From positions 1 through 64,000 of the forward strand of contig NZ_SDOY01000137.1 in NCBI RefSeq assembly GCF_004117935.1: a stretch of DNA of 64,000 bases. The letters run 5' to 3'. The DNA comes from Streptomyces roseicoloratus (GTDB taxonomy: Bacteria > Actinomycetota > Actinomycetes > Streptomycetales > Streptomycetaceae). A model generated the notes under the pieces. The model was given only the letters and a program-made list of their open reading frames with translations. It did not search any database and was not told the origin of the DNA. A program made the translations under genes and the position numbers. Positions 1-64,000 of this stretch are shown here, piece after piece; position 1 is the first letter of the stretch, and each line of letters opens with the position of its first letter.

Positions 1-930
1 CCCCCGGCCGCCGTGCCGTCCGCGCAGGCACCCGCCGCGCAGTCGGCCGCAGCGACGGCACCCGCGCCCGCCCCTGCGCCTGCCACCGCCCCCGCGCCCA
101 CACCCCCTTCTGCTCCCACCTCCACCGCCGCCCCCGCACCCGTCCCCTCTCCCGCCCCCGCGTGGCCCGAGGCCGGTGGCGGTGCCCCCGTGGCGGAGGC
201 GCCGCCCGCGCAGAACGGTCTGCCGGGCCAGCGGCTCGGCGGCATGCCCGTCAACCCGGCGCCCGCCCCGGCCTCCTGGGCCCCGCAGCCTCCCGCTCCG
301 ACCGTCCCTCAGGCCCCGGTGCAGCCCCAGCCCCAGCCCCAGCAGCAGGCGCAGCCGGCCGCCCCCGCGGCGCAGGACCCGCAGCCCGTGGTGCCGTGGA
401 AGCCGCCCGTCGAGGACGTCTTCCTGTCGGCCGCGCGGGCGCAGGCCGCGGCGAAGCCCGCCGGGCTCGGGCGGCGGCTGCTGGCGCGGATCGTCGACGG
501 GATCGTGCTCGGCGCGCTGGTCGGCGCCGTCTCGTACCCCTTCGTCACCGCCGCGCTCCAGCACATCGACGAGAAGATCGAGGCCGCCAAGCAGACCGGC
601 GTCACCGTCCAGGTCTGGCTGATCGACGGCACCACCTCCGTGCAGCTCGGGATCGTGCTCGCCGCCTTCCTCGTGCTCGGCGCGCTGTACGAGGCGCTGC
701 CCACGTCCCGGTGGGGCCGCACGCTCGGCAAGAAGCTGTGCGGGATCGAGGTCCGGGACATCGAGGCGCACGAACCGCCCGCCTTCGGCGCCGCGCTGCG
801 CCGCTGGCTGCTGTACGCGGTGCTCGGGCTGCTCGGCATCGGCCTGTTCAACGTCATCTGGTGCCTGTTCGACCGGCCTTGGCGCCAGTGCTGGCACGAC
901 AAGGCGGCCGGCACCTTCGTCGCCCGCTAG
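1..930 (+). CDS. RDD family membrane protein (5' end outside window)
   Basis: Membrane protein of the RDD family, function unknown. The reading frame is open to base 1, so the true start lies outside the window; the first in-frame GTG at 13 falls inside the low-complexity region. About 140 residues rich in Ala, Pro and Gln, probably disordered, precede an RDD domain with about three hydrophobic segments. Family marks are visible: GRRLLARIVDG at the first helix, GRTLGKKLCGIEV in the loop, and WHDKAAGT near the end. A second RDD gene follows about 200 bp downstream, suggesting a tandem duplication. In the gap, the block CGCCGTCCTGGGCGGC occurs twice (about 965 and 1000). Family assignment is solid; function is unknown. 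Confidence 0.85.
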   Translation, partial: PPAAVPSAQAPAAQSAAATAPAPAPAPATAPAPTPPSAPTSTAAPAPVPSPAPAWPEAGGGAPVAEAPPAQNGLPGQRLGGMPVNPAPAPASWAPQPPAPTVPQAPVQPQPQPQQQAQPAAPAAQDPQPVVPWKPPVEDVFLSAARAQAAAKPAGLGRRLLARIVDGIVLGALVGAVSYPFVTAALQHIDEKIEAAKQTGVTVQVWLIDGTTSVQLGIVLAAFLVLGALYEALPTSRWGRTLGKKLCGIEVRDIEAHEPPAFGAALRRWLLYAVLGLLGIGLFNVIWCLFDRPWRQCWHDKAAGTFVAR

Positions 931-1129
931 CGCCGACTTGGGCAGCCCCAGGACGTCCGCCAGCGCCGTCCTGGGCGGCTCCCCAGGCCATCCGCCGGCG
1001 CCGTCCTGGGCGGCCCCTCCAAGCACCCGCCGCCTCCGCGCAGGCTGACCACCCGTCCGTCCGCCCGCCGTTCCCCCGAACGGCGGGCGATCGATTGCGG
1101 GGGTGCGGTGCCCGGGATGCACTGCCCCC

Positions 1130-1924
1130 ATGAGCAACGATCAGCCGCCGCCGCCCCCAGGTCAGCCGCCCGACGACGATCCCTTCCGCAAGCGCCCGCC
1201 GGACCAGCCCCCGCCTTCCGGCGACCGGCCCCCGCCTCCGGGCGGACAGCCCCCGCCCTCCGGTGACCAGCCTCCGCCGGGCAACCCGTACGGGACACCT
1301 CCGCCGCCACCGCCGTCCGGTGGAGGCGACCCGTACGGGGGAGGCGGTGGTCCGTACGGCGGAGGCGGTGGTCCGTACGGCGGAGGCGGTGGCCCGTACG
1401 GGGGCGATCCGTACGGCGGCGGGCCCTACGGCGGTGGCGATCCGCTCGCCGGGATGCCGCCGCTCGCCGACTCCGGCAGGCGCATCGCCGCCCGGGTCAT
1501 CGACTGGCTGATCGTCGCCGTGCCGCTCGCCATCATCGGCATCCCGTTCAAGGTGTACGACCGTGCCACCGACGGCAGCGACTGGGACGACACCGTCAAC
1601 AGTCTGAACGGCGGTGGGCAGCTGGTCTTCCAGCTGATCACGATCGTGGCGTACGTCGCCTACGACACCGTCATGACCGCCAACAAGGGCCAGACCCTCG
1701 GCAAGAAGTGGATGAAGCTACGGGTCGCGATGCTCAACGACGGCTCCACGCCGCCGATGAACGCCTCGCTCATCCGCGCCGTCGTGCTCTGGCTGCCCGC
1801 GCTGATCTGCTGCGCCTGTCTGTGGCCGCTGCTCCTGCTGATCCTGATCCTCGTGGACAAGCCGTACAAGCAGGGCCTTCACGACAAGGCGGCCAAGACG
1901 GTGGTGGTGTCCGTACCGCAGTAG
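1130..1924 (+). CDS. RDD family membrane protein
   Basis: Second RDD family protein, 264 residues. The start is taken at ATG 1130 (MSNDQPPPPPGQ), because an upstream in-frame ATG at 1103 would add nine residues unlike the family. The first 115 residues are Pro/Gly-rich, with a repeat of GGGGGPYG units encoded by an 18-bp DNA repeat between about 1330 and 1430. The RDD domain follows: SGRRIAARVIDWLIVAVPL as helix 1, GQTLGKKWMKLRV in the loop, a Cys-rich hydrophobic helix (LICCACLWPLLLL), and LHDKAAKTVVV at the end. It probably sits in the cytoplasmic membrane with the disordered tail inside the cell. Its role is unknown. Confidence 0.9.
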   Translation: MSNDQPPPPPGQPPDDDPFRKRPPDQPPPSGDRPPPPGGQPPPSGDQPPPGNPYGTPPPPPPSGGGDPYGGGGGPYGGGGGPYGGGGGPYGGDPYGGGPYGGGDPLAGMPPLADSGRRIAARVIDWLIVAVPLAIIGIPFKVYDRATDGSDWDDTVNSLNGGGQLVFQLITIVAYVAYDTVMTANKGQTLGKKWMKLRVAMLNDGSTPPMNASLIRAVVLWLPALICCACLWPLLLLILILVDKPYKQGLHDKAAKTVVVSVPQ

Positions 1925-1966
1925 CCGCGGCTCGCCGCGGACCAAGCACCCGAAAGGGGCGCGCGG

Positions 1967-2248
1967 TTACGAACCGATCCGGGTGTCCGCCCCGGCCCCC
2001 ACGGGCGCGGCGGGCACCCGGATCTCCTCGTTCGCGAGGGTGGGCGAAGTGGTGGCGGCGGGGGTCTTGACGTGCCGCGTCCGCACCGGCATCGTCACGG
2101 CCACCAGCAGCCCGAGCAGCAGGCCCGCGGCGCAGATCGCCGCGATGCCGGGCGTCGTGGTCGTGCCGGAGAGCAGCAGCAGGGCGACGGTCGAGAGCAC
2201 GACGGTGGCCGAACCGTAGGCGTACTGTGCGGCGTTCGGTCGCTGCAT
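1967..2248 (-). CDS. small two-TM hypothetical membrane protein
   Basis: Unrecognised protein of 93 residues. Two hydrophobic stretches (about residues 13-28, TVVLSTVALLLLSGTT, and 33-52, GIAAICAAGLLLGLLVAV) suggest a hairpin of two membrane helices, followed by a polar C-terminus. It lies alone on the minus strand between an RDD gene and a secreted protease gene, and the ATG at 2248 is the only sensible start. Codon use matches the neighbours. I cannot assign a function. Confidence 0.6.
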   Translation of the reverse strand: MQRPNAAQYAYGSATVVLSTVALLLLSGTTTTPGIAAICAAGLLLGLLVAVTMPVRTRHVKTPAATTSPTLANEEIRVPAAPVGAGADTRIGS

Positions 2249-2581
2249 GGCGGTTACCGTCCCTCGGGGCGCGTGGCGGGTGCGACTCTACGACGGTGGA
2301 TGCCCGGCCGCACCGGAAGTAAGCGTGACCTAACCCACGTCGCCGATGCACGGGGGGCGCAGGGGCGCACAGACCCGGCGAATATGCGGCCGATGGACGT
2401 TAGTTCCATGTTCGACTATCGGAACCCGACTCCCGCATAGTGCACTTGGCCTGTTCAAGTCAAGATCTGGCTTTTCTGCTTCAACTCCGGTCGAATGTCG
2501 TCACTTGTGACGCGTCACCCGCTCGGCGGACACCCCACCACCGATCCGCCGATTGAGGTGCGCCGGGGAGGACAGAAACAA
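2249..2581. other. intergenic upstream region of the M6 protease
   Basis: About 330 bp with no supportable gene, lying between divergent genes. It is visibly less GC-rich than its surroundings between about 2380 and 2500, as expected of a promoter region. GTCACTTGTGAC near 2500 is an imperfect inverted repeat. A clear Shine-Dalgarno run GGGGAGGAC at 2565-2573 serves the protease start at 2582. I could not fix a -35/-10 pair. Confidence 0.4.
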
Positions 2582-5002
2582 GTGAACAACAGACGACGGG
2601 CGATCCGTACGTCCGCGATCGTCGTGGCGCTCGCCGCCACGGCCGCCACCGCCTCGACCCTCGGTACCGCGTGGGCCGCCGATCACGACTCGGCGCCGGC
2701 CGCTGCCGCGGCCGCGCGGGCGAACGCCGTGGACGCGACCTCGGTCGACCACGACCTCGAGGGTCCGTTCAGCAAGCAGCAGGAGCAGCAGCGCAAGGCC
2801 GCCATCGAGCAGGTGCTCAAGGGCGAGACCAAGGTCGAGCGCCGCAACGGCTCCCAGGTGGTCAAGCTCGACAGCAAGAAGTACGTCGAGATGGCCCGCG
2901 AGAAGACCGACAAGATCTTCACCATCCTCGTCGAGTTCGGCGACCAGGTGGACAACACCACCCTCGTCGACCGCAAGGACGACGAGACGGACGAGCTGAA
3001 GCCGAAGTACGGCGGCCAGCCCGGCCCGCTGCACAACCAGATAGCCAAGCCGGACCGCAAGAAGGACAACTCGACGGCCTGGCAGGCGGACTACAACCGC
3101 CAGCACTTCCAGGACCTGTACTTCGGGACCGGCAAGGACAAGAAGGGCAACCAGAAGCAGTCCCTGAAGACCTACTACGAGCGGACCTCGTCCGGCCGTT
3201 ACTCGGTCGACGGCACGGTCACCGACTGGGTCAAGGTCCCGTACAACGAGGCCCGCTACGGCTCGAACTACTGCGGCCAGCACAACTGCTCCAACGTCTG
3301 GGACACCGTCCGTGACGGCGTCACCGCCTGGGTCGCCGACCAGAAGGCCAAGGGCCGCACCGACGCCCAGATCAAGGCCGACCTGGCGCAGTACGACCAG
3401 TGGGACCGGTACGACTTCGACGGCGACGGCAACTTCAACGAGCCCGACGGCTACATCGACCACTTCCAGATCGTCCACGCGGGCGAGGACGAGTCGGCCG
3501 GCGGCGGCGCCGAGGGCTCGGACGCGCTGTGGGCGCACCGCTGGTACGCGTACGGCACCGACGCGGGCAAGACCGGCCCGGCGCACAACAAGGCCGGTGG
3601 CACCCAGATCGGCGACACCGGCATCTGGGTCGGCGACTACACGATGCAGCCGGAGAACGGCGGCCTCGGCGTCTTCGCCCACGAGTACGGTCACGACCTC
3701 GGTCTGCCGGACCTGTACGACACCGCCGGTGGCGAGAACTCGACCGGTTTCTGGACCCTGATGTCGTCCGGTTCCTGGCTCGGCATGGGCAAGGACAGCA
3801 TCGGCGACATGCCGGGCGACATGAACGCGTGGGACAAGCTCCAGCTCGGCTGGCTGAACTACGCCAAGGTCAGCGACTGGCAGCGCGGCACCAAGACGAC
3901 CCACAAGCTGGGCGTCGCGGAGTACAACACCAAGCTGCCGCAGGCGCTCCTCGTCGAGCTGCCGAAGAAGGCCGTCACCACCGAGATCGTGGCCCCCGCC
4001 GAGGGTGCCACCCAGTGGTGGAGCCAGATGGGTGACGACCTCAAGAACACCCTGACCCGTTCCGTCGACCTGACCGGCAAGTCGTCGGCCTCCCTGGAGC
4101 TCCAGGGCTGGTACGACATCGAGCTGGACTACGACTACCTCTACACCGAGGTGTCGACGGACGGCGGCGCCAACTGGACCGCCGTGGACGGCACCGCCGA
4201 CGGCAAGCCGATCGCGCGCGACGCGTCCGGCGCCCCGGCGCTGACCGACGTCTCCGGCAAGCACCAGAAGCTGGTCTACGACCTCAACGCCTACGCGGGC
4301 AAGAAGGTCGACCTCCGCTTCCGCTACCAGACGGACGGCGGCGCGGGCGGCAAGGGCTTCGTGGCCGACGCCATCACGCTGACCGCCGACGGCGCCACCG
4401 TCTTCTCGGACAACGCCGAGAACGGTGCCAACGGCTGGACCGCCAAGGGCTTCGAGCGCATCGGCAAGGGCTTCACGAAGGAGTACGAGCAGTACTACAT
4501 CGCGGAGAACCGCCAGTACGTGTCGTACGACCAGACCCTCAAGGTCGGCCCGTACAACTTCGGCTGGACCGGTGACAAGGCCAGCTGGGTCGAGCACTAC
4601 CCGTACCAGAACGGTCTGCTGATCTGGAAGTGGGACCTGTCCCAGAAGGACAACAACACCTCCCAGCACCCGGGCAAGGGTCTGATCCTCCCGATCGACT
4701 CGCACCCGAGCCCGCTGAAGTTCCGTGACGGCAGCCTGATGCGCAACCGCGTCCAGGCCTACGACTCGCCGTTCACGATCGCCCGTACGGACGGCTTCCA
4801 GCTGCACCTGAAGAACGAGGCGTCGTGGGTCCCGTCGCAGGCCGGCAACCCGGTCTTCGACGACAAGAAGGGCGTGTACTGGTTCGCCGAGAACCCGCGC
4901 GCCGGTGTCCAGGTTACTGACACCAACACCAAGATCCAGGTCGTCAAGGAGCCGAAGAACGGCCAGACCGTCACGGTCCAGGTCGGCCCCTCGGTGAAGT
5001 AA
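2582..5002 (+). CDS. secreted M6 family metalloprotease (immune inhibitor A type)
   Basis: Exported zinc endopeptidase of the M6 (InhA) family, 806 residues. GTG 2582 is chosen because GGGGAGGAC lies 8 nt upstream and the product then begins with a classical signal peptide (VNNRRRAIRTSA, hydrophobic core, cleavage near AWA-ADHD). An earlier in-frame ATG at 2495 lacks these features. The catalytic motif HEYGHDLGLPDLYD starts at about residue 367, matching HExxHxxGxxD. An Asp-rich segment FDGDGNFNEPDGYID near residue 280 looks like a calcium site. The C-terminal half carries two beta-rich stretches typical of InhA carbohydrate-binding-like domains (DIELDYDYLYTEVSTDGG; NAENGANGW). No sortase signal is present, so it should be released from the cell. 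Confidence 0.95.
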   Translation: MNNRRRAIRTSAIVVALAATAATASTLGTAWAADHDSAPAAAAAARANAVDATSVDHDLEGPFSKQQEQQRKAAIEQVLKGETKVERRNGSQVVKLDSKKYVEMAREKTDKIFTILVEFGDQVDNTTLVDRKDDETDELKPKYGGQPGPLHNQIAKPDRKKDNSTAWQADYNRQHFQDLYFGTGKDKKGNQKQSLKTYYERTSSGRYSVDGTVTDWVKVPYNEARYGSNYCGQHNCSNVWDTVRDGVTAWVADQKAKGRTDAQIKADLAQYDQWDRYDFDGDGNFNEPDGYIDHFQIVHAGEDESAGGGAEGSDALWAHRWYAYGTDAGKTGPAHNKAGGTQIGDTGIWVGDYTMQPENGGLGVFAHEYGHDLGLPDLYDTAGGENSTGFWTLMSSGSWLGMGKDSIGDMPGDMNAWDKLQLGWLNYAKVSDWQRGTKTTHKLGVAEYNTKLPQALLVELPKKAVTTEIVAPAEGATQWWSQMGDDLKNTLTRSVDLTGKSSASLELQGWYDIELDYDYLYTEVSTDGGANWTAVDGTADGKPIARDASGAPALTDVSGKHQKLVYDLNAYAGKKVDLRFRYQTDGGAGGKGFVADAITLTADGATVFSDNAENGANGWTAKGFERIGKGFTKEYEQYYIAENRQYVSYDQTLKVGPYNFGWTGDKASWVEHYPYQNGLLIWKWDLSQKDNNTSQHPGKGLILPIDSHPSPLKFRDGSLMRNRVQAYDSPFTIARTDGFQLHLKNEASWVPSQAGNPVFDDKKGVYWFAENPRAGVQVTDTNTKIQVVKEPKNGQTVTVQVGPSVK

Positions 5003-5146
5003 CACCCAATTCTCCTGCATCATTGCAGGTCAGAGCATGATCGGCCGTCGCCCTCTAGCGGGCGGCGGCCGATCGTGTTTAGGTGCGTCATACGGCCCCG
5101 GCCGTCCGACCTTATTGACAGTAGTTCCACGGGGGAGTGGTTCCGC

Positions 5147-5449
5147 ATGCCCAACGGAGGGTTCAGCAGGCTGCCGGGAGGCAGCGTCGTCGTGGCCATA
5201 GGACTGCCCAGTCCGGCCGGCGACGGCGCCACCGTGCGCTTCCTGGTGCACGCGGCGAACCGGGCCCGCGCCCTGACCCGGCTGCGGAACCTGGGCCTGC
5301 GCGCGGTCTACCTCCGCGGCAACACCGAGCCGCCCACCCCGGACGAGATCACGGCCGTGCTGCACCATCCGGAGGGGCTGCTGTGGCGGAGCACGGCCCA
5401 GGAGCTCTGGCACCCGGTCCGCTCCCTCCCGAAGGCCCCGGCGGCCTGA
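5147..5449 (+). CDS. conserved hypothetical protein, 100 aa
   Basis: Small protein of 100 residues that I do not recognise. ATG 5147 is preceded by GGGGGAG at 5131-5137, a usable ribosome-binding site; an upstream in-frame start at 5075 has none. The product is soluble-looking, with a short beta-rich core (GGSVVVAIGLPSP, TVRFLVHAANRARALTRL) and no cysteines, signal peptide or membrane segment. It lies downstream of the secreted protease and converges on pncA, with a hairpin between them. Base and codon use match the neighbours, so the gene is probably real. Confidence 0.65.
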   Translation: MPNGGFSRLPGGSVVVAIGLPSPAGDGATVRFLVHAANRARALTRLRNLGLRAVYLRGNTEPPTPDEITAVLHHPEGLLWRSTAQELWHPVRSLPKAPAA

Positions 5450-5483
5450 GACGCCGCCGCGGGGCCCGTGCCCCGACGGCGTC
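5450..5483. terminator. hairpin between convergent genes
   Basis: GACGCCG (5450-5456) pairs with CGGCGTC (5477-5483), with an inner GGGGC/GCCCC pair. It begins right after the stop codon at 5449 and precedes the pncA stop at 5516, so it may act in both directions. No T-tract is present, as is usual in Streptomyces. Confidence 0.55.
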
Positions 5484-5515
5484 GTGACGAGGGCGGCGGG
5501 GCGCCGGCGCCCGTG

Positions 5516-6109
5516 CTACGACGCCACGACCGGCTTGCCGGTCAGCACCACGCCCGCCGCGCGCAGCTCCTCCAGGGCCCGGTCGGTGGTCTCCTTCGCG
5601 ACGCCGGCGGTCAGGTCGAGCAGCACATGGGTGCGGAAGCCCTCACGGGCCGCGTCCAGGGCGGTGGCGCGGACGCAGTGGTCGGTGGCGATGCCGACCA
5701 CGTCGACCTCGGTGACCTTGCGGGCGCGCAGCCAGTCGGCGAGCGTGCTGCCGTTCTCGTCGCGGCCCTCGAAACCGCTGTACGCGGCCTCGTAGGCGCC
5801 CTTGTCGAAGACGGCGTCGATCGCGCCGCTGGCGACGGCGGGCGCGAAGTTCGGGTGGAAGCCGACGCCTTCGGTTCCGGCCACGCAGTGCCGCGGCCAG
5901 GACGAGACGTAGTCCGGGTGGTCCGAGAAGTGGTCGCCCGGGGCGACGTGGTGGTCGCGGGTGGCCACGACGTGCTGGTAGGCGGCGCCGCCCGCCGCCC
6001 CGACCAGCTCGGTCACGGCGGCGGCGACATCGGCACCTCCCGCCACCGCGAGGCTGCCGCCCTCGCAGAAGTCGTTCTGAACGTCCACAACGATCAATGC
6101 GCGGTGCAT
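5516..6109 (-). CDS. pncA: nicotinamidase (isochorismatase family)
   Basis: Nicotinamidase converts nicotinamide to nicotinate in NAD salvage. The 197-residue product opens with MHRALIVVDVQNDFCEGGSL, with the catalytic Asp (VVDVQND) and the family metal-site region further on (TRDHHVAPGDHFSDHPDY). The catalytic Cys is in GIATDHCVRATALDAAREGF, with the cis-peptide IATD just before it. The length is normal for the family. It lies downstream of pncB on the same strand, about 310 bp away, so both salvage steps (nicotinamide to nicotinate to nicotinate mononucleotide) are neighbours, though the long repeat-filled gap leaves co-transcription uncertain. Confidence 0.93.
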   Translation of the reverse strand: MHRALIVVDVQNDFCEGGSLAVAGGADVAAAVTELVGAAGGAAYQHVVATRDHHVAPGDHFSDHPDYVSSWPRHCVAGTEGVGFHPNFAPAVASGAIDAVFDKGAYEAAYSGFEGRDENGSTLADWLRARKVTEVDVVGIATDHCVRATALDAAREGFRTHVLLDLTAGVAKETTDRALEELRAAGVVLTGKPVVAS

Positions 6110-6254
6110 GGCGGGTGTCCTTAGCGAGGCGGCCTGGAGTCGGATTCGAGCCTAGAGACTTCCCCCTCCCTTCGGGAGGGGGCGCTCGGGGCGTGCGGTC
6201 ATGTCCGGCGGACCGGCGGGTCCGGCGGGCGGTCCGGCGGCCCGCCGAAGCGGC

Positions 6255-6405
6255 ACGCCCGCCGGACCGGGGTGACGTCTTGCCGTGGGTCTTCAGCCGT
6301 GACGTCTTCTTGCCGTGACGTCTTCGGCTCGGCCGTGGGTCTTCAGCCGTGACGTCTTCGGCTCGGCCGTGGGTCTTCGGCCGTGGGTCTTCGGCCTACG
6401 CGTAC
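6255..6405. repeat. direct repeats in the pncB-pncA gap
   Basis: The gap between pncB and pncA carries interleaved short direct repeats: CCGTGGGTCTTC occurs four times (from about 6282, 6329, 6367 and 6381) and GTGACGTCTTC occurs repeatedly, joined by CGGCTCGGC. The array looks like recent slippage or duplication. No conserved coding potential is seen in it. Confidence 0.75.
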
Positions 6406-6422
6406 GCGGTCGGCTGGACCGG

Positions 6423-7802
6423 TCAGGCGTACTCGGTCGGCAGGACCGGTTCGCCGCGCGACAGCTGCGTCGCCGACAGCGGCAGCCCGGCGCGGGCCGC
6501 GATGTGCCGGGCCCTGGCGGCCTCCAGCGGTTCGCGGGCCACCACGTCGCCGCCCTTGACCAGCTCGACGAGCAGCTGCCGGTCGACCAGCTCCGGCGGG
6601 ACGGGGCCGGTGCCGACCACCTCGGCCTCGGCGACGCCGGCGGCGTCGGTCCGGCGGGCGGCCCACTTGCGGCCGCCGACGGAGGCCTTGCCGCCCACGG
6701 ACTTCTTGGCGACCGGGACCAGCGGGGCCTTCCGGTCGGCGGAGGCGGCCCGGGCCACCAGCTTGTAGACCATGGAGCAGGTCGGGTGGCCGCTGCCGGT
6801 GACCAGCTGGGTGCCGACGCCGTACGCGTCGACCGGCGCGGCCGCGAGCGAGGCGATGGCGTACTCGTCGAGGTCGGAGGTGACCACGATCCGGGTGTCC
6901 GTGGCGCCGAGCTCGTCGAGCTGCGCCCGCACCCGGTGGGCGACGAGCAGCAGGTCGCCGGAGTCGATCCGGACGGCCCCGAGCTCCGGGCCGGCCACCT
7001 CCACGGCGGCGCGGACGGCCTCGGCCACGTCGTAGGTGTCGACCAGGAGCGTGGTGCCGCGGCCCAGCGAGTCGACCTGGGCGCGGAAGGCGTCGCGCTC
7101 GGTGTCGTGCAGCAGCGTGAAGGCGTGGGCGGAGGTGCCCACGGTCGGGATGCCGTAGCGGAAGCCGGCGGCCAGGTCGGAGGTGGAGTCGAAGCCGCCC
7201 ACGTAGGCGGCGCGCGCGGAGGCGACGGCGGCCAGCTCGTGGGTGCGCCGGGCGCCCATCTCGATGAGGCGGCGGCCCCCGGCGGCCGAGGACATCCGGG
7301 AGGCCGCGGCGGCGATCGCGGAGTCGTGGTTGAGGATCGAGAGGATCACGGTCTCGAGGAGCACGCACTCGGCGAAGGAGCCCTCGACCCGCAGGACCGG
7401 CGAGCCGGGGAAGTAGACCTCGCCCTCGGGGTAGCCCCAGATGTCGCCGGAGAAGCGGTAGCGGGCGAGCCAGGCGAGGGTCGGCTCGTCGACGATGCCG
7501 CGCTCGCGCAGGAAGTCGAGCACCGCGTTGTCGAAGCGGAAGTTCTCGACGGCGTCCAGGACCCGTCCGACGCCCGCCACCACGCCGTAGCGCCGCCCCT
7601 CGGGCAGTCGGCGGGTGAAGACCTCGAACACGGACCGGCGGTCCGCGGTGCCGGCCCTGAGGGCCGCCTGGAGCATCGTCAGCTCGTACTGATCCGTGAA
7701 GAGCGCGGTCGACGGAACGCCCACCCGTCGCCCACCACCGCCCTTCTTCGGACGCGCTTCGCGCACTTCTTCGTTCGGCAGCCCAAGGTCCGCAGCGTTC
7801 AT
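6423..7802 (-). CDS. pncB: nicotinate phosphoribosyltransferase
   Basis: Transfers phosphoribose from PRPP to nicotinate, the committing step of the Preiss-Handler route to NAD. The product has 459 residues, normal for the actinobacterial enzyme. It shows the N-terminal substrate region STALFTDQYELTMLQAALRAG, the conserved GTSAHAFTLLHDTE, LVDTYDVAEAV, and the PRPP-side IRIDSGDL/VTSDLDEYAI, followed by GVGTQLVTGSGHPTCSMVYKLV. The ATG at 7802 sits 6 nt from a -10-like TACGCT on the minus strand (7814-7809), so the mRNA is probably leaderless. A perfect 27-bp palindrome at 7818-7844 overlaps the predicted -35 region and is the obvious operator. Confidence 0.95.
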   Translation of the reverse strand: MNAADLGLPNEEVREARPKKGGGGRRVGVPSTALFTDQYELTMLQAALRAGTADRRSVFEVFTRRLPEGRRYGVVAGVGRVLDAVENFRFDNAVLDFLRERGIVDEPTLAWLARYRFSGDIWGYPEGEVYFPGSPVLRVEGSFAECVLLETVILSILNHDSAIAAAASRMSSAAGGRRLIEMGARRTHELAAVASARAAYVGGFDSTSDLAAGFRYGIPTVGTSAHAFTLLHDTERDAFRAQVDSLGRGTTLLVDTYDVAEAVRAAVEVAGPELGAVRIDSGDLLLVAHRVRAQLDELGATDTRIVVTSDLDEYAIASLAAAPVDAYGVGTQLVTGSGHPTCSMVYKLVARAASADRKAPLVPVAKKSVGGKASVGGRKWAARRTDAAGVAEAEVVGTGPVPPELVDRQLLVELVKGGDVVAREPLEAARARHIAARAGLPLSATQLSRGEPVLPTEYA

Positions 7803-7817
7803 GCGATGAGCGTACCG

Positions 7818-7844
7818 CAGTATTCGTCAGATTGACGAATACTG
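7818..7844. promoter_or_regulatory. perfect palindromic operator upstream of pncB
   Basis: CAGTATTCGTCA and its exact reverse complement lie 3 nt apart. The element is AT-rich in a GC-rich context. It stands immediately upstream of the predicted pncB -10 box (minus strand) and about 60 bp upstream of clpS. The position suits repression of NAD salvage; the regulator is not identified. Confidence 0.8.
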
Positions 7845-7904
7845 GTTCGCCGCATGGGTGACCCGTTTGTGCGACGGGCCCCTCGGGGTGGCAGCATGGG
7901 GTGA

Positions 7905-8210
7905 GTGAGCGTTGCGCCTATCGAGATCGAGCGGACCGAGTCGGCCGAGGAGGTCTCCGCCGTCGTCGAACCGGACGTGCCGTGGGTGACCATCGTCCAC
8001 AACGACCCGGTCAACCTGATGAGCTATGTCACCTACGTCTTCCAGGCGTACTTCGGCTACTCCAAGGACAAGGCGCACAAGCTGATGCTCGACGTGCACA
8101 ACAAGGGCCGCGCGGTGGTCTCCAGCGGCACCCGCGAGGAGATGGAACGCGACGTGCAGGCGATGCACGGCTACGGCCTGTGGGCGACCCTCTCGCAGGA
8201 CCGCGGCTGA
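7905..8210 (+). CDS. clpS: ATP-dependent Clp protease adaptor ClpS
   Basis: Adaptor that binds N-degron substrates and delivers them to ClpC/ClpA-ClpP. The product has 101 residues with a short acidic N-terminal tail, then the ClpS core: [21 protein letters not shown] (the VHNDPVN strand with the substrate-pocket Asn-Asp), [21 protein letters not shown] (His of the pocket and the Clp-facing helix), and [23 protein letters not shown] 7905 gives MSVAPIE; another GTG lies at 7901 out of frame. The stop overlaps the start of the next gene, so the two are translationally coupled. Confidence 0.95.
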
Positions 8211-8794
8211 TGGCGGGGCAGTTCGAGGCCCTCCCGGGCGGCGGCGCGGCCGTCGCGCTCGACGAGGTCGAGATCTCCATCCTGCGGTCCTTCGCCGTCC
8301 AGCTGATGGAGCTGATCGGCCCGGGCGACGAGCCGGTCGAGGGCGAGGACCCGCTCGCCGCGCTGTTCGCCGAGGGCCCGAGCGAGCCGCCCTCCGATCC
8401 GGCGCTGCGCCGGCTCTTCCCCGACGCGTACGGGGACGACACCGACGAGCTGCGGCAGGCGGCGGCGGACTTCCGCCGCTACACCGAGAACGACCTGCGG
8501 GCCCGCAAGCGCGACGACGCGCTCTCGGTGGTGCGCAGCCTGGACGCGCTCGCCTCCGCGGCGGCCGGCGAGGGCGGCGGCGTCCTCAAGCTCACCGCGG
8601 ACGAGTCCCGCGCCTGGCTCGGCGCGCTCAACGACCTGCGGCTGACCATCGGCACCCGGCTCGAGGTCACGGACGACGACGAGAGCGAGGCGCTGTACCG
8701 GCTGCCGGACGACGATCCGCGCAAGCCGATGGTGATGGCGTACCTCTGGCTCGGTGGACTCCAGGAGTCGCTCGTCGAGACCCTGATGCCGTAG
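8210..8794 (+). CDS. DUF2017 domain-containing protein
   Basis: Protein of 194 residues of the actinobacterial DUF2017 family, which typically follows clpS. The ATG at 8210 shares a base with the clpS stop (TGATG). The sequence is largely helical and acidic: EISILRSFAVQLMELIGPG near residue 20, an EDPLAALFAEGPSEPPSDPALRRLF segment, then helices ending in MAYLWLGGLQESLVETLMP. No catalytic motif is visible. The tight coupling suggests it works with ClpS or on the same substrates, but that is inference from context. Confidence 0.85.
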   Translation: MAGQFEALPGGGAAVALDEVEISILRSFAVQLMELIGPGDEPVEGEDPLAALFAEGPSEPPSDPALRRLFPDAYGDDTDELRQAAADFRRYTENDLRARKRDDALSVVRSLDALASAAAGEGGGVLKLTADESRAWLGALNDLRLTIGTRLEVTDDDESEALYRLPDDDPRKPMVMAYLWLGGLQESLVETLMP

Positions 8795-8872
8795 GGGCGG
8801 CGCGCCCCTTTCCGGCTACCGGCGAGTACCGGCCCGCCCGGGTCGGCGTTCGCTCAGCGGACGCTCAAATCC

Positions 8873-8892
8873 GGATAACGAATACGTTATCC
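8873..8892. promoter_or_regulatory. AT-rich palindrome upstream of permease
   Basis: GGATAACG and its exact reverse complement CGTTATCC are separated by AATA. This is a perfect 8-bp-arm palindrome and much more AT-rich than the surroundings. Likely a regulator binding site; its owner is unknown. Confidence 0.6.
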
Positions 8893-8939
8893 AGCCGCCC
8901 TCCCTTGCCCTGCCGGGTCCCGTTTGTCCGGATTTTCGA

Positions 8940-8953
8940 GTGACGCGGGTCAC
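8940..8953. promoter_or_regulatory. Crp-like site
   Basis: GTGACGCGGGTCAC fits the pattern GTG-N6-GNCAC that I recall for the Streptomyces cAMP receptor protein. It lies about 200 bp upstream of the permease start. This is a single match, so treat it as a candidate. Confidence 0.4.
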
Positions 8954-9152
8954 ACGCACATGCGTCGATCCCCGTGAACAGCGTGATAAATCTTCACGAC
9001 CACCCGGGGACGCCACCCCTGTCCCCGGGGGCGCTTCGACCGGCTGACCGCCGGTGGCACTCCATCCACATCCGGGGGGATCAGGACCTGATCCGCAGCA
9101 CGAACGGCCCAGCGGCCGGTGCGCGGATCAGCATGGAGAAAGGCGCACCACC

Positions 9153-10598
9153 ATGACCTCAGTGCAGGTCGACAAGCAGCACGACGGCAATGAGGCCGCG
9201 GACACCGCAGCCGGCGAGGGCTATCACCGGGCCCTCGGCGCACGTCAGATCCAGATGATCGCCATCGGCGGCGCCATCGGCACCGGCCTCTTTCTCGGCG
9301 CCGGCAAGGGCATCTCCATCGCGGGACCCAGCCTGATCCTCGCGTACGCCATCGCGGGCGTCGTCATCTTCTTCATCATGCGGGCGCTCGGCGAGCTCCT
9401 CATGTACCGCCCGGTGTCGGGCTCGTTCTCGGAGTACGCGCGGCAGTTCGTCGGCCCCTTCGCGGGCTTCGTGACCGGCTGGACGTACTGGCTCTTCTGG
9501 GTCGTCACCGGCATCACCGAGGTCACCGCCGCGGCCACCTACATGACGTACTGGTGGGACATCCCGCAGTGGCTCTCCGCCCTGGTCTTCACCGTCGTCC
9601 TCTACCTCGCCAACCTGATCTCCGTGAAGCTCTTCGGCGAGCTGGAGTTCTGGTTCTCGATGGTCAAGGTCACCGCGATCGTCGGCATGATCCTGATCTG
9701 CGCCGGCATCCTCACCCTGGGCTTCTCCGACGCCGGCGACACCGCCTCGATCACCCACCTGTGGGACCTCGGCGGCTTCTTCGCCGGGGAGAACGGCATC
9801 GCCTCCACCCTCATGACCCTCCAGATGGTCATGTTCGCCTTCCTCGCCGTCGAGCTGGTCGGCGTGACCGCCGGCGAGTCCAAGGACCCGAAGACCGTCC
9901 TGCCCAAGGCCATCAACACCGTGCCGTGGCGCATCGCCGTCTTCTACGTCGGCGCGCTGATCATGATCCTGTCGGTCGTCCCGTGGACCGAGTTCAAGCC
10001 CGGCGTCTCGCCGTTCGTCGCCGCCTTCGAGAAGATGGGCCTCGGCGTCGGCGCGGCCATCGTCAACTTCGTCGTCCTCACGGCCGCGCTGTCCTCCTGC
10101 AACTCCGGCATGTACTCCACCGGCCGCATGCTGCGCGACCTCGCGCTCAACGGGCAGGGCCCGAAGTTCTTCACCAGGCTGACGAAGAGCGGCACCCCGC
10201 TGATCGGCACCACCTTCTCCGCCGCGCTGATGATGGTCGGCGTCTGGATCAACTACCAGTGGCCCGGCGACGCGTTCAACTACGTCGTCTCCTTCGCCAC
10301 CATCTCCGGCATGTGGGCCTGGATCATGATCCTGGTCTGCCACGTCCGCTACCGCCTCAAGGCCGACCGCGGCGAGCTGCCCGAGTCCTCCTTCAAGGCG
10401 CCCGGCGGCATCTGGGCCAGCCTCTTCGCCCTCGCCTTCATCGGCATGGTCATCGTCCTGATGGGCATCGACGAGGGTGCCCGCGTCTCGCTGTACTGCG
10501 CGCCGCTGTGGGGCCTGCTGCTCGGCGTCGCCTACCTGGTCCTCAAGGCCCGCAACCCCGAGAGCGCCGCCTTCACCAAGCAGTCGGCAGAGCGCTGA
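9153..10598 (+). CDS. APC superfamily amino-acid permease
   Basis: Proton-coupled amino-acid permease of the AAT (CycA/AnsP/GabP-like) group, 481 residues with about 12 membrane helices. ATG 9153 follows GGAGAAAGG at a good distance; the longer frame from 9054 has no support. Helix 1 carries the substrate-binding GGAIGTGLFLGAGKGI, and the conserved MRALGELLMYRPVSGSFSEYA follows. TAALSSCNSGMYSTGRML is typical of the D-Ser/D-Ala/Gly and aromatic amino-acid branches. The substrate cannot be fixed from sequence. A strong hairpin follows the stop, and two candidate operators lie upstream. Confidence 0.92.
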   Translation: MTSVQVDKQHDGNEAADTAAGEGYHRALGARQIQMIAIGGAIGTGLFLGAGKGISIAGPSLILAYAIAGVVIFFIMRALGELLMYRPVSGSFSEYARQFVGPFAGFVTGWTYWLFWVVTGITEVTAAATYMTYWWDIPQWLSALVFTVVLYLANLISVKLFGELEFWFSMVKVTAIVGMILICAGILTLGFSDAGDTASITHLWDLGGFFAGENGIASTLMTLQMVMFAFLAVELVGVTAGESKDPKTVLPKAINTVPWRIAVFYVGALIMILSVVPWTEFKPGVSPFVAAFEKMGLGVGAAIVNFVVLTAALSSCNSGMYSTGRMLRDLALNGQGPKFFTRLTKSGTPLIGTTFSAALMMVGVWINYQWPGDAFNYVVSFATISGMWAWIMILVCHVRYRLKADRGELPESSFKAPGGIWASLFALAFIGMVIVLMGIDEGARVSLYCAPLWGLLLGVAYLVLKARNPESAAFTKQSAER

Positions 10599-10618
10599 CC
10601 TGCAAGGTCTCAGCATCC

Positions 10619-10655
10619 GGGCCGTCTCGTATCGAACCTCGATACGAGACGGCCC
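10619..10655 (+). terminator. intrinsic terminator-like hairpin after the permease
   Basis: GGGCCGTCTCGTATCGA (10619-10635) and its exact reverse complement (10639-10655) form a perfect 17-bp stem with a 3-nt loop. It begins 20 bp after the permease stop. The 3' arm reaches into the region where the next gene's -35 element should be. Confidence 0.85.
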
Positions 10656-10674
10656 GTCTGCTTATCCTGTCGGC

Positions 10675-11136
10675 ATGCTGACCCTCACCCGAGCCCTGTA
10701 CGACCGGATCGTGGAACACTCCCGCGCGGACCACCCCGACGAGGCCTGCGGCGTGGTCGCGGGACCGGCCGGCACGGGCCGCCCCGAGCGCTTCATCCCC
10801 ATGCTCAACGCGGCGCGCTCGCCCACCTTCTACGAGTTCGACTCCGGCGACCTGCTGAAGCTCTACCGCGAGATGGACGACCGGGACGAGGAGCCCGTGA
10901 TCATCTACCACTCGCACACGGCGACCGAGGCCTACCCGTCCCGCACCGACATCTCCTACGCCAACGAGCCGCAGGCGCACTACGTCCTCGTCTCCACCGC
11001 CGACACCGACGGCGCCGGCCCCTTCCAGTTCCGCTCGTACACGATCGTCGACGGCGTCGTGGAGGAGGAAGAGGTCGAGATCGTCGAGGCGTACGAGCAG
11101 ACCCGGGCGTGCGGGCCCGCCCGAGCCGACGAGTAG
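10675..11136 (+). CDS. mec: JAMM/MPN+ metallopeptidase, Mec-like (CysO-cysteine hydrolase)
   Basis: Zinc metalloprotease of the M67 family, 153 residues. The JAMM signature is complete: Glu23 (DEACG), then HSH at 79-81, Ser89 and Asp92 (HxHx7SxxD). In mycobacteria the homologue Mec frees cysteine from the CysO-cysteine adduct; here cysO and cysM lie 3.3 kb downstream, supporting that role. It may also trim the two residues beyond the CysO GlyGly. TATCCT (10663-10668) stands 6 nt before ATG 10675, so the transcript is probably leaderless; no Shine-Dalgarno is seen. A cobalamin riboswitch follows within 20 bp of its stop. Confidence 0.9.
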   Translation: MLTLTRALYDRIVEHSRADHPDEACGVVAGPAGTGRPERFIPMLNAARSPTFYEFDSGDLLKLYREMDDRDEEPVIIYHSHTATEAYPSRTDISYANEPQAHYVLVSTADTDGAGPFQFRSYTIVDGVVEEEEVEIVEAYEQTRACGPARADE

Positions 11137-11154
11137 TCTGAGCGCGACCTTCAG

Positions 11155-11280
11155 GGCGGCAGGATCCAGGAAGCCGGTGCGACTCCGGCGCGGTCCCGCC
11201 ACTGTGACCGCCCCGACGGCCCGCCCGGCCCCAGCGCCGGACGGGCCGCGGTGGTGCGAGCCAGGAACTGACCTGCCGCC
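11155..11280 (+). promoter_or_regulatory. cobalamin (AdoCbl) riboswitch
   Basis: The closing stem pairs GGCGGCAGG (11155-11163) with CCTGCCGCC (11272-11280). Between them lie the conserved core elements of the class: GCCGGTGCGACTCCGGC, CGGTCCCGCCACTGTGAC, and GAGCCAGGAACTGACCTGCC. It ends 50 nt before the start of a substrate-binding lipoprotein gene whose Shine-Dalgarno region could be sequestered. This ties the downstream ABC transporter to vitamin B12 supply. Confidence 0.95.
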
Positions 11281-11329
11281 TTCTCACCACCGATCGGGGA
11301 CGTGGAAATCCCCGGAGGAGGCCACCGCC

Positions 11330-12307
11330 GTGACCTGGCGCCGCCCGCTGCTGCCCGCGCTCGCCCTCATACCCCTGCTCGCCGCCTGCTCCGCGCCGGT
11401 GCCCGAGGGCAGGGACGCCCGGCCCGAACACGCCCCGCCCGGCTTCCCGTACACCGTCACCAACTGCGGCGTGACCCTCACCTACCAGGACCCGCCGACG
11501 AGCGCGGTGACCCTGAACCAGCACACCACCGAGATCATGCTGGCCCTCGGCCTGGAAGACTCCATGGTCGGCACCGCCTACCTCGACGACGCGATCCTGC
11601 CCGCCTACCGCAAGGCGTACGACAGCGTCCCCGTCCTCGCCGAGGAGTACCCCTCCAAGGAGGAGCTGTTCCTCTCCGGCGCCGACTTCGTCTACGGCGG
11701 CTACGCCTCCGCCTTCGACGCCAAGGCCGGCCGCGGCCGCGAGGAGATGAAGGCCGACGGCAGGGACTCCCGCCTCAACGTCGAGTCCTGCGCCACCGGC
11801 CGCGTCACCTTCGACGACCTCCACCGCGAGATCACCGAGGTCGGCCGCACCTTCGGCGTCCCCGAACGCGCCGAGAAGTGGAACCGCGAGGCCCGCGCCA
11901 CGCTCGCCGCCACCGCCCGGCGGCTCAAGGGCACGCCGCCCGTGTCCGTCTTCGTCTACGACAGCGGCGACAAGACCGCCTTCACCGCCGGCGGCAAGGG
12001 CATCGGCAACGAACTGATCACCCGCGCCGGCGGCCGCAACGTCTTCGCCGACCTCGACAAGACCTTCGGCGACGCCACCTGGGAACAGGTCGTCGCCCGC
12101 AAGCCCGAGGTCGTCGTCATCTACGACTACGGCTCCACCACCGTCGAGCAGAAGAAGAAGCGGCTCCTCGACGACCCCGCCCTGCGCGAGGTCCCCGCCA
12201 TCAAAAACCGCCGCTTCGCCGTGCTGCCGCTCTCCGACACCGTGCTCGGCGTCCGCGCGCCCGCCGCCGTCGGCAAGCTCGCCGCCCAGCTGCACCCCGG
12301 CCGGTGA
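11330..12307 (+). CDS. btuF: cobalamin-type ABC transporter substrate-binding lipoprotein
   Basis: Extracytoplasmic binding protein of the FecB/BtuF fold, 325 residues. GTG 11330 gives a lipoprotein signal (RRPLLPALALIPLLAACSAP, with Cys as the lipidated residue) and has CGGAGGAGG 9 nt upstream. The two lobes and linking helix are recognisable: VTLNQHTTEIMLALGLEDSMVG, then VSVFVYDSGDKTAFTAGGKGIGNEL. The stop overlaps the permease start (GTGA). The cobalamin riboswitch upstream makes corrinoid uptake the best guess; the FecB fold alone would also allow a siderophore. Confidence 0.88.
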   Translation: MTWRRPLLPALALIPLLAACSAPVPEGRDARPEHAPPGFPYTVTNCGVTLTYQDPPTSAVTLNQHTTEIMLALGLEDSMVGTAYLDDAILPAYRKAYDSVPVLAEEYPSKEELFLSGADFVYGGYASAFDAKAGRGREEMKADGRDSRLNVESCATGRVTFDDLHREITEVGRTFGVPERAEKWNREARATLAATARRLKGTPPVSVFVYDSGDKTAFTAGGKGIGNELITRAGGRNVFADLDKTFGDATWEQVVARKPEVVVIYDYGSTTVEQKKKRLLDDPALREVPAIKNRRFAVLPLSDTVLGVRAPAAVGKLAAQLHPGR

Positions 12308-13314
12308 AGCGGTACGCGACCGTCGTCGCCGCCCTGCTCCTGGCGCTCGCCGCGGCCGTCGTCGCCTCGCTGGCGCTCGGCTCCGTCCGCATCCCGCCCG
12401 GCCAGGTGCTCGACGCCCTGACCGGCCGGGCCGCGCCCTCCCCGTACCGGACGATCGTGCTCGACGTCCGGCTGCCCCGGGTGCTGCTCGGCGCCGTCGT
12501 CGGCGCCGGACTCGCCGTCGTCGGCACCGTCCTGCAGGCCCTGGTCCGCAACCGGCTCGCCGACCCGTTCCTGCTCGGCATCTCCTCCGGGGCCTCCGCG
12601 GGCGCCGTCGCCGTGATCGTCCTCGGCGTCGGAGGCGGCATCACCACCACCGTCGCCCTGCCCGCCGGTGCCTTCGCCGGCTCCCTGCTCGCCCTCGTCC
12701 TCGTCTACGGCCTGGCCCGGCGCGGCGGCACCATGACCGGGCCCCGGCTCGTCCTGGCCGGGGTCGCCGTCTCGTACGTGCTGTCCGCGCTGACCACCCT
12801 GCTCCTGGTCGTCGCCGGCCGCCCCGAGCAGTTCCAGGAAGCCCTGTTCTGGTCCCTCGGCGGCCTCGGCAGCGCCCGCTGGGACAGCCTGCTGCTGCCC
12901 GCCGCCGTCCTCGCCGCCGGCACCGGCGCCCTGCTCACCCTCGCCAGGCCGCTCGACCTGCTGCTCACCGGCGAGGAGGGCGCGACCGTCCTCGGCCTGG
13001 ACACCGCCCGCTTCCGCGCCGCCGTCTTCGTCCTCGCCTCGCTGGTCACCGCCGTCCTCGTCGCCGCCAGCGGAGCCGTCGGCTTCGTCGGCCTGATGGT
13101 CCCGCACGCCGCCCGCGCCGTCGTCGGCGCACCCCACCGCCGGCTGCTGCCCGTCGCCGCGCTCGGCGGTGCGGTCGCCCTGGTCGTCGCCGACCTGGCC
13201 GCCCGGACCGCCGCCGCGCCGCAGGACATTCCCGTCGGCGTGCTCACCGCGCTCATCGGCGGCCCGTTCTTCCTCTGGCTGATGCGCCGCCGACCCGAAG
13301 GAGCGGCCCTGTGA
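12304..13314 (+). CDS. btuC: cobalamin-type ABC transporter permease (FecCD family)
   Basis: Integral membrane permease of the FecCD/BtuC family, 336 residues and about ten helices. GTG 12304 overlaps the binding-protein stop by 4 bp. Typical motifs include RLPRVLLGAVVGAGLAVVGT, the LADPFLLGISSGASAG region after the second helix, and GAVGFVGLMVPHAARAVVG containing the coupling helix that contacts the ATPase. Ends with the usual IGGPFFLWLMRRR. Partner of the binding protein before and the ATPase after it; the three genes form one operon under the riboswitch. Confidence 0.93.
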   Translation: MKRYATVVAALLLALAAAVVASLALGSVRIPPGQVLDALTGRAAPSPYRTIVLDVRLPRVLLGAVVGAGLAVVGTVLQALVRNRLADPFLLGISSGASAGAVAVIVLGVGGGITTTVALPAGAFAGSLLALVLVYGLARRGGTMTGPRLVLAGVAVSYVLSALTTLLLVVAGRPEQFQEALFWSLGGLGSARWDSLLLPAAVLAAGTGALLTLARPLDLLLTGEEGATVLGLDTARFRAAVFVLASLVTAVLVAASGAVGFVGLMVPHAARAVVGAPHRRLLPVAALGGAVALVVADLAARTAAAPQDIPVGVLTALIGGPFFLWLMRRRPEGAAL

Positions 13315-14096
13315 CCGAACTGCGCGTCGAAGCCCTGTCGTTCGAGGACCGGCTGCGCGAGGCGGACCTCGTCGTCCGTCCCGGCGAGACCGTCGGCCTC
13401 GTCGGCCCCAACGGCAGCGGCAAGACCACCCTGCTGCGCTGCGTCTACGGCACCCTCGCCGCCACCTCCGGCCGCGCCCTGCTCGACGGCGACGACCTGC
13501 GCGCGATGGGGCCGCGGGCGCGGGCCCGGCGGGTGGCGACCGTGCCGCAGGAGAGCTCCGCCGAGTTCGAACTGACCGTCCGCGAACTGGTCGCCCTCGG
13601 CCGCTCCCCGCACAAGCGGTTCTGGGAGGGCGACAGCGCCGCGGACCTCGCCCGGGCCGACGCGGCCCTGGACCGGGTCGGCATCCGGCACCTCGCCGAC
13701 CGCCCGTACCCCGGGCTCTCCGGCGGCGAACGCCAGCGGGCGCTGGTCGCCCGGGCCCTGGTCCAGGACCCTGCCCTGCTGGTCCTCGACGAGCCCACCA
13801 ACCACCTGGACATCCGCTACCAGCTCGAAGTCCTCGGCCTCGTCCGTCACCTGGGCACCAGCAACCTCCTCGCCCTGCACGACCTCACCCTCGCCGGGGC
13901 GTACTGCGACCGCCTCTACGTGCTGGAGCGGGGAAGGGTGGTCGCCGAGGGCCCGCCGCAGGACGTCCTCACGCCCGGGCTCCTGCGGACGGTCTACGGG
14001 GTGGAAGCCGAGGTCATGCCGCATCCCCGCACCGGAACCCCGCTTGTCGTTTATCTGCCGAGTCCGCCAGCCGAACGCAAACTGTCCGCCATGTGA
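13311..14096 (+). CDS. btuD: cobalamin-type ABC transporter ATP-binding protein
   Basis: ATPase subunit of the importer, 261 residues. Walker A is GPNGSGKT at about residues 33-40, the signature is LSGGE near 139, and Walker B is LLVLDEPTNHLD near 160; the switch His is in ALHDLTLA. GTG 13311 overlaps the permease stop by 4 bp, so the three subunits are translationally coupled. The gene ends 45 bp before the cysteine leader ORF. No terminator is evident between them, so read-through from the riboswitch operon into cysO-cysM is possible. Confidence 0.93.
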   Translation: MTELRVEALSFEDRLREADLVVRPGETVGLVGPNGSGKTTLLRCVYGTLAATSGRALLDGDDLRAMGPRARARRVATVPQESSAEFELTVRELVALGRSPHKRFWEGDSAADLARADAALDRVGIRHLADRPYPGLSGGERQRALVARALVQDPALLVLDEPTNHLDIRYQLEVLGLVRHLGTSNLLALHDLTLAGAYCDRLYVLERGRVVAEGPPQDVLTPGLLRTVYGVEAEVMPHPRTGTPLVVYLPSPPAERKLSAM

Positions 14097-14140
14097 GATC
14101 ACATTCCGAAACCCGGACCGGGAATCGATACGATGACCGC

Positions 14141-14314
14141 ATGGTTTCCCACGACGTGAGCGAAGAGACGCCGAGCACCGCCCTGCTCGCCACGTCCGCC
14201 GACGCTCCGTTCGCCTCCGCGTTGCTCGGGGCCTTCGGAGGCGGCGCGGCACGCCTGCACGTCGACCTGTGCCGACTCGCCAGCGCGATCTGTCCTTCTC
14301 GCGCCGAGCTCTGA
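14141..14314 (+). CDS. putative cysteine-responsive leader peptide
   Basis: Short ORF of 57 codons upstream of cysO-cysM. Its end reads LHVDLCRLASAICPSRAEL, matching the HVDLCR..AS..C pattern I recall from annotated putative leader peptides of sulfur genes in Streptomyces. Cys codons fall 10 and 17 codons before... the stop region, where ribosome stalling at low cysteinyl-tRNA could steer RNA folding. ATG 14141 lies 6 nt after a -10-like TACGAT (14129-14134), so the transcript is probably leaderless; an in-frame GTG at 14093 overlaps the btuD stop as an alternative. A GC-rich hairpin (CCCCC 14343-14347 with GGGGG 14356-14360) follows before cysO. Attenuation is inferred. Confidence 0.65.
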   Translation: MVSHDVSEETPSTALLATSADAPFASALLGAFGGGAARLHVDLCRLASAICPSRAEL

Positions 14315-14418
14315 CGACCGGCCCGAGCGCACCTCAGCACGACCCCCTGCCGCGCGGGGGCCCCACGCGCGCGCCCACCACGCCACCCGCCCCGCCCCTT
14401 CCGACAGGAGCCCACGCC

Positions 14419-15662
<1,244 letters not shown>

Positions 15663-15689
15663 GAGCGCCGGGCCCGAGAGCCCTCGGTC

Positions 15690-15895
15690 CGAGAACTCCG
15701 GGGCTGAGGGCTCCGGGATTGAGGGCTCCGGGATTGAGGGCTCCGGGGTTGAGGGTCTGAGACCCCTCGGGCCCTCCGGGGCTCTTTGGCCTTCGGGGTT
15801 CCTTGGCCCTCCGGGGGTTCTTTGGCCTCCGGGGTTCTTTGGCCCTTCGGGCCTCTCGGGCCTCGGAGGCCCTCGGCCCTTCCGGGGCCTCCGCC
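15690..15895. repeat. GC-rich tandem repeats downstream of cysM
   Basis: Two arrays. From about 15705 to 15760 the unit GAGGGCTCCGGGATT (or GGTT) recurs four times. From about 15775 to 15860 variants of CTTTGGCCTTCGGGGTT recur about four times. They lie between the convergent cysM and PemK-like genes. There is no credible coding content; parts may form the terminator of cysM. Confidence 0.75.
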
Positions 15896-15897
15896 CC

Positions 15898-16371
15898 CTA
15901 CCGGGCCAGGTGGCGGACCTGGTCCCAGATCACCGGGTCCGCCGTTCCCACCTTGCGGCGGAACTCCCACACCCGTACGTCCCGCAGCTCGTCCGTCTCC
16001 AGGAAGCTCGGGCGGCCCTGGGCGTCGCCCACCGAGCCGGGGGGCAGCGGGATCACGCCCGGGCGCTCGTCGTGGTACTTGCTGGTGATCTTGGCGACCA
16101 GGGCGCGGTCCCCGCGCAGGGCCAGGACCAGGCACGGCCGGTCCTTCGAACCCGGGCCGTCCTCGAAGGGCACGTCCGCCCACCAGATCTCACCCGGCCG
16201 CGGCAGCCGCTCCGGCACCCGCCCCCGCGGGCCCGCCGGCCTCGGCGGCCGGCCGGGCGGGCGGGTACGCCCCGCGGGCCGCCGGCCCGCCCGGCGCCGC
16301 CCGTCGGCGATCGCCACGACGAGCGCGAGCACCACCACCGCGACCAGCGCGGGCCACCACGACGTGTCCAT
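15898..16371 (-). CDS. membrane-anchored PemK/MazF-family protein
   Basis: 157 residues: a single N-terminal hydrophobic helix (about 5-22, WWPALVAVVVLALVVAIAD), a basic Arg/Pro linker, then a PemK/MazF domain. Domain marks are GEIWWADVPFEDGPGSKDRPCLVL, KITSKYHDERPGVIPLP and LETDELRDVRVWEFRRKVG. Free MazF toxins are soluble mRNA interferases with an adjacent antitoxin; here no antitoxin gene is visible on either side and the domain is tethered to the membrane. I recall a similar gene next to cysM in other streptomycetes, so it is probably a conserved housekeeping member rather than a mobile toxin. Confidence 0.8.
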   Translation of the reverse strand: MDTSWWPALVAVVVLALVVAIADGRRRAGRRPAGRTRPPGRPPRPAGPRGRVPERLPRPGEIWWADVPFEDGPGSKDRPCLVLALRGDRALVAKITSKYHDERPGVIPLPPGSVGDAQGRPSFLETDELRDVRVWEFRRKVGTADPVIWDQVRHLAR

Positions 16372-16570
16372 ACCTCAAGACGGTACCGCCGCGCACGCCG
16401 CGACGCCGCGACGCCCCGCCATCCATCCGAACCGGTGACAGGGCCCGTGAGTTCGCCCACAACCGGCCACCACGGAGGAGCGACCGGCCGCCACGCGCCG
16501 TACGCTCGACTGACCGCACGACCTCCCCTCTCAGCGCGCTTACGCACCCGTCCACGGAGGTTCACGCTCC

Positions 16571-17323
16571 ATGAAGCTCACCGTCGTCGGCTGCTCCGGG
16601 TCGTTCCCGTCCGCGGAATCGGCCTGCTCGAGCTACCTCGTCGAGGCCGACGGCTTCCGGCTGCTCCTCGACATGGGCAACGGCGCCCTCGGCGAGCTTC
16701 AGCGCCACATCGGTCTCTACGACCTCGACGCGATCTTCCTCAGCCATCTGCACGCCGACCACTGCATCGACATGTGCGGCTACTTCGTCGCCCGTTACTA
16801 CCGGCACGACGGCGGCCGCTGCGACGCCCTGCCCGTGTACGCCCCCGAGGGCGCCGAGCAGCGGCTGACCACGGCGTACGCGGACACGCCGTCGGCCGGC
16901 GCGATGGGCGAGGTCTTCGACTTCCGGACGCTGTCCTCCGGCACCTTCGACCTCGGCCCCTTCCGGGTCCGTACGGAGAAGGTGGCGCATCCCGTCGAGG
17001 CGTTCGGCATCCGGGTCGAGCACGGCGGCCGGGTGCTCGCCTACTCGGGTGACACCGGGGTCTGCGACTCCCTCGACGAGCTGGCGGCGGGCGCCGACCT
17101 GTTCCTGTGCGAGGCGTCCTTCACCCACGGCAAGGAGGACATCCCGGCCCTCCACCTCAACGGCCGCGAGGCCGGTGCCCACGCCGCCCGCGCCGGGGTC
17201 GGCCGGCTGGTCCTGACCCACATCCCGCCGTGGACGGACGGCGCCCGCAACCTGGCCGACGCCCGCGAGGTCTACCCGGGCCCGGCGGAACTCGCGCGGG
17301 TGGGCGCGGTCTACGAGATCTGA
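16571..17323 (+). CDS. MBL-fold metal-dependent hydrolase
   Basis: Metallo-beta-lactamase fold hydrolase of 250 residues, related to the RNase Z/phosphodiesterase branch. The metal site HLHADHC is near residue 59, with further ligands in AHPVEAFGIRV, AYSGDTG and LTHIPPW. Starts at ATG 16571 after CCACGGAGG. The product lacks the long flexible arm of true tRNase Z, so a cyclic phosphodiester or a related small substrate is as likely. It converges on nagE2 with a shared hairpin. Confidence 0.85.
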   Translation: MKLTVVGCSGSFPSAESACSSYLVEADGFRLLLDMGNGALGELQRHIGLYDLDAIFLSHLHADHCIDMCGYFVARYYRHDGGRCDALPVYAPEGAEQRLTTAYADTPSAGAMGEVFDFRTLSSGTFDLGPFRVRTEKVAHPVEAFGIRVEHGGRVLAYSGDTGVCDSLDELAAGADLFLCEASFTHGKEDIPALHLNGREAGAHAARAGVGRLVLTHIPPWTDGARNLADAREVYPGPAELARVGAVYEI

Positions 17324-17365
17324 GGATCCGGGCCGCGCGGGCCGAAGCCCCGCCCGGCCGGACGG

Positions 17366-17405
17366 CCGAAGCCCCCGCCTTCGAAGAGAAGGGCGGGGGC
17401 TTCGG
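17366..17405. terminator. bidirectional terminator between MBL gene and nagE2
   Basis: CCGAAGCCCCCGCC (from 17366) pairs with GGCGGGGGCTTCGG (to 17405); the stem is about 16 bp with an 8-nt loop. It sits between two convergent stops (17323 and 17432) and can serve both. Confidence 0.85.
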
Positions 17406-17431
17406 CGTGCGAGGCGAAGAAGAGGGGGAGA

Positions 17432-18697
<1,266 letters not shown>

Positions 18698-18784
18698 AAC
18701 TTCCTCCAGTGGGCAAGGCGCCGCCGGGGACAGGTCCTACGGGGGTGACGGCGGCGTCTCGGGAACGCGGTGGTCTGCGACCGC

Positions 18785-18800
18785 GTGGTCTACACCAATG
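18785..18800. promoter_or_regulatory. DasR operator (dre), nagE2 site 1
   Basis: GTGGTCTACACCAATG resembles the DasR consensus ACTGGTCTAGACCACT. It abuts the next site with no spacing and lies in the nagE2 promoter region. Confidence 0.75.
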
Positions 18801-18816
18801 AGTGGTGTAGACCAGT
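18801..18816. promoter_or_regulatory. DasR operator (dre), nagE2 site 2
   Basis: AGTGGTGTAGACCAGT; its reverse complement ACTGGTCTACACCACT differs from the DasR consensus at one position. Glucosamine-6-phosphate relieves DasR repression in the known system. Confidence 0.9.
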
Positions 18817-18888
18817 TGTAGCACGTGAGACTTAGATAAGGAACCTGTGAATTTCTCCGGCTCGGCCCGAGCCGGACGGCGCGCGACG

Positions 18889-18921
18889 GAAGGCCCCTGG
18901 ACGACAGGTCCAGGGGCCTTC
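18889..18921 (-). terminator. terminator downstream of nagE1
   Basis: GAAGGCCCCTGGAC (18889-18902) and GTCCAGGGGCCTTC (18908-18921) form a perfect 14-bp stem with a 5-nt loop. It separates nagE1 transcription from the nagE2 promoter and its DasR sites. Confidence 0.85.
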
Positions 18922-19041
18922 GAATGCCGGTCTTGCGGTGGGTTTCCGGTGCCCGTTCCCCGGGCTTTTCCCGCCTCCGGCCTTCGGTCGTTCGGTTCGG
19001 ATACCCGGTCTCGGTCCCGCCGTGGTCTCGCCGCGTACGGG

Positions 19042-20349
19042 CTACGGCTTCGTGACGTCCCGTTCCATCTGCTCCTCCAGCTCCTCCGGCTCGCGCCCGG
19101 GCGTCGGAAGGTCGAACTTGGTGATGGCGAAGCGGAAGATCACGTAATAGACGAGGGCGAAGCCCAGACCGATCGGGATGATCAGCCACGGTTTCGTCGC
19201 CAGGTTCCAGTTGATCACGTAGTCGATCAGTCCCGCCGAGAAGCTGAACCCGTCCTTCACGCCCAGCGCCCAGGTCAGCGCCATCGACACACCGGTCAGG
19301 ACGGCGTGGACCGCGTACAGCAGCGGCGCGATGAAGAGGAACGAGTACTCGATCGGCTCGGTGATGCCCGTGACGAACGAGGTCAGCGCCACCGACAGCA
19401 TCATGCCGCCCACCTCCTTGCGCCGGTGCGGCTTGGCGCAGTGGGTGATCGCCAGCGCCGCCGCCGGCAGCGCGAACATCATGATGGGGAAGAAGCCGGT
19501 GGTGAACTGACCGGCCTCCGGGTCGCCCGCCAGGAACATCGTGATGTCGCCGTGCACCACCTCCCCGTCCGGCTTGGTGTACGAACCGAACTGGAACCAG
19601 ATCGGCACGTTCAGGAACTGGTGCAGACCGATCACCAGGAGCGCGCGGTTCGCCACGCCGAAGATGCCCGAACCCCAGGCGCCGAGGCCCACCAGCCAGT
19701 CGCTGAAGCTCTCCAGCGCGTCACCGATCGGCGGCCAGACCCACAGGCACAGCGAGGCGAAGGCGATGCCGACGAACGCCATGATGATCGGCACCAGCCG
19801 CCGGCCGTTGAAGAAGCCCAGCCAGTCCACCAGCTTCGTCCGGTGGAACCGCTGCCACAGGTACGCCGCGAACAGACCCATGATGATGCCGCCGAACACA
19901 CCCGGGTTCTGATACGTGTACCCGGCGAACGAGTCGTCCGTGCCGAGGCAGCCGCCGTCGATGTCCTGCGTCCCCGGCGGACAGTCCTCCGGGAACTGGC
20001 GCAGCACGTTGAAGTAGACGAGGAAGCCGACCACCGCCGCCAGCGCGGTCGAACCGTCCGCCTTCTTCGCCATGCCGATCGCCACGCCGATGCAGAACAG
20101 CAGCGGAAGGCCCAGGCTGCCGTCGAGCAGCGCACCGCCCGCGCCGTCCATCACCTTGGCGACGTTGTCCCAGCCCAGACCGTCCGCACCGAACACGTCG
20201 GGCTGGCCGAGCCGGTTGATGATGCCGGCTGCCGGAAGGACCGCGATGGGCAGCTGAAGGCTGCGCCCCATCTTCTGCAGCCCCTGGAAGAAGCCGCCCC
20301 AGGTCGGCCTCCTCGATCCGGCGGTGGCGCTGGCGCTGGCGCTGCTCAT
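19042..20349 (-). CDS. nagE1: N-acetylglucosamine PTS permease EIIC (paralogue)
   Basis: Second EIIC paralogue, 435 residues. ATG 20349 is chosen because AGGAGG lies 7 nt upstream; ATG 20355 would be too close to it. The product has the same layout as NagE2: KMGRSLQLPIAVLPAAGIINRL, FCIGVAIGMAKKADGSTALAA, and GITEPIEYSFLFIAPLLYAVHAVLTG. It differs by a Cys-containing extracytoplasmic loop (DCPPGTQDIDGGCLGTDDS) absent from NagE2. The promoter faces nagF divergently and holds one perfect DasR palindrome 30 bp before the start. Confidence 0.93.
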   Translation of the reverse strand: MSSASASATAGSRRPTWGGFFQGLQKMGRSLQLPIAVLPAAGIINRLGQPDVFGADGLGWDNVAKVMDGAGGALLDGSLGLPLLFCIGVAIGMAKKADGSTALAAVVGFLVYFNVLRQFPEDCPPGTQDIDGGCLGTDDSFAGYTYQNPGVFGGIIMGLFAAYLWQRFHRTKLVDWLGFFNGRRLVPIIMAFVGIAFASLCLWVWPPIGDALESFSDWLVGLGAWGSGIFGVANRALLVIGLHQFLNVPIWFQFGSYTKPDGEVVHGDITMFLAGDPEAGQFTTGFFPIMMFALPAAALAITHCAKPHRRKEVGGMMLSVALTSFVTGITEPIEYSFLFIAPLLYAVHAVLTGVSMALTWALGVKDGFSFSAGLIDYVINWNLATKPWLIIPIGLGFALVYYVIFRFAITKFDLPTPGREPEELEEQMERDVTKP

Positions 20350-20378
20350 CGGCATCCTCCTGGGGGCTGCGGATGCAT

Positions 20379-20394
20379 ACTGGTGTAGACCAGT
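20379..20394. promoter_or_regulatory. DasR operator (dre) of nagE1/nagF
   Basis: ACTGGTGTAGACCAGT is a close match to the DasR consensus with near-perfect dyad symmetry. It lies 30 bp upstream of the nagE1 start and about 150 bp upstream of divergent nagF. Confidence 0.93.
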
Positions 20395-20545
20395 TGCGGT
20401 AGGGTCCCGGTGGTCGTGCGGGGGCGGGCCGCCGGTGATCGTCATCATTCGGCAGAACGGCCGCATCCGCTCGCGAGGTTGGGCCAACCGTGGGTTACCG
20501 TGACAACGCGGACCACCGGTGCGCAGAACGGACAGGGAGAGACAT

Positions 20546-20779
20546 ATGGCCAGCAAGGCTGAGAAGATCGTCGCCGGCCTCGGCGGCATCGACAACATCG
20601 AAGAGGTCGAAGGCTGCATCACCCGGCTCCGCACCGAGGTGGCCGACGCCAGCCTCGTCGACGAGGCCGCTCTCAAGGCCGCCGGCGCCCACGGCGTCGT
20701 GAAGATGGGCACCGCCATCCAGGTCGTCATCGGCACCGACGCCGACCCGATCGCCGGCGAGATCGAAGACATGATGTGA
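20546..20779 (+). CDS. nagF: PTS EIIB component for N-acetylglucosamine
   Basis: Free-standing EIIB protein of 77 residues. It carries phosphate from EIIA to sugar bound by NagE1/NagE2. The phospho-Cys lies in EEVEGCITRLRTEV, followed by the family's VKMGTAIQVVIGTDADPIAGEIEDMM. ATG 20546 follows GGGAGAG; the longer frame from 20519 has no ribosome-binding site. Divergent from nagE1 and followed by a strong hairpin. Confidence 0.93.
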   Translation: MASKAEKIVAGLGGIDNIEEVEGCITRLRTEVADASLVDEAALKAAGAHGVVKMGTAIQVVIGTDADPIAGEIEDMM

Positions 20780-20825
20780 CCGGCTGACACCGGCCGAGCG
20801 GCCGACGCCGCCGCTCACATCGCCA

Positions 20826-20857
20826 AGGGGCCCGTTCCGGCAGGGGAACGGGCCCCT
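20826..20857 (+). terminator. terminator of nagF
   Basis: AGGGGCCCGTTCC (20826-20838) pairs with GGAACGGGCCCCT (20845-20857) around a 6-nt loop. It lies about 45 bp after the nagF stop. Confidence 0.85.
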
Positions 20858-21033
20858 CGGTCGTCTCTCGGCCGCCCCCGGTCGTCCCCCGCCGCCCCCC
20901 GGTCGTCTCCTGGGTCCGCCGGCCGCCCCTCGGCCGCCGCCCGGCGACTCCCTCGGTCCTACGCGGAGCAGGTCCACCGGCATCGGCCCGGATCCCGGAA
21001 CAACGCCCTCCGTCGCACCGCTACGCTCAAGGC

Positions 21034-21765
<732 letters not shown>

Positions 21766-21854
21766 GACGCCACCGCGTCCTTCATGACACGGGCGCACGG
21801 GTCGAACCGTGCGCCCCGTCCATGTCTGTACGTACGTAGGGGGAGGACCCGAAC

Positions 21855-22241
21855 GTGAAGCGCCGCCGCACCATAGCCCTCGCCGCTGCCACGGCCGCCT
21901 TCGCAGTCACCGGCCTGACCGGCTGCGGAGCGCTCGACAAGGCCGCGGACTGCATCAAGACGGCCGACGCCATCGCCACGTCCGTCGACAAGCTCTCGCA
22001 GGCCGTGAGCAACGCCTCCAACGACCCGACCCAGATCGAGGAAGCCCTCAACAGCATCGACACCGAGCTGGGCAACCTCAAGAACACGACGGGCGACGCG
22101 GACCTGTCCAAGGCCGTCGACGACCTCACCAAGGGCGTCGAATCCGTCCGCACGGCGGTCAAGAACGGCGACACCACGCCCGACATCAAGCCGGTCACCG
22201 ACGCGGCCACCGAGGTGGGCAAGGTCTGCACCCCCGGATAA
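21855..22241 (+). CDS. small lipoprotein
   Basis: Predicted secreted lipoprotein of 128 residues. The signal is KRRRTIALAAATAAFAVTGLTGCGAL with the lipobox LTGC. The mature part is helical and polar, with two more cysteines, one near the start (AADCIKTAD) and one at the very end (GKVCTPG), which could form a disulfide. Function unknown. GTG 21855 follows GGGGGAGG. It lies between rph and rdgB, and its stop is 9 bp before the rdgB start. Confidence 0.85.
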   Translation: MKRRRTIALAAATAAFAVTGLTGCGALDKAADCIKTADAIATSVDKLSQAVSNASNDPTQIEEALNSIDTELGNLKNTTGDADLSKAVDDLTKGVESVRTAVKNGDTTPDIKPVTDAATEVGKVCTPG

Positions 22242-22249
22242 TCGGGGAC

Positions 22250-22870
22250 ATGACCCGTCTGATCCTCGCCACCCGCAACGCGGGCAAGATCACCGAACTC
22301 CACGCAATCCTCGCCGACGCAGGCCTCGACCTCGAACTCGTCGGCGCGGACGCGTACCCCGAGATCCCCGACGTCAAGGAAACCGGCGTCACCTTCGCCG
22401 AGAACGCCCTGCTCAAGGCCCACGCCTTGGCCAGGGCCACCGGCCTGCCCGCCGTCGCCGACGACTCCGGCCTCTGCGTCGACGTCCTGAACGGTGCCCC
22501 CGGCATCTTCTCCGCCCGCTGGGCCGGCACCCACGGCGACGACAAGGCCAACCTGAACCTGCTCCTCGCCCAACTCGCCGACATCGACGACGCCCACCGC
22601 GGCGCCCACTTCGCCTGCGCGGCGGCCCTGGCGTTGCCGGACGGCACGGAACGCGTCGTCGAAGGCCGCCTCCCCGGCACCCTCCGCCACGCACCCACCG
22701 GCACCAACGGCTTCGGCTACGACCCGATCCTCCAGCCGGAGGGCTACGAGGTGACCTGCGCGGAACTCACCCCGGCCCAGAAGAACGCGATCAGCCACCG
22801 CGGCAAGGCGTTCAGGGCCCTGGTCCCGGTGGTGCGGGAACTTCTGGCGCGGACGCCACAGGCCTCGTAG
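22250..22870 (+). CDS. rdgB: non-canonical purine NTP pyrophosphatase (RdgB/HAM1)
   Basis: House-cleaning enzyme that hydrolyses ITP, dITP and XTP to monophosphates; 206 residues. Motifs: LILATRNAGKITEL for the triphosphate, ETGVTFAENALLKA, the catalytic VADDSGLCVDVLNGAPGIFSARWAG, and TGTNGFGYDPILQPEGY. ATG 22250 lies 9 bp after the lipoprotein stop, preceded by GGGGAC. It ends shortly before a tRNA-Leu gene on the opposite strand. Confidence 0.96.
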   Translation: MTRLILATRNAGKITELHAILADAGLDLELVGADAYPEIPDVKETGVTFAENALLKAHALARATGLPAVADDSGLCVDVLNGAPGIFSARWAGTHGDDKANLNLLLAQLADIDDAHRGAHFACAAALALPDGTERVVEGRLPGTLRHAPTGTNGFGYDPILQPEGYEVTCAELTPAQKNAISHRGKAFRALVPVVRELLARTPQAS

Positions 22871-22898
22871 GCGCGGGACGTGCCGTACGTGTCGTAAG

Positions 22899-22982
22899 TG
22901 CGGCCGGGGGGACTCGAACCCCCACGGGTGTTACCCCACTGGGACCTAAACCCAGCGTGACTGCCAATTCCACCACGGCCGC
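22899..22982 (-). tRNA. tRNA-Leu (anticodon UAG)
   Basis: Minus-strand class II tRNA of 84 nt. The acceptor stem GCGGCCG/CGGCCGC closes with discriminator A. The D-arm begins TGGTGGAATTGGCAG, the anticodon stem CTGGG/CCCAG encloses TTTAGGT (anticodon UAG, reading CUA), a long variable arm follows, and the T-arm is GGGGGTTCGAGTCCCCC. CCA is not encoded. It is not bldA, which reads UUA. Confidence 0.96.
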
Positions 22983-23036
22983 TCGCTGCCCGGTCATGCT
23001 ACTGGCCGGGCAGCCCTGCTCACAGACCGCCGCGGG

Positions 23037-23510
23037 TCAGGCCTCGATCTTCAGATCCTTGATGATCTTGGCGACGTGGCCGGTGGCCTTCACGTTGTAG
23101 AGGGCGCGTTCGACCTTGCCCTCCTCGTCGACGACGATCGTGGAGCGGATGACGCCCGTGACGACCTTGCCGTAGAGCTTCTTCTCGCCGAAGGCGCCGT
23201 ACGCCTCCAGGACCTTCTTCTCCGGGTCACCCACCAGCGTGACCTTGAGGTTCTCCTTCTCGCGGAACTTCGCCAGCTTCTCCGGCTTGTCCGGCGAGAC
23301 GCCGATGACGTCGTAGCCGGCGCCTGCCAGCAGCTCCAGGTTGTCCGTGAAGTCGCACGCCTGCTTGGTGCAGCCGGGCGTCAGCGCGGCCGGGTAGAAG
23401 TAGACGATGACCTTGCGGCCCGCGTGGTCCGCGAGCGAGACCTCGTTGCCGTCCGCGTCGGGCAGGGTGAAGGCGGGGGCGGTGTCGCCGGGCTGCAGTC
23501 GCTCGCTCAT
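23037..23510 (-). CDS. bcp: thiol peroxidase (Bcp / peroxiredoxin Q)
   Basis: Peroxiredoxin Q, reducing peroxides with thioredoxin-type electrons; 157 residues. The peroxidatic and resolving cysteines are the CTKQAC pair in AALTPGCTKQACDFTDN, five residues apart as in atypical 2-Cys Bcp. Other marks are PAFTLPDADGNEVSLADH and VIRSTIVVDEEGKV. ATG 23510 follows GAGGAGACC; the long upstream open frame to 24116 is a shadow of genes on the other strand. Confidence 0.95.
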   Translation of the reverse strand: MSERLQPGDTAPAFTLPDADGNEVSLADHAGRKVIVYFYPAALTPGCTKQACDFTDNLELLAGAGYDVIGVSPDKPEKLAKFREKENLKVTLVGDPEKKVLEAYGAFGEKKLYGKVVTGVIRSTIVVDEEGKVERALYNVKATGHVAKIIKDLKIEA

Positions 23511-23637
23511 GGCTGGTCTCCTCGGGAAATCTCGCTTACGCGATGAGAGCCTAATGGGGGTCGGGGACGACCCGCGGCGGAGGAAGCTGACAGACTGTCC
23601 GTCGACGACCGGAACACACGACCACGGAGGCAGCGCG

Positions 23638-23958
23638 GTGTCGGACGCCAGGACCCCTGCGCAGATCGAGGCGGACATCGTCCGCCGGCGCGAGCAGCTC
23701 GCCGTCACGCTCGACGAGATCGGCATTCGGATGCACCCGAAGACGATCGTCGGCGACGCCAAGGCCAAGGTGGCCGCGCACGTCGACCACACCGCCGGTC
23801 GCGCGTTCGTCGCCGTGAACCGCGTCGTGTCCGACGTGAAGGTCCGCTTCACCCACGAGGACGGCGCCCCGCGCCTGGAGCGCGTGGTGCCGGTGGCCCT
23901 CGTCGCCGTCGCGCTGGTCGGCCTGCTCGTCACGTCCTCCCGCAAGCGCAGGGGATGA
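23638..23958 (+). CDS. DUF3618 domain-containing membrane protein
   Basis: 106 residues. The N-terminal motif TPAQIEADIVRRREQLAVTLDEIG is the DUF3618 signature; then a linker and one C-terminal membrane helix (about 86-101, VVPVALVAVALVGLLVTS) with a basic tail. GTG 23638 has CACGGAGG upstream. Homologues are small tail-anchored proteins of unknown function common in actinobacteria. It diverges from bcp. Confidence 0.85.
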   Translation: MSDARTPAQIEADIVRRREQLAVTLDEIGIRMHPKTIVGDAKAKVAAHVDHTAGRAFVAVNRVVSDVKVRFTHEDGAPRLERVVPVALVAVALVGLLVTSSRKRRG

Positions 23959-24012
23959 CCCGATGACCCGTCCGGCGTACGGACGACACGCCCGGGCAGG
24001 TAGGTTCGGACC

Positions 24013-24351
24013 GTGAGCGAGAACACCCACGACAAGCTGCCCATCCGGATGCTGCACGACCGGGTCCTGGTCCGCACCGACACCCCCGAAGGTGAGCGGC
24101 GCTCCGGCGGCGGCATCCTGATCCCGGCGACCGCGGCGGTCGGCCGCCGCCTTGCCTGGGCCGAGGTCGTCGCGGTCGGGCAGAACGTCCGGACCGTCGA
24201 GATCGGCGACCGCGTCCTGTTCGACCCCGAGGACCGCGCCGAGGTCGAGGTACGGGGCGTGGCCTACGTCCTGATGCGCGAGCGCGACCTGCACGCGGTC
24301 GCCGCCGACCGTTTCCAGGGCGCCACGGACTCGACGGGACTGTACCTCTAG
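24013..24351 (+). CDS. orphan GroES-family co-chaperonin
   Basis: 112-residue protein of the GroES fold. LPIRMLHDRVLVRTDTPEGERRSGGGILIPATA covers the first strand and mobile-loop region, and VGDRV-like IGDRVLFDPEDRAEVEVRGVAYVLMRERDLHAV the closing strands. No groEL lies nearby. The canonical mobile-loop sequence is altered, so it need not work with GroEL. TAGGTT (24001-24006) stands exactly 6 nt before GTG 24013, consistent with a leaderless mRNA. Confidence 0.85.
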   Translation: MSENTHDKLPIRMLHDRVLVRTDTPEGERRSGGGILIPATAAVGRRLAWAEVVAVGQNVRTVEIGDRVLFDPEDRAEVEVRGVAYVLMRERDLHAVAADRFQGATDSTGLYL

Positions 24352-24354
24352 ACC

Positions 24355-24475
24355 CGTCCGGCGGATCCGACCGATCCGGCGGGCCGGCCGACCCGGCGGG
24401 TCTTACCGATCCGGCCGATCCGGCGGGTCCGACCGATCCAGCGGGTCCGGCCGATCCGGCCCATCTGATGCCTCA
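24355..24475. repeat. degenerate GATCCGGCGGGTC repeats
   Basis: The gap after the GroES-like gene is built of about seven imperfect copies of CGATCCGGCGGGTCCGAC and shorter variants. It holds no plausible gene and ends just before a strong terminator. Confidence 0.75.
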
Positions 24476-24485
24476 GCCGTCCGCG

Positions 24486-24521
24486 CGAAGGGCCTGGTGA
24501 CCGTTGTCACCAGGCCCTTCG
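24486..24521 (+). terminator. strong hairpin between GroES-like and SMR genes
   Basis: CGAAGGGCCTGGTGAC (24486-24501) and its exact reverse complement (24506-24521) form a 16-bp stem with a 4-nt loop. It isolates the guanidine riboswitch transcript from upstream transcription. Confidence 0.85.
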
Positions 24522-24546
24522 TCCGTCCCTTGCTACCCTGGAAGCA

Positions 24547-24590
24547 CCCCGACGAGACGCGCCGTACCGGGTTTCACGACAAGACGACGC
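24547..24590 (+). promoter_or_regulatory. guanidine-III (ykkC-III) riboswitch
   Basis: The segment contains, in order and spacing, the conserved blocks I recall from the Thermobifida fusca guanidine-III aptamer: GACGAG, CGCCGTACC, and GACAAGACG followed by CGC, with CCC/GGG able to close the first helix. It ends about 25 nt before the ribosome-binding site GCGGAGG of a SugE/Gdx-type exporter gene, the classic guanidinium target. TACCCT at 24534-24539 could be its -10 box. Confidence 0.88.
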
Positions 24591-24628
24591 ACCCCTTGTT
24601 GATCCGTCTCGCGGAGGTGTTCGTCGTC

Positions 24629-24949
24629 ATGGCCTGGGTTCTCCTCGTCGTCGCCGGTCTGCTCGAGGTCGGCTGGTCGATCGGCATGAAGTACACCGAC
24701 GGCTTCACCCGCCTCTGGCCCAGCGTCTTCACCGCGGCCGGCATCGTCGCGTCGATGCTGCTGCTCTCTCAGGCAGCCAAGACCCTGCCCATCGGTACCG
24801 CCTACGGCGTCTGGGTCGGCATCGGCGCGGCCGGTGCGGCGGTGCTCGGCATGGTGGTGCTCGGTGAGCCGGCGACCGCCGCCCGGATCTTCTTCGTGTG
24901 TCTGCTGCTCGTGGCGGTGGTGGGCCTCAAGGCGACCTCGGGCCACTGA
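24629..24949 (+). CDS. sugE: SMR family guanidinium exporter (SugE/Gdx type)
   Basis: Small multidrug-resistance-type exporter, 106 residues with four membrane helices. The essential Glu is in VVAGLLEVGWSIGMKY, and the WSIGMKYTDGFTRLWPS motif is that of the SugE/Gdx branch, which exports guanidinium, rather than the EmrE/Qac drug branch. ATG 24629 has GCGGAGG upstream. The guanidine-III riboswitch directly before it supports guanidinium as the substrate. Confidence 0.93.
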   Translation: MAWVLLVVAGLLEVGWSIGMKYTDGFTRLWPSVFTAAGIVASMLLLSQAAKTLPIGTAYGVWVGIGAAGAAVLGMVVLGEPATAARIFFVCLLLVAVVGLKATSGH

Positions 24950-25062
24950 CGGCTGTTCCCGCCGGCGAGGCCGCCCCGCCGGCCGCCTCGCCTGCGCCTC
25001 GCCGGCCGCCCTGCTGTTCGCCTCGCCTGCGGCCGTGCCCGTGGCCCCGCCCGCGGCGCCCG

Positions 25063-27660
25063 CTACGGCCCGAAGGGTGCGCCGAGGGGCGGGACCTGTC
25101 CGGGCCCGTCACCGCCCGGGCCTCCCGCGCCTCCGTCGGGTTCGCCCGGTCCGCCCGGTCCGTCCTGCCCGCCCGGCCCGTCCTGCCCGCCCTGTTCCGC
25201 GGGCGGCCGGAGCGGCTGCGGGGCCTCGGCCGCCGTGGTCGGGACCTGCTCGGGGCCTGCCGCCGGGGCGGGGGCCGGGGCCTGCGGGGCCTCCCGTACG
25301 GGCTCCGCGCGCGCCCCTTCCCGTACCTCGCGGGCTTCCCGTACCTCGCGTGCCTCCCGTACGGGCATCCTCGGGTCCGTCGGACCGGTGGGCACGGTCG
25401 GGCCGGCCGGACCGCCGGGGCGCGGTCGCTGCGGCCTGCGTCCCGGCGGGCCCGCGCCCGGGACCTCGTGGCCTTCCGTCCCGTCCAGCTGGTCGGGCAG
25501 GGGCGGCTCCTCGACGCCCTCCATGAGCTTCAGGTCGAACTGCTTCGGTGCGACGCCGGCGAGCGCGTCGCGGGTGAAGCGGGCCCAGATCTCGGCGGGT
25601 GCGCCGCCGCCGTTGATCCGGGGCAGTCCGAGCGCCCCGTACAGCGGCAGCTGGCGGCCGGTCTCCGGGTCCTGGCCCATCATCGCGACGACGGTGGCGA
25701 GTTCGGGCGTGTAGCCGGCGAACCAGGCCGCCTTGTCGTCCTCGGCCGTGCCGGTCTTGCCCGCCGCGGGCCGTCCGGCGGCCAGGGCCGCCGTGCCGGT
25801 GCCGCCCTGGACGACGCTGCGGAGGACGGACGTGGTGGTGTCGGCGGCCTCGCGGGTGACGACCTGCCGGGTGCGGCGGCCGTGGTCGTCACCGTCGTGT
25901 TCGCTCTCGTCCGGGCCGTCCTGCGGGCCGTCGGGGCCGTCCTCGGGGCGTGCGAGGTCGGAGAAGCCGTCGTCGCCCGGCAGCGCGAACTCCTCCTCGT
26001 CGCGGGTGATCCTCTCGACCAGGGTGTACGGGCCGTGCCGGCCGTGGTTCGCGAGCGTCGCGTACGCCCGGGCGAGGTCCAGGACGCTCGCGGTGGCGGG
26101 GCCGAGCGCGATGGACGGCGAGGCGGTGAGGTCGGGCGTGCGCCGCGGCAGCCCGAGGGCCACGGCCGTGTCCCGTACACGGGAGGGGCCGACGTCGACC
26201 GCCATCTGGGCGTACACGGCGTTCACGGACCGGTCGGTGGCCGAGCGCACGGTGAGGGGGCCGTAGCTGGCGTCGTCCTCGTTGGCCGGGTCGTAGGGGG
26301 CGCCGCTCCAGCCCTGCACCGGGCGGCGGTTGTCGCCGTCGTACAGGGTGTCGGGGGTGATCCGCTCGCCCTCCTGCGTCTGGGCGCCGTGCTGGAACGC
26401 GGCGGTGAGGACGAAGGGTTTGAAGGTGGAGCCGACCTGGTAGTCGCGGCGGGTCGCGTTGTTGACGAACTGGCGGGTGTAGTCGATGCCGCCGTAGAGG
26501 GCCACGACCTTGCCGGTCGACGGCTCGACGGCGGCGCCGCCGACCCGTACGGAGCGGTCGGCGGGCCGGTGCTCGGGGTCGAGCCTGGAGTTCACGACCT
26601 CGTCGACGGCCTTCACGAAGGCGTCCTGCCGGGCCCGTTCCAGGGTGGTGGTGATCCGGAATCCGCCCGCGGCCAGGGTCTTCTCGTCGACGACGCCGGC
26701 CTCGGTGAGGTACTGCTCGACGGCCTGGACGAGGTAGCCGCGCTGCCCGGAGAGCCCGGCGGAGGCGCGGGCGGGCTGCGGGGCGGGGAACACGGCGGCG
26801 GCGCGCCCGGCCTTGGAGAGCCAGCCCTCGCCGACCATGCCGTCGAGGACGTAGCGCCAGCGGGCCAGGGCGCGTTCGCGGTTCTCGGGGTGGGTGGCGA
26901 CGTCGTACGCGTTCGGTGCGTTGAGCAGCGAGGCGAGGTACGCGCCTTCGGCGGTGTCGAGGTCCTCGGCGTCCTTGCCGTAGTAGGCGCGGGCGGCGGC
27001 CTGGATGCCGTAGGCGTTGCGGCCGAAGTAGCTGGTGTTCAGGTAGCCCTCGAGGATCTCGGCCTTGTCCTTCTCGCGGCCGAGCCGGAGGGCGATGAAG
27101 AACTCCTTGGCCTTGCGGGTGAGGGTCTGTTCCTGGCCGAGGTAGTAGTTCTTGACGTACTGCTGGGTGATCGTGGAGCCGGACTGGCGGCCCTTGCCGG
27201 TGAGGGTGTTCCAGGTGGCGCGGAGCATGGCGCGCGGGTCGACGGCGGGTGAGGTGTGGAAGTCGCGGTCCTCGGCGGCGAGCACGGCGTGCTGCACGGT
27301 GAGCGGGACCCGCGACAGGCTGACGTTCTCGCGGTCGACCTCGCCGGCCCGGGCGAGCTGGGTGCCGTCGCGGTAGAGGAAGAGGTTGGACTGGGCGACC
27401 GCGGTGGCGTTGGCGGGTGGGATGTCCACGAGGAGGTAGCCGGCGACGAGACCGCCGAGGAGGAGCAGCGCGCCGAGGAACGCGAGGCCGACCAGCCACC
27501 GCAGGAGGCGCCGGAAGCGCCCGCCGCGGCGCCGGCGGGGCGGGCGCTTCCGGCGCGGCGGAGGCGTGGCGGGAACGGTCGGGTCCCGTGGCTCCCAGGC
27601 CGCCGGCGCGGGTGGCAGGACCTCGCTGGTGTCGGAGGGCATACCGGATGAAGGGGACAT
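25063..27660 (-). CDS. class A penicillin-binding protein (transglycosylase/transpeptidase)
   Basis: Bifunctional peptidoglycan synthase, 865 residues from ATG 27660. A basic Pro-rich cytoplasmic tail and one membrane helix (about 60-85) lead to the GT51 domain (VLAAEDRDFHTSPAVDP, GSTITQQYVKNYYL, KAKEFFIALRLGREKDKAEILEGYLN). The transpeptidase follows: SerThrPheLys in VGSTFKPF, SVN in TDRSVNAVYA, KTG in AGKTGTAEDDKAAWF. The C-terminal tail of about 170 residues is Pro/Gly/Glu-rich with EVREAREVREG repeats. Alternative starts at 27699 and 27642 cannot be excluded. Confidence 0.92.
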   Translation of the reverse strand: MSPSSGMPSDTSEVLPPAPAAWEPRDPTVPATPPPRRKRPPRRRRGGRFRRLLRWLVGLAFLGALLLLGGLVAGYLLVDIPPANATAVAQSNLFLYRDGTQLARAGEVDRENVSLSRVPLTVQHAVLAAEDRDFHTSPAVDPRAMLRATWNTLTGKGRQSGSTITQQYVKNYYLGQEQTLTRKAKEFFIALRLGREKDKAEILEGYLNTSYFGRNAYGIQAAARAYYGKDAEDLDTAEGAYLASLLNAPNAYDVATHPENRERALARWRYVLDGMVGEGWLSKAGRAAAVFPAPQPARASAGLSGQRGYLVQAVEQYLTEAGVVDEKTLAAGGFRITTTLERARQDAFVKAVDEVVNSRLDPEHRPADRSVRVGGAAVEPSTGKVVALYGGIDYTRQFVNNATRRDYQVGSTFKPFVLTAAFQHGAQTQEGERITPDTLYDGDNRRPVQGWSGAPYDPANEDDASYGPLTVRSATDRSVNAVYAQMAVDVGPSRVRDTAVALGLPRRTPDLTASPSIALGPATASVLDLARAYATLANHGRHGPYTLVERITRDEEEFALPGDDGFSDLARPEDGPDGPQDGPDESEHDGDDHGRRTRQVVTREAADTTTSVLRSVVQGGTGTAALAAGRPAAGKTGTAEDDKAAWFAGYTPELATVVAMMGQDPETGRQLPLYGALGLPRINGGGAPAEIWARFTRDALAGVAPKQFDLKLMEGVEEPPLPDQLDGTEGHEVPGAGPPGRRPQRPRPGGPAGPTVPTGPTDPRMPVREAREVREAREVREGARAEPVREAPQAPAPAPAAGPEQVPTTAAEAPQPLRPPAEQGGQDGPGGQDGPGGPGEPDGGAGGPGGDGPGQVPPLGAPFGP

Positions 27661-28057
27661 AAACGTACATCCTGCATGCGAGGTGCCGAAAGTCTGCAAA
27701 ACGACTCGACTCGGCTCCGTCGTCCGCCCTACGGAGGGCGGCGCCTTTGATGCGAACGGAGGGACGCGCGGAACGGGCGGGGGGAGGGGCGGAGGGGAGG
27801 GGCGGGGGTGAGCAGGCGGGAGAACGGGCGGGTGAGCGGGCCGGGGAGCAGGAGGGCGAACGGGCGAGTGAACGGGTGAGTGAACGGGCGGGTGAGCGGG
27901 CCGGAGGGCAGGAAGGCGAACGGGAGGGCGAACGGGCGGGGGAATGGGCGGCGGATCGGGCGGCGGATCGGGCGGATCGGGTGGATCGGGTGGAGCAGGG
28001 AGGAACTAGTCGTGCGGCTGAGGAGTCAGTCAGGTAGGGAGGTGGGGTGACGGTGCG
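27661..28057. other. intergenic G-rich region between PBP and DUF445 genes
   Basis: About 400 bp between divergent genes. The first 90 bp should hold the PBP promoter; the rest is a purine-rich minisatellite described separately. A 96-codon open frame inside it (27747-28037) consists only of repeat-encoded Glu/Arg/Ala/Gly and is not counted as a gene. Confidence 0.6.
27745..28015. repeat. G-rich minisatellite with GAACGGGCGGGTGAGCG units
   Basis: Imperfect tandem units built on GAACGGGC, GGTGAGCGGGC and later GGCGGATCG. The plus strand carries dozens of GGG runs close together, so G-quadruplex formation is plausible. It lies upstream of the DUF445 gene. Confidence 0.8.
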
Positions 28058-29326
28058 ATGGTGAGCTTCCAGTACACGGCCGCGGACGAGGAGAAGAGCC
28101 GGGGCGTCCGCCGGATGAAGCGCCTGGCGACGGGCCTGCTCGCGGGAGTGGCGGCGGTCTACGCGCTGGCGACCTGGGGCGAGAACGCGGGCGCGGGCGC
28201 GTGGGCGGGCTATGTGGCGGCCGCCGCTGAGGCGGGGATGGTGGGTGCGCTGGCGGACTGGTTCGCGGTGACGGCGCTGTTCCGGCGCCCGCTGGGGCTG
28301 CCGATCCCGCACACCGCGATCATCCCGACGAAGAAGGACCAGCTGGGAGCTTCGCTGGGCACGTTCGTCGGCGAGAACTTCCTGTCGGCCGATGTCGTAC
28401 GGGGCCGGCTGCGCGGCTTCGGCATCGCGCGCCGTCTGGGGGAGTGGCTGGCGGACCCGGCGCACGCGGACCGGGTCACCTCGGAACTGGCGACGGCGCT
28501 GCGGGGCGCGCTCACCGTGCTGCGGGACTCGGACGTGCAGGCGGTGGTGGGGGAGGCGATCACGCGCCGGGCGGAGGCGGCGGAGGTGGGGCCGGGCCTG
28601 GGCAAGACGCTGGAGCGGATCGTGGACGACGGCGCCCATCGCCGCGCCGTCGACCTGATCTGTGGCCGGGCGCACGACTGGCTGGTGACGCACCGGGACT
28701 CGGTGATGGAGGCGATCGAGGGCGGGGCGCCGGGCTGGACCCCACGCTTCGTGGACAGGAAGGTCGGGGACCGCGTCTACCGGGAACTGCTCCGCTTCGT
28801 GACGGAGATGCGGGACATGCCGGGGCACCCGGCCCGTGGCGCGATCGACCGCTTCCTGACGGACTTCGCGGCCGACCTCCAGGCCGACACGGACACGCGG
28901 GCCCGTGTGGAACGCCTCAAGTCCGAGCTGCTGGCCCGCCCGGAGGTCCAGGACATCATCGCCTCGGCGTGGTCGTCGGTCCGCACGCTGATCCTGTCCG
29001 CGGCGGAGGACGACCGGAGCCAGCTCCGCCGCCGCGCCCGCGCGTCCCTGATCTCGCTGGGCACCCGCCTGTCGACGGACACCCGCCTGCAGACGAAGGT
29101 CGAGGGCTGGGCGGAGGACGCGGCGGCGTACGTCGTCACCACGTACCGCACCGAGATCACGTCCCTGATCACGGACACCGTCGCCGGCTGGGACGCCACC
29201 CAGACCTCGAAGAAGATCGAGGCCAACATCGGCCGCGACCTCCAGTTCATCCGCATCAACGGCACGGTGGTGGGCGCGCTGGCGGGGCTGGCGATCCATA
29301 CGGTGAGCAGGGCGGCGGGGGGATAG
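28058..29326 (+). CDS. DUF445 family membrane protein
   Basis: 422 residues. A short N-terminus leads to two hydrophobic helices (LLAGVAAVYALATWG, AGYVAAAAEAGMVGALADWFAVTALF) with the family hallmark GALADWFAVTALFRRPLGLPIPHTAIIP. A long helical region likely to form coiled coils follows (about 90-395), and a hydrophobic C-terminal segment GTVVGALAGLAIHTVS ends it. This YjiN-like architecture is conserved, but the function is unknown. GTG and ATG alternatives lie nearby; ATG 28058 gives the family's usual N-terminus. Confidence 0.9.
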   Translation: MVSFQYTAADEEKSRGVRRMKRLATGLLAGVAAVYALATWGENAGAGAWAGYVAAAAEAGMVGALADWFAVTALFRRPLGLPIPHTAIIPTKKDQLGASLGTFVGENFLSADVVRGRLRGFGIARRLGEWLADPAHADRVTSELATALRGALTVLRDSDVQAVVGEAITRRAEAAEVGPGLGKTLERIVDDGAHRRAVDLICGRAHDWLVTHRDSVMEAIEGGAPGWTPRFVDRKVGDRVYRELLRFVTEMRDMPGHPARGAIDRFLTDFAADLQADTDTRARVERLKSELLARPEVQDIIASAWSSVRTLILSAAEDDRSQLRRRARASLISLGTRLSTDTRLQTKVEGWAEDAAAYVVTTYRTEITSLITDTVAGWDATQTSKKIEANIGRDLQFIRINGTVVGALAGLAIHTVSRAAGG

Positions 29327-29377
29327 GGGGCCGGCCCGGCCCGGGCCGCTGTCATACCCACAGCCCATAATCGGCGC

Positions 29378-30238
29378 ATGTCCGAGAACTTCGTCGACCT
29401 GGGCAAGGTCACTGCGCCGTCGGGTGTGCTGGTGCTCGGCATGGCCGGGTGGATCGACCAGTGGCCGGAACTGGGTCGGCCTCTGTCCGTACGTGCCGAG
29501 GAGGCCGCGGCCTCAGGGGGCGGCCACCTTCGCGACGGGTGGTGCGAGGCCGTCGTGGTCCCGGCCGCCGCCGACCGGCCGCTGCCGGTGCGAGCCACCA
29601 CCTCGCCGTCCCCGTTCGACGAGGAACCGACGATCGCGACCCTGGAGATGGGTCTCGGTCTGCCGTGGCCCGGGAACGCGAACCGGACGGCGCCGGTTCG
29701 CCTCGGGGACCTCCCCGTCGACCGGTGCGGCATGGTGATCGGCGACGCCGTCGGGCTGGACACGTGGACGGGGGACGAGGGCGAGCCGGCTGACGGGCTG
29801 GCCGACGTCTCCTACTGGGGCCTGCACGAGGACGCGGCGTATGCGCGGTTCGGCGGTGAGCGCATCGCGCAGTACGGGGTCGAGGGCCCGCACGGGTGGC
29901 TGGACCTGCCGCTCGCGGAGGCGACCGCGCACGCGGCAGAACTCACCGCCTGGTGCGACCGGCACTGCCACGGCCGGGGCCTCGTGGTGGCGGTCGACAA
30001 GCACACCGACCACCACCGCTCCCGGCGGGCGGGCCGGCACCACCCGCTCCGCGCGGGCGCGATCGAGGTCGGCGGCAGTCAGGTCCTCGCGATCGAGTGG
30101 GACCCCGGCGACCACTCGATCAGACACCGCGGGGAGCGGCAGGCGGGCCAGGTCTACCCGGTCACGCTCGAAGCCGACGATTCGGGGCAGACGGTGCTGC
30201 GATGGACCATCCCGCCGTACGAACCCGACGACGCCTGA
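29378..30238 (+). CDS. hypothetical protein, 286 aa
   Basis: Not recognised. A soluble 286-residue protein, no signal peptide or membrane helix, rich in His near residues 195-225 (DRHCHGRG, DKHTDHHRSRRAGRHH). Motif-like stretches include VLVLGMAGWIDQWPELG, GMVIGDAVGLDTW and VSYWGLHEDAAYARFG. CATAAT (29366-29371) lies 6 nt before ATG 29378, so leaderless transcription is likely. It ends at a strong hairpin shared with a convergent gene. Composition matches the core genome. Confidence 0.65.
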   Translation: MSENFVDLGKVTAPSGVLVLGMAGWIDQWPELGRPLSVRAEEAAASGGGHLRDGWCEAVVVPAAADRPLPVRATTSPSPFDEEPTIATLEMGLGLPWPGNANRTAPVRLGDLPVDRCGMVIGDAVGLDTWTGDEGEPADGLADVSYWGLHEDAAYARFGGERIAQYGVEGPHGWLDLPLAEATAHAAELTAWCDRHCHGRGLVVAVDKHTDHHRSRRAGRHHPLRAGAIEVGGSQVLAIEWDPGDHSIRHRGERQAGQVYPVTLEADDSGQTVLRWTIPPYEPDDA

Positions 30239-30254
30239 CGAACCGGTACGGCAG

Positions 30255-30298
30255 GCCGCCGGTCGCCGTCCCGCGCGGGACGGCGAGCCTCCGGCGGC
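30255..30298. terminator. bidirectional terminator
   Basis: An inner perfect stem, TCGCCGTCCC (30263-30272) with GGGACGGCGA (30277-30286), is extended by GCCGCCGG/CCGGCGGC arms with a 4-nt bulge. It lies between two convergent genes. Confidence 0.8.
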
Positions 30299-30308
30299 GG
30301 GCCGGGCG

Positions 30309-30617
30309 TCAGCCGGCCTTACGGGCCACGGCCCAGGACGTGGCGGCCATGGCTCCGGCGACGGAGAACACCGCGGGCCAGGCCCCGATCTTCTTGGCCA
30401 GCGGGTGAGACCCGGCGAAGGCCCCCACGTAGGCGGCCGTCAGCCCCGCCGCGCCCTTCCCGCCGACAGCCTGCTGCCACTCCCGCGCGGCCACCCCACC
30501 CGCCACGGCGAGCACGACACCCCCGAGCGGCCGCTTCTTGGTCCACCGAGCCACGGCATACCCGCCGACGAGCCCGGCGGCGGCGATGACGGGGGAGAGG
30601 GCACGGGCGCTGGGCAT
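30309..30617 (-). CDS. small hydrophobic membrane protein
   Basis: 102 residues with about three hydrophobic, Ala/Gly-rich segments (LSPVIAAAGLVGGYAVA, PLGGVVLAVAGGVAA, WPAVFSVAGAMAATSWAVA) and no recognised domain. It may be a membrane protein of three or four short helices. The minus-strand ATG at 30617 follows GAAAGGCC. This is the last core-type gene before the accessory island starting about 100 bp further right. Confidence 0.7.
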   Translation of the reverse strand: MPSARALSPVIAAAGLVGGYAVARWTKKRPLGGVVLAVAGGVAAREWQQAVGGKGAAGLTAAYVGAFAGSHPLAKKIGAWPAVFSVAGAMAATSWAVARKAG

Positions 30618-30721
30618 GGTGAGGGCCTTTCGTCGGTGGAGTCGTTCCTTGAGCCTAGGACACGAGGCTTTGCGGCCGGCGGCGTACTCCCGGCCGAGCC
30701 GATCGCGTCACAATGGCCGGC

Positions 30722-31192
30722 ATGAGGGTCCTGGAGACGACCGAGGCGACACGCTCCCGAATGAGCCGACAGCGTAGCCACGACACCGGTGTCGAGATGG
30801 CGTTGCGTCGTTCGTTGCATGCGGCGGGATTCCGCTATCGCGTGCACCGGCGGCCGCTCAAGGGGGTGCGGCGGGAGGCCGACATCGTCTTCGGCCCCGT
30901 CAAGGTCGCCGTTTTCGTCGATGGTTGCTTTTGGCACGGTTGCCCCGAGCACGCGACGTGGCCGAAGCGGAACTCTGGGTTCTGGCGGGAGAAGATCGAG
31001 AAGAACCGGGCTCGGGACGCGAACACGGATGCTCGTCTGCGGGAAGCGGGGTGGGTCGCGCTGCGGGTGTGGGAGCACGAGGACGCGCACGAGGCCGCCG
31101 CGCGGGTGGCGGCGGTCGTCATCGAGCGCCGTGCCCTCCTGGCTGATCGGATGAACCGGGCGAGGGTGAATGTCGTCGAGCCGCCGGCCTGA
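30722..31192 (+). CDS. vsr: Vsr-family very short patch repair-like endonuclease
   Basis: Endonuclease fold of the Vsr family, 156 residues. Vsr nicks at T:G mismatches left by deamination of 5-methylcytosine and normally travels with a cytosine methyltransferase; two such homologues lie in this island. Motifs: RSRMSRQRSHDTGVEMALRR (mismatch and tail contacts), VRREADIVFGPVKVAVFVDGCFWHGCPEH (catalytic Asp and the Zn/His-Cys region), and FWREKIEKNRARDANTDARLREAGWVALRVWEHE. ATG 30722 is used; ATG 30713 is equally possible. First gene of the plus-strand operon of the island. Confidence 0.9.
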   Translation: MRVLETTEATRSRMSRQRSHDTGVEMALRRSLHAAGFRYRVHRRPLKGVRREADIVFGPVKVAVFVDGCFWHGCPEHATWPKRNSGFWREKIEKNRARDANTDARLREAGWVALRVWEHEDAHEAAARVAAVVIERRALLADRMNRARVNVVEPPA

Positions 31193-31207
31193 AGACGACG
31201 GTCGGTA

Positions 31208-31230
31208 CTTGACACGCTTCGTTCTGTCAA
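31208..31230. promoter_or_regulatory. inverted repeat upstream of the HTH-GHKL gene
   Basis: CTTGACACGC begins at 31208, and TTGACA (31209-31214) is mirrored by TGTCAA (31225-31230). The element lies between the Vsr and HTH-GHKL genes. CTTGATACGC with mirrored ATCAAG occurs upstream of the opposite operon at 43105, so a common regulator is possible. Confidence 0.5.
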
Positions 31231-31322
31231 ATTCCTGCTGGTAGCCTGTCCGGCGGGCTTCCGCGCCGAGTTTCGCGGCGAATGGCCCCGCAGGGTGCAA
31301 GAGGGAACTTCGGGGGACGGAC

Positions 31323-33431
31323 GTGGCCCAACCGCCAGGCAAGGCGTTCGGGAGATGGTTGGAGCATCGACTCGCGCAGGCCGGCATGGATTCGGCCGAA
31401 CTCGCAGAGCGACTCGGGTATCCCACCCGGGCACCGATCTCCGCATGGATCGCGGGACGTTCGGAACCTCGTGACGAAGTGAAACGGGAGATCGCCGTGG
31501 TCTTCGGCAACGGCACGGAAGCGGTGTCCGACCGCACGGGGCCCATCGTTTCCGCGCTTCCCCGCCGGTGGCACCATCGGTGGGCGCATCCCGACGGCGG
31601 TCGCGAGTACGGCAACGCGGCGGCCTTCGCCTTCGACGCAGACCTTTCCGTGCTTGCTCGTGAAGCCACCCAGAACTCCCTCGACGAGCGTCTCGACCGC
31701 GCGACGCCGGTGCGAGTTCGCTACGTGCTGCACGAGCTGACGGGCGAACACCTTGACTCCTTCCTCGACGCCATGGGGTGGGACGAGCTTCGCCCCCATT
31801 ACGAAGCCGCCGCGGCAGGCGAGCAGAAGGTGTCGCGCAGCCTCCGCGCTGCGCTGCGGGACCTGGACGAACAGCGGTCCTTGTTGTTGCTCCGAGTGGA
31901 GGACCACAACGCCGCCGGTCTGACGGGCCCGGAGTACCAGGACGGACGCTATGCCGCCGTCGTGCGGCGTCAGCTGGACAGTCACAAACAGGCGGGCGGG
32001 CGCGCCGGTGGCTCGTACGGACTGGGCAAGGCCACGCTGTGGGCCACCAGCCGCCTGGGTCTCGTCGTCGTGAATTCCACCCTTTCCGAGCCCCATGAAG
32101 GGCATCGCGAGCGCAGGTTGGTGGCCCGCCTGGATCTCCCCTGGCACGAGGTCGACGGGCAGGCCTACGCAGGTCCCGCCTGGTTCGGCGAGCCGGATCC
32201 GGAGACGGCGCACGAGGGCGTTTCGCGATCCTGGTGGGCCGACGAGGACGAGGCACGTGCCCTGCACCTCGAGCGGGACGGAGACGCGCCCGGCACGTCG
32301 TTCCTGATCGTCGGGGCCCATGACGCGTCGGGCGATGCCGGCACGCTGCAGGAGATGCACGACAAACTCGTCCGTTCGCTCGCCGACGGATTCTGGGCCT
32401 CCATGATCGGAGGCAGGTCGGCCGGGCCGCTGTTGGAGGCGAGCGTCACCACGCTGCGCAACGGACGTGTCGTGATCGCCGAGGAGCAGGTCGACGCGCA
32501 TGCTCATCACCCGGCACTCGGCCGTGCTCTCCAGGCTTACCTGGACGGCGAAACCGTCGACGAACTGACCGCCGGCGACCAGGTCGTGCTCGCCGAGGTG
32601 CCTCTGGTCGTCTCCCCGCTCAAGGGGCACGGGCGTGCGCGGGACAAGGGCCGGGAACATCGTGCCGTCCTGCTGCTGACCGCGGCCGCGGACCGCGACG
32701 AGAAGCACAGCCGTGTCGTGTGCATGCGCGGCAACCGGATGACGATCACCGAGCAGCGCCCTCGGGAACTCCCCCTCGGGACGATGCCGTTCCAAGCCGT
32801 TCTCCTGGCCGGATTCGCGACCGGACGCGAGGGAGACGACGTCGAGCGCGCGGAGGCGTTCCTGCGCGCCTCGGAGCCGCCGGAGCACGATCGCTGGGAC
32901 CGGACCGAGGAGCTCACCTCGCTCTACGAACGTGGTGCACTCACCCGTCTCAAGGAGTTTCGGTCGGAGATCGACAAGGCCGTGCGGAACGTCGTCGGGC
33001 GACGTGCCGCTGCACGAGCCGGCGGCCCGGCCGTCCTTCGCGAACTGCTCAGGCTGGACGCGCCCGGTGGTGCAGGGGGTGGCGGTCGACGGGCACAGGG
33101 TTTCCCCGTCGTCCGCAGCGTCCAGGCGCGAGTCGAGGACGGTGGTGCCTGGAACGTCACGGTCGGGATCAGACTCCCCGACGGCAGTGACCCCTGGGTC
33201 CTGACACCGGTGGCCAAATTCGACGTGAGGTCGGGCGGCCGCCCCGCCGTCGGGTGGGCCGACTTGACGGCCTCGGAAGCCTGCCGTGTGGAGAACGGCA
33301 ATCTCGTCGTCGAGCCCGGGGTTCGCAACGCGGTGTTCACCGGGGTCACCGATCCGGCCACCCACCCGGTGCAGGGGACTCTGGCGAGGCTCGTGGTCGA
33401 CGTGCAGAGGGCCCGCGGAGGAGCGGTATGA
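31323..33431 (+). CDS. HTH-GHKL ATPase fusion, putative defence protein
   Basis: 702 residues. Residues 7-58 form an XRE-like helix-turn-helix (FGRWLEHRLAQAGMDSAELA, PISAWIAGRSEPR). From about 95 a GHKL-type ATPase follows: N-box LAREATQNSLDER (E114, N118), G1 box variant RVEDHNAAGL (D194, G199), G2 box AGGSYGLGKATLW (G230-G235, K236), and GTSFLIVGA later. The C-terminal 300 residues are unrecognised. The fold is shared with MutL, Hsp90 and MORC. GTG 31323 has GGGGGACG upstream. Its stop overlaps the next gene (ATGA). I infer a DNA-binding, ATP-driven sensor or effector; the function is unproven. Confidence 0.75.
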   Translation: MAQPPGKAFGRWLEHRLAQAGMDSAELAERLGYPTRAPISAWIAGRSEPRDEVKREIAVVFGNGTEAVSDRTGPIVSALPRRWHHRWAHPDGGREYGNAAAFAFDADLSVLAREATQNSLDERLDRATPVRVRYVLHELTGEHLDSFLDAMGWDELRPHYEAAAAGEQKVSRSLRAALRDLDEQRSLLLLRVEDHNAAGLTGPEYQDGRYAAVVRRQLDSHKQAGGRAGGSYGLGKATLWATSRLGLVVVNSTLSEPHEGHRERRLVARLDLPWHEVDGQAYAGPAWFGEPDPETAHEGVSRSWWADEDEARALHLERDGDAPGTSFLIVGAHDASGDAGTLQEMHDKLVRSLADGFWASMIGGRSAGPLLEASVTTLRNGRVVIAEEQVDAHAHHPALGRALQAYLDGETVDELTAGDQVVLAEVPLVVSPLKGHGRARDKGREHRAVLLLTAAADRDEKHSRVVCMRGNRMTITEQRPRELPLGTMPFQAVLLAGFATGREGDDVERAEAFLRASEPPEHDRWDRTEELTSLYERGALTRLKEFRSEIDKAVRNVVGRRAAARAGGPAVLRELLRLDAPGGAGGGGRRAQGFPVVRSVQARVEDGGAWNVTVGIRLPDGSDPWVLTPVAKFDVRSGGRPAVGWADLTASEACRVENGNLVVEPGVRNAVFTGVTDPATHPVQGTLARLVVDVQRARGGAV

Positions 33432-34411
33432 AGTCCGTCTACCCTTATCCGACCCTGTTCGGCGACATCGAACTCGACATCCTGTCCGTCACCGTGGACG
33501 GGGCGGCCGAGTTCCCGTACTCCCACGTGTCCAGGTCCGAGAGGACGGTGGCACTGCACCGATCCGGACGCGAGCGGTGGGACTACTGCACGCTTCGACT
33601 CCGGGCGACGCTCCCCGATCGCGAGATCGCGGACGGCCGGTGGACGGACCTCGCCTGCCTCGCGACGCTCACCGAGAAGGCCACCAACGCCCGCACCACG
33701 ACGCTCCTCGAAGCATCCGCGGACGGTTCGTGGTCCGGCACCATCGATCTGCATCGGAGCCGCCACGTCGATCGGGCGACCCTCGGTCTCGTCGTCGTTG
33801 CCACCGTTGACGGGGTGGCAGGCAGAGTGATCGGTACCACGGAGCGGGACTGGTATCTCGACCTGAAGGCCTCCACCCCTGTGCGTCAGCGCGAGATCGA
33901 GATCGTCGAGGCGGACTTCCGGGAGGGGCCCGACGAATGGCTTCGCCCCTACAAGGACTCCCCTTGGATCGTCGAGACCACCGGCGACGTGCCGACGGTC
34001 CACCTCAACACCGGGGGTGTCGACGGACTCGTCGACCTGCTGGGGGACAGCGGTGGGAGCCCGGCCGAGAGGATGCTGCGGGAGATGGTCGCCGGCCAGA
34101 TCGCCCAGGACGCGTGGACCGCCATGTTCCACACGGCCATCAGCGATCTGGACGTCGACGAGGACGGCACGCCCGTGATGCCGACGGGCTGGCGCGAAGC
34201 CGTCCTCCGCATGATGCTGCCCGACGTCCTCCCCGGCCGTCAGCCCGTCGACGCCCTCTACGACATCGCGGAGCGCCGGGCCAAGGGATTCGGGTGGGCG
34301 GAACTGCAGACGAACATCCAGTACGCGGCGGGCAAGCGAAGCCGGATCACCAGGAAGTTGACGAACGCGGTGCGGGGGCTCGACGTCGCTGACAGGAATG
34401 GCACGCGATGA
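33428..34411 (+). CDS. unrecognised island protein A, 327 aa
   Basis: No recognised domain. Residues 1-145 look beta-rich (FGDIELDILSVTVDG, WDYCTLRLRATLPDRE, GTIDLHRSRHVDRATLGLVVVA), suggesting a beta-sandwich. Residues 150-327 look helical, ending with a basic segment (YAAGKRSRITRKLTNAVRG). No membrane segment. The ATG overlaps the previous stop by 4 bp and its own stop overlaps the next start in the same way, so it is translationally coupled to the HTH-GHKL protein and to the following gene and probably acts with them. Confidence 0.7.
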   Translation: MKSVYPYPTLFGDIELDILSVTVDGAAEFPYSHVSRSERTVALHRSGRERWDYCTLRLRATLPDREIADGRWTDLACLATLTEKATNARTTTLLEASADGSWSGTIDLHRSRHVDRATLGLVVVATVDGVAGRVIGTTERDWYLDLKASTPVRQREIEIVEADFREGPDEWLRPYKDSPWIVETTGDVPTVHLNTGGVDGLVDLLGDSGGSPAERMLREMVAGQIAQDAWTAMFHTAISDLDVDEDGTPVMPTGWREAVLRMMLPDVLPGRQPVDALYDIAERRAKGFGWAELQTNIQYAAGKRSRITRKLTNAVRGLDVADRNGTR

Positions 34412-35379
34412 GACCGTTCACCTCCGGCGACCTCCCGCCCGTGTTTGCGCTGCTGCCCGATGCCGCCGTCGCCGGACACCTCGGCCGCAGCATCCAGGCC
34501 GGCCTGGAACTGCCTCCTCAGGTGGCCCTCGCCCGGGCCTGCGTCGCATACGACGAGTCGACCGCCGAACGCCGACAGACCGCGCCCGTACGCGACCTCC
34601 TGGACGAGGCCATGAGGCGATTCGCCGACGATCGGTCGTCCGCCGACGGTTGGCTTGCCCCTCGCCTCCACGCCACGCTCCGGATGACCCGGGCCGAGGC
34701 GGCCGACGGGCGTCTCTGGAACCACCTGGCCATGATCGTCGCCCCGGACTACGTGGTGTGGCGACACAAGGGAGCCGACAAGGCCGAAGGCCCGGGGGTG
34801 GCCACCGCCGCTCGGTTCAGCGGCCCCCACTACACCCAGGCGTTCTCGCGACTTTGGTGGGCCGCCGAACTGTTCCGCGACGGGGACGACTACCGACCGG
34901 TCGTCACCGCGTGCCGGGTGCAGGACGTCCTCAACACGACGCTGCGCCTGGACGTGATCGACCATCGGCCCACGGCCCAGGCCGTGATCCGAGTCGTCGG
35001 ACGGCTTGTCGATGAGGGCGCTCCCCGGCCGGGCGACCGGGTCAATGCCCTGTCCTCGGCGGTGAACGCCGCCGGAAGCACGCTGATGTACGACGTGCTG
35101 GCGCGGGACGACGCCCCCGACCCCGACGAGCTTCTCGACTGGATCGAGGCGGGCAAGAGCGAGGTCGTGGACTGGGAGCGACTGCCCGAAGGGCCCTCCG
35201 ACGGTCGGGTCAGGCCGGCCGCCGTCGACGCCCTCCTCCCCTTCTTCGAGAAGCTGCTCGAAGAAGCCCCGCTGCGCCGGAGGAAGCCGACCGAGGGCGA
35301 GCGGAGCGAGGCGGCGACGCTGCCGGGCCCGCGCGCTCCCGGAGTCGTCCTGGCGAAGCCGTCGGACTTCACGGGGTAG
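34408..35379 (+). CDS. unrecognised island protein B, 323 aa
   Basis: Mostly helical protein, 323 residues. It resembles, from memory and at low confidence, DUF6339 proteins found near restriction-modification genes. Notable stretches are RLHATLRMTRAEAADGRLWNHLAMIVAPDYVVWRH, YTQAFSRLWWAAELFRDGDDY and ALSSAVNAAGSTLMYDVLARD. No catalytic motif is evident. It overlaps the preceding gene (ATGA) and ends 4 bp before the stop of the convergent methyltransferase gene, so no terminator fits between the two operons. Confidence 0.65.
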   Translation: MRPFTSGDLPPVFALLPDAAVAGHLGRSIQAGLELPPQVALARACVAYDESTAERRQTAPVRDLLDEAMRRFADDRSSADGWLAPRLHATLRMTRAEAADGRLWNHLAMIVAPDYVVWRHKGADKAEGPGVATAARFSGPHYTQAFSRLWWAAELFRDGDDYRPVVTACRVQDVLNTTLRLDVIDHRPTAQAVIRVVGRLVDEGAPRPGDRVNALSSAVNAAGSTLMYDVLARDDAPDPDELLDWIEAGKSEVVDWERLPEGPSDGRVRPAAVDALLPFFEKLLEEAPLRRRKPTEGERSEAATLPGPRAPGVVLAKPSDFTG

Positions 35380-35383
35380 TGGG

Positions 35384-36391
35384 TCAGACCTCGGACCCCG
35401 CCGCGTACTCCTCTGCCGGGCCGAGGGCGGCCTTCAGGACCGCCTTGCCGAGCAGCGGCGGAATCGCGTTGCCGATCTGCTGGGCGATCGCTCGACCCGA
35501 CCAGGGATAGTCGCGGGGAAACGTCTGGAGGACTCCGGCCTCGGCGTCGGAGAAACGGGGCAGCTCGGTGCCGTCCCTGCGAACGACCCGGTTGCGGGAC
35601 ACCTTGCCGGTGACGGTGAAAGCGGGCTCGTCGGAGCTGCGCCGACCACGGGTCTTCGGGTCGCCCCCGGTGCCGTAGTTCGACACCACGTCGAAGGGGG
35701 TGGTGCGATCCAGCACCTCCGACATCGGCACCCAGGGCGCCAGCGTCGGATCGCCGTGATCACGAGGCACCCCCTTGCGGTAGATGCGGTGGGTGGGCTT
35801 GGGCAGCTCCGCGATGCTGCTCCGACGAGCCACCAGGATGGCCCGACGGCGTGTCTGCGGGACGCCGAACTGCTCCGTGTGAAGGACCTTCGGCTCCGCC
35901 ACCCAGTAGCCCTCGGCGGAGAGGACCTTCGCGTACTCCTGCCACACCGGGAGTACGGCGGGCACCTGCTCCAAGACGATCGCCTCGTAGGGCCGTCCGT
36001 CGCGGAGTGCCTCCAGCGCCCATCGAAGGGGTTCGAGGACCAGGCCGGTCCTGTCGTCGTCGAGGACGGCGAGCTTGGAGCGGACGTCCTCGCCGCGTGC
36101 CATTCGCCGAACGAAGCCGATCACCTCGTCCAACGCGCGACGGCCGGCACCGGTGCCTGCCACGGTGAACGTCTGGCACGGGGGGCCTCCGGCCAGCACG
36201 GTGGCGTTGGGGAACTTGTGCGGACCGAAATCGCGCACGTCCCCCTGCAGCGTGAGGAGTCCGGCCGCGTCACGCGTGTCACAGGCGTCCTGGTCGAATT
36301 CGATCCCCGTGGCTTCGTAGCCGAGTTCCCGCGCCGCTACGTCGAGCCCACCTGGTCCGGCGAACAGGTCGACAATCTCGGGGCGTGGCAC
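35384..36391 (-). CDS. DNA (cytosine-5) methyltransferase
   Basis: 5-methylcytosine methyltransferase of the Dcm/HhaI fold, 335 residues. Motif I is DLFAGPGG (9-15), motif IV GGPPCQTF with catalytic Cys72, motif VI LEQVPAV (canonical ENV is EQV here), motif VIII QTRRRAIL, and motif X QQIGNAIPPLLG. The target-recognition stretch lies between about 190 and 270. GTG 36391 follows CTGGAG. Last gene of the minus-strand island operon; presumably the modification enzyme that marks self DNA. The target site cannot be read from sequence. Confidence 0.93.
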   Translation of the reverse strand: MPRPEIVDLFAGPGGLDVAARELGYEATGIEFDQDACDTRDAAGLLTLQGDVRDFGPHKFPNATVLAGGPPCQTFTVAGTGAGRRALDEVIGFVRRMARGEDVRSKLAVLDDDRTGLVLEPLRWALEALRDGRPYEAIVLEQVPAVLPVWQEYAKVLSAEGYWVAEPKVLHTEQFGVPQTRRRAILVARRSSIAELPKPTHRIYRKGVPRDHGDPTLAPWVPMSEVLDRTTPFDVVSNYGTGGDPKTRGRRSSDEPAFTVTGKVSRNRVVRRDGTELPRFSDAEAGVLQTFPRDYPWSGRAIAQQIGNAIPPLLGKAVLKAALGPAEEYAAGSEV

Positions 36392-36447
36392 GTCGTCTCC
36401 AGAATGTGGTGTGTGGTCGTTCCAGGGAGCGCGAGACCCCGGCGACG

Positions 36448-37521
36448 CTACAGGTTACCCGGCGCCGCGGCACCGGGTGCGGGGCCGGCGAGGGGCTTCC
36501 CCGATCGACCGTCGTCGACGGAATCCGTTCGATCGAGTCGGGCCTCCAGAGCGGAAGCGATCACTTCGCCCAGCGCCCGGCCGACAGGGGGCGGCGTGGC
36601 ATGGCCGACCTGCCGATACTGGGCGGTCTTGCGGCCGGCAAAGCTCCAGTCGAGAGGGAAGCCCTGAAGGATCGCCGTCTGGCGCACGGTGAGCGGCATC
36701 ATTCCGGACCGTCCGCGAGACGGATCCCAGTCGAAGTCCGGCCCCGGCACGTCGTCCGCCACCGTGCCGCCGTCCACTCCCATACGCGCCCATGCCCGCT
36801 TGGTGCCCGTAGGCCCGAGGTCGGCGCCTCCCCGGTTCCATGAACCACCGACCAGGGTCGGGGCCGGCCGATCCGCCTGGGCGGCCCAGACGGAGGCCTG
36901 GCGCCAGCCTCGCTCGGCCATGGAGGCACCGAGTACCTCTCCGACGGTTCGATGCCGGGTGACGGAGGCGGTAGGGGGCGTGAACGAGTCCAGGAGCCCG
37001 TCTTCCAAGGCCACCAGCACGCCCTGCTTGCGATCCTGCGCCACGCCGAAGTCCACCGCGTTGATCACGAACCCGAGCACGTCGTAACCCAGGTGGGTGA
37101 GCTCCTCGGTGATGTACTCACGGATCGGACCGTAGGCCGGCTTGGTGACGAGATCCGGAACGTTCTCGATGAGCAGGGCCCTGGGTCTGATTCCGTGCAT
37201 CAGCATGATCGTCGCCTTGAGCAGATCGAGCTCGTCGTCCCGCTCGGCACGCCCCACGGAAGCGGCCGCCTTGACGCGCGGGAGACCGGCTGCCAGCAGA
37301 TCCACGTCGTAGGTCTGTTCGTGGTCGACGGGGTCGAAATCGACGAGATCGAGGTTCAGGACGTTCCACGCCGGCCTGTTGGCTCGGAGCGTCTCACAGG
37401 CGACGGCCTTGTTGTCGAGAAGCAGCACGGGATCGAACCCCGCCTGTTCCAGCCCGAGGGCCAGACCGCCCGCCCCGGCGCAGACGGCTACGCTGCGCAG
37501 CCGCGGCCTCATGGTGATCAT
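36448..37521 (-). CDS. cytosine methyltransferase homologue lacking catalytic Cys
   Basis: Dcm-fold protein, 357 residues, but key motifs are changed. Motif I is intact (AVCAGAGGLALGLEQAGF) and motif VI is intact (LLIENVPDL). Motif IV, which should be PCQ or PCP, reads AAGLPRVKAAASVG, placing Arg82 where the nucleophilic Cys belongs. Motif VIII is QDRKQG and motif X QVGHATPPPVG, both off consensus. It should bind AdoMet but not methylate cytosine by the usual mechanism. ATG 37521 follows GGAGAA. It lies directly upstream of the intact methyltransferase, suggesting a regulatory or DNA-recognition partner. Confidence 0.85.
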   Translation of the reverse strand: MITMRPRLRSVAVCAGAGGLALGLEQAGFDPVLLLDNKAVACETLRANRPAWNVLNLDLVDFDPVDHEQTYDVDLLAAGLPRVKAAASVGRAERDDELDLLKATIMLMHGIRPRALLIENVPDLVTKPAYGPIREYITEELTHLGYDVLGFVINAVDFGVAQDRKQGVLVALEDGLLDSFTPPTASVTRHRTVGEVLGASMAERGWRQASVWAAQADRPAPTLVGGSWNRGGADLGPTGTKRAWARMGVDGGTVADDVPGPDFDWDPSRGRSGMMPLTVRQTAILQGFPLDWSFAGRKTAQYRQVGHATPPPVGRALGEVIASALEARLDRTDSVDDGRSGKPLAGPAPGAAAPGNL

Positions 37522-37554
37522 GTGTGTTCTCCGTGACCTCTTCGTTCCTTTCGG

Positions 37555-40527
37555 TCAGAGGGCTGCCGTGGTCGTGGTGTCGATGATGGCGACGCCTTCC
37601 TGGGAGGAGTCGACCGTGGTGAACCTCAGCACGCGGCCGTCGTCGCTTCGGGCCGATGCGGGGGCGACGAAGCCGAACGCCATCACGACCTGGCTCGGAT
37701 CGAGTGCTTCGCCCTCCACGAGCGTGGCGCGATGCTCGGGCTCGACGACCGGGTAGAGCGTGACGACGCCCCGTCGCGGGGAGACCAGGCTCTCGACGGC
37801 CACGTCGCCGGAGTCGGGAAGCCCGCCCGCGATGCGCGTGGCCGCCGCACGGTGCTTGAGGTCGCTGATGGCTCCGAAGAGCGGATCGCGGCGACGATCA
37901 CGGGCAAAGTACGAGAACGAGCGCCCCGAGGAGCCGAGAGCGATGCGGTGGCCCGGCTGGGAGTGCTGGGGCGCCAGCACGACCCAGTCGTCCACTTGGG
38001 CGGGGTGGCTGTTCGTGATCTCCCGCAGGTAGTCCAGGTGTGGGGCGAACTGCGACGGAGCACCCCACTGCACCGCCGCGAGCAGTTCGAGCAGCCGGGC
38101 GGCGTCGATCCGCCCGGTGAGCGCGGAGAAACGGTGGGTGACACCCTTGGGGAAGTGGTACGAGAACTGTGCCGGCTCGACGGGCAGCGAGTCGAGTACG
38201 GGCACCCACAGGGCGGTGTTGTGCCGCAGCGCGGAGGCCTTCTTCGGGTAGGCCGTGGGCTCCTGCCACAGGCCGGGCGAACGAAGGGTGACCAGCCGGG
38301 AGTTGTACATCTTGTTCGGGCTGGTGGGCTTGAGCCACGGGATGTGCTGCGACACCAACGGAGGGACCTTGTCCGGAGTGATCTGCGGGCGGCCGTCGAC
38401 CATCACCGAGTACTGGGCGAGCTCTGCGCGGAAGGCCTCCTCGTCACGGCAGATCGCCTCGAAGCCCTCGTAGAGGTCGATCTCCTTCCTGCCCATGGTC
38501 TCCTGACGTCCCAGATACAGCCGGACCAAGTCCCGGTAGCCCTGCCGGAAGCCGAACCAGCGGCCCATCTGCATGAGCGTGGAGGCGTTGCCGGCGCGTC
38601 GCCGGAAGTAGGAGACGGTCAGGCCTTCGACGGTGAAGCCTCGCGCCAGCTTCTGCCCGCCGATGAGGATCTTCCAGATCGACCGCTTGTCGAAGTCCGC
38701 CTCGCCGGTCGCGAGGTCCTTGTCCCCGTTGACGACGATGATCGGCTTGTCGTCGCCACCGATGCGGATCGCGGCGGGACCGATGTACGGGGCGAGCTCC
38801 TCGAAGGACGCGGGCACGGCCTGGCCGTCGGCGCGCACGGCCGACACCGGGGCGATGTCTTCGTCGAACAGCCGGCGCAGTCGACCGTGGCCGGCGGCCC
38901 CGGGGTAGCCGGCGTCCCACCAGAGCTCCGTGACGCGGCCGAGCAGCTCCCGATGGTCGTCCTGTCGCACGGATTCGTGGATGAGCATCGTGTGGTGCTG
39001 GAAGTACCGGTCGCCGAGGCCGCCCTTGTCCTCCCGATACAGCTTCATGGCGGCGGTCAGCACGAACATGTCCATCGCGCGTCGGAGACAAGTGTCGTCT
39101 TCGTCGTCCTCCACGACGATGGAGCGGACATGGGCCATCTCGTTGGAGTCGGCGTAGGTGCGCTCGTCGGACGGATCCCAGTCGAGGTCGTGGAAGTCGC
39201 GCGCACCCATGTAGCCGTCGGGACGCGGCAGCGAAATGATGAAGTCCTTGGGGAAGATGTCCTCCGCATCGCTGGGATCGATGAACACGTTCGCGAAGGG
39301 CGTCGCCGTGTAGCCCACGTACTGGGCGCGCGGCAGCATGCGCAGCAACTCCGAGATCTTCTTGTTGATCGCGGTCCGTTCGGCATTGGGCTTGGCCAGG
39401 TCGGTCGTGTTGACCGAGGCCTCGTCGGACTCGTCGTCGATGATCAGGACGGGGATCTCGGAGAGGGGCGTCTGGATCTTCCCCAGGTCCTTGACCAGCT
39501 TGGTCAGGACCGTCTTGTTCTTCTTGACCACCATCAGGCGCGCTGCGGCGCGATGCAGATTGCGAGGGTCGTACAGCGGAAGACCGGGTTCCTGCTTGTC
39601 GGACTCCAAGGCGGCGATCCCCTGCTGGAGACTCTGGTAGTCGACGTCGCGGGTCGTCATCCGGTGGATGTCGAAGGCGCCCAGCGAGGAGGGCATCGCA
39701 CCGAACGAGGCGAACTTGCCCTGGATCCAGGCCGGGTCGTCGGCATAGTCCGACTCGTAGGCGCTCGCGCCCCGCATGATGTTCTCGCGGCCGACCAATT
39801 CCATGTCCAGGCGGCGCTGCGTCTGGGCTCGCAGCATGTTGAGAGTGCCGCCCAACACGATCACCAGTCGGTAGCCTGCGTCGATCGCCTTGGCGATGAC
39901 GCCGGCGAAGTTGGCGGTCTTTCCGGACTGCACGTAGCCGACGACGAGTCCCTTCGACTGGTAGGCCTCGGGTGCCGTCGGATCGGCGAGACGCTCCACG
40001 ACGCGATCGGTCGCCTCGTCGAGCCCGGCCACGACGTCCTCGGCCCAGCCCTTGTCCACGAGCAGCCGGCGGTACGCGGGCCAGTACCAGGGGCGCCCCT
40101 GGAGGGACTGCGGTGTGTACCACGACTTGTGTTCGGCGCTGATCACGACGGCGCCGGCGGCCTTGGAGACGGGGACGAGCGCGTCGAGTCGCTTGCCGGT
40201 CTCGTCTCCGATGCCGAGCAGGGCGTACGTATCGGCGCGTCGTTCGTCCGTCCGGGGCGGGTGGTCCGACCAGGTGGGGTTCTCGCTGAAGTCCCAGCGG
40301 GTGAGCTGCTTGCGCCACACCTCCACCAGGCGGTCGGTGGAACGTGCCTCTCGCAGTACGGACAGGAAATCCGCTTCGGAGGCGTACCGCATGGCCTCGG
40401 GCGAGAGGTCCTCGGCCTGGTACTCCAGAGCGCGTTCGAGCCGCTTCGGCTTGCCCGAGCTCATGTCGCCGAGTGCCCGGGAGTGGAGGTCGATCCGGAG
40501 GCTGGTGGACGGGTCGGGGCTGGTCAT
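37555..40527 (-). CDS. Z1 domain protein (SF2 helicase-like ATPase)
   Basis: 990 residues from ATG 40527, which has GAGGAA upstream; a GTG at 40560 is an alternative. Helicase-like motifs in order: P-loop GYVQSGKTANFAG (about 200), Walker B LIIDDESDEA (about 360), YTATPFANVF (about 405), the Z1 signature IGGQKLARGFTVEGLTVSYF (about 625) and QMGRWFGFRQGYRDLVRLY (about 655). Z1 proteins are known from restriction-type neighbourhoods with MORC-like ATPases and are thought to remodel or translocate on DNA. Third gene of the minus-strand operon. Confidence 0.92.
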   Translation of the reverse strand: MTSPDPSTSLRIDLHSRALGDMSSGKPKRLERALEYQAEDLSPEAMRYASEADFLSVLREARSTDRLVEVWRKQLTRWDFSENPTWSDHPPRTDERRADTYALLGIGDETGKRLDALVPVSKAAGAVVISAEHKSWYTPQSLQGRPWYWPAYRRLLVDKGWAEDVVAGLDEATDRVVERLADPTAPEAYQSKGLVVGYVQSGKTANFAGVIAKAIDAGYRLVIVLGGTLNMLRAQTQRRLDMELVGRENIMRGASAYESDYADDPAWIQGKFASFGAMPSSLGAFDIHRMTTRDVDYQSLQQGIAALESDKQEPGLPLYDPRNLHRAAARLMVVKKNKTVLTKLVKDLGKIQTPLSEIPVLIIDDESDEASVNTTDLAKPNAERTAINKKISELLRMLPRAQYVGYTATPFANVFIDPSDAEDIFPKDFIISLPRPDGYMGARDFHDLDWDPSDERTYADSNEMAHVRSIVVEDDEDDTCLRRAMDMFVLTAAMKLYREDKGGLGDRYFQHHTMLIHESVRQDDHRELLGRVTELWWDAGYPGAAGHGRLRRLFDEDIAPVSAVRADGQAVPASFEELAPYIGPAAIRIGGDDKPIIVVNGDKDLATGEADFDKRSIWKILIGGQKLARGFTVEGLTVSYFRRRAGNASTLMQMGRWFGFRQGYRDLVRLYLGRQETMGRKEIDLYEGFEAICRDEEAFRAELAQYSVMVDGRPQITPDKVPPLVSQHIPWLKPTSPNKMYNSRLVTLRSPGLWQEPTAYPKKASALRHNTALWVPVLDSLPVEPAQFSYHFPKGVTHRFSALTGRIDAARLLELLAAVQWGAPSQFAPHLDYLREITNSHPAQVDDWVVLAPQHSQPGHRIALGSSGRSFSYFARDRRRDPLFGAISDLKHRAAATRIAGGLPDSGDVAVESLVSPRRGVVTLYPVVEPEHRATLVEGEALDPSQVVMAFGFVAPASARSDDGRVLRFTTVDSSQEGVAIIDTTTTAAL

Positions 40528-40576
40528 CGGCGGTTCCTCGGCAGTCGGGTCAGCGGGCACGAAGGGGGCGGAGATG

Positions 40577-41560
40577 TCACGGAAGCCGAAGGCCGGACAG
40601 GTCCACCGGTGGCTCGGGGCTGGGGGCGAGCCCGGTGACGTCGGTCTCGTATCGCACGGCCGAGATCCGCTCGAAGGCTGCCGCAGCGAGCAGCTCCGGT
40701 GTGAGACGGGGCACGGATTCGGACGTCAGCAGCAGGACCTCGTCGCGGGGCGCCCACCGCTCGTCGTCCTGCCGTTCCGGCGACCAGCCACACCTCTCCA
40801 ACGCCGCATCGAGCCGGCGGAGCGTCGCCGGTGCGTGCTCCGCGACGGCGGTGCGAACCGATGCGACGGATTCCGTCAGCGTGCGACCACCGGCGCCACC
40901 CCGGGTCAACCGCAGCGAGGCGAACCACAGCGGCCTGCCCGGCTTGGGATGAAGCTGGCCGATTCCGTGGATGACGTGCCTTCGCCTTTCCGTGGCCGTC
41001 GTCTTGACCTCGATGTCGAAGTCCCCGAGGGAGAAATCGTGTTCCTCTCCGTACGGGCCGGTCCAAGAGGCCATGGCGGTGTGCCACCCATGGGCCTCCG
41101 CGAGGCGGTTCAACACGGAGAGCTCGCCCATCAGGCCGATGCGACGTTCGACGCTCGTCTCGCGAGGTCGTCCGAGCAGGGAACTCCAACCGTCCACGGT
41201 CTCCGCGAAGGCGCGATGGAGGGGCCGGTTCTTCGTGACGATCCGGTCCGCCACGGTGGACAGCAGGTCGTGGAAGTCGCGCATCAGGGCGACCTGCGTG
41301 GTGCGTATGCGGGCCATCCGGAGCCCCTTCTCCACGGCGACCTGATCGATGCGCACGGCGGGGAGGGGGGAACGAGGCGGCTGTTCGTTTCGGCCGAGTT
41401 CGACGAGCAAGGCGATCTCGCTGCCGCCGTCCCCGATCTCGTACGAGACGACCGGGCGGCTTTCGGTCGTGGAGAGCGGGATGCTCGCGCCGAGGCCTTC
41501 GCCCAGATAGTGCTCGACCGTGGACCAGGACAGCGAGGATCCCGAAGACGAGTCAGTCAT
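40577..41560 (-). CDS. PD-(D/E)XK motif nuclease-like protein
   Basis: 327 residues of the DUF4420-type PD-(D/E)XK group. Predicted catalytic residues: Glu146 in GLMGELSVLNRL, Asp175 in EEHDFSLGD, and Glu184-Val-Lys186 in FDIEVKTTATERRRHVIHG. That pattern is a complete restriction-nuclease core. Its start overlaps the stop of the upstream GHKL ATPase gene by 8 bp, so the two are translationally coupled. Likely the restriction effector of the island, gated by the ATPases. The sequence specificity is unknown. Confidence 0.88.
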   Translation of the reverse strand: MTDSSSGSSLSWSTVEHYLGEGLGASIPLSTTESRPVVSYEIGDGGSEIALLVELGRNEQPPRSPLPAVRIDQVAVEKGLRMARIRTTQVALMRDFHDLLSTVADRIVTKNRPLHRAFAETVDGWSSLLGRPRETSVERRIGLMGELSVLNRLAEAHGWHTAMASWTGPYGEEHDFSLGDFDIEVKTTATERRRHVIHGIGQLHPKPGRPLWFASLRLTRGGAGGRTLTESVASVRTAVAEHAPATLRRLDAALERCGWSPERQDDERWAPRDEVLLLTSESVPRLTPELLAAAAFERISAVRYETDVTGLAPSPEPPVDLSGLRLP

Positions 41561-43097
41561 TGTCCGTCACCCGGTTCATCTCGGCCCGTGCCGCAGCGAC
41601 CAGCACGGACTGCCACAGTTGGAGATTGTCCTTCTCCCGACTGCCGCTGTACTCCTTCTCGAAGACCTGATGGAGCAGCAGGTACAGCAGCGACTTGAGG
41701 GTCGGGGCGTCATTCAGGCCGCCACGACGTCCTCCGAGGATCGCGGCCCGATAATGATGGTTGAGGACGATCGTTCGGGACTCCCGGTCGATCTCGAAGA
41801 ACTTGGCATTGTCGATCTTCTGCCAGAGCACGGATATCGGCTCCTCGCCGGGAAGGAGAGGAAGCTCGTCCTCGATCGCCTCTCGTACGGAGGGCTCGAA
41901 GCCCTTTCCCGGGGGAATGACCGGCTTGCGGGTCGTGGCGGTCCGCTTCCTCGCGCTCCGATAGGTCGCGTCGGCGTCGGAAACGTACTGGGCGAACGAA
42001 CGTCCCTCGGCGTCCACTGCCGACTCCAGCGCCGTGACGAACTCGGGGGACGCGTCGACGCCGTCCTTCTTCACCGTGAGGCGGAAGACCTCGGAGGCGA
42101 CCGCTTCGTCCGGGAGATCGACGGCGACGCGTGCGAGAGCCAGGTGCTGCTCCGGCTGCCGGAAGTTGTTCCAGCCGCCGGACTGGACGAGCCGGTCGTG
42201 GCGGTAGAAGTAGAAGCCCTGGCGGTCGATGCCCGTGCCGACGGCCTTGAACTCGTCGGTGTTGGACTTGGGCGGCCAGATGTGGGCGGACAGCGTGACC
42301 GGGCCGACGGACGGGACGGTCGCGACGAATTCGCGCGCGTAATCGGCGTGGCCTGTCACCGGGTAGCCGAATGGGTCCAGCGGTTGGACTCCGAAGTTCA
42401 TGTACTCGGTGCCCGTGGAGACGTCCTCGACCGCGATGGTGATGTTGAAGTCGTCCCGTGCGAGGAACCGGTGCAGGTGCAGTCCGAGGTGGAGTCCCAG
42501 CTTGTTGATGGTCCGATGCAGGTACCGATCGGTCTGGCCCCCGCCTGTCCGCGGGAAGTTCTTGACCGCGTCCCAGCGGATGATCGTTCCCTGCCACACG
42601 ATCGGACAGTCGTAGTAGCGGTCGATGAGCTGTTGGGCATAGTCCGGGGCGACGATGTCGCACTGGAACCCGTTCAGGGCTCGCTCCATGGTCCAACGGC
42701 GTCCGGCCGGGGCGGCGGCCCGCGTCCGCCGCACCTTGCTGACGACAGTGACCGCCCCCGCGTGGCTGAGTGAGGCGGACTTCAGACCCGTGCCGAACAT
42801 GCCCAACGCCCGCGGGTCGTACTCCCGACGACCGCCGACGGTCATCGCGACGTCCAGCTCGTCCTCGTCCATCCCCTTGCCGTCGTCGACGACGAGCAGG
42901 CTGACGAGCCTGTCCCCGTCGCGCAGGAAGTGGATCACGACATCCTTCGCGCCCGCATCGATGGAGTTGTCGACGAGATCGGCGATCGCCGCCTCGAAGC
43001 CGTACCCCTGACTGCTGAGGGCCTCCATGTAGCGGGAGTCCGGGGGCAAGTGCTTGCTTCCCGATGTCGGTACCTCGAACTGCCAGTCAGTCGTCAT
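41553..43097 (-). CDS. GHKL ATPase, MORC/MutL-like
   Basis: 514 residues from ATG 43097. The ATP site is at the N-terminus: N-box AIADLVDNSIDAG (N44, with Asp40 where MutL-type enzymes have the catalytic Glu), G1 VVDDGKGM (71-76), G2 ALGMFGTGLKSASLSHAG (98-115). A transducer-like region follows, and a charged C-terminal half ends in AARAEMNRVTDND. The combination with a Z1 helicase, a PD-(D/E)XK protein and cytosine methyltransferases matches the MORC-like ATPase neighbourhoods described by Iyer, Abhiman and Aravind. First gene of the minus-strand island operon. Confidence 0.88.
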   Translation of the reverse strand: MTTDWQFEVPTSGSKHLPPDSRYMEALSSQGYGFEAAIADLVDNSIDAGAKDVVIHFLRDGDRLVSLLVVDDGKGMDEDELDVAMTVGGRREYDPRALGMFGTGLKSASLSHAGAVTVVSKVRRTRAAAPAGRRWTMERALNGFQCDIVAPDYAQQLIDRYYDCPIVWQGTIIRWDAVKNFPRTGGGQTDRYLHRTINKLGLHLGLHLHRFLARDDFNITIAVEDVSTGTEYMNFGVQPLDPFGYPVTGHADYAREFVATVPSVGPVTLSAHIWPPKSNTDEFKAVGTGIDRQGFYFYRHDRLVQSGGWNNFRQPEQHLALARVAVDLPDEAVASEVFRLTVKKDGVDASPEFVTALESAVDAEGRSFAQYVSDADATYRSARKRTATTRKPVIPPGKGFEPSVREAIEDELPLLPGEEPISVLWQKIDNAKFFEIDRESRTIVLNHHYRAAILGGRRGGLNDAPTLKSLLYLLLHQVFEKEYSGSREKDNLQLWQSVLVAAARAEMNRVTDND

Positions 43098-43104
43098 GTC
43101 TCGC

Positions 43105-43130
43105 CTTGATACGCGCCGCATCCGATCAAG
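43105..43130. promoter_or_regulatory. inverted repeat upstream of the GHKL ATPase operon
   Basis: CTTGAT (43105-43110) is mirrored by ATCAAG (43125-43130). The first ten bases CTTGATACGC match CTTGACACGC at 31208 in the other island operon except for one base. Candidate operator. Confidence 0.45.
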
Positions 43131-43187
43131 CGACATTAGCCGACGACACCGACATGGACGGTGGGAACGGGGACCGCTCGGTGTCCC

Positions 43188-44189
43188 TCACTCCGCCCCG
43201 TGGCACTCCCCATAAGCCCGCCCCGACCCGCACCAGCAGGGAGCGGTCCTCGCCGGTGGCCAGGCCGCCGCGCGTCCCCTTGCCGCCAGGGTCGTGGCGT
43301 ACTGGGGGAGGAGGTCCGGGTTGGCGGGGGTGGAGGATTCCGAGGCGGCGAAGGCTTCGTAGGAGGGGACCGTGGCCGGGACGATGCCCAGGTTCGGGGT
43401 GCCCGACTGGGCCAGTTCGCGGAGGGAGGCCTCGATGTCCGTCAGGTGGGCGCGGTACGTGGGGTACTCGGCCTCCAGTTCCGGGTACGCCGCCAAGAGC
43501 TCGTCGAGTTCCCGTTCCGGCCAGTGCAGGACCGCCACCGGGAACGGGCGGGACAGGGCCGTGCGGTAGGAGCCGAGTTCCGAGCGGAGGCGGGTGATCT
43601 CCGCCCGGAGCTCCGCCGGGTCCGACGAGCCCAGGGACCACAGGCGCTTCGGGTCGTGCAGCTCGTCCAGCGGCACGTTTCCGGAGTGCAGCCGGTCCGC
43701 CAGGGTGTCGAGGTCGTCGTGCGGGAGGCCCATCGCCCGGCGGACCCGGTGGCGGCCCGCCAGGAGGGACTGCACCGCGTACGGGACCTCGTCGCCCGGC
43801 GCCACCAGCAGGCGGGCCGCCTCCGTGAACGTCGCCTCCGCTTCCGCCGGCTCGTCGTGCGCCTCCAGCGTCTCCGCCGCGATCGCCCACGGTGCCGGAT
43901 CCGCCGGGCGGGCCCGCCGCACGCCCTCGATGATCGCCCGCGCCTCCGCCTCGTGGCCGTACTCCCACAGGTTCGCCGCCTTCAGCGACCTGATCAGGAG
44001 CGGGGCCGCGGGCGACGGGGCCGCGAGCAGGTCGTCGTAGAGCGTCGTCGCACGCTCGCGCTCGCCCGCCAGTTCCAGGTGGGCCGCCGCCCGCAGCAAC
44101 AGCGGTTCGCGGTCCTCCGGGTACCGGCCCGCGGTGCGGAGCAGGCGCTCGGCTTCGGTGATGTGGTCGGCAGGAGTGTCGGGGCGCAT
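43188..44189 (-). CDS. TPR-like protein with C-terminal SEC-C zinc motif
   Basis: 333 residues. The N-terminal 180 residues are helical repeats of TPR type (EAERLLRTAGRYPEDREPLLLRAAAHLELAGERERA and onward); a linker then leads to a SEC-C motif at the end, CWCGSGRAYGECHG, which binds zinc. SEC-C tails usually mediate protein or ribosome contact. ATG 44189 lies 6 nt downstream of a minus-strand TACGGT box, so the mRNA is probably leaderless. It abuts the island on one side and diverges from a sortase gene on the other. Confidence 0.85.
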   Translation of the reverse strand: MRPDTPADHITEAERLLRTAGRYPEDREPLLLRAAAHLELAGERERATTLYDDLLAAPSPAAPLLIRSLKAANLWEYGHEAEARAIIEGVRRARPADPAPWAIAAETLEAHDEPAEAEATFTEAARLLVAPGDEVPYAVQSLLAGRHRVRRAMGLPHDDLDTLADRLHSGNVPLDELHDPKRLWSLGSSDPAELRAEITRLRSELGSYRTALSRPFPVAVLHWPERELDELLAAYPELEAEYPTYRAHLTDIEASLRELAQSGTPNLGIVPATVPSYEAFAASESSTPANPDLLPQYATTLAARGRAAAWPPARTAPCWCGSGRAYGECHGAE

Positions 44190-44242
44190 GTCGACACCGT
44201 ACTGCGGTACGGCCCTGGAGAGTTGGCGCCGCAGCACCTATC

Positions 44243-45067
44243 GTGCCCGCCGTGCGAGCGAGAGTACGCGGCCCGGTTCCGGTCGTCGTCCACACGGGCC
44301 GGCGGCGCGGGACCGCCTCCCGCGCCCTGTGGACCTCCGCCGAAGCCCTCGTCACCTGCGGCGTTCTCGTGCTGCTGCTCGTTGTGCACCAGCTGTGGTG
44401 GACCAACCAGCAGGCCCGCGCCGGAGCCGTCGCGCAGGTGCGCAACCTGGAACGCGAGTGGGACTCCTCACCTCCGGCCGGCCCGTCCCCTCCGGTTCGC
44501 TCGGCACCGGATCCGGGCCCCTCGCCTCCGGTCCCCTCGTCCTCGGACGGGTCCTCGGCTTCGTCCTCCGGCGGGGCGCCCCCCGGTTCCGAGTCCTTCG
44601 GCGGCCCTCCCGGGCGGGCGTCCGCCTCCGCCTTCGCCGTCCTCCGCATCCCCCGCCTCGGGCTCTCCGTCCCCGTCGCCCACGGCGTCGGCAGGCGCGG
44701 CGTCCTCGACAAGGGCTACGCCGGGCACTATCCCGGCACCGCCCAGCCCGGCCGCACCGGCAACTTCGCCCTCGCCGGGCACCGCAACACCCACGGCGAG
44801 CCCTTCCGTTACGTCAACCGGCTCCGGGCCGGCGACCCGATCACCGTCAGGACCCGCGACGGCACGTACACCTACCGCGTCGACCGGATCCTGCCGCAGA
44901 CCTCGCCCCGCGACACCGGCGTCATCGCGCCCGTGCCCCGCTCCCTCCACAAGCCGTCCTACGGATACGACCGCCCCGGCGCCTACCTCACCCTCACCAC
45001 CTGCACCCCCGAGTTCACCTCCACCTACCGGCTTGTCGTCTGGGCCCTGCTCGTCGGCGGACCCTGA
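44243..45067 (+). CDS. srtE: class E sortase
   Basis: Membrane transpeptidase that anchors surface proteins to peptidoglycan, 274 residues. N-terminal membrane helix (about 33-50, LVTCGVLVLLLVVHQLWW), a Ser/Pro-rich linker, then the sortase barrel. Catalytic His is in NFALAGHRNTHGEPF, Cys in YLTLTTCTPEFTSTYR and Arg in the same strand (STYRL). Streptomyces class E enzymes prefer LAxTG signals; a protein ending LARTG is encoded at 55193. GTG 44243 is used, and GTG 44252 is possible. Confidence 0.92.
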   Translation: MPAVRARVRGPVPVVVHTGRRRGTASRALWTSAEALVTCGVLVLLLVVHQLWWTNQQARAGAVAQVRNLEREWDSSPPAGPSPPVRSAPDPGPSPPVPSSSDGSSASSSGGAPPGSESFGGPPGRASASAFAVLRIPRLGLSVPVAHGVGRRGVLDKGYAGHYPGTAQPGRTGNFALAGHRNTHGEPFRYVNRLRAGDPITVRTRDGTYTYRVDRILPQTSPRDTGVIAPVPRSLHKPSYGYDRPGAYLTLTTCTPEFTSTYRLVVWALLVGGP

Positions 45068-45088
45068 CCGCTCCCGTCCCCGTCCCCG

Positions 45089-46669
45089 TCAGCCGCGGCT
45101 TCGCGCCGCCGCCACGGTGATCGCCGCCCCCGCGAGGCCCAACACCGCCGACGCGACCAGCGCCGTGTCCGGGCCCGCCGTCGACAGGGCCAGGGCGAGG
45201 GCCACGCCCGCCGACGAACCGATGTAGCGGGCGGTGTTGTTCGCGCCCGAGCCCATCGCGGCCCGCTCCTGCGGTACGGAGTCGACGGCGAGGCGCGGCA
45301 GAGCGGCGTTCAGCAGGCCGCTGCCCGCGCCCGCCACGACCAGGCCGACGAGCAGCCGGGGCCAGGCCGGACCCGCGTCCACCGCGCCGAACAACAGGAG
45401 CACCCCCGCCGTCGACAGGAGGAAGCCCACGGCGAGCTGGTACGCGGCCGGGACCAGGCCCGCCAGCCGACGCGCCTGGAGCGCCACCACGAACGCCGAG
45501 CCCGACCACAGCAGGAACAGCCACGCCGTGGTCATCGGCGCCATACCGGTGCCGCGCTGCAGCAGCGCGGGCAGCACACTGAAGAAGCCGATCACGGCGA
45601 GGCCCGTGAACAGCGCCCCCGCCGTGGCCGCCCGGAACGCCGGCCGCCGGAACAGCGCCAGGTCGATCATCGGCGCCGGGCCGCGCCGCTCCACCCGTAC
45701 GAAGGCCCCCGTCAGCACCACCGCGGCGAGCAGCAGGACGCCCACGGACGGGCGCAGCCAGCCGTCCCTGCCGAGGGTCAGTGCGGTGAGCAGCGCGCCG
45801 AGCGCGAGCCCGAGGGTGAGCGCCCCGGCGACGTCCGGCCGCCCCGCCCGCGGGGCCCGCGACTCGGCGAGGGCGCGCGCGCCGAACCCGGCCACGAGCA
45901 GCGTGCCCGCCGCCAGCACCTCGTACGTCCACCGCCAGCCGTCGACCGGGACGGCCGGTCCGGTCGGTCCGGTCAGTCCGGTCCGGTCGGCCAGGCCGCC
46001 CAGGCCGCCCAGCGCGGCCGTGCCACCCACGCTGCCCAGTGCGCCCGCGAGCAGCGGACCGAGCGCGATGCCCGCGCTCACGAACGCGCCCCACACCCCG
46101 GTCGCCCGGATCCTGGCCGCCCCGCCCGGGTACGCATGGGCGATCAGCCCCAGGCTCGCGGCGAGTACGGCTGCGCTCGCCGCGCCCTGGGCGATACGGG
46201 CGAGGGTGAAGGCGAGTGTGGAGCCGGCGAGGCCGCCGAGGGCCATGGTGAGGCCGAGGCCCAAGGTGCCGAGCAGGAAGACCCGGCGTCGCCCGTGGTC
46301 GTCGGCGAGGCTGCCGGCGAGGAGAAGGACGACGGCGAGACCGAGCGGGGTGCCGTTGAGCAGCCACGCCTGCGCGGAGGCGGGCGTACCGAACTCCCGG
46401 GCCATGACGGGCAGGTCGAGCATCGGCGCCGTGTAGTTCATCAGCGCGAGCGTGGTGGCGGCGCTGGTCACGGCGAGCGTCGCGGCGGGGCGATGGGGGC
46501 GGGCGGGGTGGTCGCCTTCGTGCCCCATCGCTTCCAATTCCGCTTCTGCTTCCGCTTCCGTTTTCGCTTCGGCTTCCGCATTCGCTGCCTTCGTCCGCGT
46601 CGCCGTAGCCGTTGCCGTTGTCAGCAGCGGCGTCTTCGTCGTCTTGGCGTCGGGGGCGGGCTGGGGCAT
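45089..46669 (-). CDS. MFS drug exporter (DHA2-like, 14 TM)
   Basis: Drug:proton antiporter-type MFS protein, up to 526 residues. The predicted N-terminus has a Glu/Ala run (EAEAEAKTEAEAEAELEA); a start at ATG 46528 (MGHEGDHPARP) would remove it. Motif A is in GSLADDHGRRRVFLLG and motif C-like glycines follow in helix 5. About 14 helices. The divergent HxlR gene and a pair of matching palindromes in the shared promoter show regulated efflux. The substrate is unknown. Confidence 0.88.
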   Translation of the reverse strand: MPQPAPDAKTTKTPLLTTATATATRTKAANAEAEAKTEAEAEAELEAMGHEGDHPARPHRPAATLAVTSAATTLALMNYTAPMLDLPVMAREFGTPASAQAWLLNGTPLGLAVVLLLAGSLADDHGRRRVFLLGTLGLGLTMALGGLAGSTLAFTLARIAQGAASAAVLAASLGLIAHAYPGGAARIRATGVWGAFVSAGIALGPLLAGALGSVGGTAALGGLGGLADRTGLTGPTGPAVPVDGWRWTYEVLAAGTLLVAGFGARALAESRAPRAGRPDVAGALTLGLALGALLTALTLGRDGWLRPSVGVLLLAAVVLTGAFVRVERRGPAPMIDLALFRRPAFRAATAGALFTGLAVIGFFSVLPALLQRGTGMAPMTTAWLFLLWSGSAFVVALQARRLAGLVPAAYQLAVGFLLSTAGVLLLFGAVDAGPAWPRLLVGLVVAGAGSGLLNAALPRLAVDSVPQERAAMGSGANNTARYIGSSAGVALALALSTAGPDTALVASAVLGLAGAAITVAAARSRG

Positions 46670-46723
46670 GCCGGGACCTCGCCTTCGGTGAGAGGAGTGC
46701 GGCGACTCGCCGTCTCCTGGTAG

Positions 46724-46740
46724 GTTCGTTCACTGAACCT
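46724..46740. promoter_or_regulatory. HxlR operator, exporter-proximal
   Basis: GGTTCGTTCACTGAACC, with GTTCA/TGAAC arms. It matches the second site at 46769 in 13 of 17 positions and lies on the exporter side of the divergent promoter. Confidence 0.7.
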
Positions 46741-46768
46741 TGACTCTCGGCTCACCGTAGCAGCCGTA

Positions 46769-46785
46769 GTTCAATCATTGAACCC
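46769..46785. promoter_or_regulatory. HxlR operator, regulator-proximal
   Basis: AGTTCAATCATTGAACC, containing the perfect palindrome GTTCAATCATTGAAC. It covers the expected -35 of hxlR, whose -10 box TACACT is at 46793-46798. Confidence 0.75.
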
Positions 46786-46804
46786 ACTCGCTACACTCGT
46801 CCCC

Positions 46805-47350
46805 ATGGCCCTCGGCAAGGACTACGCGAACCAGCACTGCTCCATCGCCCGCGCCCTCGAGGTCGTCGGCGAGCGCTGGACCCTCCTCGTCGTGCGCGAC
46901 GCCTTCTACGGCGTCCGCCGCTACAACGACTTCCTCGTCCACCTCGGCGCCCCCCGCGCCGTCCTCGCCGCCCGCCTCCAGTCCCTCGTCGATGTCGGCG
47001 TCCTGGACAAGCGCCGCTACCAGGAAGCGCCTCCGCGCGACGAGTACGTGCTCACCGAGCGCGGCATCCGCCTCTGGCCCGTCCTGCGCGCCCTCGGGCT
47101 GTGGGGTCGCGAGGCCCTGCCCGGCACGCTGCCCATGCGGTCCTTCCACCACGTCGCCTGCGGCACCGAGCTCGCACCCGCGGGCGACTGCCCGGCCTGC
47201 GGGCTCGCCGTTCCGCCCGCCGACATCGAGATGCGGCCCGGCGCCGGTCTCGACCCCGACCCCGCCGATCCCGTCAGCCGCGCCCTGCTGAAACCCCGCC
47301 GACTGCTCGTTCCGCTGGAACTCCCGCCGTCCGAATCGCGTCGTGTATAA
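46805..47350 (+). CDS. HxlR family transcriptional regulator
   Basis: Winged-helix regulator, 181 residues. The HxlR core is CSIARALEVVGERWTLLVVRDAFYGVRRYNDF, LGAPRAVLAARLQSLVDVGVLDKRRYQ and YVLTERGIRLWPVLRALGLWG. A C-terminal extension carries a CGTELAPAGDCPACGLAV cysteine cluster that may bind zinc. TACACT stands 6 nt before ATG 46805, so leaderless. It is divergent from an MFS exporter and likely represses it and itself through the two palindromes. Confidence 0.92.
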   Translation: MALGKDYANQHCSIARALEVVGERWTLLVVRDAFYGVRRYNDFLVHLGAPRAVLAARLQSLVDVGVLDKRRYQEAPPRDEYVLTERGIRLWPVLRALGLWGREALPGTLPMRSFHHVACGTELAPAGDCPACGLAVPPADIEMRPGAGLDPDPADPVSRALLKPRRLLVPLELPPSESRRV

Positions 47351-47413
47351 CGGATGAGACCTGTGGAACGGACCGTGAGCGGCCTGCGGAACGGCCGGTG
47401 GACGGAGGGTGAG

Positions 47414-47710
47414 ATGCTCGGCGATCTGGCCCTGCGCGTGCTCGCCCCGCTCCTCGTCCTCCTCGCCGTCGCCGACCTGCTCCTCTCCGAGGGAGCCGGC
47501 CTCTCCGCCACCGTCGCCGTCGCCGCGACCGCCTTCCTCTGCGCCCTCGTCGGCGGTGCCCGTACGGCCCTGCCCGTACCGCCCACCCGCGTGCGCACCG
47601 CCCTTCGCGACCGCGCGCGCCGCACCGCCTTCCTGCCGCAACGCGACCCCGACGCCTCGGGCCGCCGCAGGCCCCGGGCACCCGGCCGTCCCCTCCTGAC
47701 GGCCGCGTAG
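47414..47710 (+). CDS. DUF6412-type membrane protein
   Basis: 98 residues from ATG 47414, which has GACGGAGGG upstream; a longer frame starts at 47354. Two hydrophobic helices (LRVLAPLLVLLAVADLLL, ATVAVAATAFLCALVGGA), then a basic tail (VRTALRDRARRTAFLPQRDPDASGRRR). I recall DUF6412 genes next to short YidC genes in actinobacteria, as here. It may help or partner the insertase, which is inference from context. Confidence 0.75.
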   Translation: MLGDLALRVLAPLLVLLAVADLLLSEGAGLSATVAVAATAFLCALVGGARTALPVPPTRVRTALRDRARRTAFLPQRDPDASGRRRPRAPGRPLLTAA

Positions 47711-47741
47711 GGGCACACACCTCGCAGGGGCACGCACCTCC

Positions 47742-47785
47742 GTACGGAGATCTCGTACGGAGATCCCCGTGCGAGATCTCCGTAC
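47742..47785 (+). promoter_or_regulatory. long inverted repeat upstream of yidC
   Basis: GTACGGAGATCTCG (47742-47755) and its exact reverse complement (47772-47785) flank a 16-nt spacer that repeats TACGGAGAT once more. In RNA it forms a 14-bp stem about 75 nt before the YidC start. It could be a terminator, attenuator or operator. Confidence 0.6.
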
Positions 47786-47862
47786 TGCTGCTCCCCCCAC
47801 GCGGTTCCGTCCTGCCGACTTCCCCTTCCTTCCGGCACGACGAGACCCCACGGAGGGCTCCC

Positions 47863-48591
47863 ATGTCCGTTTTCGCCTCCCTTGTCGAGCAGCTCGCCGA
47901 CCTGCTCCGGCCGCTGTTCGCCACCGCCTCCACCGCCGCGGCGATCGTCCTGTTCACCATGGCCGTACGGCTCGCCGTCCACCCGCTCTCCCGGGCCGCC
48001 GCCCGCGGTCAGAAAGCCCGGACCCGGCTCGCCCCGCAGCTCGCCGACCTGCGCAAGAAGCACGCCAAGAACCCCGAGCGGCTGCAGAAGGCCGTGATGG
48101 AGCTGCACGCGAAGGAGAAGGTCTCGCCGTTCGCCGGCTGCCTGCCGAGCCTGCTCCAGGCTCCCGCCTTCCTCCTGATGTTCCACCTGTTCTCCAGCGG
48201 CCGGATGGCCGGCCACGACCTTCTCGGCGCCCCGCTCGGCGACCACTACGCCGACGCCCTCGCCCGCGGCGGGGTGTTCGGGCACGCCGGCCTGGTCTAT
48301 CTCGCCCTGTTCGCCCTCGTCGCCGTCGTCGCCACGTACACCTATCTGCGGACCAAGCGGCAGCAGCAGGCCGCGCCCGCGGTCGCCAACCCCGGCCAGC
48401 CGGGCGCCGCGCTCGCCGCCGGCATGGCCCGCTGGCTGCCGCTGCTCTCCTTCGCGACGCTGATCTCGGTCGCCGTCGTGCCGCTGGCCGCCGCGCTCTA
48501 CATCGTCACCAGCACCACCTGGAGCGCGGTCGAGCGGGCCTTCCTCTACCGCGACATGCCGACGGCGGGGGCGCTGGCTCCGACCATGTAG
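47863..48591 (+). CDS. YidC/Oxa1 family membrane insertase (short form)
   Basis: Membrane protein insertase of the Oxa1 core type, 242 residues and five helices, without the large periplasmic domain of proteobacterial YidC. Motifs include TMAVRLAVHPLSRAAARGQ, the coiled cytoplasmic loop LADLRKKHAKNPERLQKAVMELH, KVSPFAGCLPSLLQAPAFLLMF, and LPLLSFATLISVAVVPLAAALYIV. It has no neighbouring rnpA or jag, so it is a paralogue of the chromosomal-origin yidC. ATG 47863 follows CACGGAGG. Confidence 0.92.
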   Translation: MSVFASLVEQLADLLRPLFATASTAAAIVLFTMAVRLAVHPLSRAAARGQKARTRLAPQLADLRKKHAKNPERLQKAVMELHAKEKVSPFAGCLPSLLQAPAFLLMFHLFSSGRMAGHDLLGAPLGDHYADALARGGVFGHAGLVYLALFALVAVVATYTYLRTKRQQQAAPAVANPGQPGAALAAGMARWLPLLSFATLISVAVVPLAAALYIVTSTTWSAVERAFLYRDMPTAGALAPTM

Positions 48592-48960
48592 CGAGCGCGA
48601 GGTGGCCGGGGGCGCGGGGGCGCGGGGTGCGGGGGCGTGGGGCCGCGGTGAGTCGTGGTCCAGCGGCCTCGCGGAGTCGGCGTGACCCAGCCCGCTCGCC
48701 CCCTCGCCGCGTCGCCGCGTCGCCGCGTCGCCGCGTCGGTGCGTCGGTGCGTCGGTGTGCCGGTGCGTCGGTGTGTCGGTGTGTAGCCGTGGGTGCAGGC
48801 GCGTGGCGATTACTCGTGCGTAAGGGTCCAGGGTGTGAACGGGGGCTTGCAGAGAGCCCCTTTCTCTTGGAGGATCGACCAATCCTCCGATGGCCGCACT
48901 CCATCGGCCGGGGCACTCCAAGGCCCGCCCCGCGGGCCACCTCGACCAGAGGAGAAGACC
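48592..48960. other. repeat-rich intergenic region before FAH gene
   Basis: About 370 bp without a gene. It contains a tandem octamer-like array (48700-48786, listed separately) and a less GC-rich stretch (48800-48890) suited to a promoter. GAGGAGAAG just before 48961 is the ribosome-binding site of the next gene. Confidence 0.55.
48700..48786. repeat. tandem GCGTCGCC / GCGTCGGT repeats
   Basis: About ten 8-bp units that drift from CGTCGCCG on the left to GTCGGTGT on the right, a graded microsatellite suggesting slippage and point mutation. Not CRISPR: units are contiguous without spacers. Confidence 0.8.
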
Positions 48961-49818
48961 ATGAAGCTGCTGCGTGTCGGCCCGGCCGGGGCCGAGCGGC
49001 CTGCCCTCGTCGACCAGGACGGGACGCTGCGCGACCTGTCCGCGCTGGTCGACGACGTCGACGGCGCCCTGCTCGCCGACGGCTCCGCGCTCGACCGGAT
49101 CCGTGCCGCGCTCGCCGCGGGCGTGCTGCCCGCGCTCGACCCGACCGGGCTGCGCGTCGGCCCACCCGTCGGCCGCATCGGCAAGGTCGTGTGCATCGGG
49201 CTGAACTACCACGGCCACGCCGCCGAGGTCGGAGCCGCCGTCCCCGAGGAGCCGGTCGTCTTCCTCAAAGCCGCCGACACCGTCGTCGGGCCCGACGACA
49301 CCGTGCTCGTACCGCGCGGCTCGGTGAAGACCGACTGGGAGGTCGAGCTCGCGGTCGTCATCGGCCGCACCGCCCGCTATCTGGAGACGGACGAGGAGGC
49401 CCTCGCCCACGTGGCCGGCTACGCGGTCGCCCACGACGTGTCCGAGCGCGAGTTCCAGATCGAGCGCGGCGGCACCTGGGACAAGGGCAAGAACTGCGAG
49501 ACCTTCAACCCGCTCGGCCCGTGGCTGGTCACCGCCGACGAGATCCCCGACCCGCAGGACCTCGGACTCCGGCTCTGGGTGAACGGCGAGCTGAAGCAGG
49601 AGGGCCACACCTCCGACCAGATCTTCACGGTCGCCCAGGTCGTCCGCTACGTCAGCCGCTTCATGACCCTGTACCCCGGCGACGTCATCAACACCGGCAC
49701 GCCCGCCGGTGTCGCCATGGGGCAGCCCGAACCCAAGCCGTACCTGCGCGCGGGCGACGTCGTCGAGCTGGAGGTCGAGGGGCTGGGACGGCAGCGCCAG
49801 GAGCTCAAGGGGGCGTGA
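48961..49818 (+). CDS. fumarylacetoacetate hydrolase family protein
   Basis: FAH-fold metal enzyme, 285 residues. The C-terminal FAH domain has IGKVVCIGLNYHGHAAE, metal ligands in TDWEVELAVVIGR, SEREFQIERGGTWDKGKNCETFNPLGPWLVT, and NTGTPAGVAMG. Relatives include acylpyruvases, oxaloacetate decarboxylases and 2,4-diketo-3-deoxy-L-fuconate hydrolases; this sequence most resembles the latter broad group, and the substrate is open. ATG 48961 follows AGAGGAGAAG. Confidence 0.92.
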   Translation: MKLLRVGPAGAERPALVDQDGTLRDLSALVDDVDGALLADGSALDRIRAALAAGVLPALDPTGLRVGPPVGRIGKVVCIGLNYHGHAAEVGAAVPEEPVVFLKAADTVVGPDDTVLVPRGSVKTDWEVELAVVIGRTARYLETDEEALAHVAGYAVAHDVSEREFQIERGGTWDKGKNCETFNPLGPWLVTADEIPDPQDLGLRLWVNGELKQEGHTSDQIFTVAQVVRYVSRFMTLYPGDVINTGTPAGVAMGQPEPKPYLRAGDVVELEVEGLGRQRQELKGA

Positions 49819-52320
<2,502 letters not shown>

Positions 52321-52324
<4 letters not shown>

Positions 52325-53403
52325 AGGGTCACCGCGCTTCCCTCGCGGGCGGACGTCCTCGCCGCCTCCAGGACCTCGAGCGCGGCGGCGGCCTCGTACG
52401 CCGTGACGGGGTTCTCGCCGGTGCCGCGGAGGGCGGCGGCGACGGCCGCGTAGTAGGCGGGATAGTCGCCGGGCAGGGTCTCCACGGGCGTGCCGCCGCC
52501 GGTGAGCGGTGACTCTCCGGAGCCGAGGCGGCCCCACAGCTCCTCCGGCTCGACGCCCCACACGGCGCCGGGTTCCGGTCGCAGGCCCTCGCGCAGGGCG
52601 GCCTCCTGCGGGTCGAGGCCGTACTTCACGTAACCGGCCTTCCGGCCCAGGACGCGGAAGCGCGGGCCGAGTTGGGCGGTGGTGGCGCTCACCCAGAGGT
52701 GCGAGTGCACACCGTTGGCGTGGGTGATCGCGACGAACGTGTCGTCGTCGGCCTCGGCGCCCGGGCGGCGCACGTCGGACTCCGCGTACACGCGGACCGC
52801 CGGGCCGAAGAGGACGAGGGCCTGGTCGACGACGTGGCTGCCGAGGTCGTAGAGCAGCCCGCCGATTTCCTCGGGCGCGCCGGACTCGCGCCAGCCGCCC
52901 TTGAGCGTGGGGCGCCAGCGCTCGAAGCGGGACTCGAAGCGCTGGACCTCGCCGAGGGCGTCGTCGGCGATCAGCGCGCGCAGGGTGCGGAAGTCGTTGT
53001 CCCAGCGGCGGTTCTGGAAGACGGAGAGCAGCAGTCCGCGCGCGTCGGCGAGGGCGGCGAGGCCGCGCGCCTCGGCGGCGGTGCCGGCGAGCGGCTTGTC
53101 CACGACGACGGGCAGGCCGGCCTTCAGGGCGGCGGTGGCGACGGGCACGTGGGTCTTGTTCGGTGAGGCGATCACGACGAGGTCGAGCTCGGCGGCCCGT
53201 GCGATGAGCTCGTCGGCGGAGCCGACGACCCGCACGCCCGGGTGCTCGGCGCGGGCCTGGGCGGCACGCTCGGGGTTGCCGGTGGTGACCGTGTCCAGGA
53301 CGAGGTCGGGGGAGGCGGCGATCAGCGGGGCGTGGAAGACGGACCCGGCCAGGCCGTAGCCGACGAGGCCGACGCGGAGCGGCTGGGCGGTGGAGGAGCT
53401 CAT
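52321..53403 (-). CDS. Gfo/Idh/MocA family oxidoreductase
   Basis: NAD(P)-dependent sugar-type dehydrogenase, 360 residues. The Rossmann motif is VGLVGYGLAGSVFHAPL, the catalytic region VVDKPLAGTAAEA contains the conserved Lys of the EKP-like motif (DKP here), and YDLGSHVVDQALVLFG has the active His/Asp. The start ATG 53403 is preceded by in-frame ATG 53409. The 12-bp-arm palindrome directly upstream (53416-53442) and the divergent ROK regulator suggest sugar-responsive control. Confidence 0.92.
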
Positions 53404-53415
53404 GGGCATGGGCAC

Positions 53416-53442
53416 CACTTTGGCAACGCTGTTGCCAAAGTG
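53416..53442. promoter_or_regulatory. perfect ROK-type operator between divergent genes
   Basis: CACTTTGGCAAC and its exact reverse complement are separated by GCT. The right arm includes TTGCCA (53432-53437), the likely -35 of the ROK gene whose -10 CACAAT is at 53454-53459. The left arm lies 13 bp from the oxidoreductase start. Binding would shut both genes. Confidence 0.88.
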
Positions 53443-53465
53443 CAAGCGACAGGCACAATGGCCTG

Positions 53466-54941
53466 GTGAACAGGGACAAGGGGAATCGCGGCGCGGGCGA
53501 CAGAGACCGGGGGAGCGCGGCCGGGAGCGGTGGCGGGAGCGGTGGCGGGGTCAACCTCCCCGCGCTGCGCAGCCACAACGCCGCTCTGGTGCTCGACCTG
53601 CTCCGGACGGCGGGAGAGGCCGGCATCAGCCGTCTCGAACTGGCCGCACGCACCGGTCTGACCCCGCAGGCGGTCAGCAAGATCACCGCCCGGCTGCGGG
53701 CCGAGGGTCTCGCGGCGGAGGCCGGACGGCGCGCGTCGACCGGCGGCAAGCCGGCGACCGTCCTGCGGCTCGTCCCCGAGGCGGCGTACGCGATCGGGCT
53801 GCACCTCGACCGCGACGAGCTCACCGCCGTCCTCCTCGACCTCGCGGGCGAGCGTGTCGCCGTCCGCCGGGCCCCCCTCGACCTCGGCGCCGGCGCCGAA
53901 CCGGTCCTGTCGACGGCCCAGGCGGAGATCGCGGCGCTGCTGGCGGCGGGTGGGGTGGGCACGGTGGGTGCGGTGGGTGCGGCCGGTGTGGCGCGTGCAG
54001 CCGGTGCGGCCGATGTGGCCGGTGGGGCGGGTGCGGCCGGTGGGGTGCGTGTGGCTGGTGTGGCGAGCGCGACGGGGACGCCGGAAGTGCCGGTCGCGCT
54101 GGGCGGTGCGCCGGAAGCACGGGAAGCGCCGGAAGTACGGGAAGTACGGGAAGTACGGGAAGTACGGGAAGCATCGGAAGCATGGGAGGCGCCGGAAGCA
54201 CTGGAGGTGCCGGAAGCGAGCGTGTCGCGCAGCGCCCCGCCGGACAACCCCCCGGCGAACCGAGACGTCCCCGCCGCCCCGGCCGCCCCCGCCGGCCCCG
54301 CTGCCCCCGACCTCCTCGGTGTCGGGGTCGCCATGCCCGGGCCGCTGGACCATCTCGCCGGGACGCCCGGCCGGGTCACCGGGTTTCCCGAGTGGGACGG
54401 GTTCCCGCTGCGCGAGGAGCTGGGGCGGCGGCTCGGGCTGCCCGTGGTGCTCGACAAGGACACGAACGCCGCCGGCCTCGGCCTCGCCCTGCGCCCCGAC
54501 GCGCCCGGCTCCTTCGCGTACGTCCATCTCGGTACGGGCCTGGGCGCGGGGCTCGTCCTCGGCGGTGCCGTCCTTCGTGGCGGCAGGACCGGTGCCGGAG
54601 AGCTGGGGCACCAGACCGTCCGGCTCGACGGGCCGCCCTGTGACTGCGGCGGGCGCGGCTGCCTGGAGGTCCTGTGCCTGGCCGCGCTCGCGCGCGGCGA
54701 TCTCGACGAGGCCGCCAGGGTGCTCGGCACCGGCGCCGCGAACCTCGTGCGGCTGCTGGACATCGACCGCGTGCTGCTCGGCGGGCGCGCGGTGCTCGCC
54801 GAGCCCGAGGCCTTCGTGCGCGGGGCCCGCGAGGTCCTGGCCGGCCTCGGCCTCCCGACGCCCGTCGACGTCGTCGACCTTCCCGATCCCGTGGCGGAGG
54901 GCGCGGCGCACCTGGTCCTCGCCCCGGTCTTCGGCAAGTGA
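53466..54941 (+). CDS. ROK family transcriptional regulator with low-complexity insert
   Basis: 491 residues. A Gly/Ser-rich start precedes a winged helix (about 32-85, LRSHNAALVLDLLRTAGEAG, SRLELAARTGLTPQAVSKIT). The ROK sugar-kinase-like domain is split: its first strands (IGLHLDRDELTAVLLDLAGERV) end near 160, about 115 residues of low complexity follow, and the domain resumes at LLGVGVAMPGPLDH with the zinc motif GHQTVRLDGPPCDCGGRGCLE. CACAAT lies 6 nt before GTG 53466: leaderless. Likely autoregulated and repressing the divergent Gfo/Idh-UPF0303 operon in response to a sugar. Confidence 0.9.
   Translation: MNRDKGNRGAGDRDRGSAAGSGGGSGGGVNLPALRSHNAALVLDLLRTAGEAGISRLELAARTGLTPQAVSKITARLRAEGLAAEAGRRASTGGKPATVLRLVPEAAYAIGLHLDRDELTAVLLDLAGERVAVRRAPLDLGAGAEPVLSTAQAEIAALLAAGGVGTVGAVGAAGVARAAGAADVAGGAGAAGGVRVAGVASATGTPEVPVALGGAPEAREAPEVREVREVREVREASEAWEAPEALEVPEASVSRSAPPDNPPANRDVPAAPAAPAGPAAPDLLGVGVAMPGPLDHLAGTPGRVTGFPEWDGFPLREELGRRLGLPVVLDKDTNAAGLGLALRPDAPGSFAYVHLGTGLGAGLVLGGAVLRGGRTGAGELGHQTVRLDGPPCDCGGRGCLEVLCLAALARGDLDEAARVLGTGAANLVRLLDIDRVLLGGRAVLAEPEAFVRGAREVLAGLGLPTPVDVVDLPDPVAEGAAHLVLAPVFGK
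53940..54235 (+). repeat. in-frame coding repeats inside the ROK gene
   Basis: Two arrays: GTGCGG(C/T)CGGTG-like units from about 53945 to 54065, and GGAAGTACG units from about 54115 to 54215, with four nearly identical copies in a row. They encode Val/Gly/Ala and Glu/Val/Arg runs inserted in the ligand domain. Confidence 0.85.
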
Positions 54942-55192
54942 CCTCGGCGGTCGCCGGGCCGGCCGCTGTCCCCGGCCCCTGTCCCCGGTCGCTGTCCCCG
55001 GCCGCCGCCCCCGCCCGTCCCCTCTCCGCTCCGCGAACCCCGGGAGGGGGCTGATCTTCCGATCATCGGCTGATCGGGCGGAATTCGCGGCCCGCTTCCG
55101 CTCCGTGCCGCGTCGCTCGCCGGGCGCCCGGCGGCGCCGTGGCAGGGTCGCGGGCGAGACGTACGTCCGCGAGCAGCAAAGGCACCGCCACC

Positions 55193-56290
55193 ATGCGACC
55201 GCCCAGCACCGCCCTCGCCCTCACCGTTCTGGCCGGCGCCACGGCCACGGCCGCCGCGGTCGTCATGCTGCCGGTGGAAGCGGTGGCACGCGCGGTGCAC
55301 GCGGCCCACGCGCCGCAGACCCCACACGCCGCGCCCGCTCTCCCTGTCGTCCCTGCCGTCCCTGCCGTCCCTGCCATCTCTCCTGTCTCTCCCGTACGCA
55401 CCGCCCGCGCACCGCACACCGCGGACGGGCCGCATGCCGCGCCCGCTCCCCATCCCGCCCATCCCGGCCATTCCGGCCTTCCCGGCCACCCCGCCCAAGC
55501 CGCCCGCGCCCCGCAGGCCGCCCCGCACACCGCCCGCCCCCCGGGCCCCGTCGCCGTGCCCTCCTGCGGGACGGCCGACGCCGCCGAGTTCCCGCTGAAG
55601 ACCCGGATCCACGGCGGGCCCGCGGACTATCCGGCCGGCGGCGAGTTCCGGACCTGGCAGCTGGACCTCACCAACACGACCGTCGCGGCCTGCCGTGACA
55701 TCCACCCGGTGCTCGTCCTCACCGACCGGGACCGGACGCTGCGGCCGACGCAGATCCGGGCCGAGTTCTACGACGCCGACGCGCGGCTCTGGCGCCCGGT
55801 CGCCTTCGAGGCCACCGACCGCGCCGAGAACGTCGGCGTCTTCGACGCGCCGGTGCTGTCCACGGCGGTCCCGTCCTTCTCCGGGTTCGCGGTGCCCGCG
55901 GGCCGTACGCTCACCGTGCCCGTACGGCTCTCCTTCGGGGCCGACGCCGCGCCCGACGAGGTCGTCGTCAGCGCCGCCGTCGTGCAGAAGCGCGGCGGCG
56001 ACGGCGACTGGGTCGGGGAGTCGGGCGACTACCGCCTGCAGATCGGCCCGGCCGACCCGGACGCCGAAGCCTCCCCGGACACCGACGCCGACGCCGGCCG
56101 CACCGCGGACCCGTCCGCACCGCCCGCCCGCACCGCTCCCGCCGAACCGGGTGACTCCGAACTCGCCCGTACGGGAAGGGAGTCGGCGGCCCTGCGGCTC
56201 GCTCCGGTCTCCGCCGCCCTGCTCACGGCAGGCGGCGCGCTGACGTACCTGGCGTGGCGGCGCCGCCGCCGCCCGCGACCGCACCCGTAG
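55193..56290 (+). CDS. sortase-anchored surface protein (LARTG)
   Basis: 365 residues. Signal peptide-like start (RPPSTALALTVLAGATATAAAVV), then about 90 residues rich in Ala, Pro and His, presumably disordered. A folded beta domain runs from about 120 to 285 (EFPLKTRIHGGPADYPAGGEFRTWQLDLTNTTVAACRDIHPVLVL ... LTVPVRLSFGADAAPDEVVVSAAVV). The end is ELARTG, a hydrophobic helix and a basic tail, a typical class E sortase signal of the LAxTG type. The class E sortase gene is 10 kb upstream. Function on the wall unknown. Confidence 0.85.
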   Translation: MRPPSTALALTVLAGATATAAAVVMLPVEAVARAVHAAHAPQTPHAAPALPVVPAVPAVPAISPVSPVRTARAPHTADGPHAAPAPHPAHPGHSGLPGHPAQAARAPQAAPHTARPPGPVAVPSCGTADAAEFPLKTRIHGGPADYPAGGEFRTWQLDLTNTTVAACRDIHPVLVLTDRDRTLRPTQIRAEFYDADARLWRPVAFEATDRAENVGVFDAPVLSTAVPSFSGFAVPAGRTLTVPVRLSFGADAAPDEVVVSAAVVQKRGGDGDWVGESGDYRLQIGPADPDAEASPDTDADAGRTADPSAPPARTAPAEPGDSELARTGRESAALRLAPVSAALLTAGGALTYLAWRRRRRPRPHP

Positions 56291-56297
56291 AGCACCC

Positions 56298-56366
56298 GGG
56301 CAACCCGCCTCGGGAACCCGCCTCGGGAACTCGCCTCGGGAACTCGCCTCGGGAACTCGCTCGGTC
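56298..56366. repeat. tandem CTCGGGAAC repeats
   Basis: Five contiguous copies of the 12-bp unit CGCCTCGGGAAC, differing only in one or two bases, immediately after the LARTG protein gene. A GGCCCAACGCC/GGCGTTGGCC hairpin follows near 56418-56455 and may be the terminator. Confidence 0.85.
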
Positions 56367-56582
56367 GCCCGCCTCCGTGCCCGCTCCTCCTCCGCCCTGC
56401 CGTCAGCCGACCGCGAGGGCCCAACGCCCCCGATCGCGCGGAGGCGTTGGCCGGCCCGCCGGCAACTGGTGATCGACAGGGTCAGGATCCGTGCTTCCTG
56501 TCCTAGGCTGGGGGCGTCGCCACAGCGTCGTTGCGTCGTCCCCAGCACACCGTTCTTCACGTACGGCAGGAGTCCCGCACCC

Positions 56583-57362
56583 ATGGCAGAGCGCAAGCCG
56601 ATCGAATCCTGGCTCACCGACATGGACGGCGTCCTCATCCACGAGGGCGTGCCGATCCCCGGCGCCGACGCGTTCATCACGAAGCTGCGGGACACCGGGA
56701 AGCCTTTCCTGGTCCTTACCAACAACTCCATCTACACCGCCCGCGACCTGCACGCCCGGCTCGCGCGCATGGGCCTGAACGTCCCGGTCGAGAACATCTG
56801 GACCTCGGCGCTCGCCACCGCCAAGTTCCTCGACGACCAGCGCCCCGGCGGCACCGCGTACGTCATCGGCGAGGCCGGTCTCACCACCGCCCTGCACGAC
56901 ATCGGCTACGTGCTCACCGACCACGACCCCGACTACGTGGTCCTCGGCGAGACCCGTACGTACTCCTTCGAGGCCATGACCAAGGCGGTCCGCCTCATCA
57001 ACGCCGGCGCCCGCTTCATCTGCACCAACCCCGACGAGACCGGCCCGTCCCTGGAGGGCCCGCTGCCCGCCACCGGCTCGGTCGCCGCGCTGATCACCAA
57101 GGCGACGGGCAAGGAGCCGTACTTCGCGGGCAAGCCCAACCCGCTGATGATGCGCACCGGTCTGAACGCCATCGGCGCCCACTCCGAGACCAGCGCCATG
57201 ATCGGCGACCGGATGGACACCGACATCCTGGCCGGGCTCGAGGCGGGCATGCAGACCTTCCTCGTGCTGACCGGCCTGACCACCGAGGCCGAGATCGACC
57301 GCTTCCCCTTCCGGCCCTCGAAGGTCGTGAAGTCGATCGCGGACCTCGTCGAGCGCGTCTGA
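56583..57362 (+). CDS. HAD-IIA family hydrolase (NagD-like)
   Basis: Phosphatase of the NagD/HAD-IIA type, 259 residues. Motif I is DMDGVLIHEG, motif II VLTNNS, motif III AGKPNPLMM, and motif IV MIGDRMDTDILAGLEAGM. The C2 cap lies between. NagD enzymes dephosphorylate nucleotides or small sugar phosphates; the exact substrate is open. ATG 56583 (MAERKP) is the family start; the upstream open frame from 56469 lacks support. Confidence 0.93.
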   Translation: MAERKPIESWLTDMDGVLIHEGVPIPGADAFITKLRDTGKPFLVLTNNSIYTARDLHARLARMGLNVPVENIWTSALATAKFLDDQRPGGTAYVIGEAGLTTALHDIGYVLTDHDPDYVVLGETRTYSFEAMTKAVRLINAGARFICTNPDETGPSLEGPLPATGSVAALITKATGKEPYFAGKPNPLMMRTGLNAIGAHSETSAMIGDRMDTDILAGLEAGMQTFLVLTGLTTEAEIDRFPFRPSKVVKSIADLVERV

Positions 57363-57395
57363 CGCAGACGCGGACACAGGCGCAGACGCGGACGC

Positions 57396-57512
57396 GGACC
57401 GGATCCGGTCCGCTCCCGCTCCCGGATCCGGTCCGCTCCGGATCCGCTCCGGATCCGATCCGCTCCGGATCCGGTCCGCTCCGGATCCGGAGCGGACCAG
57501 GTTCGATCCGCT
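57396..57512. repeat. palindromic GGATCCGGTCCGCTCC tandem repeats
   Basis: Six to seven units of about 16 bp, each containing GGATCC or GGATCCG and AGCGGA/TCCGCT half-sites. The last unit is inverted, so the array can fold on itself. It lies between the HAD gene and the following secreted-protein gene. Confidence 0.85.
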
Positions 57513-57602
57513 CCTGAAACCGCAGGTGAGGGCCACGATCGGCCCCCCTGCGGATGCGGACGAGCCCGAACCGGGTGACCCTGCCAGTATCAGGAGGTCA
57601 CC

Positions 57603-58250
57603 ATGAGTTCAGGTCCCATCGCTCTCCGTGCCGCCGGGGCGGCCGTGGCCCTGGTGCTCGCGCCCGCCGCGGGCACCGCCCTCGCCCACGACGGCGTCCA
57701 GGCCACCGTCGCCCCAGCCACGGCCGCGCCCGGCGCCGACATCGACGTGCACGTCACGGGCTGCAAGGGCGCGACCGGCGCCGCCAGGTCGCAGGCGTTC
57801 GTCGCGGACGCCGAGCTCACGGGCCCGGAGGGCGGGAAGAAGGGCCGGCTGACCGGTGACACGACCCTGAAGTCGGGACTCGAGGACGGCACGTACAAGG
57901 TCAGCGTGACCTGCGACGGCCACGACCACCACGACGTCGGCAGCGTCCGTGTGCGCCGCCACCACGAGCCGACCCACAAGCCGAGCCACCCGCCCACGAA
58001 CAAGCCGAGCCACGAGCCCGCCCGGAAGCCCACCCAGCACGCCTCCCCGGTCGCCCCCGTCCACGCGGGTGGCGGCGGTACGGCCGCCTACGCCGCGCCT
58101 GCGGCGCCCGGCATGGCGCAGACCGCGGGCGAGGCCGGCCTCGGCACCCCGTACACCCTCATGGGTCTCGGCATGGCCGCCGTCGCCGCGGTCGCCGTCG
58201 CCCTCCGCAGCGCCCGGCGCCGGAGCGGCGCGGGCCAGGGCGCGGACTGA
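57603..58250 (+). CDS. secreted, C-terminally anchored protein
   Basis: 215 residues. Signal peptide (LRAAGAAVALVLAPAAGTALAHDG), then a small beta domain with two Cys (GCKGATG ... VTCDGHDHHDVG, likely disulfide-bonded), a Pro/Lys/His linker (THKPSHPPTNKPSHEPARKP), and a C-terminal helix TLMGLGMAAVAAVAVALRSARRR. No clear LPxTG or LAxTG precedes that helix. It starts after AGGAGGTC and is 4 bp from the class F sortase gene, so both are probably one operon. Similar gene pairs recur in Streptomyces. Confidence 0.8.
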   Translation: MSSGPIALRAAGAAVALVLAPAAGTALAHDGVQATVAPATAAPGADIDVHVTGCKGATGAARSQAFVADAELTGPEGGKKGRLTGDTTLKSGLEDGTYKVSVTCDGHDHHDVGSVRVRRHHEPTHKPSHPPTNKPSHEPARKPTQHASPVAPVHAGGGGTAAYAAPAAPGMAQTAGEAGLGTPYTLMGLGMAAVAAVAVALRSARRRSGAGQGAD

Positions 58251-58254
58251 CCGG

Positions 58255-58914
58255 ATGTCCTCCGGGCGCGCCCTGACGGGCACGGCCTGGGCCGTGCTGG
58301 TGCTCGGACTGTGGGTCTGGGGCAGGGACGCCGCCGAGGTGCCCCTCGGCAGCTCGGCGCCGATCACCGGCGACATCGCCGCCGTCGGCCGCCCGCTCGG
58401 CGAGCCGCTGCCGCCGGAGCACGACCCGGTGGGGGCCGCCGAACCGCGCCGGGTGGAAGTCCCGTCGCTCGGGATCTCGGCGCCCGTGGTGGCGCGGGGC
58501 CTGGACGGGGACGGGGCGATCGACCCGCCGCCGTACGACATGCCGCACACCGTCGGCTGGTACGGCTCCGGCCCGCGACCCGGCGCCTCGGGGGCCGCGC
58601 TCCTGGTCGGCCACGTCGACACGGACACCCGCCCGGCCGTCTTCTACGGGCTGAGCGCGGTGCGGCCCGGTGCGGCGGTGACCGTGACCCGTTCGGACGG
58701 AAGCGTCGTGGAATTCACGGTCGACGACGTGCAGGTCCTTCCCAGGGACGGTTTCGACGCCCGGAAGGCCTATGGCCCGCGCCGCCCGGGCCGGTCCGAA
58801 CTGCGGCTGATCACCTGCGGCGGCAGCTTCGACCGCGAGGCGGGCGCGTACACGGCGAACGTGGTGGTCTCGGCGTATCTGACGGGGGCGAAGGGCATGG
58901 CGGCGGGGCGCTGA
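58255..58914 (+). CDS. class F sortase
   Basis: 219 residues. N-terminal membrane helix (LTGTAWAVLVLGLWVWG), then a short sortase barrel: VEVPSLGISAPVVARGLDGDG, catalytic His in ALLVGHVDTDTRPAVFYGLSAV, and Cys in LRLITCGGSFDREAGAYTANVVV. Class F sortases of actinobacteria are small and have poorly known substrates. It lies 4 bp after the secreted-protein gene and is presumably co-transcribed with it. ATG 58255 has no close competitor. Confidence 0.9.
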   Translation: MSSGRALTGTAWAVLVLGLWVWGRDAAEVPLGSSAPITGDIAAVGRPLGEPLPPEHDPVGAAEPRRVEVPSLGISAPVVARGLDGDGAIDPPPYDMPHTVGWYGSGPRPGASGAALLVGHVDTDTRPAVFYGLSAVRPGAAVTVTRSDGSVVEFTVDDVQVLPRDGFDARKAYGPRRPGRSELRLITCGGSFDREAGAYTANVVVSAYLTGAKGMAAGR

Positions 58915-59084
58915 CCGCGGAGCGCACGTCACGAGCAGCGCGCGCAGCCCATGAGCGCATGCAGCCCAGCCCCAGCAGGGCATGCGGCGTATGCAGGGCA
59001 TGCCGGGCATCCGGGCATACAGGCCATACAGGTCATGCAGGGCAAGCGCGGCAAGCCGAGGAATCCCGTACGACGGAAACACGA
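58915..59084. repeat. GCATGC-rich repeats after the class F sortase gene
   Basis: The gap contains ten or more GCATGC/GGGCATAC/CAGGGCATG variants between about 58945 and 59045. There is no gene. A strong terminator follows. Confidence 0.6.
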
Positions 59085-59118
59085 CCGAGGCCCTTCACCT
59101 GATGGTGAAGGGCCTCGG
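59085..59118. terminator. terminator between class F sortase and tRNA-Lys
   Basis: CCGAGGCCCTTCACC (59085-59099) and its reverse complement (59104-59118) form a 15-bp stem with loop TGAT. It can end both the sortase transcript and the minus-strand tRNA transcript. Confidence 0.85.
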
Positions 59119-59127
59119 CCTTCGCGT

Positions 59128-59201
59128 GCGCCGCCAGGGACTCGAACCCCGGACCCGCTGATTAAGAGTCAGCTGCTCTAACCAACTGAGCTAGCGGCGC
59201 C
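59128..59201 (-). tRNA. tRNA-Lys (anticodon CUU)
   Basis: Minus strand. The acceptor GCGCCGC/GCGGCGC closes with A. D-arm TAGCTCAGTTGGTTAGAGC, anticodon stem-loop CTGAC TCTTAAT CAG with CTT, T-arm CCGGGGTTCGAGTCCCTGG. CCA is not encoded. Confidence 0.96.
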
Positions 59202-59392
59202 TGCTGACCTGCATAACTTTACAGCACTCCCGAGGGTGCTCCTGACCATTTACCGTCCCGATCACGCTCCGCCCGGCCTGTCGGATGGTCGTATTGACCC
59301 TTCGATCCGTCAAAATGCGACTTGTCCGGACAGTTGAGACACTGACGCCCGTGCCAGAGCGAAAAGATCTTGACGAGTGTGGAGGGGAACAC

Positions 59393-60922
59393 ATGAGTGT
59401 GCCGGTCTTCGAAGAAGTCGAGCCAGCGGCGGACTGCGGCTGCCCGGGCTGCGCCCAGCGGCGCCGCGACCTCGCACTGGGGCTCCCGGTCCGGGCGGGC
59501 GGCCACCCCGCCGCGCACGGAGCCCGGCGCGCACTGGTCCTCGTGACCGCGGCGGGCGTGGTCCTGGGCGGCGGCACGGGCGTGGCCGGCGCGCTGCCGT
59601 CCGACCCGGCGGCGGACTCGGCGGCAGGCCCGCCGATGGTCGATCCGATGGTCGATCCGATGGTCGACCTGGCGGTCGATCCGGTGGTGGATCCGGCGGT
59701 CGATCCGGTGGCGGATCCGGTGGCCGATCCGGCGGAGGATGCCGCGCCCGCCTCCCTGCCCGACGCGTCGGCCGACCCCGCGGCAGGCGCGGTCGGCGTC
59801 GACCGGGCCCTCACCGGGCCGGACCCCGAGACCCCGCAGGGCGGCCGGGGGCCGCTGCACGGCGCACCCGGTCCCGGCTCGGCGCCCTCGCCCGGCGCGA
59901 CCCCGACGACCAGTCAGATCTCCGTCGACTCCCTGCGCAAGAGCACCCGCGCCGAGATCATCAACCGCGCGAAGACCTGGGTCACGGCCGGCGTCCCGTA
60001 CTCGATGGAGCGCTACTGGGCCGACGGCTACCGCCAGGACTGCTCCGGCTACATCTCCATGGCCTGGAACCTCCGCTCCAACGAGTGGACCGGCAGCCTG
60101 GACCGCTTCGCCGACCGGATCGACCGCGCCGAACTCCAGCCCGGCGACATCCTGCTCTTCCACAACCCGGCCAATCCGACGCGCGGCTCGCACGTGACGA
60201 TCTTCGGCGGCTGGACCGACTACACCCACACCTCCTACATCGCGTACGAGCAGACCAAGCCGCGCACGCGGAAGCAGGCCACGCCGCTCGCGTACTGGGA
60301 GAACTCCGACCGCTACCTCGCCTACCGCTACAAGGGCGTGATCAGCGGCGTCAACGGCGAGGGAGCCGGGAACGCCGGCGCCGGCGCGGTGGCGCCCCCG
60401 TATCCCGGAACGGCGAAGTTCGGACCCGGCGCCAACAACGCCTACGTCACGCAGCTCGGGCAGCTGCTCGTCGCGCGCGGCGGCAAGAAGTTCTACAGCA
60501 AGGGCCCGGGCCCGCGCTGGGGCGAGGCGGACCGCCGGGCGACCCAGGCCTTCCAGCTCGCCCAGGGCTGGAAGGGCAAGGAGGCGGACGGGCTGCCGGG
60601 GCCGCACACGTGGAAGCTGCTCGTGAGCGGTCAGGGCAGGAGCATCGGCGGTTCGAGTGGTTCGGGCGGGTCGAGCGCATCTGCGAGCGGGTTCCCCGGG
60701 CGTGGCTACTTCCGTCCGGGCCAATCCAACGCATATGTGGAGAAGCTGGGCAAACAACTGGTGAAGCGGGGCTTCGGCAAGCACTACGTGTCGGGCCCCG
60801 GTCCGCGGTGGACGGAGGCGGACCGCCGCAACGTCGAGGCCTTCCAGCGGGCCCAGGGCTGGCGCGGCGGTGCGGCCGACGGCTACCCGGGTCCGGAGAC
60901 CTGGCGGCGCCTTTTCCGATGA
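59393..60922 (+). CDS. NlpC/P60-type hydrolase with two peptidoglycan-binding domains
   Basis: 509 residues from ATG 59393 (GGAGGGGAAC upstream). The N-terminus has a CGCPGC pair, a single hydrophobic helix (ALVLVTAAGVVLGGGTGVAGALP) acting as signal or anchor, then a VDPMVDP-like repeat and Pro/Ala linker. An NlpC/P60-type cysteine peptidase domain follows (RAKTWVTAGVPYSMERYW, nucleophile in YRQDCSGYISMAWNL, His in GSHVTIFGGW). Two C-terminal PG-binding domains share GPGPRWTEADRRNVEAFQRAQGW. It likely cleaves peptidoglycan stem peptides during growth. Confidence 0.9.
   Translation: MSVPVFEEVEPAADCGCPGCAQRRRDLALGLPVRAGGHPAAHGARRALVLVTAAGVVLGGGTGVAGALPSDPAADSAAGPPMVDPMVDPMVDLAVDPVVDPAVDPVADPVADPAEDAAPASLPDASADPAAGAVGVDRALTGPDPETPQGGRGPLHGAPGPGSAPSPGATPTTSQISVDSLRKSTRAEIINRAKTWVTAGVPYSMERYWADGYRQDCSGYISMAWNLRSNEWTGSLDRFADRIDRAELQPGDILLFHNPANPTRGSHVTIFGGWTDYTHTSYIAYEQTKPRTRKQATPLAYWENSDRYLAYRYKGVISGVNGEGAGNAGAGAVAPPYPGTAKFGPGANNAYVTQLGQLLVARGGKKFYSKGPGPRWGEADRRATQAFQLAQGWKGKEADGLPGPHTWKLLVSGQGRSIGGSSGSGGSSASASGFPGRGYFRPGQSNAYVEKLGKQLVKRGFGKHYVSGPGPRWTEADRRNVEAFQRAQGWRGGAADGYPGPETWRRLFR
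59634..59745 (+). repeat. GATCCGGTGGTC coding repeats
   Basis: Nine to ten units of 9-12 bp based on GATCC(G/A)(A/G)TGGTC, encoding VDPMVDPMVDLAVDPVVDP. The GATCCGG core resembles the noncoding repeats at 24355 and 57396. Confidence 0.8.
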
Positions 60923-60945
60923 CCCCGAGAACATGAGGTGACCGA

Positions 60946-63558
60946 ATGACGGCATCGACCCCGACCCCGCCGGACTCCGGCGCGGCCGCCAGCCGCGACG
61001 CGGCCCGCACCGCCCGCCGCCTCACCGACGGCCGCCTACGCCCCGCCACCCCACCGGGCCCGACACCGCCCCCGTCACCGACACCGCCCCCGTCACTCAC
61101 TCCGGCATCGACTCCGCCGCCGACCTCGGCCCTCGCGCCGTCCCCGGCATCGACCCCGTCACCGGCTCCGGCGTCGACCTCCTCCACCCCGGCTCCGGCG
61201 TCGACTCCCTCGGCGCCGGCCCCGGCTCCGGCCTCCGCCTCGGCCTCGGTCTCGGCACCGGCTCCCGCGCGACCGTCGACGCCCAGCGCTGCTGCGGCGC
61301 CGGGCGGCGGCACGGGCGGGCAGGGCGGCGCGAGCGCCCCGGGCGCACCGGCCGCCTCGACCGCTCCGGGCGCACCCGGCGCATCGACCGTCCCGGTCAC
61401 CCCGGCTTCGCCGGGTGGTCCCGCACCGTCGTCCACCGCTGCGGCGAAGGGCGCCGCGGGCACACCGAGTGCTCCGGGCACGAGAACCACTGTCGGCCCG
61501 GTCGACCCTTCCGCCCGCCCGGCCACTACGGGAAGCACGGCGAGCCCGGCCGGCCCCCGAACCCCGGCCCCCGACGTCGCGCACAGCACGCAGGCGCCCG
61601 CCAACACCCCGGAGCCCGCCCACACCCAGGGGCCCGTCAGCACCCCGACGCCCCCCAGCACGCGGACGGCCGCCCCCAGCACCCCCAACACCCCGGGCAC
61701 CCCCATCACGCCAACCGCCGGTCCGGCCACCACGCCGCCCGCCACCACACCGCCCGCCACCACGCCGCCCGCCACCACCCCGACCTCCGCAACCTCCACG
61801 GCTGCCGCACCGCACGCCACGGCAGAGCCGCGCCGCCCTGGCTCTGCGTCAGCCACCGGCGGTCAGGGCGCAGTTGCCGCTTCCCCCAAGCCGGGTTCCG
61901 TCCAGGGGGCGACCAGCTCCACCGTCGCCCAAGGTGCCGTCACCGCGAAGGCAGGTGGCCAGGGCGCCTCGTCCTCCGTCCCTGGCGGTCTCCCTTCGGC
62001 CGGGCTCGCGCGGCCCGGCGGGCGTGACGCCGGGGCGGAGACGGGTGGCGGGGTGGACCTCGGGTGGATCGCCGGAGGACGGGGCGAGCCCGTCGCCGTT
62101 CCCTCCGCGGCCGACGCCGGGGAGAAGGCAGCCGCCCCTCAGAACGCCGGCGGCAACCGCGGTGCCGCCCCCGCCCCCGCCTCCGCCACCTCCGCCGCCC
62201 CCGCCGCCCCCGCCGCGCCCGCGTCCGCCGCGCCCGCCGGCAGCACCGCGCGGCGGCGGACCGTCATCGGGACCGAGAGCACCGGGTCCATCCCGGTGCA
62301 CCTGCTCTTCCGCGACGAGCCGGCCGCCGGGTCCACGGCCGCGGACGACGGCGGCCCCGACACGGTCCCCGTCCCCATCCCCGGCGCAGGCACAGGCACA
62401 GGCAGGAACGCCTCGCTCTCGGGCAAGAACGGCACGGGCACCGGCGCGAAGAACGCCAAGCCCGGCTGCAAGCCCGGCTGCAAGCCCGGTGGCGAGCCCG
62501 GTGCCAAGCCCGGCGGCAGGACCGGTGCCAAGCCCGGCGGCAAGACGGCCCCCACCGCCTCGGCCACGCCCGCCGCCTCGGCCACCCCCGCCATCCCCGC
62601 GCCCACCCGCCCCGCCCCCACGTCCCCCTCCGCCCGTCCCGCGCCCACCGCCGACCCCAAGCTGGTCGAGCGGCCCGGGCCGGTGCTGCCGGGGTGGGTC
62701 GGGGTCGCCGGGGGAGCGCTCGCGTTCGCGTGGTGCGCGGCGCTCGTGTGGTGGACGGGCGTGGTGCCCGAGGAGGCCGCACGGATGCTGCGCCTGCCCT
62801 CGCGGCCGTACGAGGGCATCCACCTCGGCCAGTGGGCGCTGCTCGCGCTCGGCGTCCTCCTCACGCTCTTCTTCGTGGGGGGTCTCGGCCGCGGCCGGGT
62901 CGGTTACGCCCTGGTCCTCACGCTCTTCGGCGACTACCGCGGCACCGTCCGCCGTACCGGCCTGCTCTGGGTGAGCCCGCTGCTGCTGCGCCGCCGGGTG
63001 GACGTACGGCTGCGGCACTGGCGCAGCGAGCCGCTGTCCGCGGTGGACGCGAAGGGCACGGCGCTGAACGTCGTGGTGCTGGTCGTGTGGCGGGTCCGGG
63101 ACACCGTGCGGGCGGCCCTCGGGGTCGACCGGCACGAGGAGTACCTCCGCGAGCAGGTGGAGGCGGCGATGGCCCGGGTGCTCTCGCAGCTTCCGGCGGA
63201 CGCGTTCCACGAGGACGCGCCGACCCTGCGCGACGCGGAGGCGGTCGGCGAGGCGCTGACCCGGATGCTGTCGGCGGAGTGCGCACCGGTCGGCATCGAC
63301 GTGTTCTCGGCGCAGCCGACCCGCATCGAGTACGCGCCCGAGGTGGCCGCGGCGATGCAGCGCCGCCGGATCGCGGCGATCGACGCCAAGCACCGGGACA
63401 GCGTCCTCACCTCGGTCGTGGACGCGGTGGACGACGTGGTCCACCGGCTGACCTCCCGTGGTCTCGTCGAGCTGGACGACTACGAGCGGAAGGCCCTGGT
63501 GAAGGACCTGACGGTGGCGTTCTACACCGGGCGTACGGCTCCGGGCGAGGGCGCCTGA
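60946..63558 (+). CDS. SPFH/band 7 domain protein with long disordered N-terminus
   Basis: 870 residues. The first 560 or so are Ala/Pro/Ser/Thr/Gly-rich and without cysteines except a KPGCKPGCKPG cluster near 505. Then two hydrophobic helices (GWVGVAGGALAFAWCAALVWW; WALLALGVLLTLFFVGGLG) and an SPFH/prohibitin-like domain (YALVLTLFGDYRGTVRRTGLLWVSPLL, GTALNVVVLVVWRVRDTVRAALGV, QVEAAMARVLSQLPADAF). It ends with a helix of prohibitin type. Likely a membrane-microdomain scaffold. ATG 60946 is close to the previous gene's stop (24 bp). Confidence 0.85.
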   Translation: MTASTPTPPDSGAAASRDAARTARRLTDGRLRPATPPGPTPPPSPTPPPSLTPASTPPPTSALAPSPASTPSPAPASTSSTPAPASTPSAPAPAPASASASVSAPAPARPSTPSAAAAPGGGTGGQGGASAPGAPAASTAPGAPGASTVPVTPASPGGPAPSSTAAAKGAAGTPSAPGTRTTVGPVDPSARPATTGSTASPAGPRTPAPDVAHSTQAPANTPEPAHTQGPVSTPTPPSTRTAAPSTPNTPGTPITPTAGPATTPPATTPPATTPPATTPTSATSTAAAPHATAEPRRPGSASATGGQGAVAASPKPGSVQGATSSTVAQGAVTAKAGGQGASSSVPGGLPSAGLARPGGRDAGAETGGGVDLGWIAGGRGEPVAVPSAADAGEKAAAPQNAGGNRGAAPAPASATSAAPAAPAAPASAAPAGSTARRRTVIGTESTGSIPVHLLFRDEPAAGSTAADDGGPDTVPVPIPGAGTGTGRNASLSGKNGTGTGAKNAKPGCKPGCKPGGEPGAKPGGRTGAKPGGKTAPTASATPAASATPAIPAPTRPAPTSPSARPAPTADPKLVERPGPVLPGWVGVAGGALAFAWCAALVWWTGVVPEEAARMLRLPSRPYEGIHLGQWALLALGVLLTLFFVGGLGRGRVGYALVLTLFGDYRGTVRRTGLLWVSPLLLRRRVDVRLRHWRSEPLSAVDAKGTALNVVVLVVWRVRDTVRAALGVDRHEEYLREQVEAAMARVLSQLPADAFHEDAPTLRDAEAVGEALTRMLSAECAPVGIDVFSAQPTRIEYAPEVAAAMQRRRIAAIDAKHRDSVLTSVVDAVDDVVHRLTSRGLVELDDYERKALVKDLTVAFYTGRTAPGEGA

Positions 63559-63619
63559 CACGCCGCCGCCGACTTTGCCGTTGGTATGGACATGGCCAAC
63601 TTCCCTCCCTACTTTGGAA

Positions 63620-63635
63620 CTTGGTCTAGACCGGA
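63620..63635. promoter_or_regulatory. DasR operator (dre) of the LPMO gene
   Basis: CTTGGTCTAGACCGGA: the central ten bases GGTCTAGACC are identical to the DasR consensus core; the outer bases differ. It lies about 140 bp upstream of a chitin-active LPMO gene, a classic DasR target class. Confidence 0.85.
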
Positions 63636-63650
63636 GTCATCGCACCCTCG

Positions 63651-63676
63651 CGTCATGGCGCCCTCGCGCCATGACG
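63651..63676 (+). promoter_or_regulatory. stem-loop in the LPMO 5' region
   Basis: CGTCATGGCGC and its exact reverse complement are separated by 4 nt. It is located between the DasR site and the start codon, so it could be an mRNA 5' stabiliser, an attenuator or a second operator. Confidence 0.6.
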
Positions 63677-63775
63677 TCACGGCGCCCCTTCGTACCACCG
63701 CGCCACCGCACCACCGACCACGCACGCGTGCAGCACAGCCCACAGAACACCCCCACGTTCTCCTGGAGCGACAGC

Positions 63776-64000
63776 ATGCGCAGAAGGACCCGCATAGAGC
63801 CGCACGGAAAGACGCCCAAGAAGATCCACAGAACGGCCGGAGTGGCGGCCGTGACGCTCGGCGTCGCGGCGGCCTCCCTCCTCGCCACGACCAGCGCGAG
63901 CAGCCACGGCTACACCGACTCGCCGATCAGCCGGCAGAAGCTCTGCGCCAACCGCACCGTGAGCAACTGCGGCGACATCCAGTGGGAGCCGCAGTCGGTC
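63776..64000 (+). CDS. AA10 lytic polysaccharide monooxygenase (chitin-active), 3' end outside window
   Basis: First 75 codons of a copper LPMO; the frame is open at the window edge. The long basic signal peptide (RRRTRIEPHGKTPKKIHRTA, then AAVTLGVAAASLLATTSASS) ends just before His44, the N-terminal copper ligand of the mature enzyme (HGYTDSPISRQKLCANRTVSNCG). The two Cys match the usual disulfide. AA10 enzymes cleave crystalline chitin oxidatively; DasR control upstream and the nag transport genes in the window support chitin as substrate. Confidence 0.92.
   Translation, partial: MRRRTRIEPHGKTPKKIHRTAGVAAVTLGVAAASLLATTSASSHGYTDSPISRQKLCANRTVSNCGDIQWEPQSV

Follow-up and report, generated by a model that had tools for sequence, protein, structure and literature searches.

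The 57-codon open reading frame upstream of cysO-cysM in the 64,000-nucleotide stretch of DNA analysed here (the window) is probably a cis-acting, cysteine-sensing leader of that operon, with nested HrdB and SigR starts and a ribosome stall at a UGU codon; we put the probability of this reading at about 0.6. The sequence facts behind it are firm, and from them we infer the mechanism. Without stress, transcription by the housekeeping sigma factor would give an mRNA beginning at the leader ATG. Under thiol stress, SigR would use GGGAAT and the GTT in codon 2 to yield a leaderless, in-frame mRNA starting around codon 6 (GTG or ATG), and ribosomes reading either mRNA would have to pass a single shared sensor. 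If cysteinyl-tRNA runs short, a ribosome primed by the D-L-x-R nascent peptide would stall near the leader end with UGU in its A site, and the stall would let cysO-cysM be expressed; with ample cysteine the ribosome would pass and expression would be held down. The last step may be translational, as has been reported for leaders in mycobacteria, or may work through Rho-type termination in the C-rich spacer. A preliminary description of this DNA had proposed a leaderless cysteine attenuator, to which the comparisons add a putative superimposed SigR-type promoter, an NdgR-type site and the UGU codon.

14097 to 14111, + strand: putative NdgR operator-like site GATCACATTCCGAAA, with the conserved block GATCACAYTCCGG at -44
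14120 to 14125, + strand: putative SigR-type -35 element, GGGAAT
14129 to 14134, + strand: -10 box TACGAT of a leaderless promoter, presumably an HrdB promoter, six bases before the ATG at 14141
14141 to 14314, + strand: leaderless leader-peptide reading frame, 57 codons, MVSHDVSEETPSTALLATSADAPFASALLGAFGGGAARLHVDLCRLASAICPSRAEL, ATG at 14141, stop at 14312-14314
14144 to 14146, + strand: codon 2, GTT, also the candidate SigR-type -10 element
14156 to 14158, + strand: codon 6, GTG, from sequence comparison a candidate second leaderless start for the SigR transcript
14189 to 14248, + strand: rare in-frame extra segment of about 19 codons, ASALLGAFG-type, found in the window, L110 and L033
14258 to 14293, + strand: conserved leader motif HVDLCRLASAIC, whose last codon, TGT at 14291-14293, is the presumed sensor codon
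14343 to 14360, + strand: GC-rich inverted repeat CCCCCTGCCGCGCGGGGG after the leader, read directly
14406 to 14410, + strand: AGGAG before cysO, read directly
14419 to 14697, + strand: cysO, MoaD/SAMP-like sulfur carrier (NCBIfam SAMP1, E 1.2e-14; MoaD family, E 1.5e-12; both just under cut-offs)
14712 to 15662, + strand: cysM, cysteine synthase (TIGR01136 cysKM, 370.5 bits, cut-off 344.15)

Re-reading the coordinates bore out the original account of a 57-codon frame that starts 6 nt past a -10 box and precedes cysO-cysM, and sequence comparison confirms the frame as real and above chance. Its Cys codons are codons 44 (TGC, 14270-14272) and 51 (TGT, 14291-14293), seven apart and not in a run; they do lie near the end, and to speak of a cluster there was generous because just two are present. 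The leader stop is 104 nt from the cysO start. Among the best 80 of 534 cysO relatives, all Streptomyces save one Kitasatospora, the leader is kept in 79 (74 with the strict motif and 5 more by inspection, in a CR-x-AGA-x-C-like form) and is lost in L035. Mean entropy by codon position across 103 aligned leaders is 0.244, 0.092 and 0.515, with the third positions most variable, as expected of a translated peptide, and in 108 leaders the frame is kept despite a length of anything between 25 and 45 codons for the part that runs from codon 6 up to the last motif Cys. D and R fill profile positions 10 and 13 in 120/120 leaders read by model coordinates, with L or F at position 11, a uniformity that is partly ascertainment since the model selects for such residues; in Streptomycetaceae leaders, the codons of the motif D, L and R vary synonymously. 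Most leaders are 31-42 aa long (75 measured), those of the window, L110 and L033 being longer through the extra segment. The ASALLGAFG-type sequence is common to the window, its closest relative by cysO and one more distant species.

The 7.6-Mb genome around the window holds a second CysO-like gene (C174:29094-29369, 63% identical). Between a desampylase-like JAMM gene and cysO, the window has an ABC-transporter cluster at 10672-14096 (FecE/BtuD-like ATPase), while in many relatives the leader is preceded by what resembles the end of the desampylase-like JAMM gene and not by the ABC-transporter cluster.

Residues 37-51 of the leader match the NCBIfam model NF042934 (cis_reg_atten, ‘putative leader peptide’) with 30.8 bits against a curated cut-off of 27, and the own genome holds five matches above that cut-off, the window's included, and three more leader-like sequences below it. 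NF042934 leaders typically sit upstream of sulfur genes. For each of the seven paralogues, at most 200 residues of the following gene were scanned, with NCBIfam matches all under cut-offs: on these partial sequences, three paralogues precede SsuA-, sulfite/nitrite-reductase- and mercaptopyruvate sulfurtransferase-like genes and two precede flavin reductase-like and DctA-like symporter genes, and the genes after the remaining two have no NCBIfam match and by eye resemble a cysteine-dioxygenase-like cupin and a 2-oxoglutarate oxygenase-like protein. The earlier statement that similar short peptides precede sulfur genes in Streptomyces thus agrees with what the window's own genome contains, several of these paralogues standing ahead of sulfur-type genes. 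The window leader shares its motif with NF042934; the model, however, describes the peptide alone and is silent on promoters and codon choice, and the window frame is longer by its rare in-frame segment. At another locus, L013, an SsuA-like gene is preceded by a leader of the same type that stays open, with no stop, until 25 bases upstream of the gene.

A tie to mycobacterial Cys-codon leaders had also been suggested, and the family relationships favour it. The window leader itself scores 14.9 bits against the Ms5788A model NF042933, below the cut-off of 45, and its paralogue C90 reaches 41.3 bits (E 1.5e-9), under the same cut-off; NF042934-type and Ms5788A-type leaders look like kin on these alignments. 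Mycobacterial polycysteine leaders such as Ms5788A, reportedly described by Canestrari in 2020, are likewise short and Cys-containing, with an [HA]VDLCR-type motif, but the window leader has two spaced Cys codons in place of a run, and a SigR-type promoter inside the reading frame. TnaC, the E. coli arrest peptide that responds to free tryptophan, would be alike in that a short leader, through its nascent peptide, primes the ribosome to stall close to its end; it differs in what it senses, the conserved codon of the cysO leader being the Cys codon UGU (UAG in three leaders). Synonymous codon choice serves as a sensor in B. subtilis sinR too, which senses through serine codons, although there several codons of a protein-coding gene are involved and here one leader codon (PMC3862929). 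In the portion of the S. lividans reannotation that bears on this, eight leader peptides are named and none is called cysteine-dependent (PMC8079986); a ‘metL’ leader before metNIQ is printed there with several Cys (Table 4) and might be a Cys leader, not a Met one.

In the cysO leaders having the motif, the last motif Cys is TGT in 108/108, and the first is TGC in 106. The Streptomycetaceae set comprises 98 leaders from 18 genomes plus the window's, made up of 90 of 126 matches (30 taken as loci and 60 chosen, mostly higher-scoring and non-cysO) and, from the window's own genome, the top 8 of 21; here the codon is UGU in 95, UGC in 1 (L249) and UAG in 2 (L186 and L222), which is UGU in 95/96 family leaders with a Cys at that place. 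A class-wide set, drawn from 30 of 91 matches and the top 20 of a search with the NF042933 model, less 3 duplicates, and including L309 from the window's own genus, gives UGU in 45/46 leaders with a Cys, the exception being UGC in L286; L287, which is under the cut-off, has no Cys there. Because the searches were made by protein model or by cysO, the third base could not have been selected. The other motif Cys is TGC in 44 cases and TGT in 3 (94 leaders; Fisher p 2e-33, a value that ignores relatedness), these 94 leaders comprising 84 distinct DNA motifs, with 85 not of cysO type, and the Cys background, taken from 17 long stretches of the window chosen for their base composition, is 55 TGC and 15 TGT. 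D-F-x-R is carried both by L203, with UGU, and by L249, with UGC.

The UGU bias suggests a codon-specific, peptide-primed sensor. It bears on a simpler account of the same leader as a plain codon-starvation attenuator of the mycobacterial polycysteine type, in which only the presence of Cys would count, the stall would unmask the cysO site, and SigR RNA, lacking the ATG, would bypass the leader. That account draws on the motif family held in common with NF042933 and on translation attenuation of M. smegmatis cysteine genes, as cited in the text of PMC13236596. Yet the motif 12-mer holds a single Cys codon in 56/94 leaders, a mere need for Cys leaves UGU in 95/96 unexplained, codon 6 remains a start codon (GTG or ATG), and models show no opening of the cysO ribosome-binding site; we consider it unlikely. 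A strict UGU sensor, for its part, leaves unexplained the UGC in L249 and L286 and the UAG that stands exactly where others have UGU in three leaders (L121, L186 and L222), and polycysteine leaders have further Cys codons besides the aligned UGU. Sulfur-dependent modification of tRNA-Cys is a possible route of UGU sensing; a pattern search of the genome for tRNA-Cys gave no match, the pattern itself being probably faulty. Pairing of CUGU with ACAG in the ribosome-binding region of cysO was rejected as a general cause of the bias, since ACAG occurs in 84/108 leaders and UGU in 108/108, and UGU is kept before other genes.

The promoter region of the leader is conserved in a different manner, as DNA. 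The 111 cysO loci compared are the window, the 80 best relatives and 30 from Streptomycetaceae genomes that were chosen for lacking an exact 27-base pattern present in 89/200 family genomes. The -10 box is TACGAT in 96/111 and another TAnnnT in 15, and the ATG follows it by six bases in all of the first 81 loci, the other 30 starts having been assigned using that box. A promoter scan called no sigma-70-like promoter in 13900-14720, and TACGAT has no good -35. In the window and its 80 relatives, TACGATG, GTT at codon 2 and GTG at codon 6 are each present in 81/81, and the putative -35 is GGGAAT in 80/81, with AGGAAT in L097. Spread over the wider set, GGAAT-N18 or N19-GTT occurs in 110/111 loci, the exception being L121, with GTT within the codon 2 region. 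In 19 further loci, GTT is shifted by one base (ATGCGTT or ATGTGTT) and codon 2 becomes Arg or Cys; GTT stays while the amino acid changes, so DNA and not peptide is conserved at this point. GTT accounts for 19/655 Val codons in the 17 long open window stretches picked by base composition.

These elements compose a putative SigR-type promoter, GGGAATC-N16-GGTT with T as the next base, that overlaps the leaderless promoter. The SigR consensus is GGGAAT(G/C)-16nt-(C/G)GTTG (PMC3489674), and the window sequence agrees with the pattern GGGAAT(G/C)-N16-(C/G)GTT. Across the genome, GGGAAY-N18-GTT occurs at 61 sites, against 10 for a reversed control. In M. tuberculosis, mec-cysO-cysM is under the direct control of SigH, which corresponds to SigR in mycobacteria; the SigH consensus wants a purine where the window site has C (PMC4803200). 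The S. coelicolor cysM gene is described in PMC4340878 as ‘hardly expressed’ without diamide and as induced by it. The putative window promoter resembles the SigR and SigH promoters of cysO-cysM in its fit to the SigR consensus (PMC3489674), but its -10 element lies within codon 2 of a reading frame that has its own leaderless promoter.

With GTT, GGGAAT and TACGATG near-invariant as DNA, one could take the whole block for chiefly a promoter and operator region (SigR, HrdB, NdgR) with an incidental reading frame. SigR-like elements indeed occur within 400 bases of cysO, with no leader, in 11/21 parsed loci outside Streptomycetaceae (21 of 22 such loci were parsed, and an NF042934-type leader is absent in all 21), and L035 and L120 retain their promoters with no leader. 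We regard this account as very improbable: peptide-type conservation extends about 100 nt past the promoters, length changes keep the frame, and leaders of the family also stand at other genes. L035 and L120, which keep the -10 and SigR-type elements upstream of cysO and have lost the Cys leader, are natural losses that could serve as controls.

Promoter and leader are seen superimposed only in the window's family and occur apart elsewhere. G294 and G304, two genomes from one other family (leaders L314 and L313), have an NF042934 leader ending in UGU about 310-340 nt before cysO, and there is no SigR-like element over the leader start in either; since the leader stands before cysO there without the overlap, the nested design is not general.

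The same comparison places a candidate start inside the reading frame. With codon 6 taken as +1, the first base of GGAAT would be at -35 and GTT would occupy -12 to -10. This codon reads GTG in 106/111 cysO loci and ATG in 3/111; the exceptions are L120, where the leader is broken, and L121, where GGGAAT and GTT are both lost. We infer that two nested leaderless starts, at codons 1 and 6, may feed one sensor. GTG at codon 6 is weak evidence by itself because other Val codons are biased too, the Val of HVDLC being GTC in 102/104 and that of LVARL GTG in 80/104, and L035 keeps GTG at the codon 6 position yet has no leader to start.

Upstream of both promoters, the conserved block GATCACAYTCCGG equals the NdgR ChIP-seq motif GATCACACTCCGGAA given for the S. 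coelicolor peak at 3163207-3163221 (PMC4340878, Table 1). Against the published 15-bp NdgR consensus, the window agrees at 12/15 positions at 14097-14111 and at 13/15 in an overlapping frame from 14104. SCO2910-SCO2912 are listed as NdgR targets (PMC4340878), and the peak presumably belongs to them. A CRP-like reading of the TGTGAGATCACA repeat was dropped, the block having matched the S. coelicolor NdgR motif.

In the proposed mechanism, a stall might be passed on to cysO through translation or through Rho, both being candidates. The preliminary description had placed a GC-rich hairpin after the reading frame. The inverted repeat is there in the window and in some relatives, with a different sequence in others, and no terminator-like site was called in 13900-14720, the hairpin at 14343-14360 included; what stands of the leaderless attenuator first proposed is the -10 box, the NF042934 membership, the conserved Cys codons and the cysteine genes downstream, and not the hairpin as terminator. 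In fold models of 8 hand-picked loci and of 106 of the 111 loci, a stalled ribosome did not consistently open the cysO ribosome-binding site: with the stall modelled at UGU, the mean change at that site was 0.000, with 15 up and 14 down of 106.

Under Rho-dependent attenuation, release at the leader stop would let Rho act in the C-rich spacer, and a ribosome at UGU would block it, as in E. coli tnaC. No intrinsic terminator was called around the leader, and spacers have mean fractions of 0.499 C and 0.283 G across 106 loci (0.58 and 0.27 in the window), an excess that would suit Rho, though it is weak and not specific. A computational study suggested Rho for terminator-less Cys leaders of mycobacteria, Propionibacterium acnes and Bifidobacterium longum, and itself calls its Rho-site prediction rather weak (PMC1262725). 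We treat Rho as possible at rather less than even odds, and it can be combined with the peptide-primed UGU sensor.

A peptide acting in trans, or a riboswitch-like structure in the coding RNA, would also be compatible with strong peptide conservation, and the consensus folds do lie below 30 column shuffles (z -4.7 for 36 sequences of one clade and weakly, z -2.4, for 27 of another). The folding used 36 and 27 of 75 sequences kept, with L036, L038, L048, L092, L096 and the motif-less loci omitted. The two clades show different consensus structures, however, and an Rfam scan gave no match up to E 1, which makes this account highly improbable.

Returning to the cysteine-sensing leader, its relatives may extend the reading. 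The actinobacterial leaders could form one conditional arrest-peptide class, primed by D-L-x-R. In it, a single wobble-read UGU at a fixed distance would be the sensor and might report the charging of tRNA-Cys or its sulfur-dependent modification; at cysO, the leader would have a SigR promoter folded in, with both starts, at codons 6 and 1, leaderless and reporting to the UGU. We advance this wider reading tentatively and would not yet bet on it.

The kind of leader is known, and the UGU codon and the inner SigR-type promoter appear to be two layers that we did not find in print: among the matches listed in the open-access literature, we recognised no account of the UGU bias or of a SigR promoter inside this leader. 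If the reading is true, a redox sigma factor, an IclR-type regulator and a cysteine sensor would be joined at one operon within about 200 bases, and the vague notion of Cys codons near a stop would become one testable base, the third position of UGU. Because leaders sampled across the class retain that third base, a single synonymous change made in a laboratory strain would bear on the whole family. The motif with its UGU would also give a way to find single-Cys leaders that searches for cysteine runs would miss.
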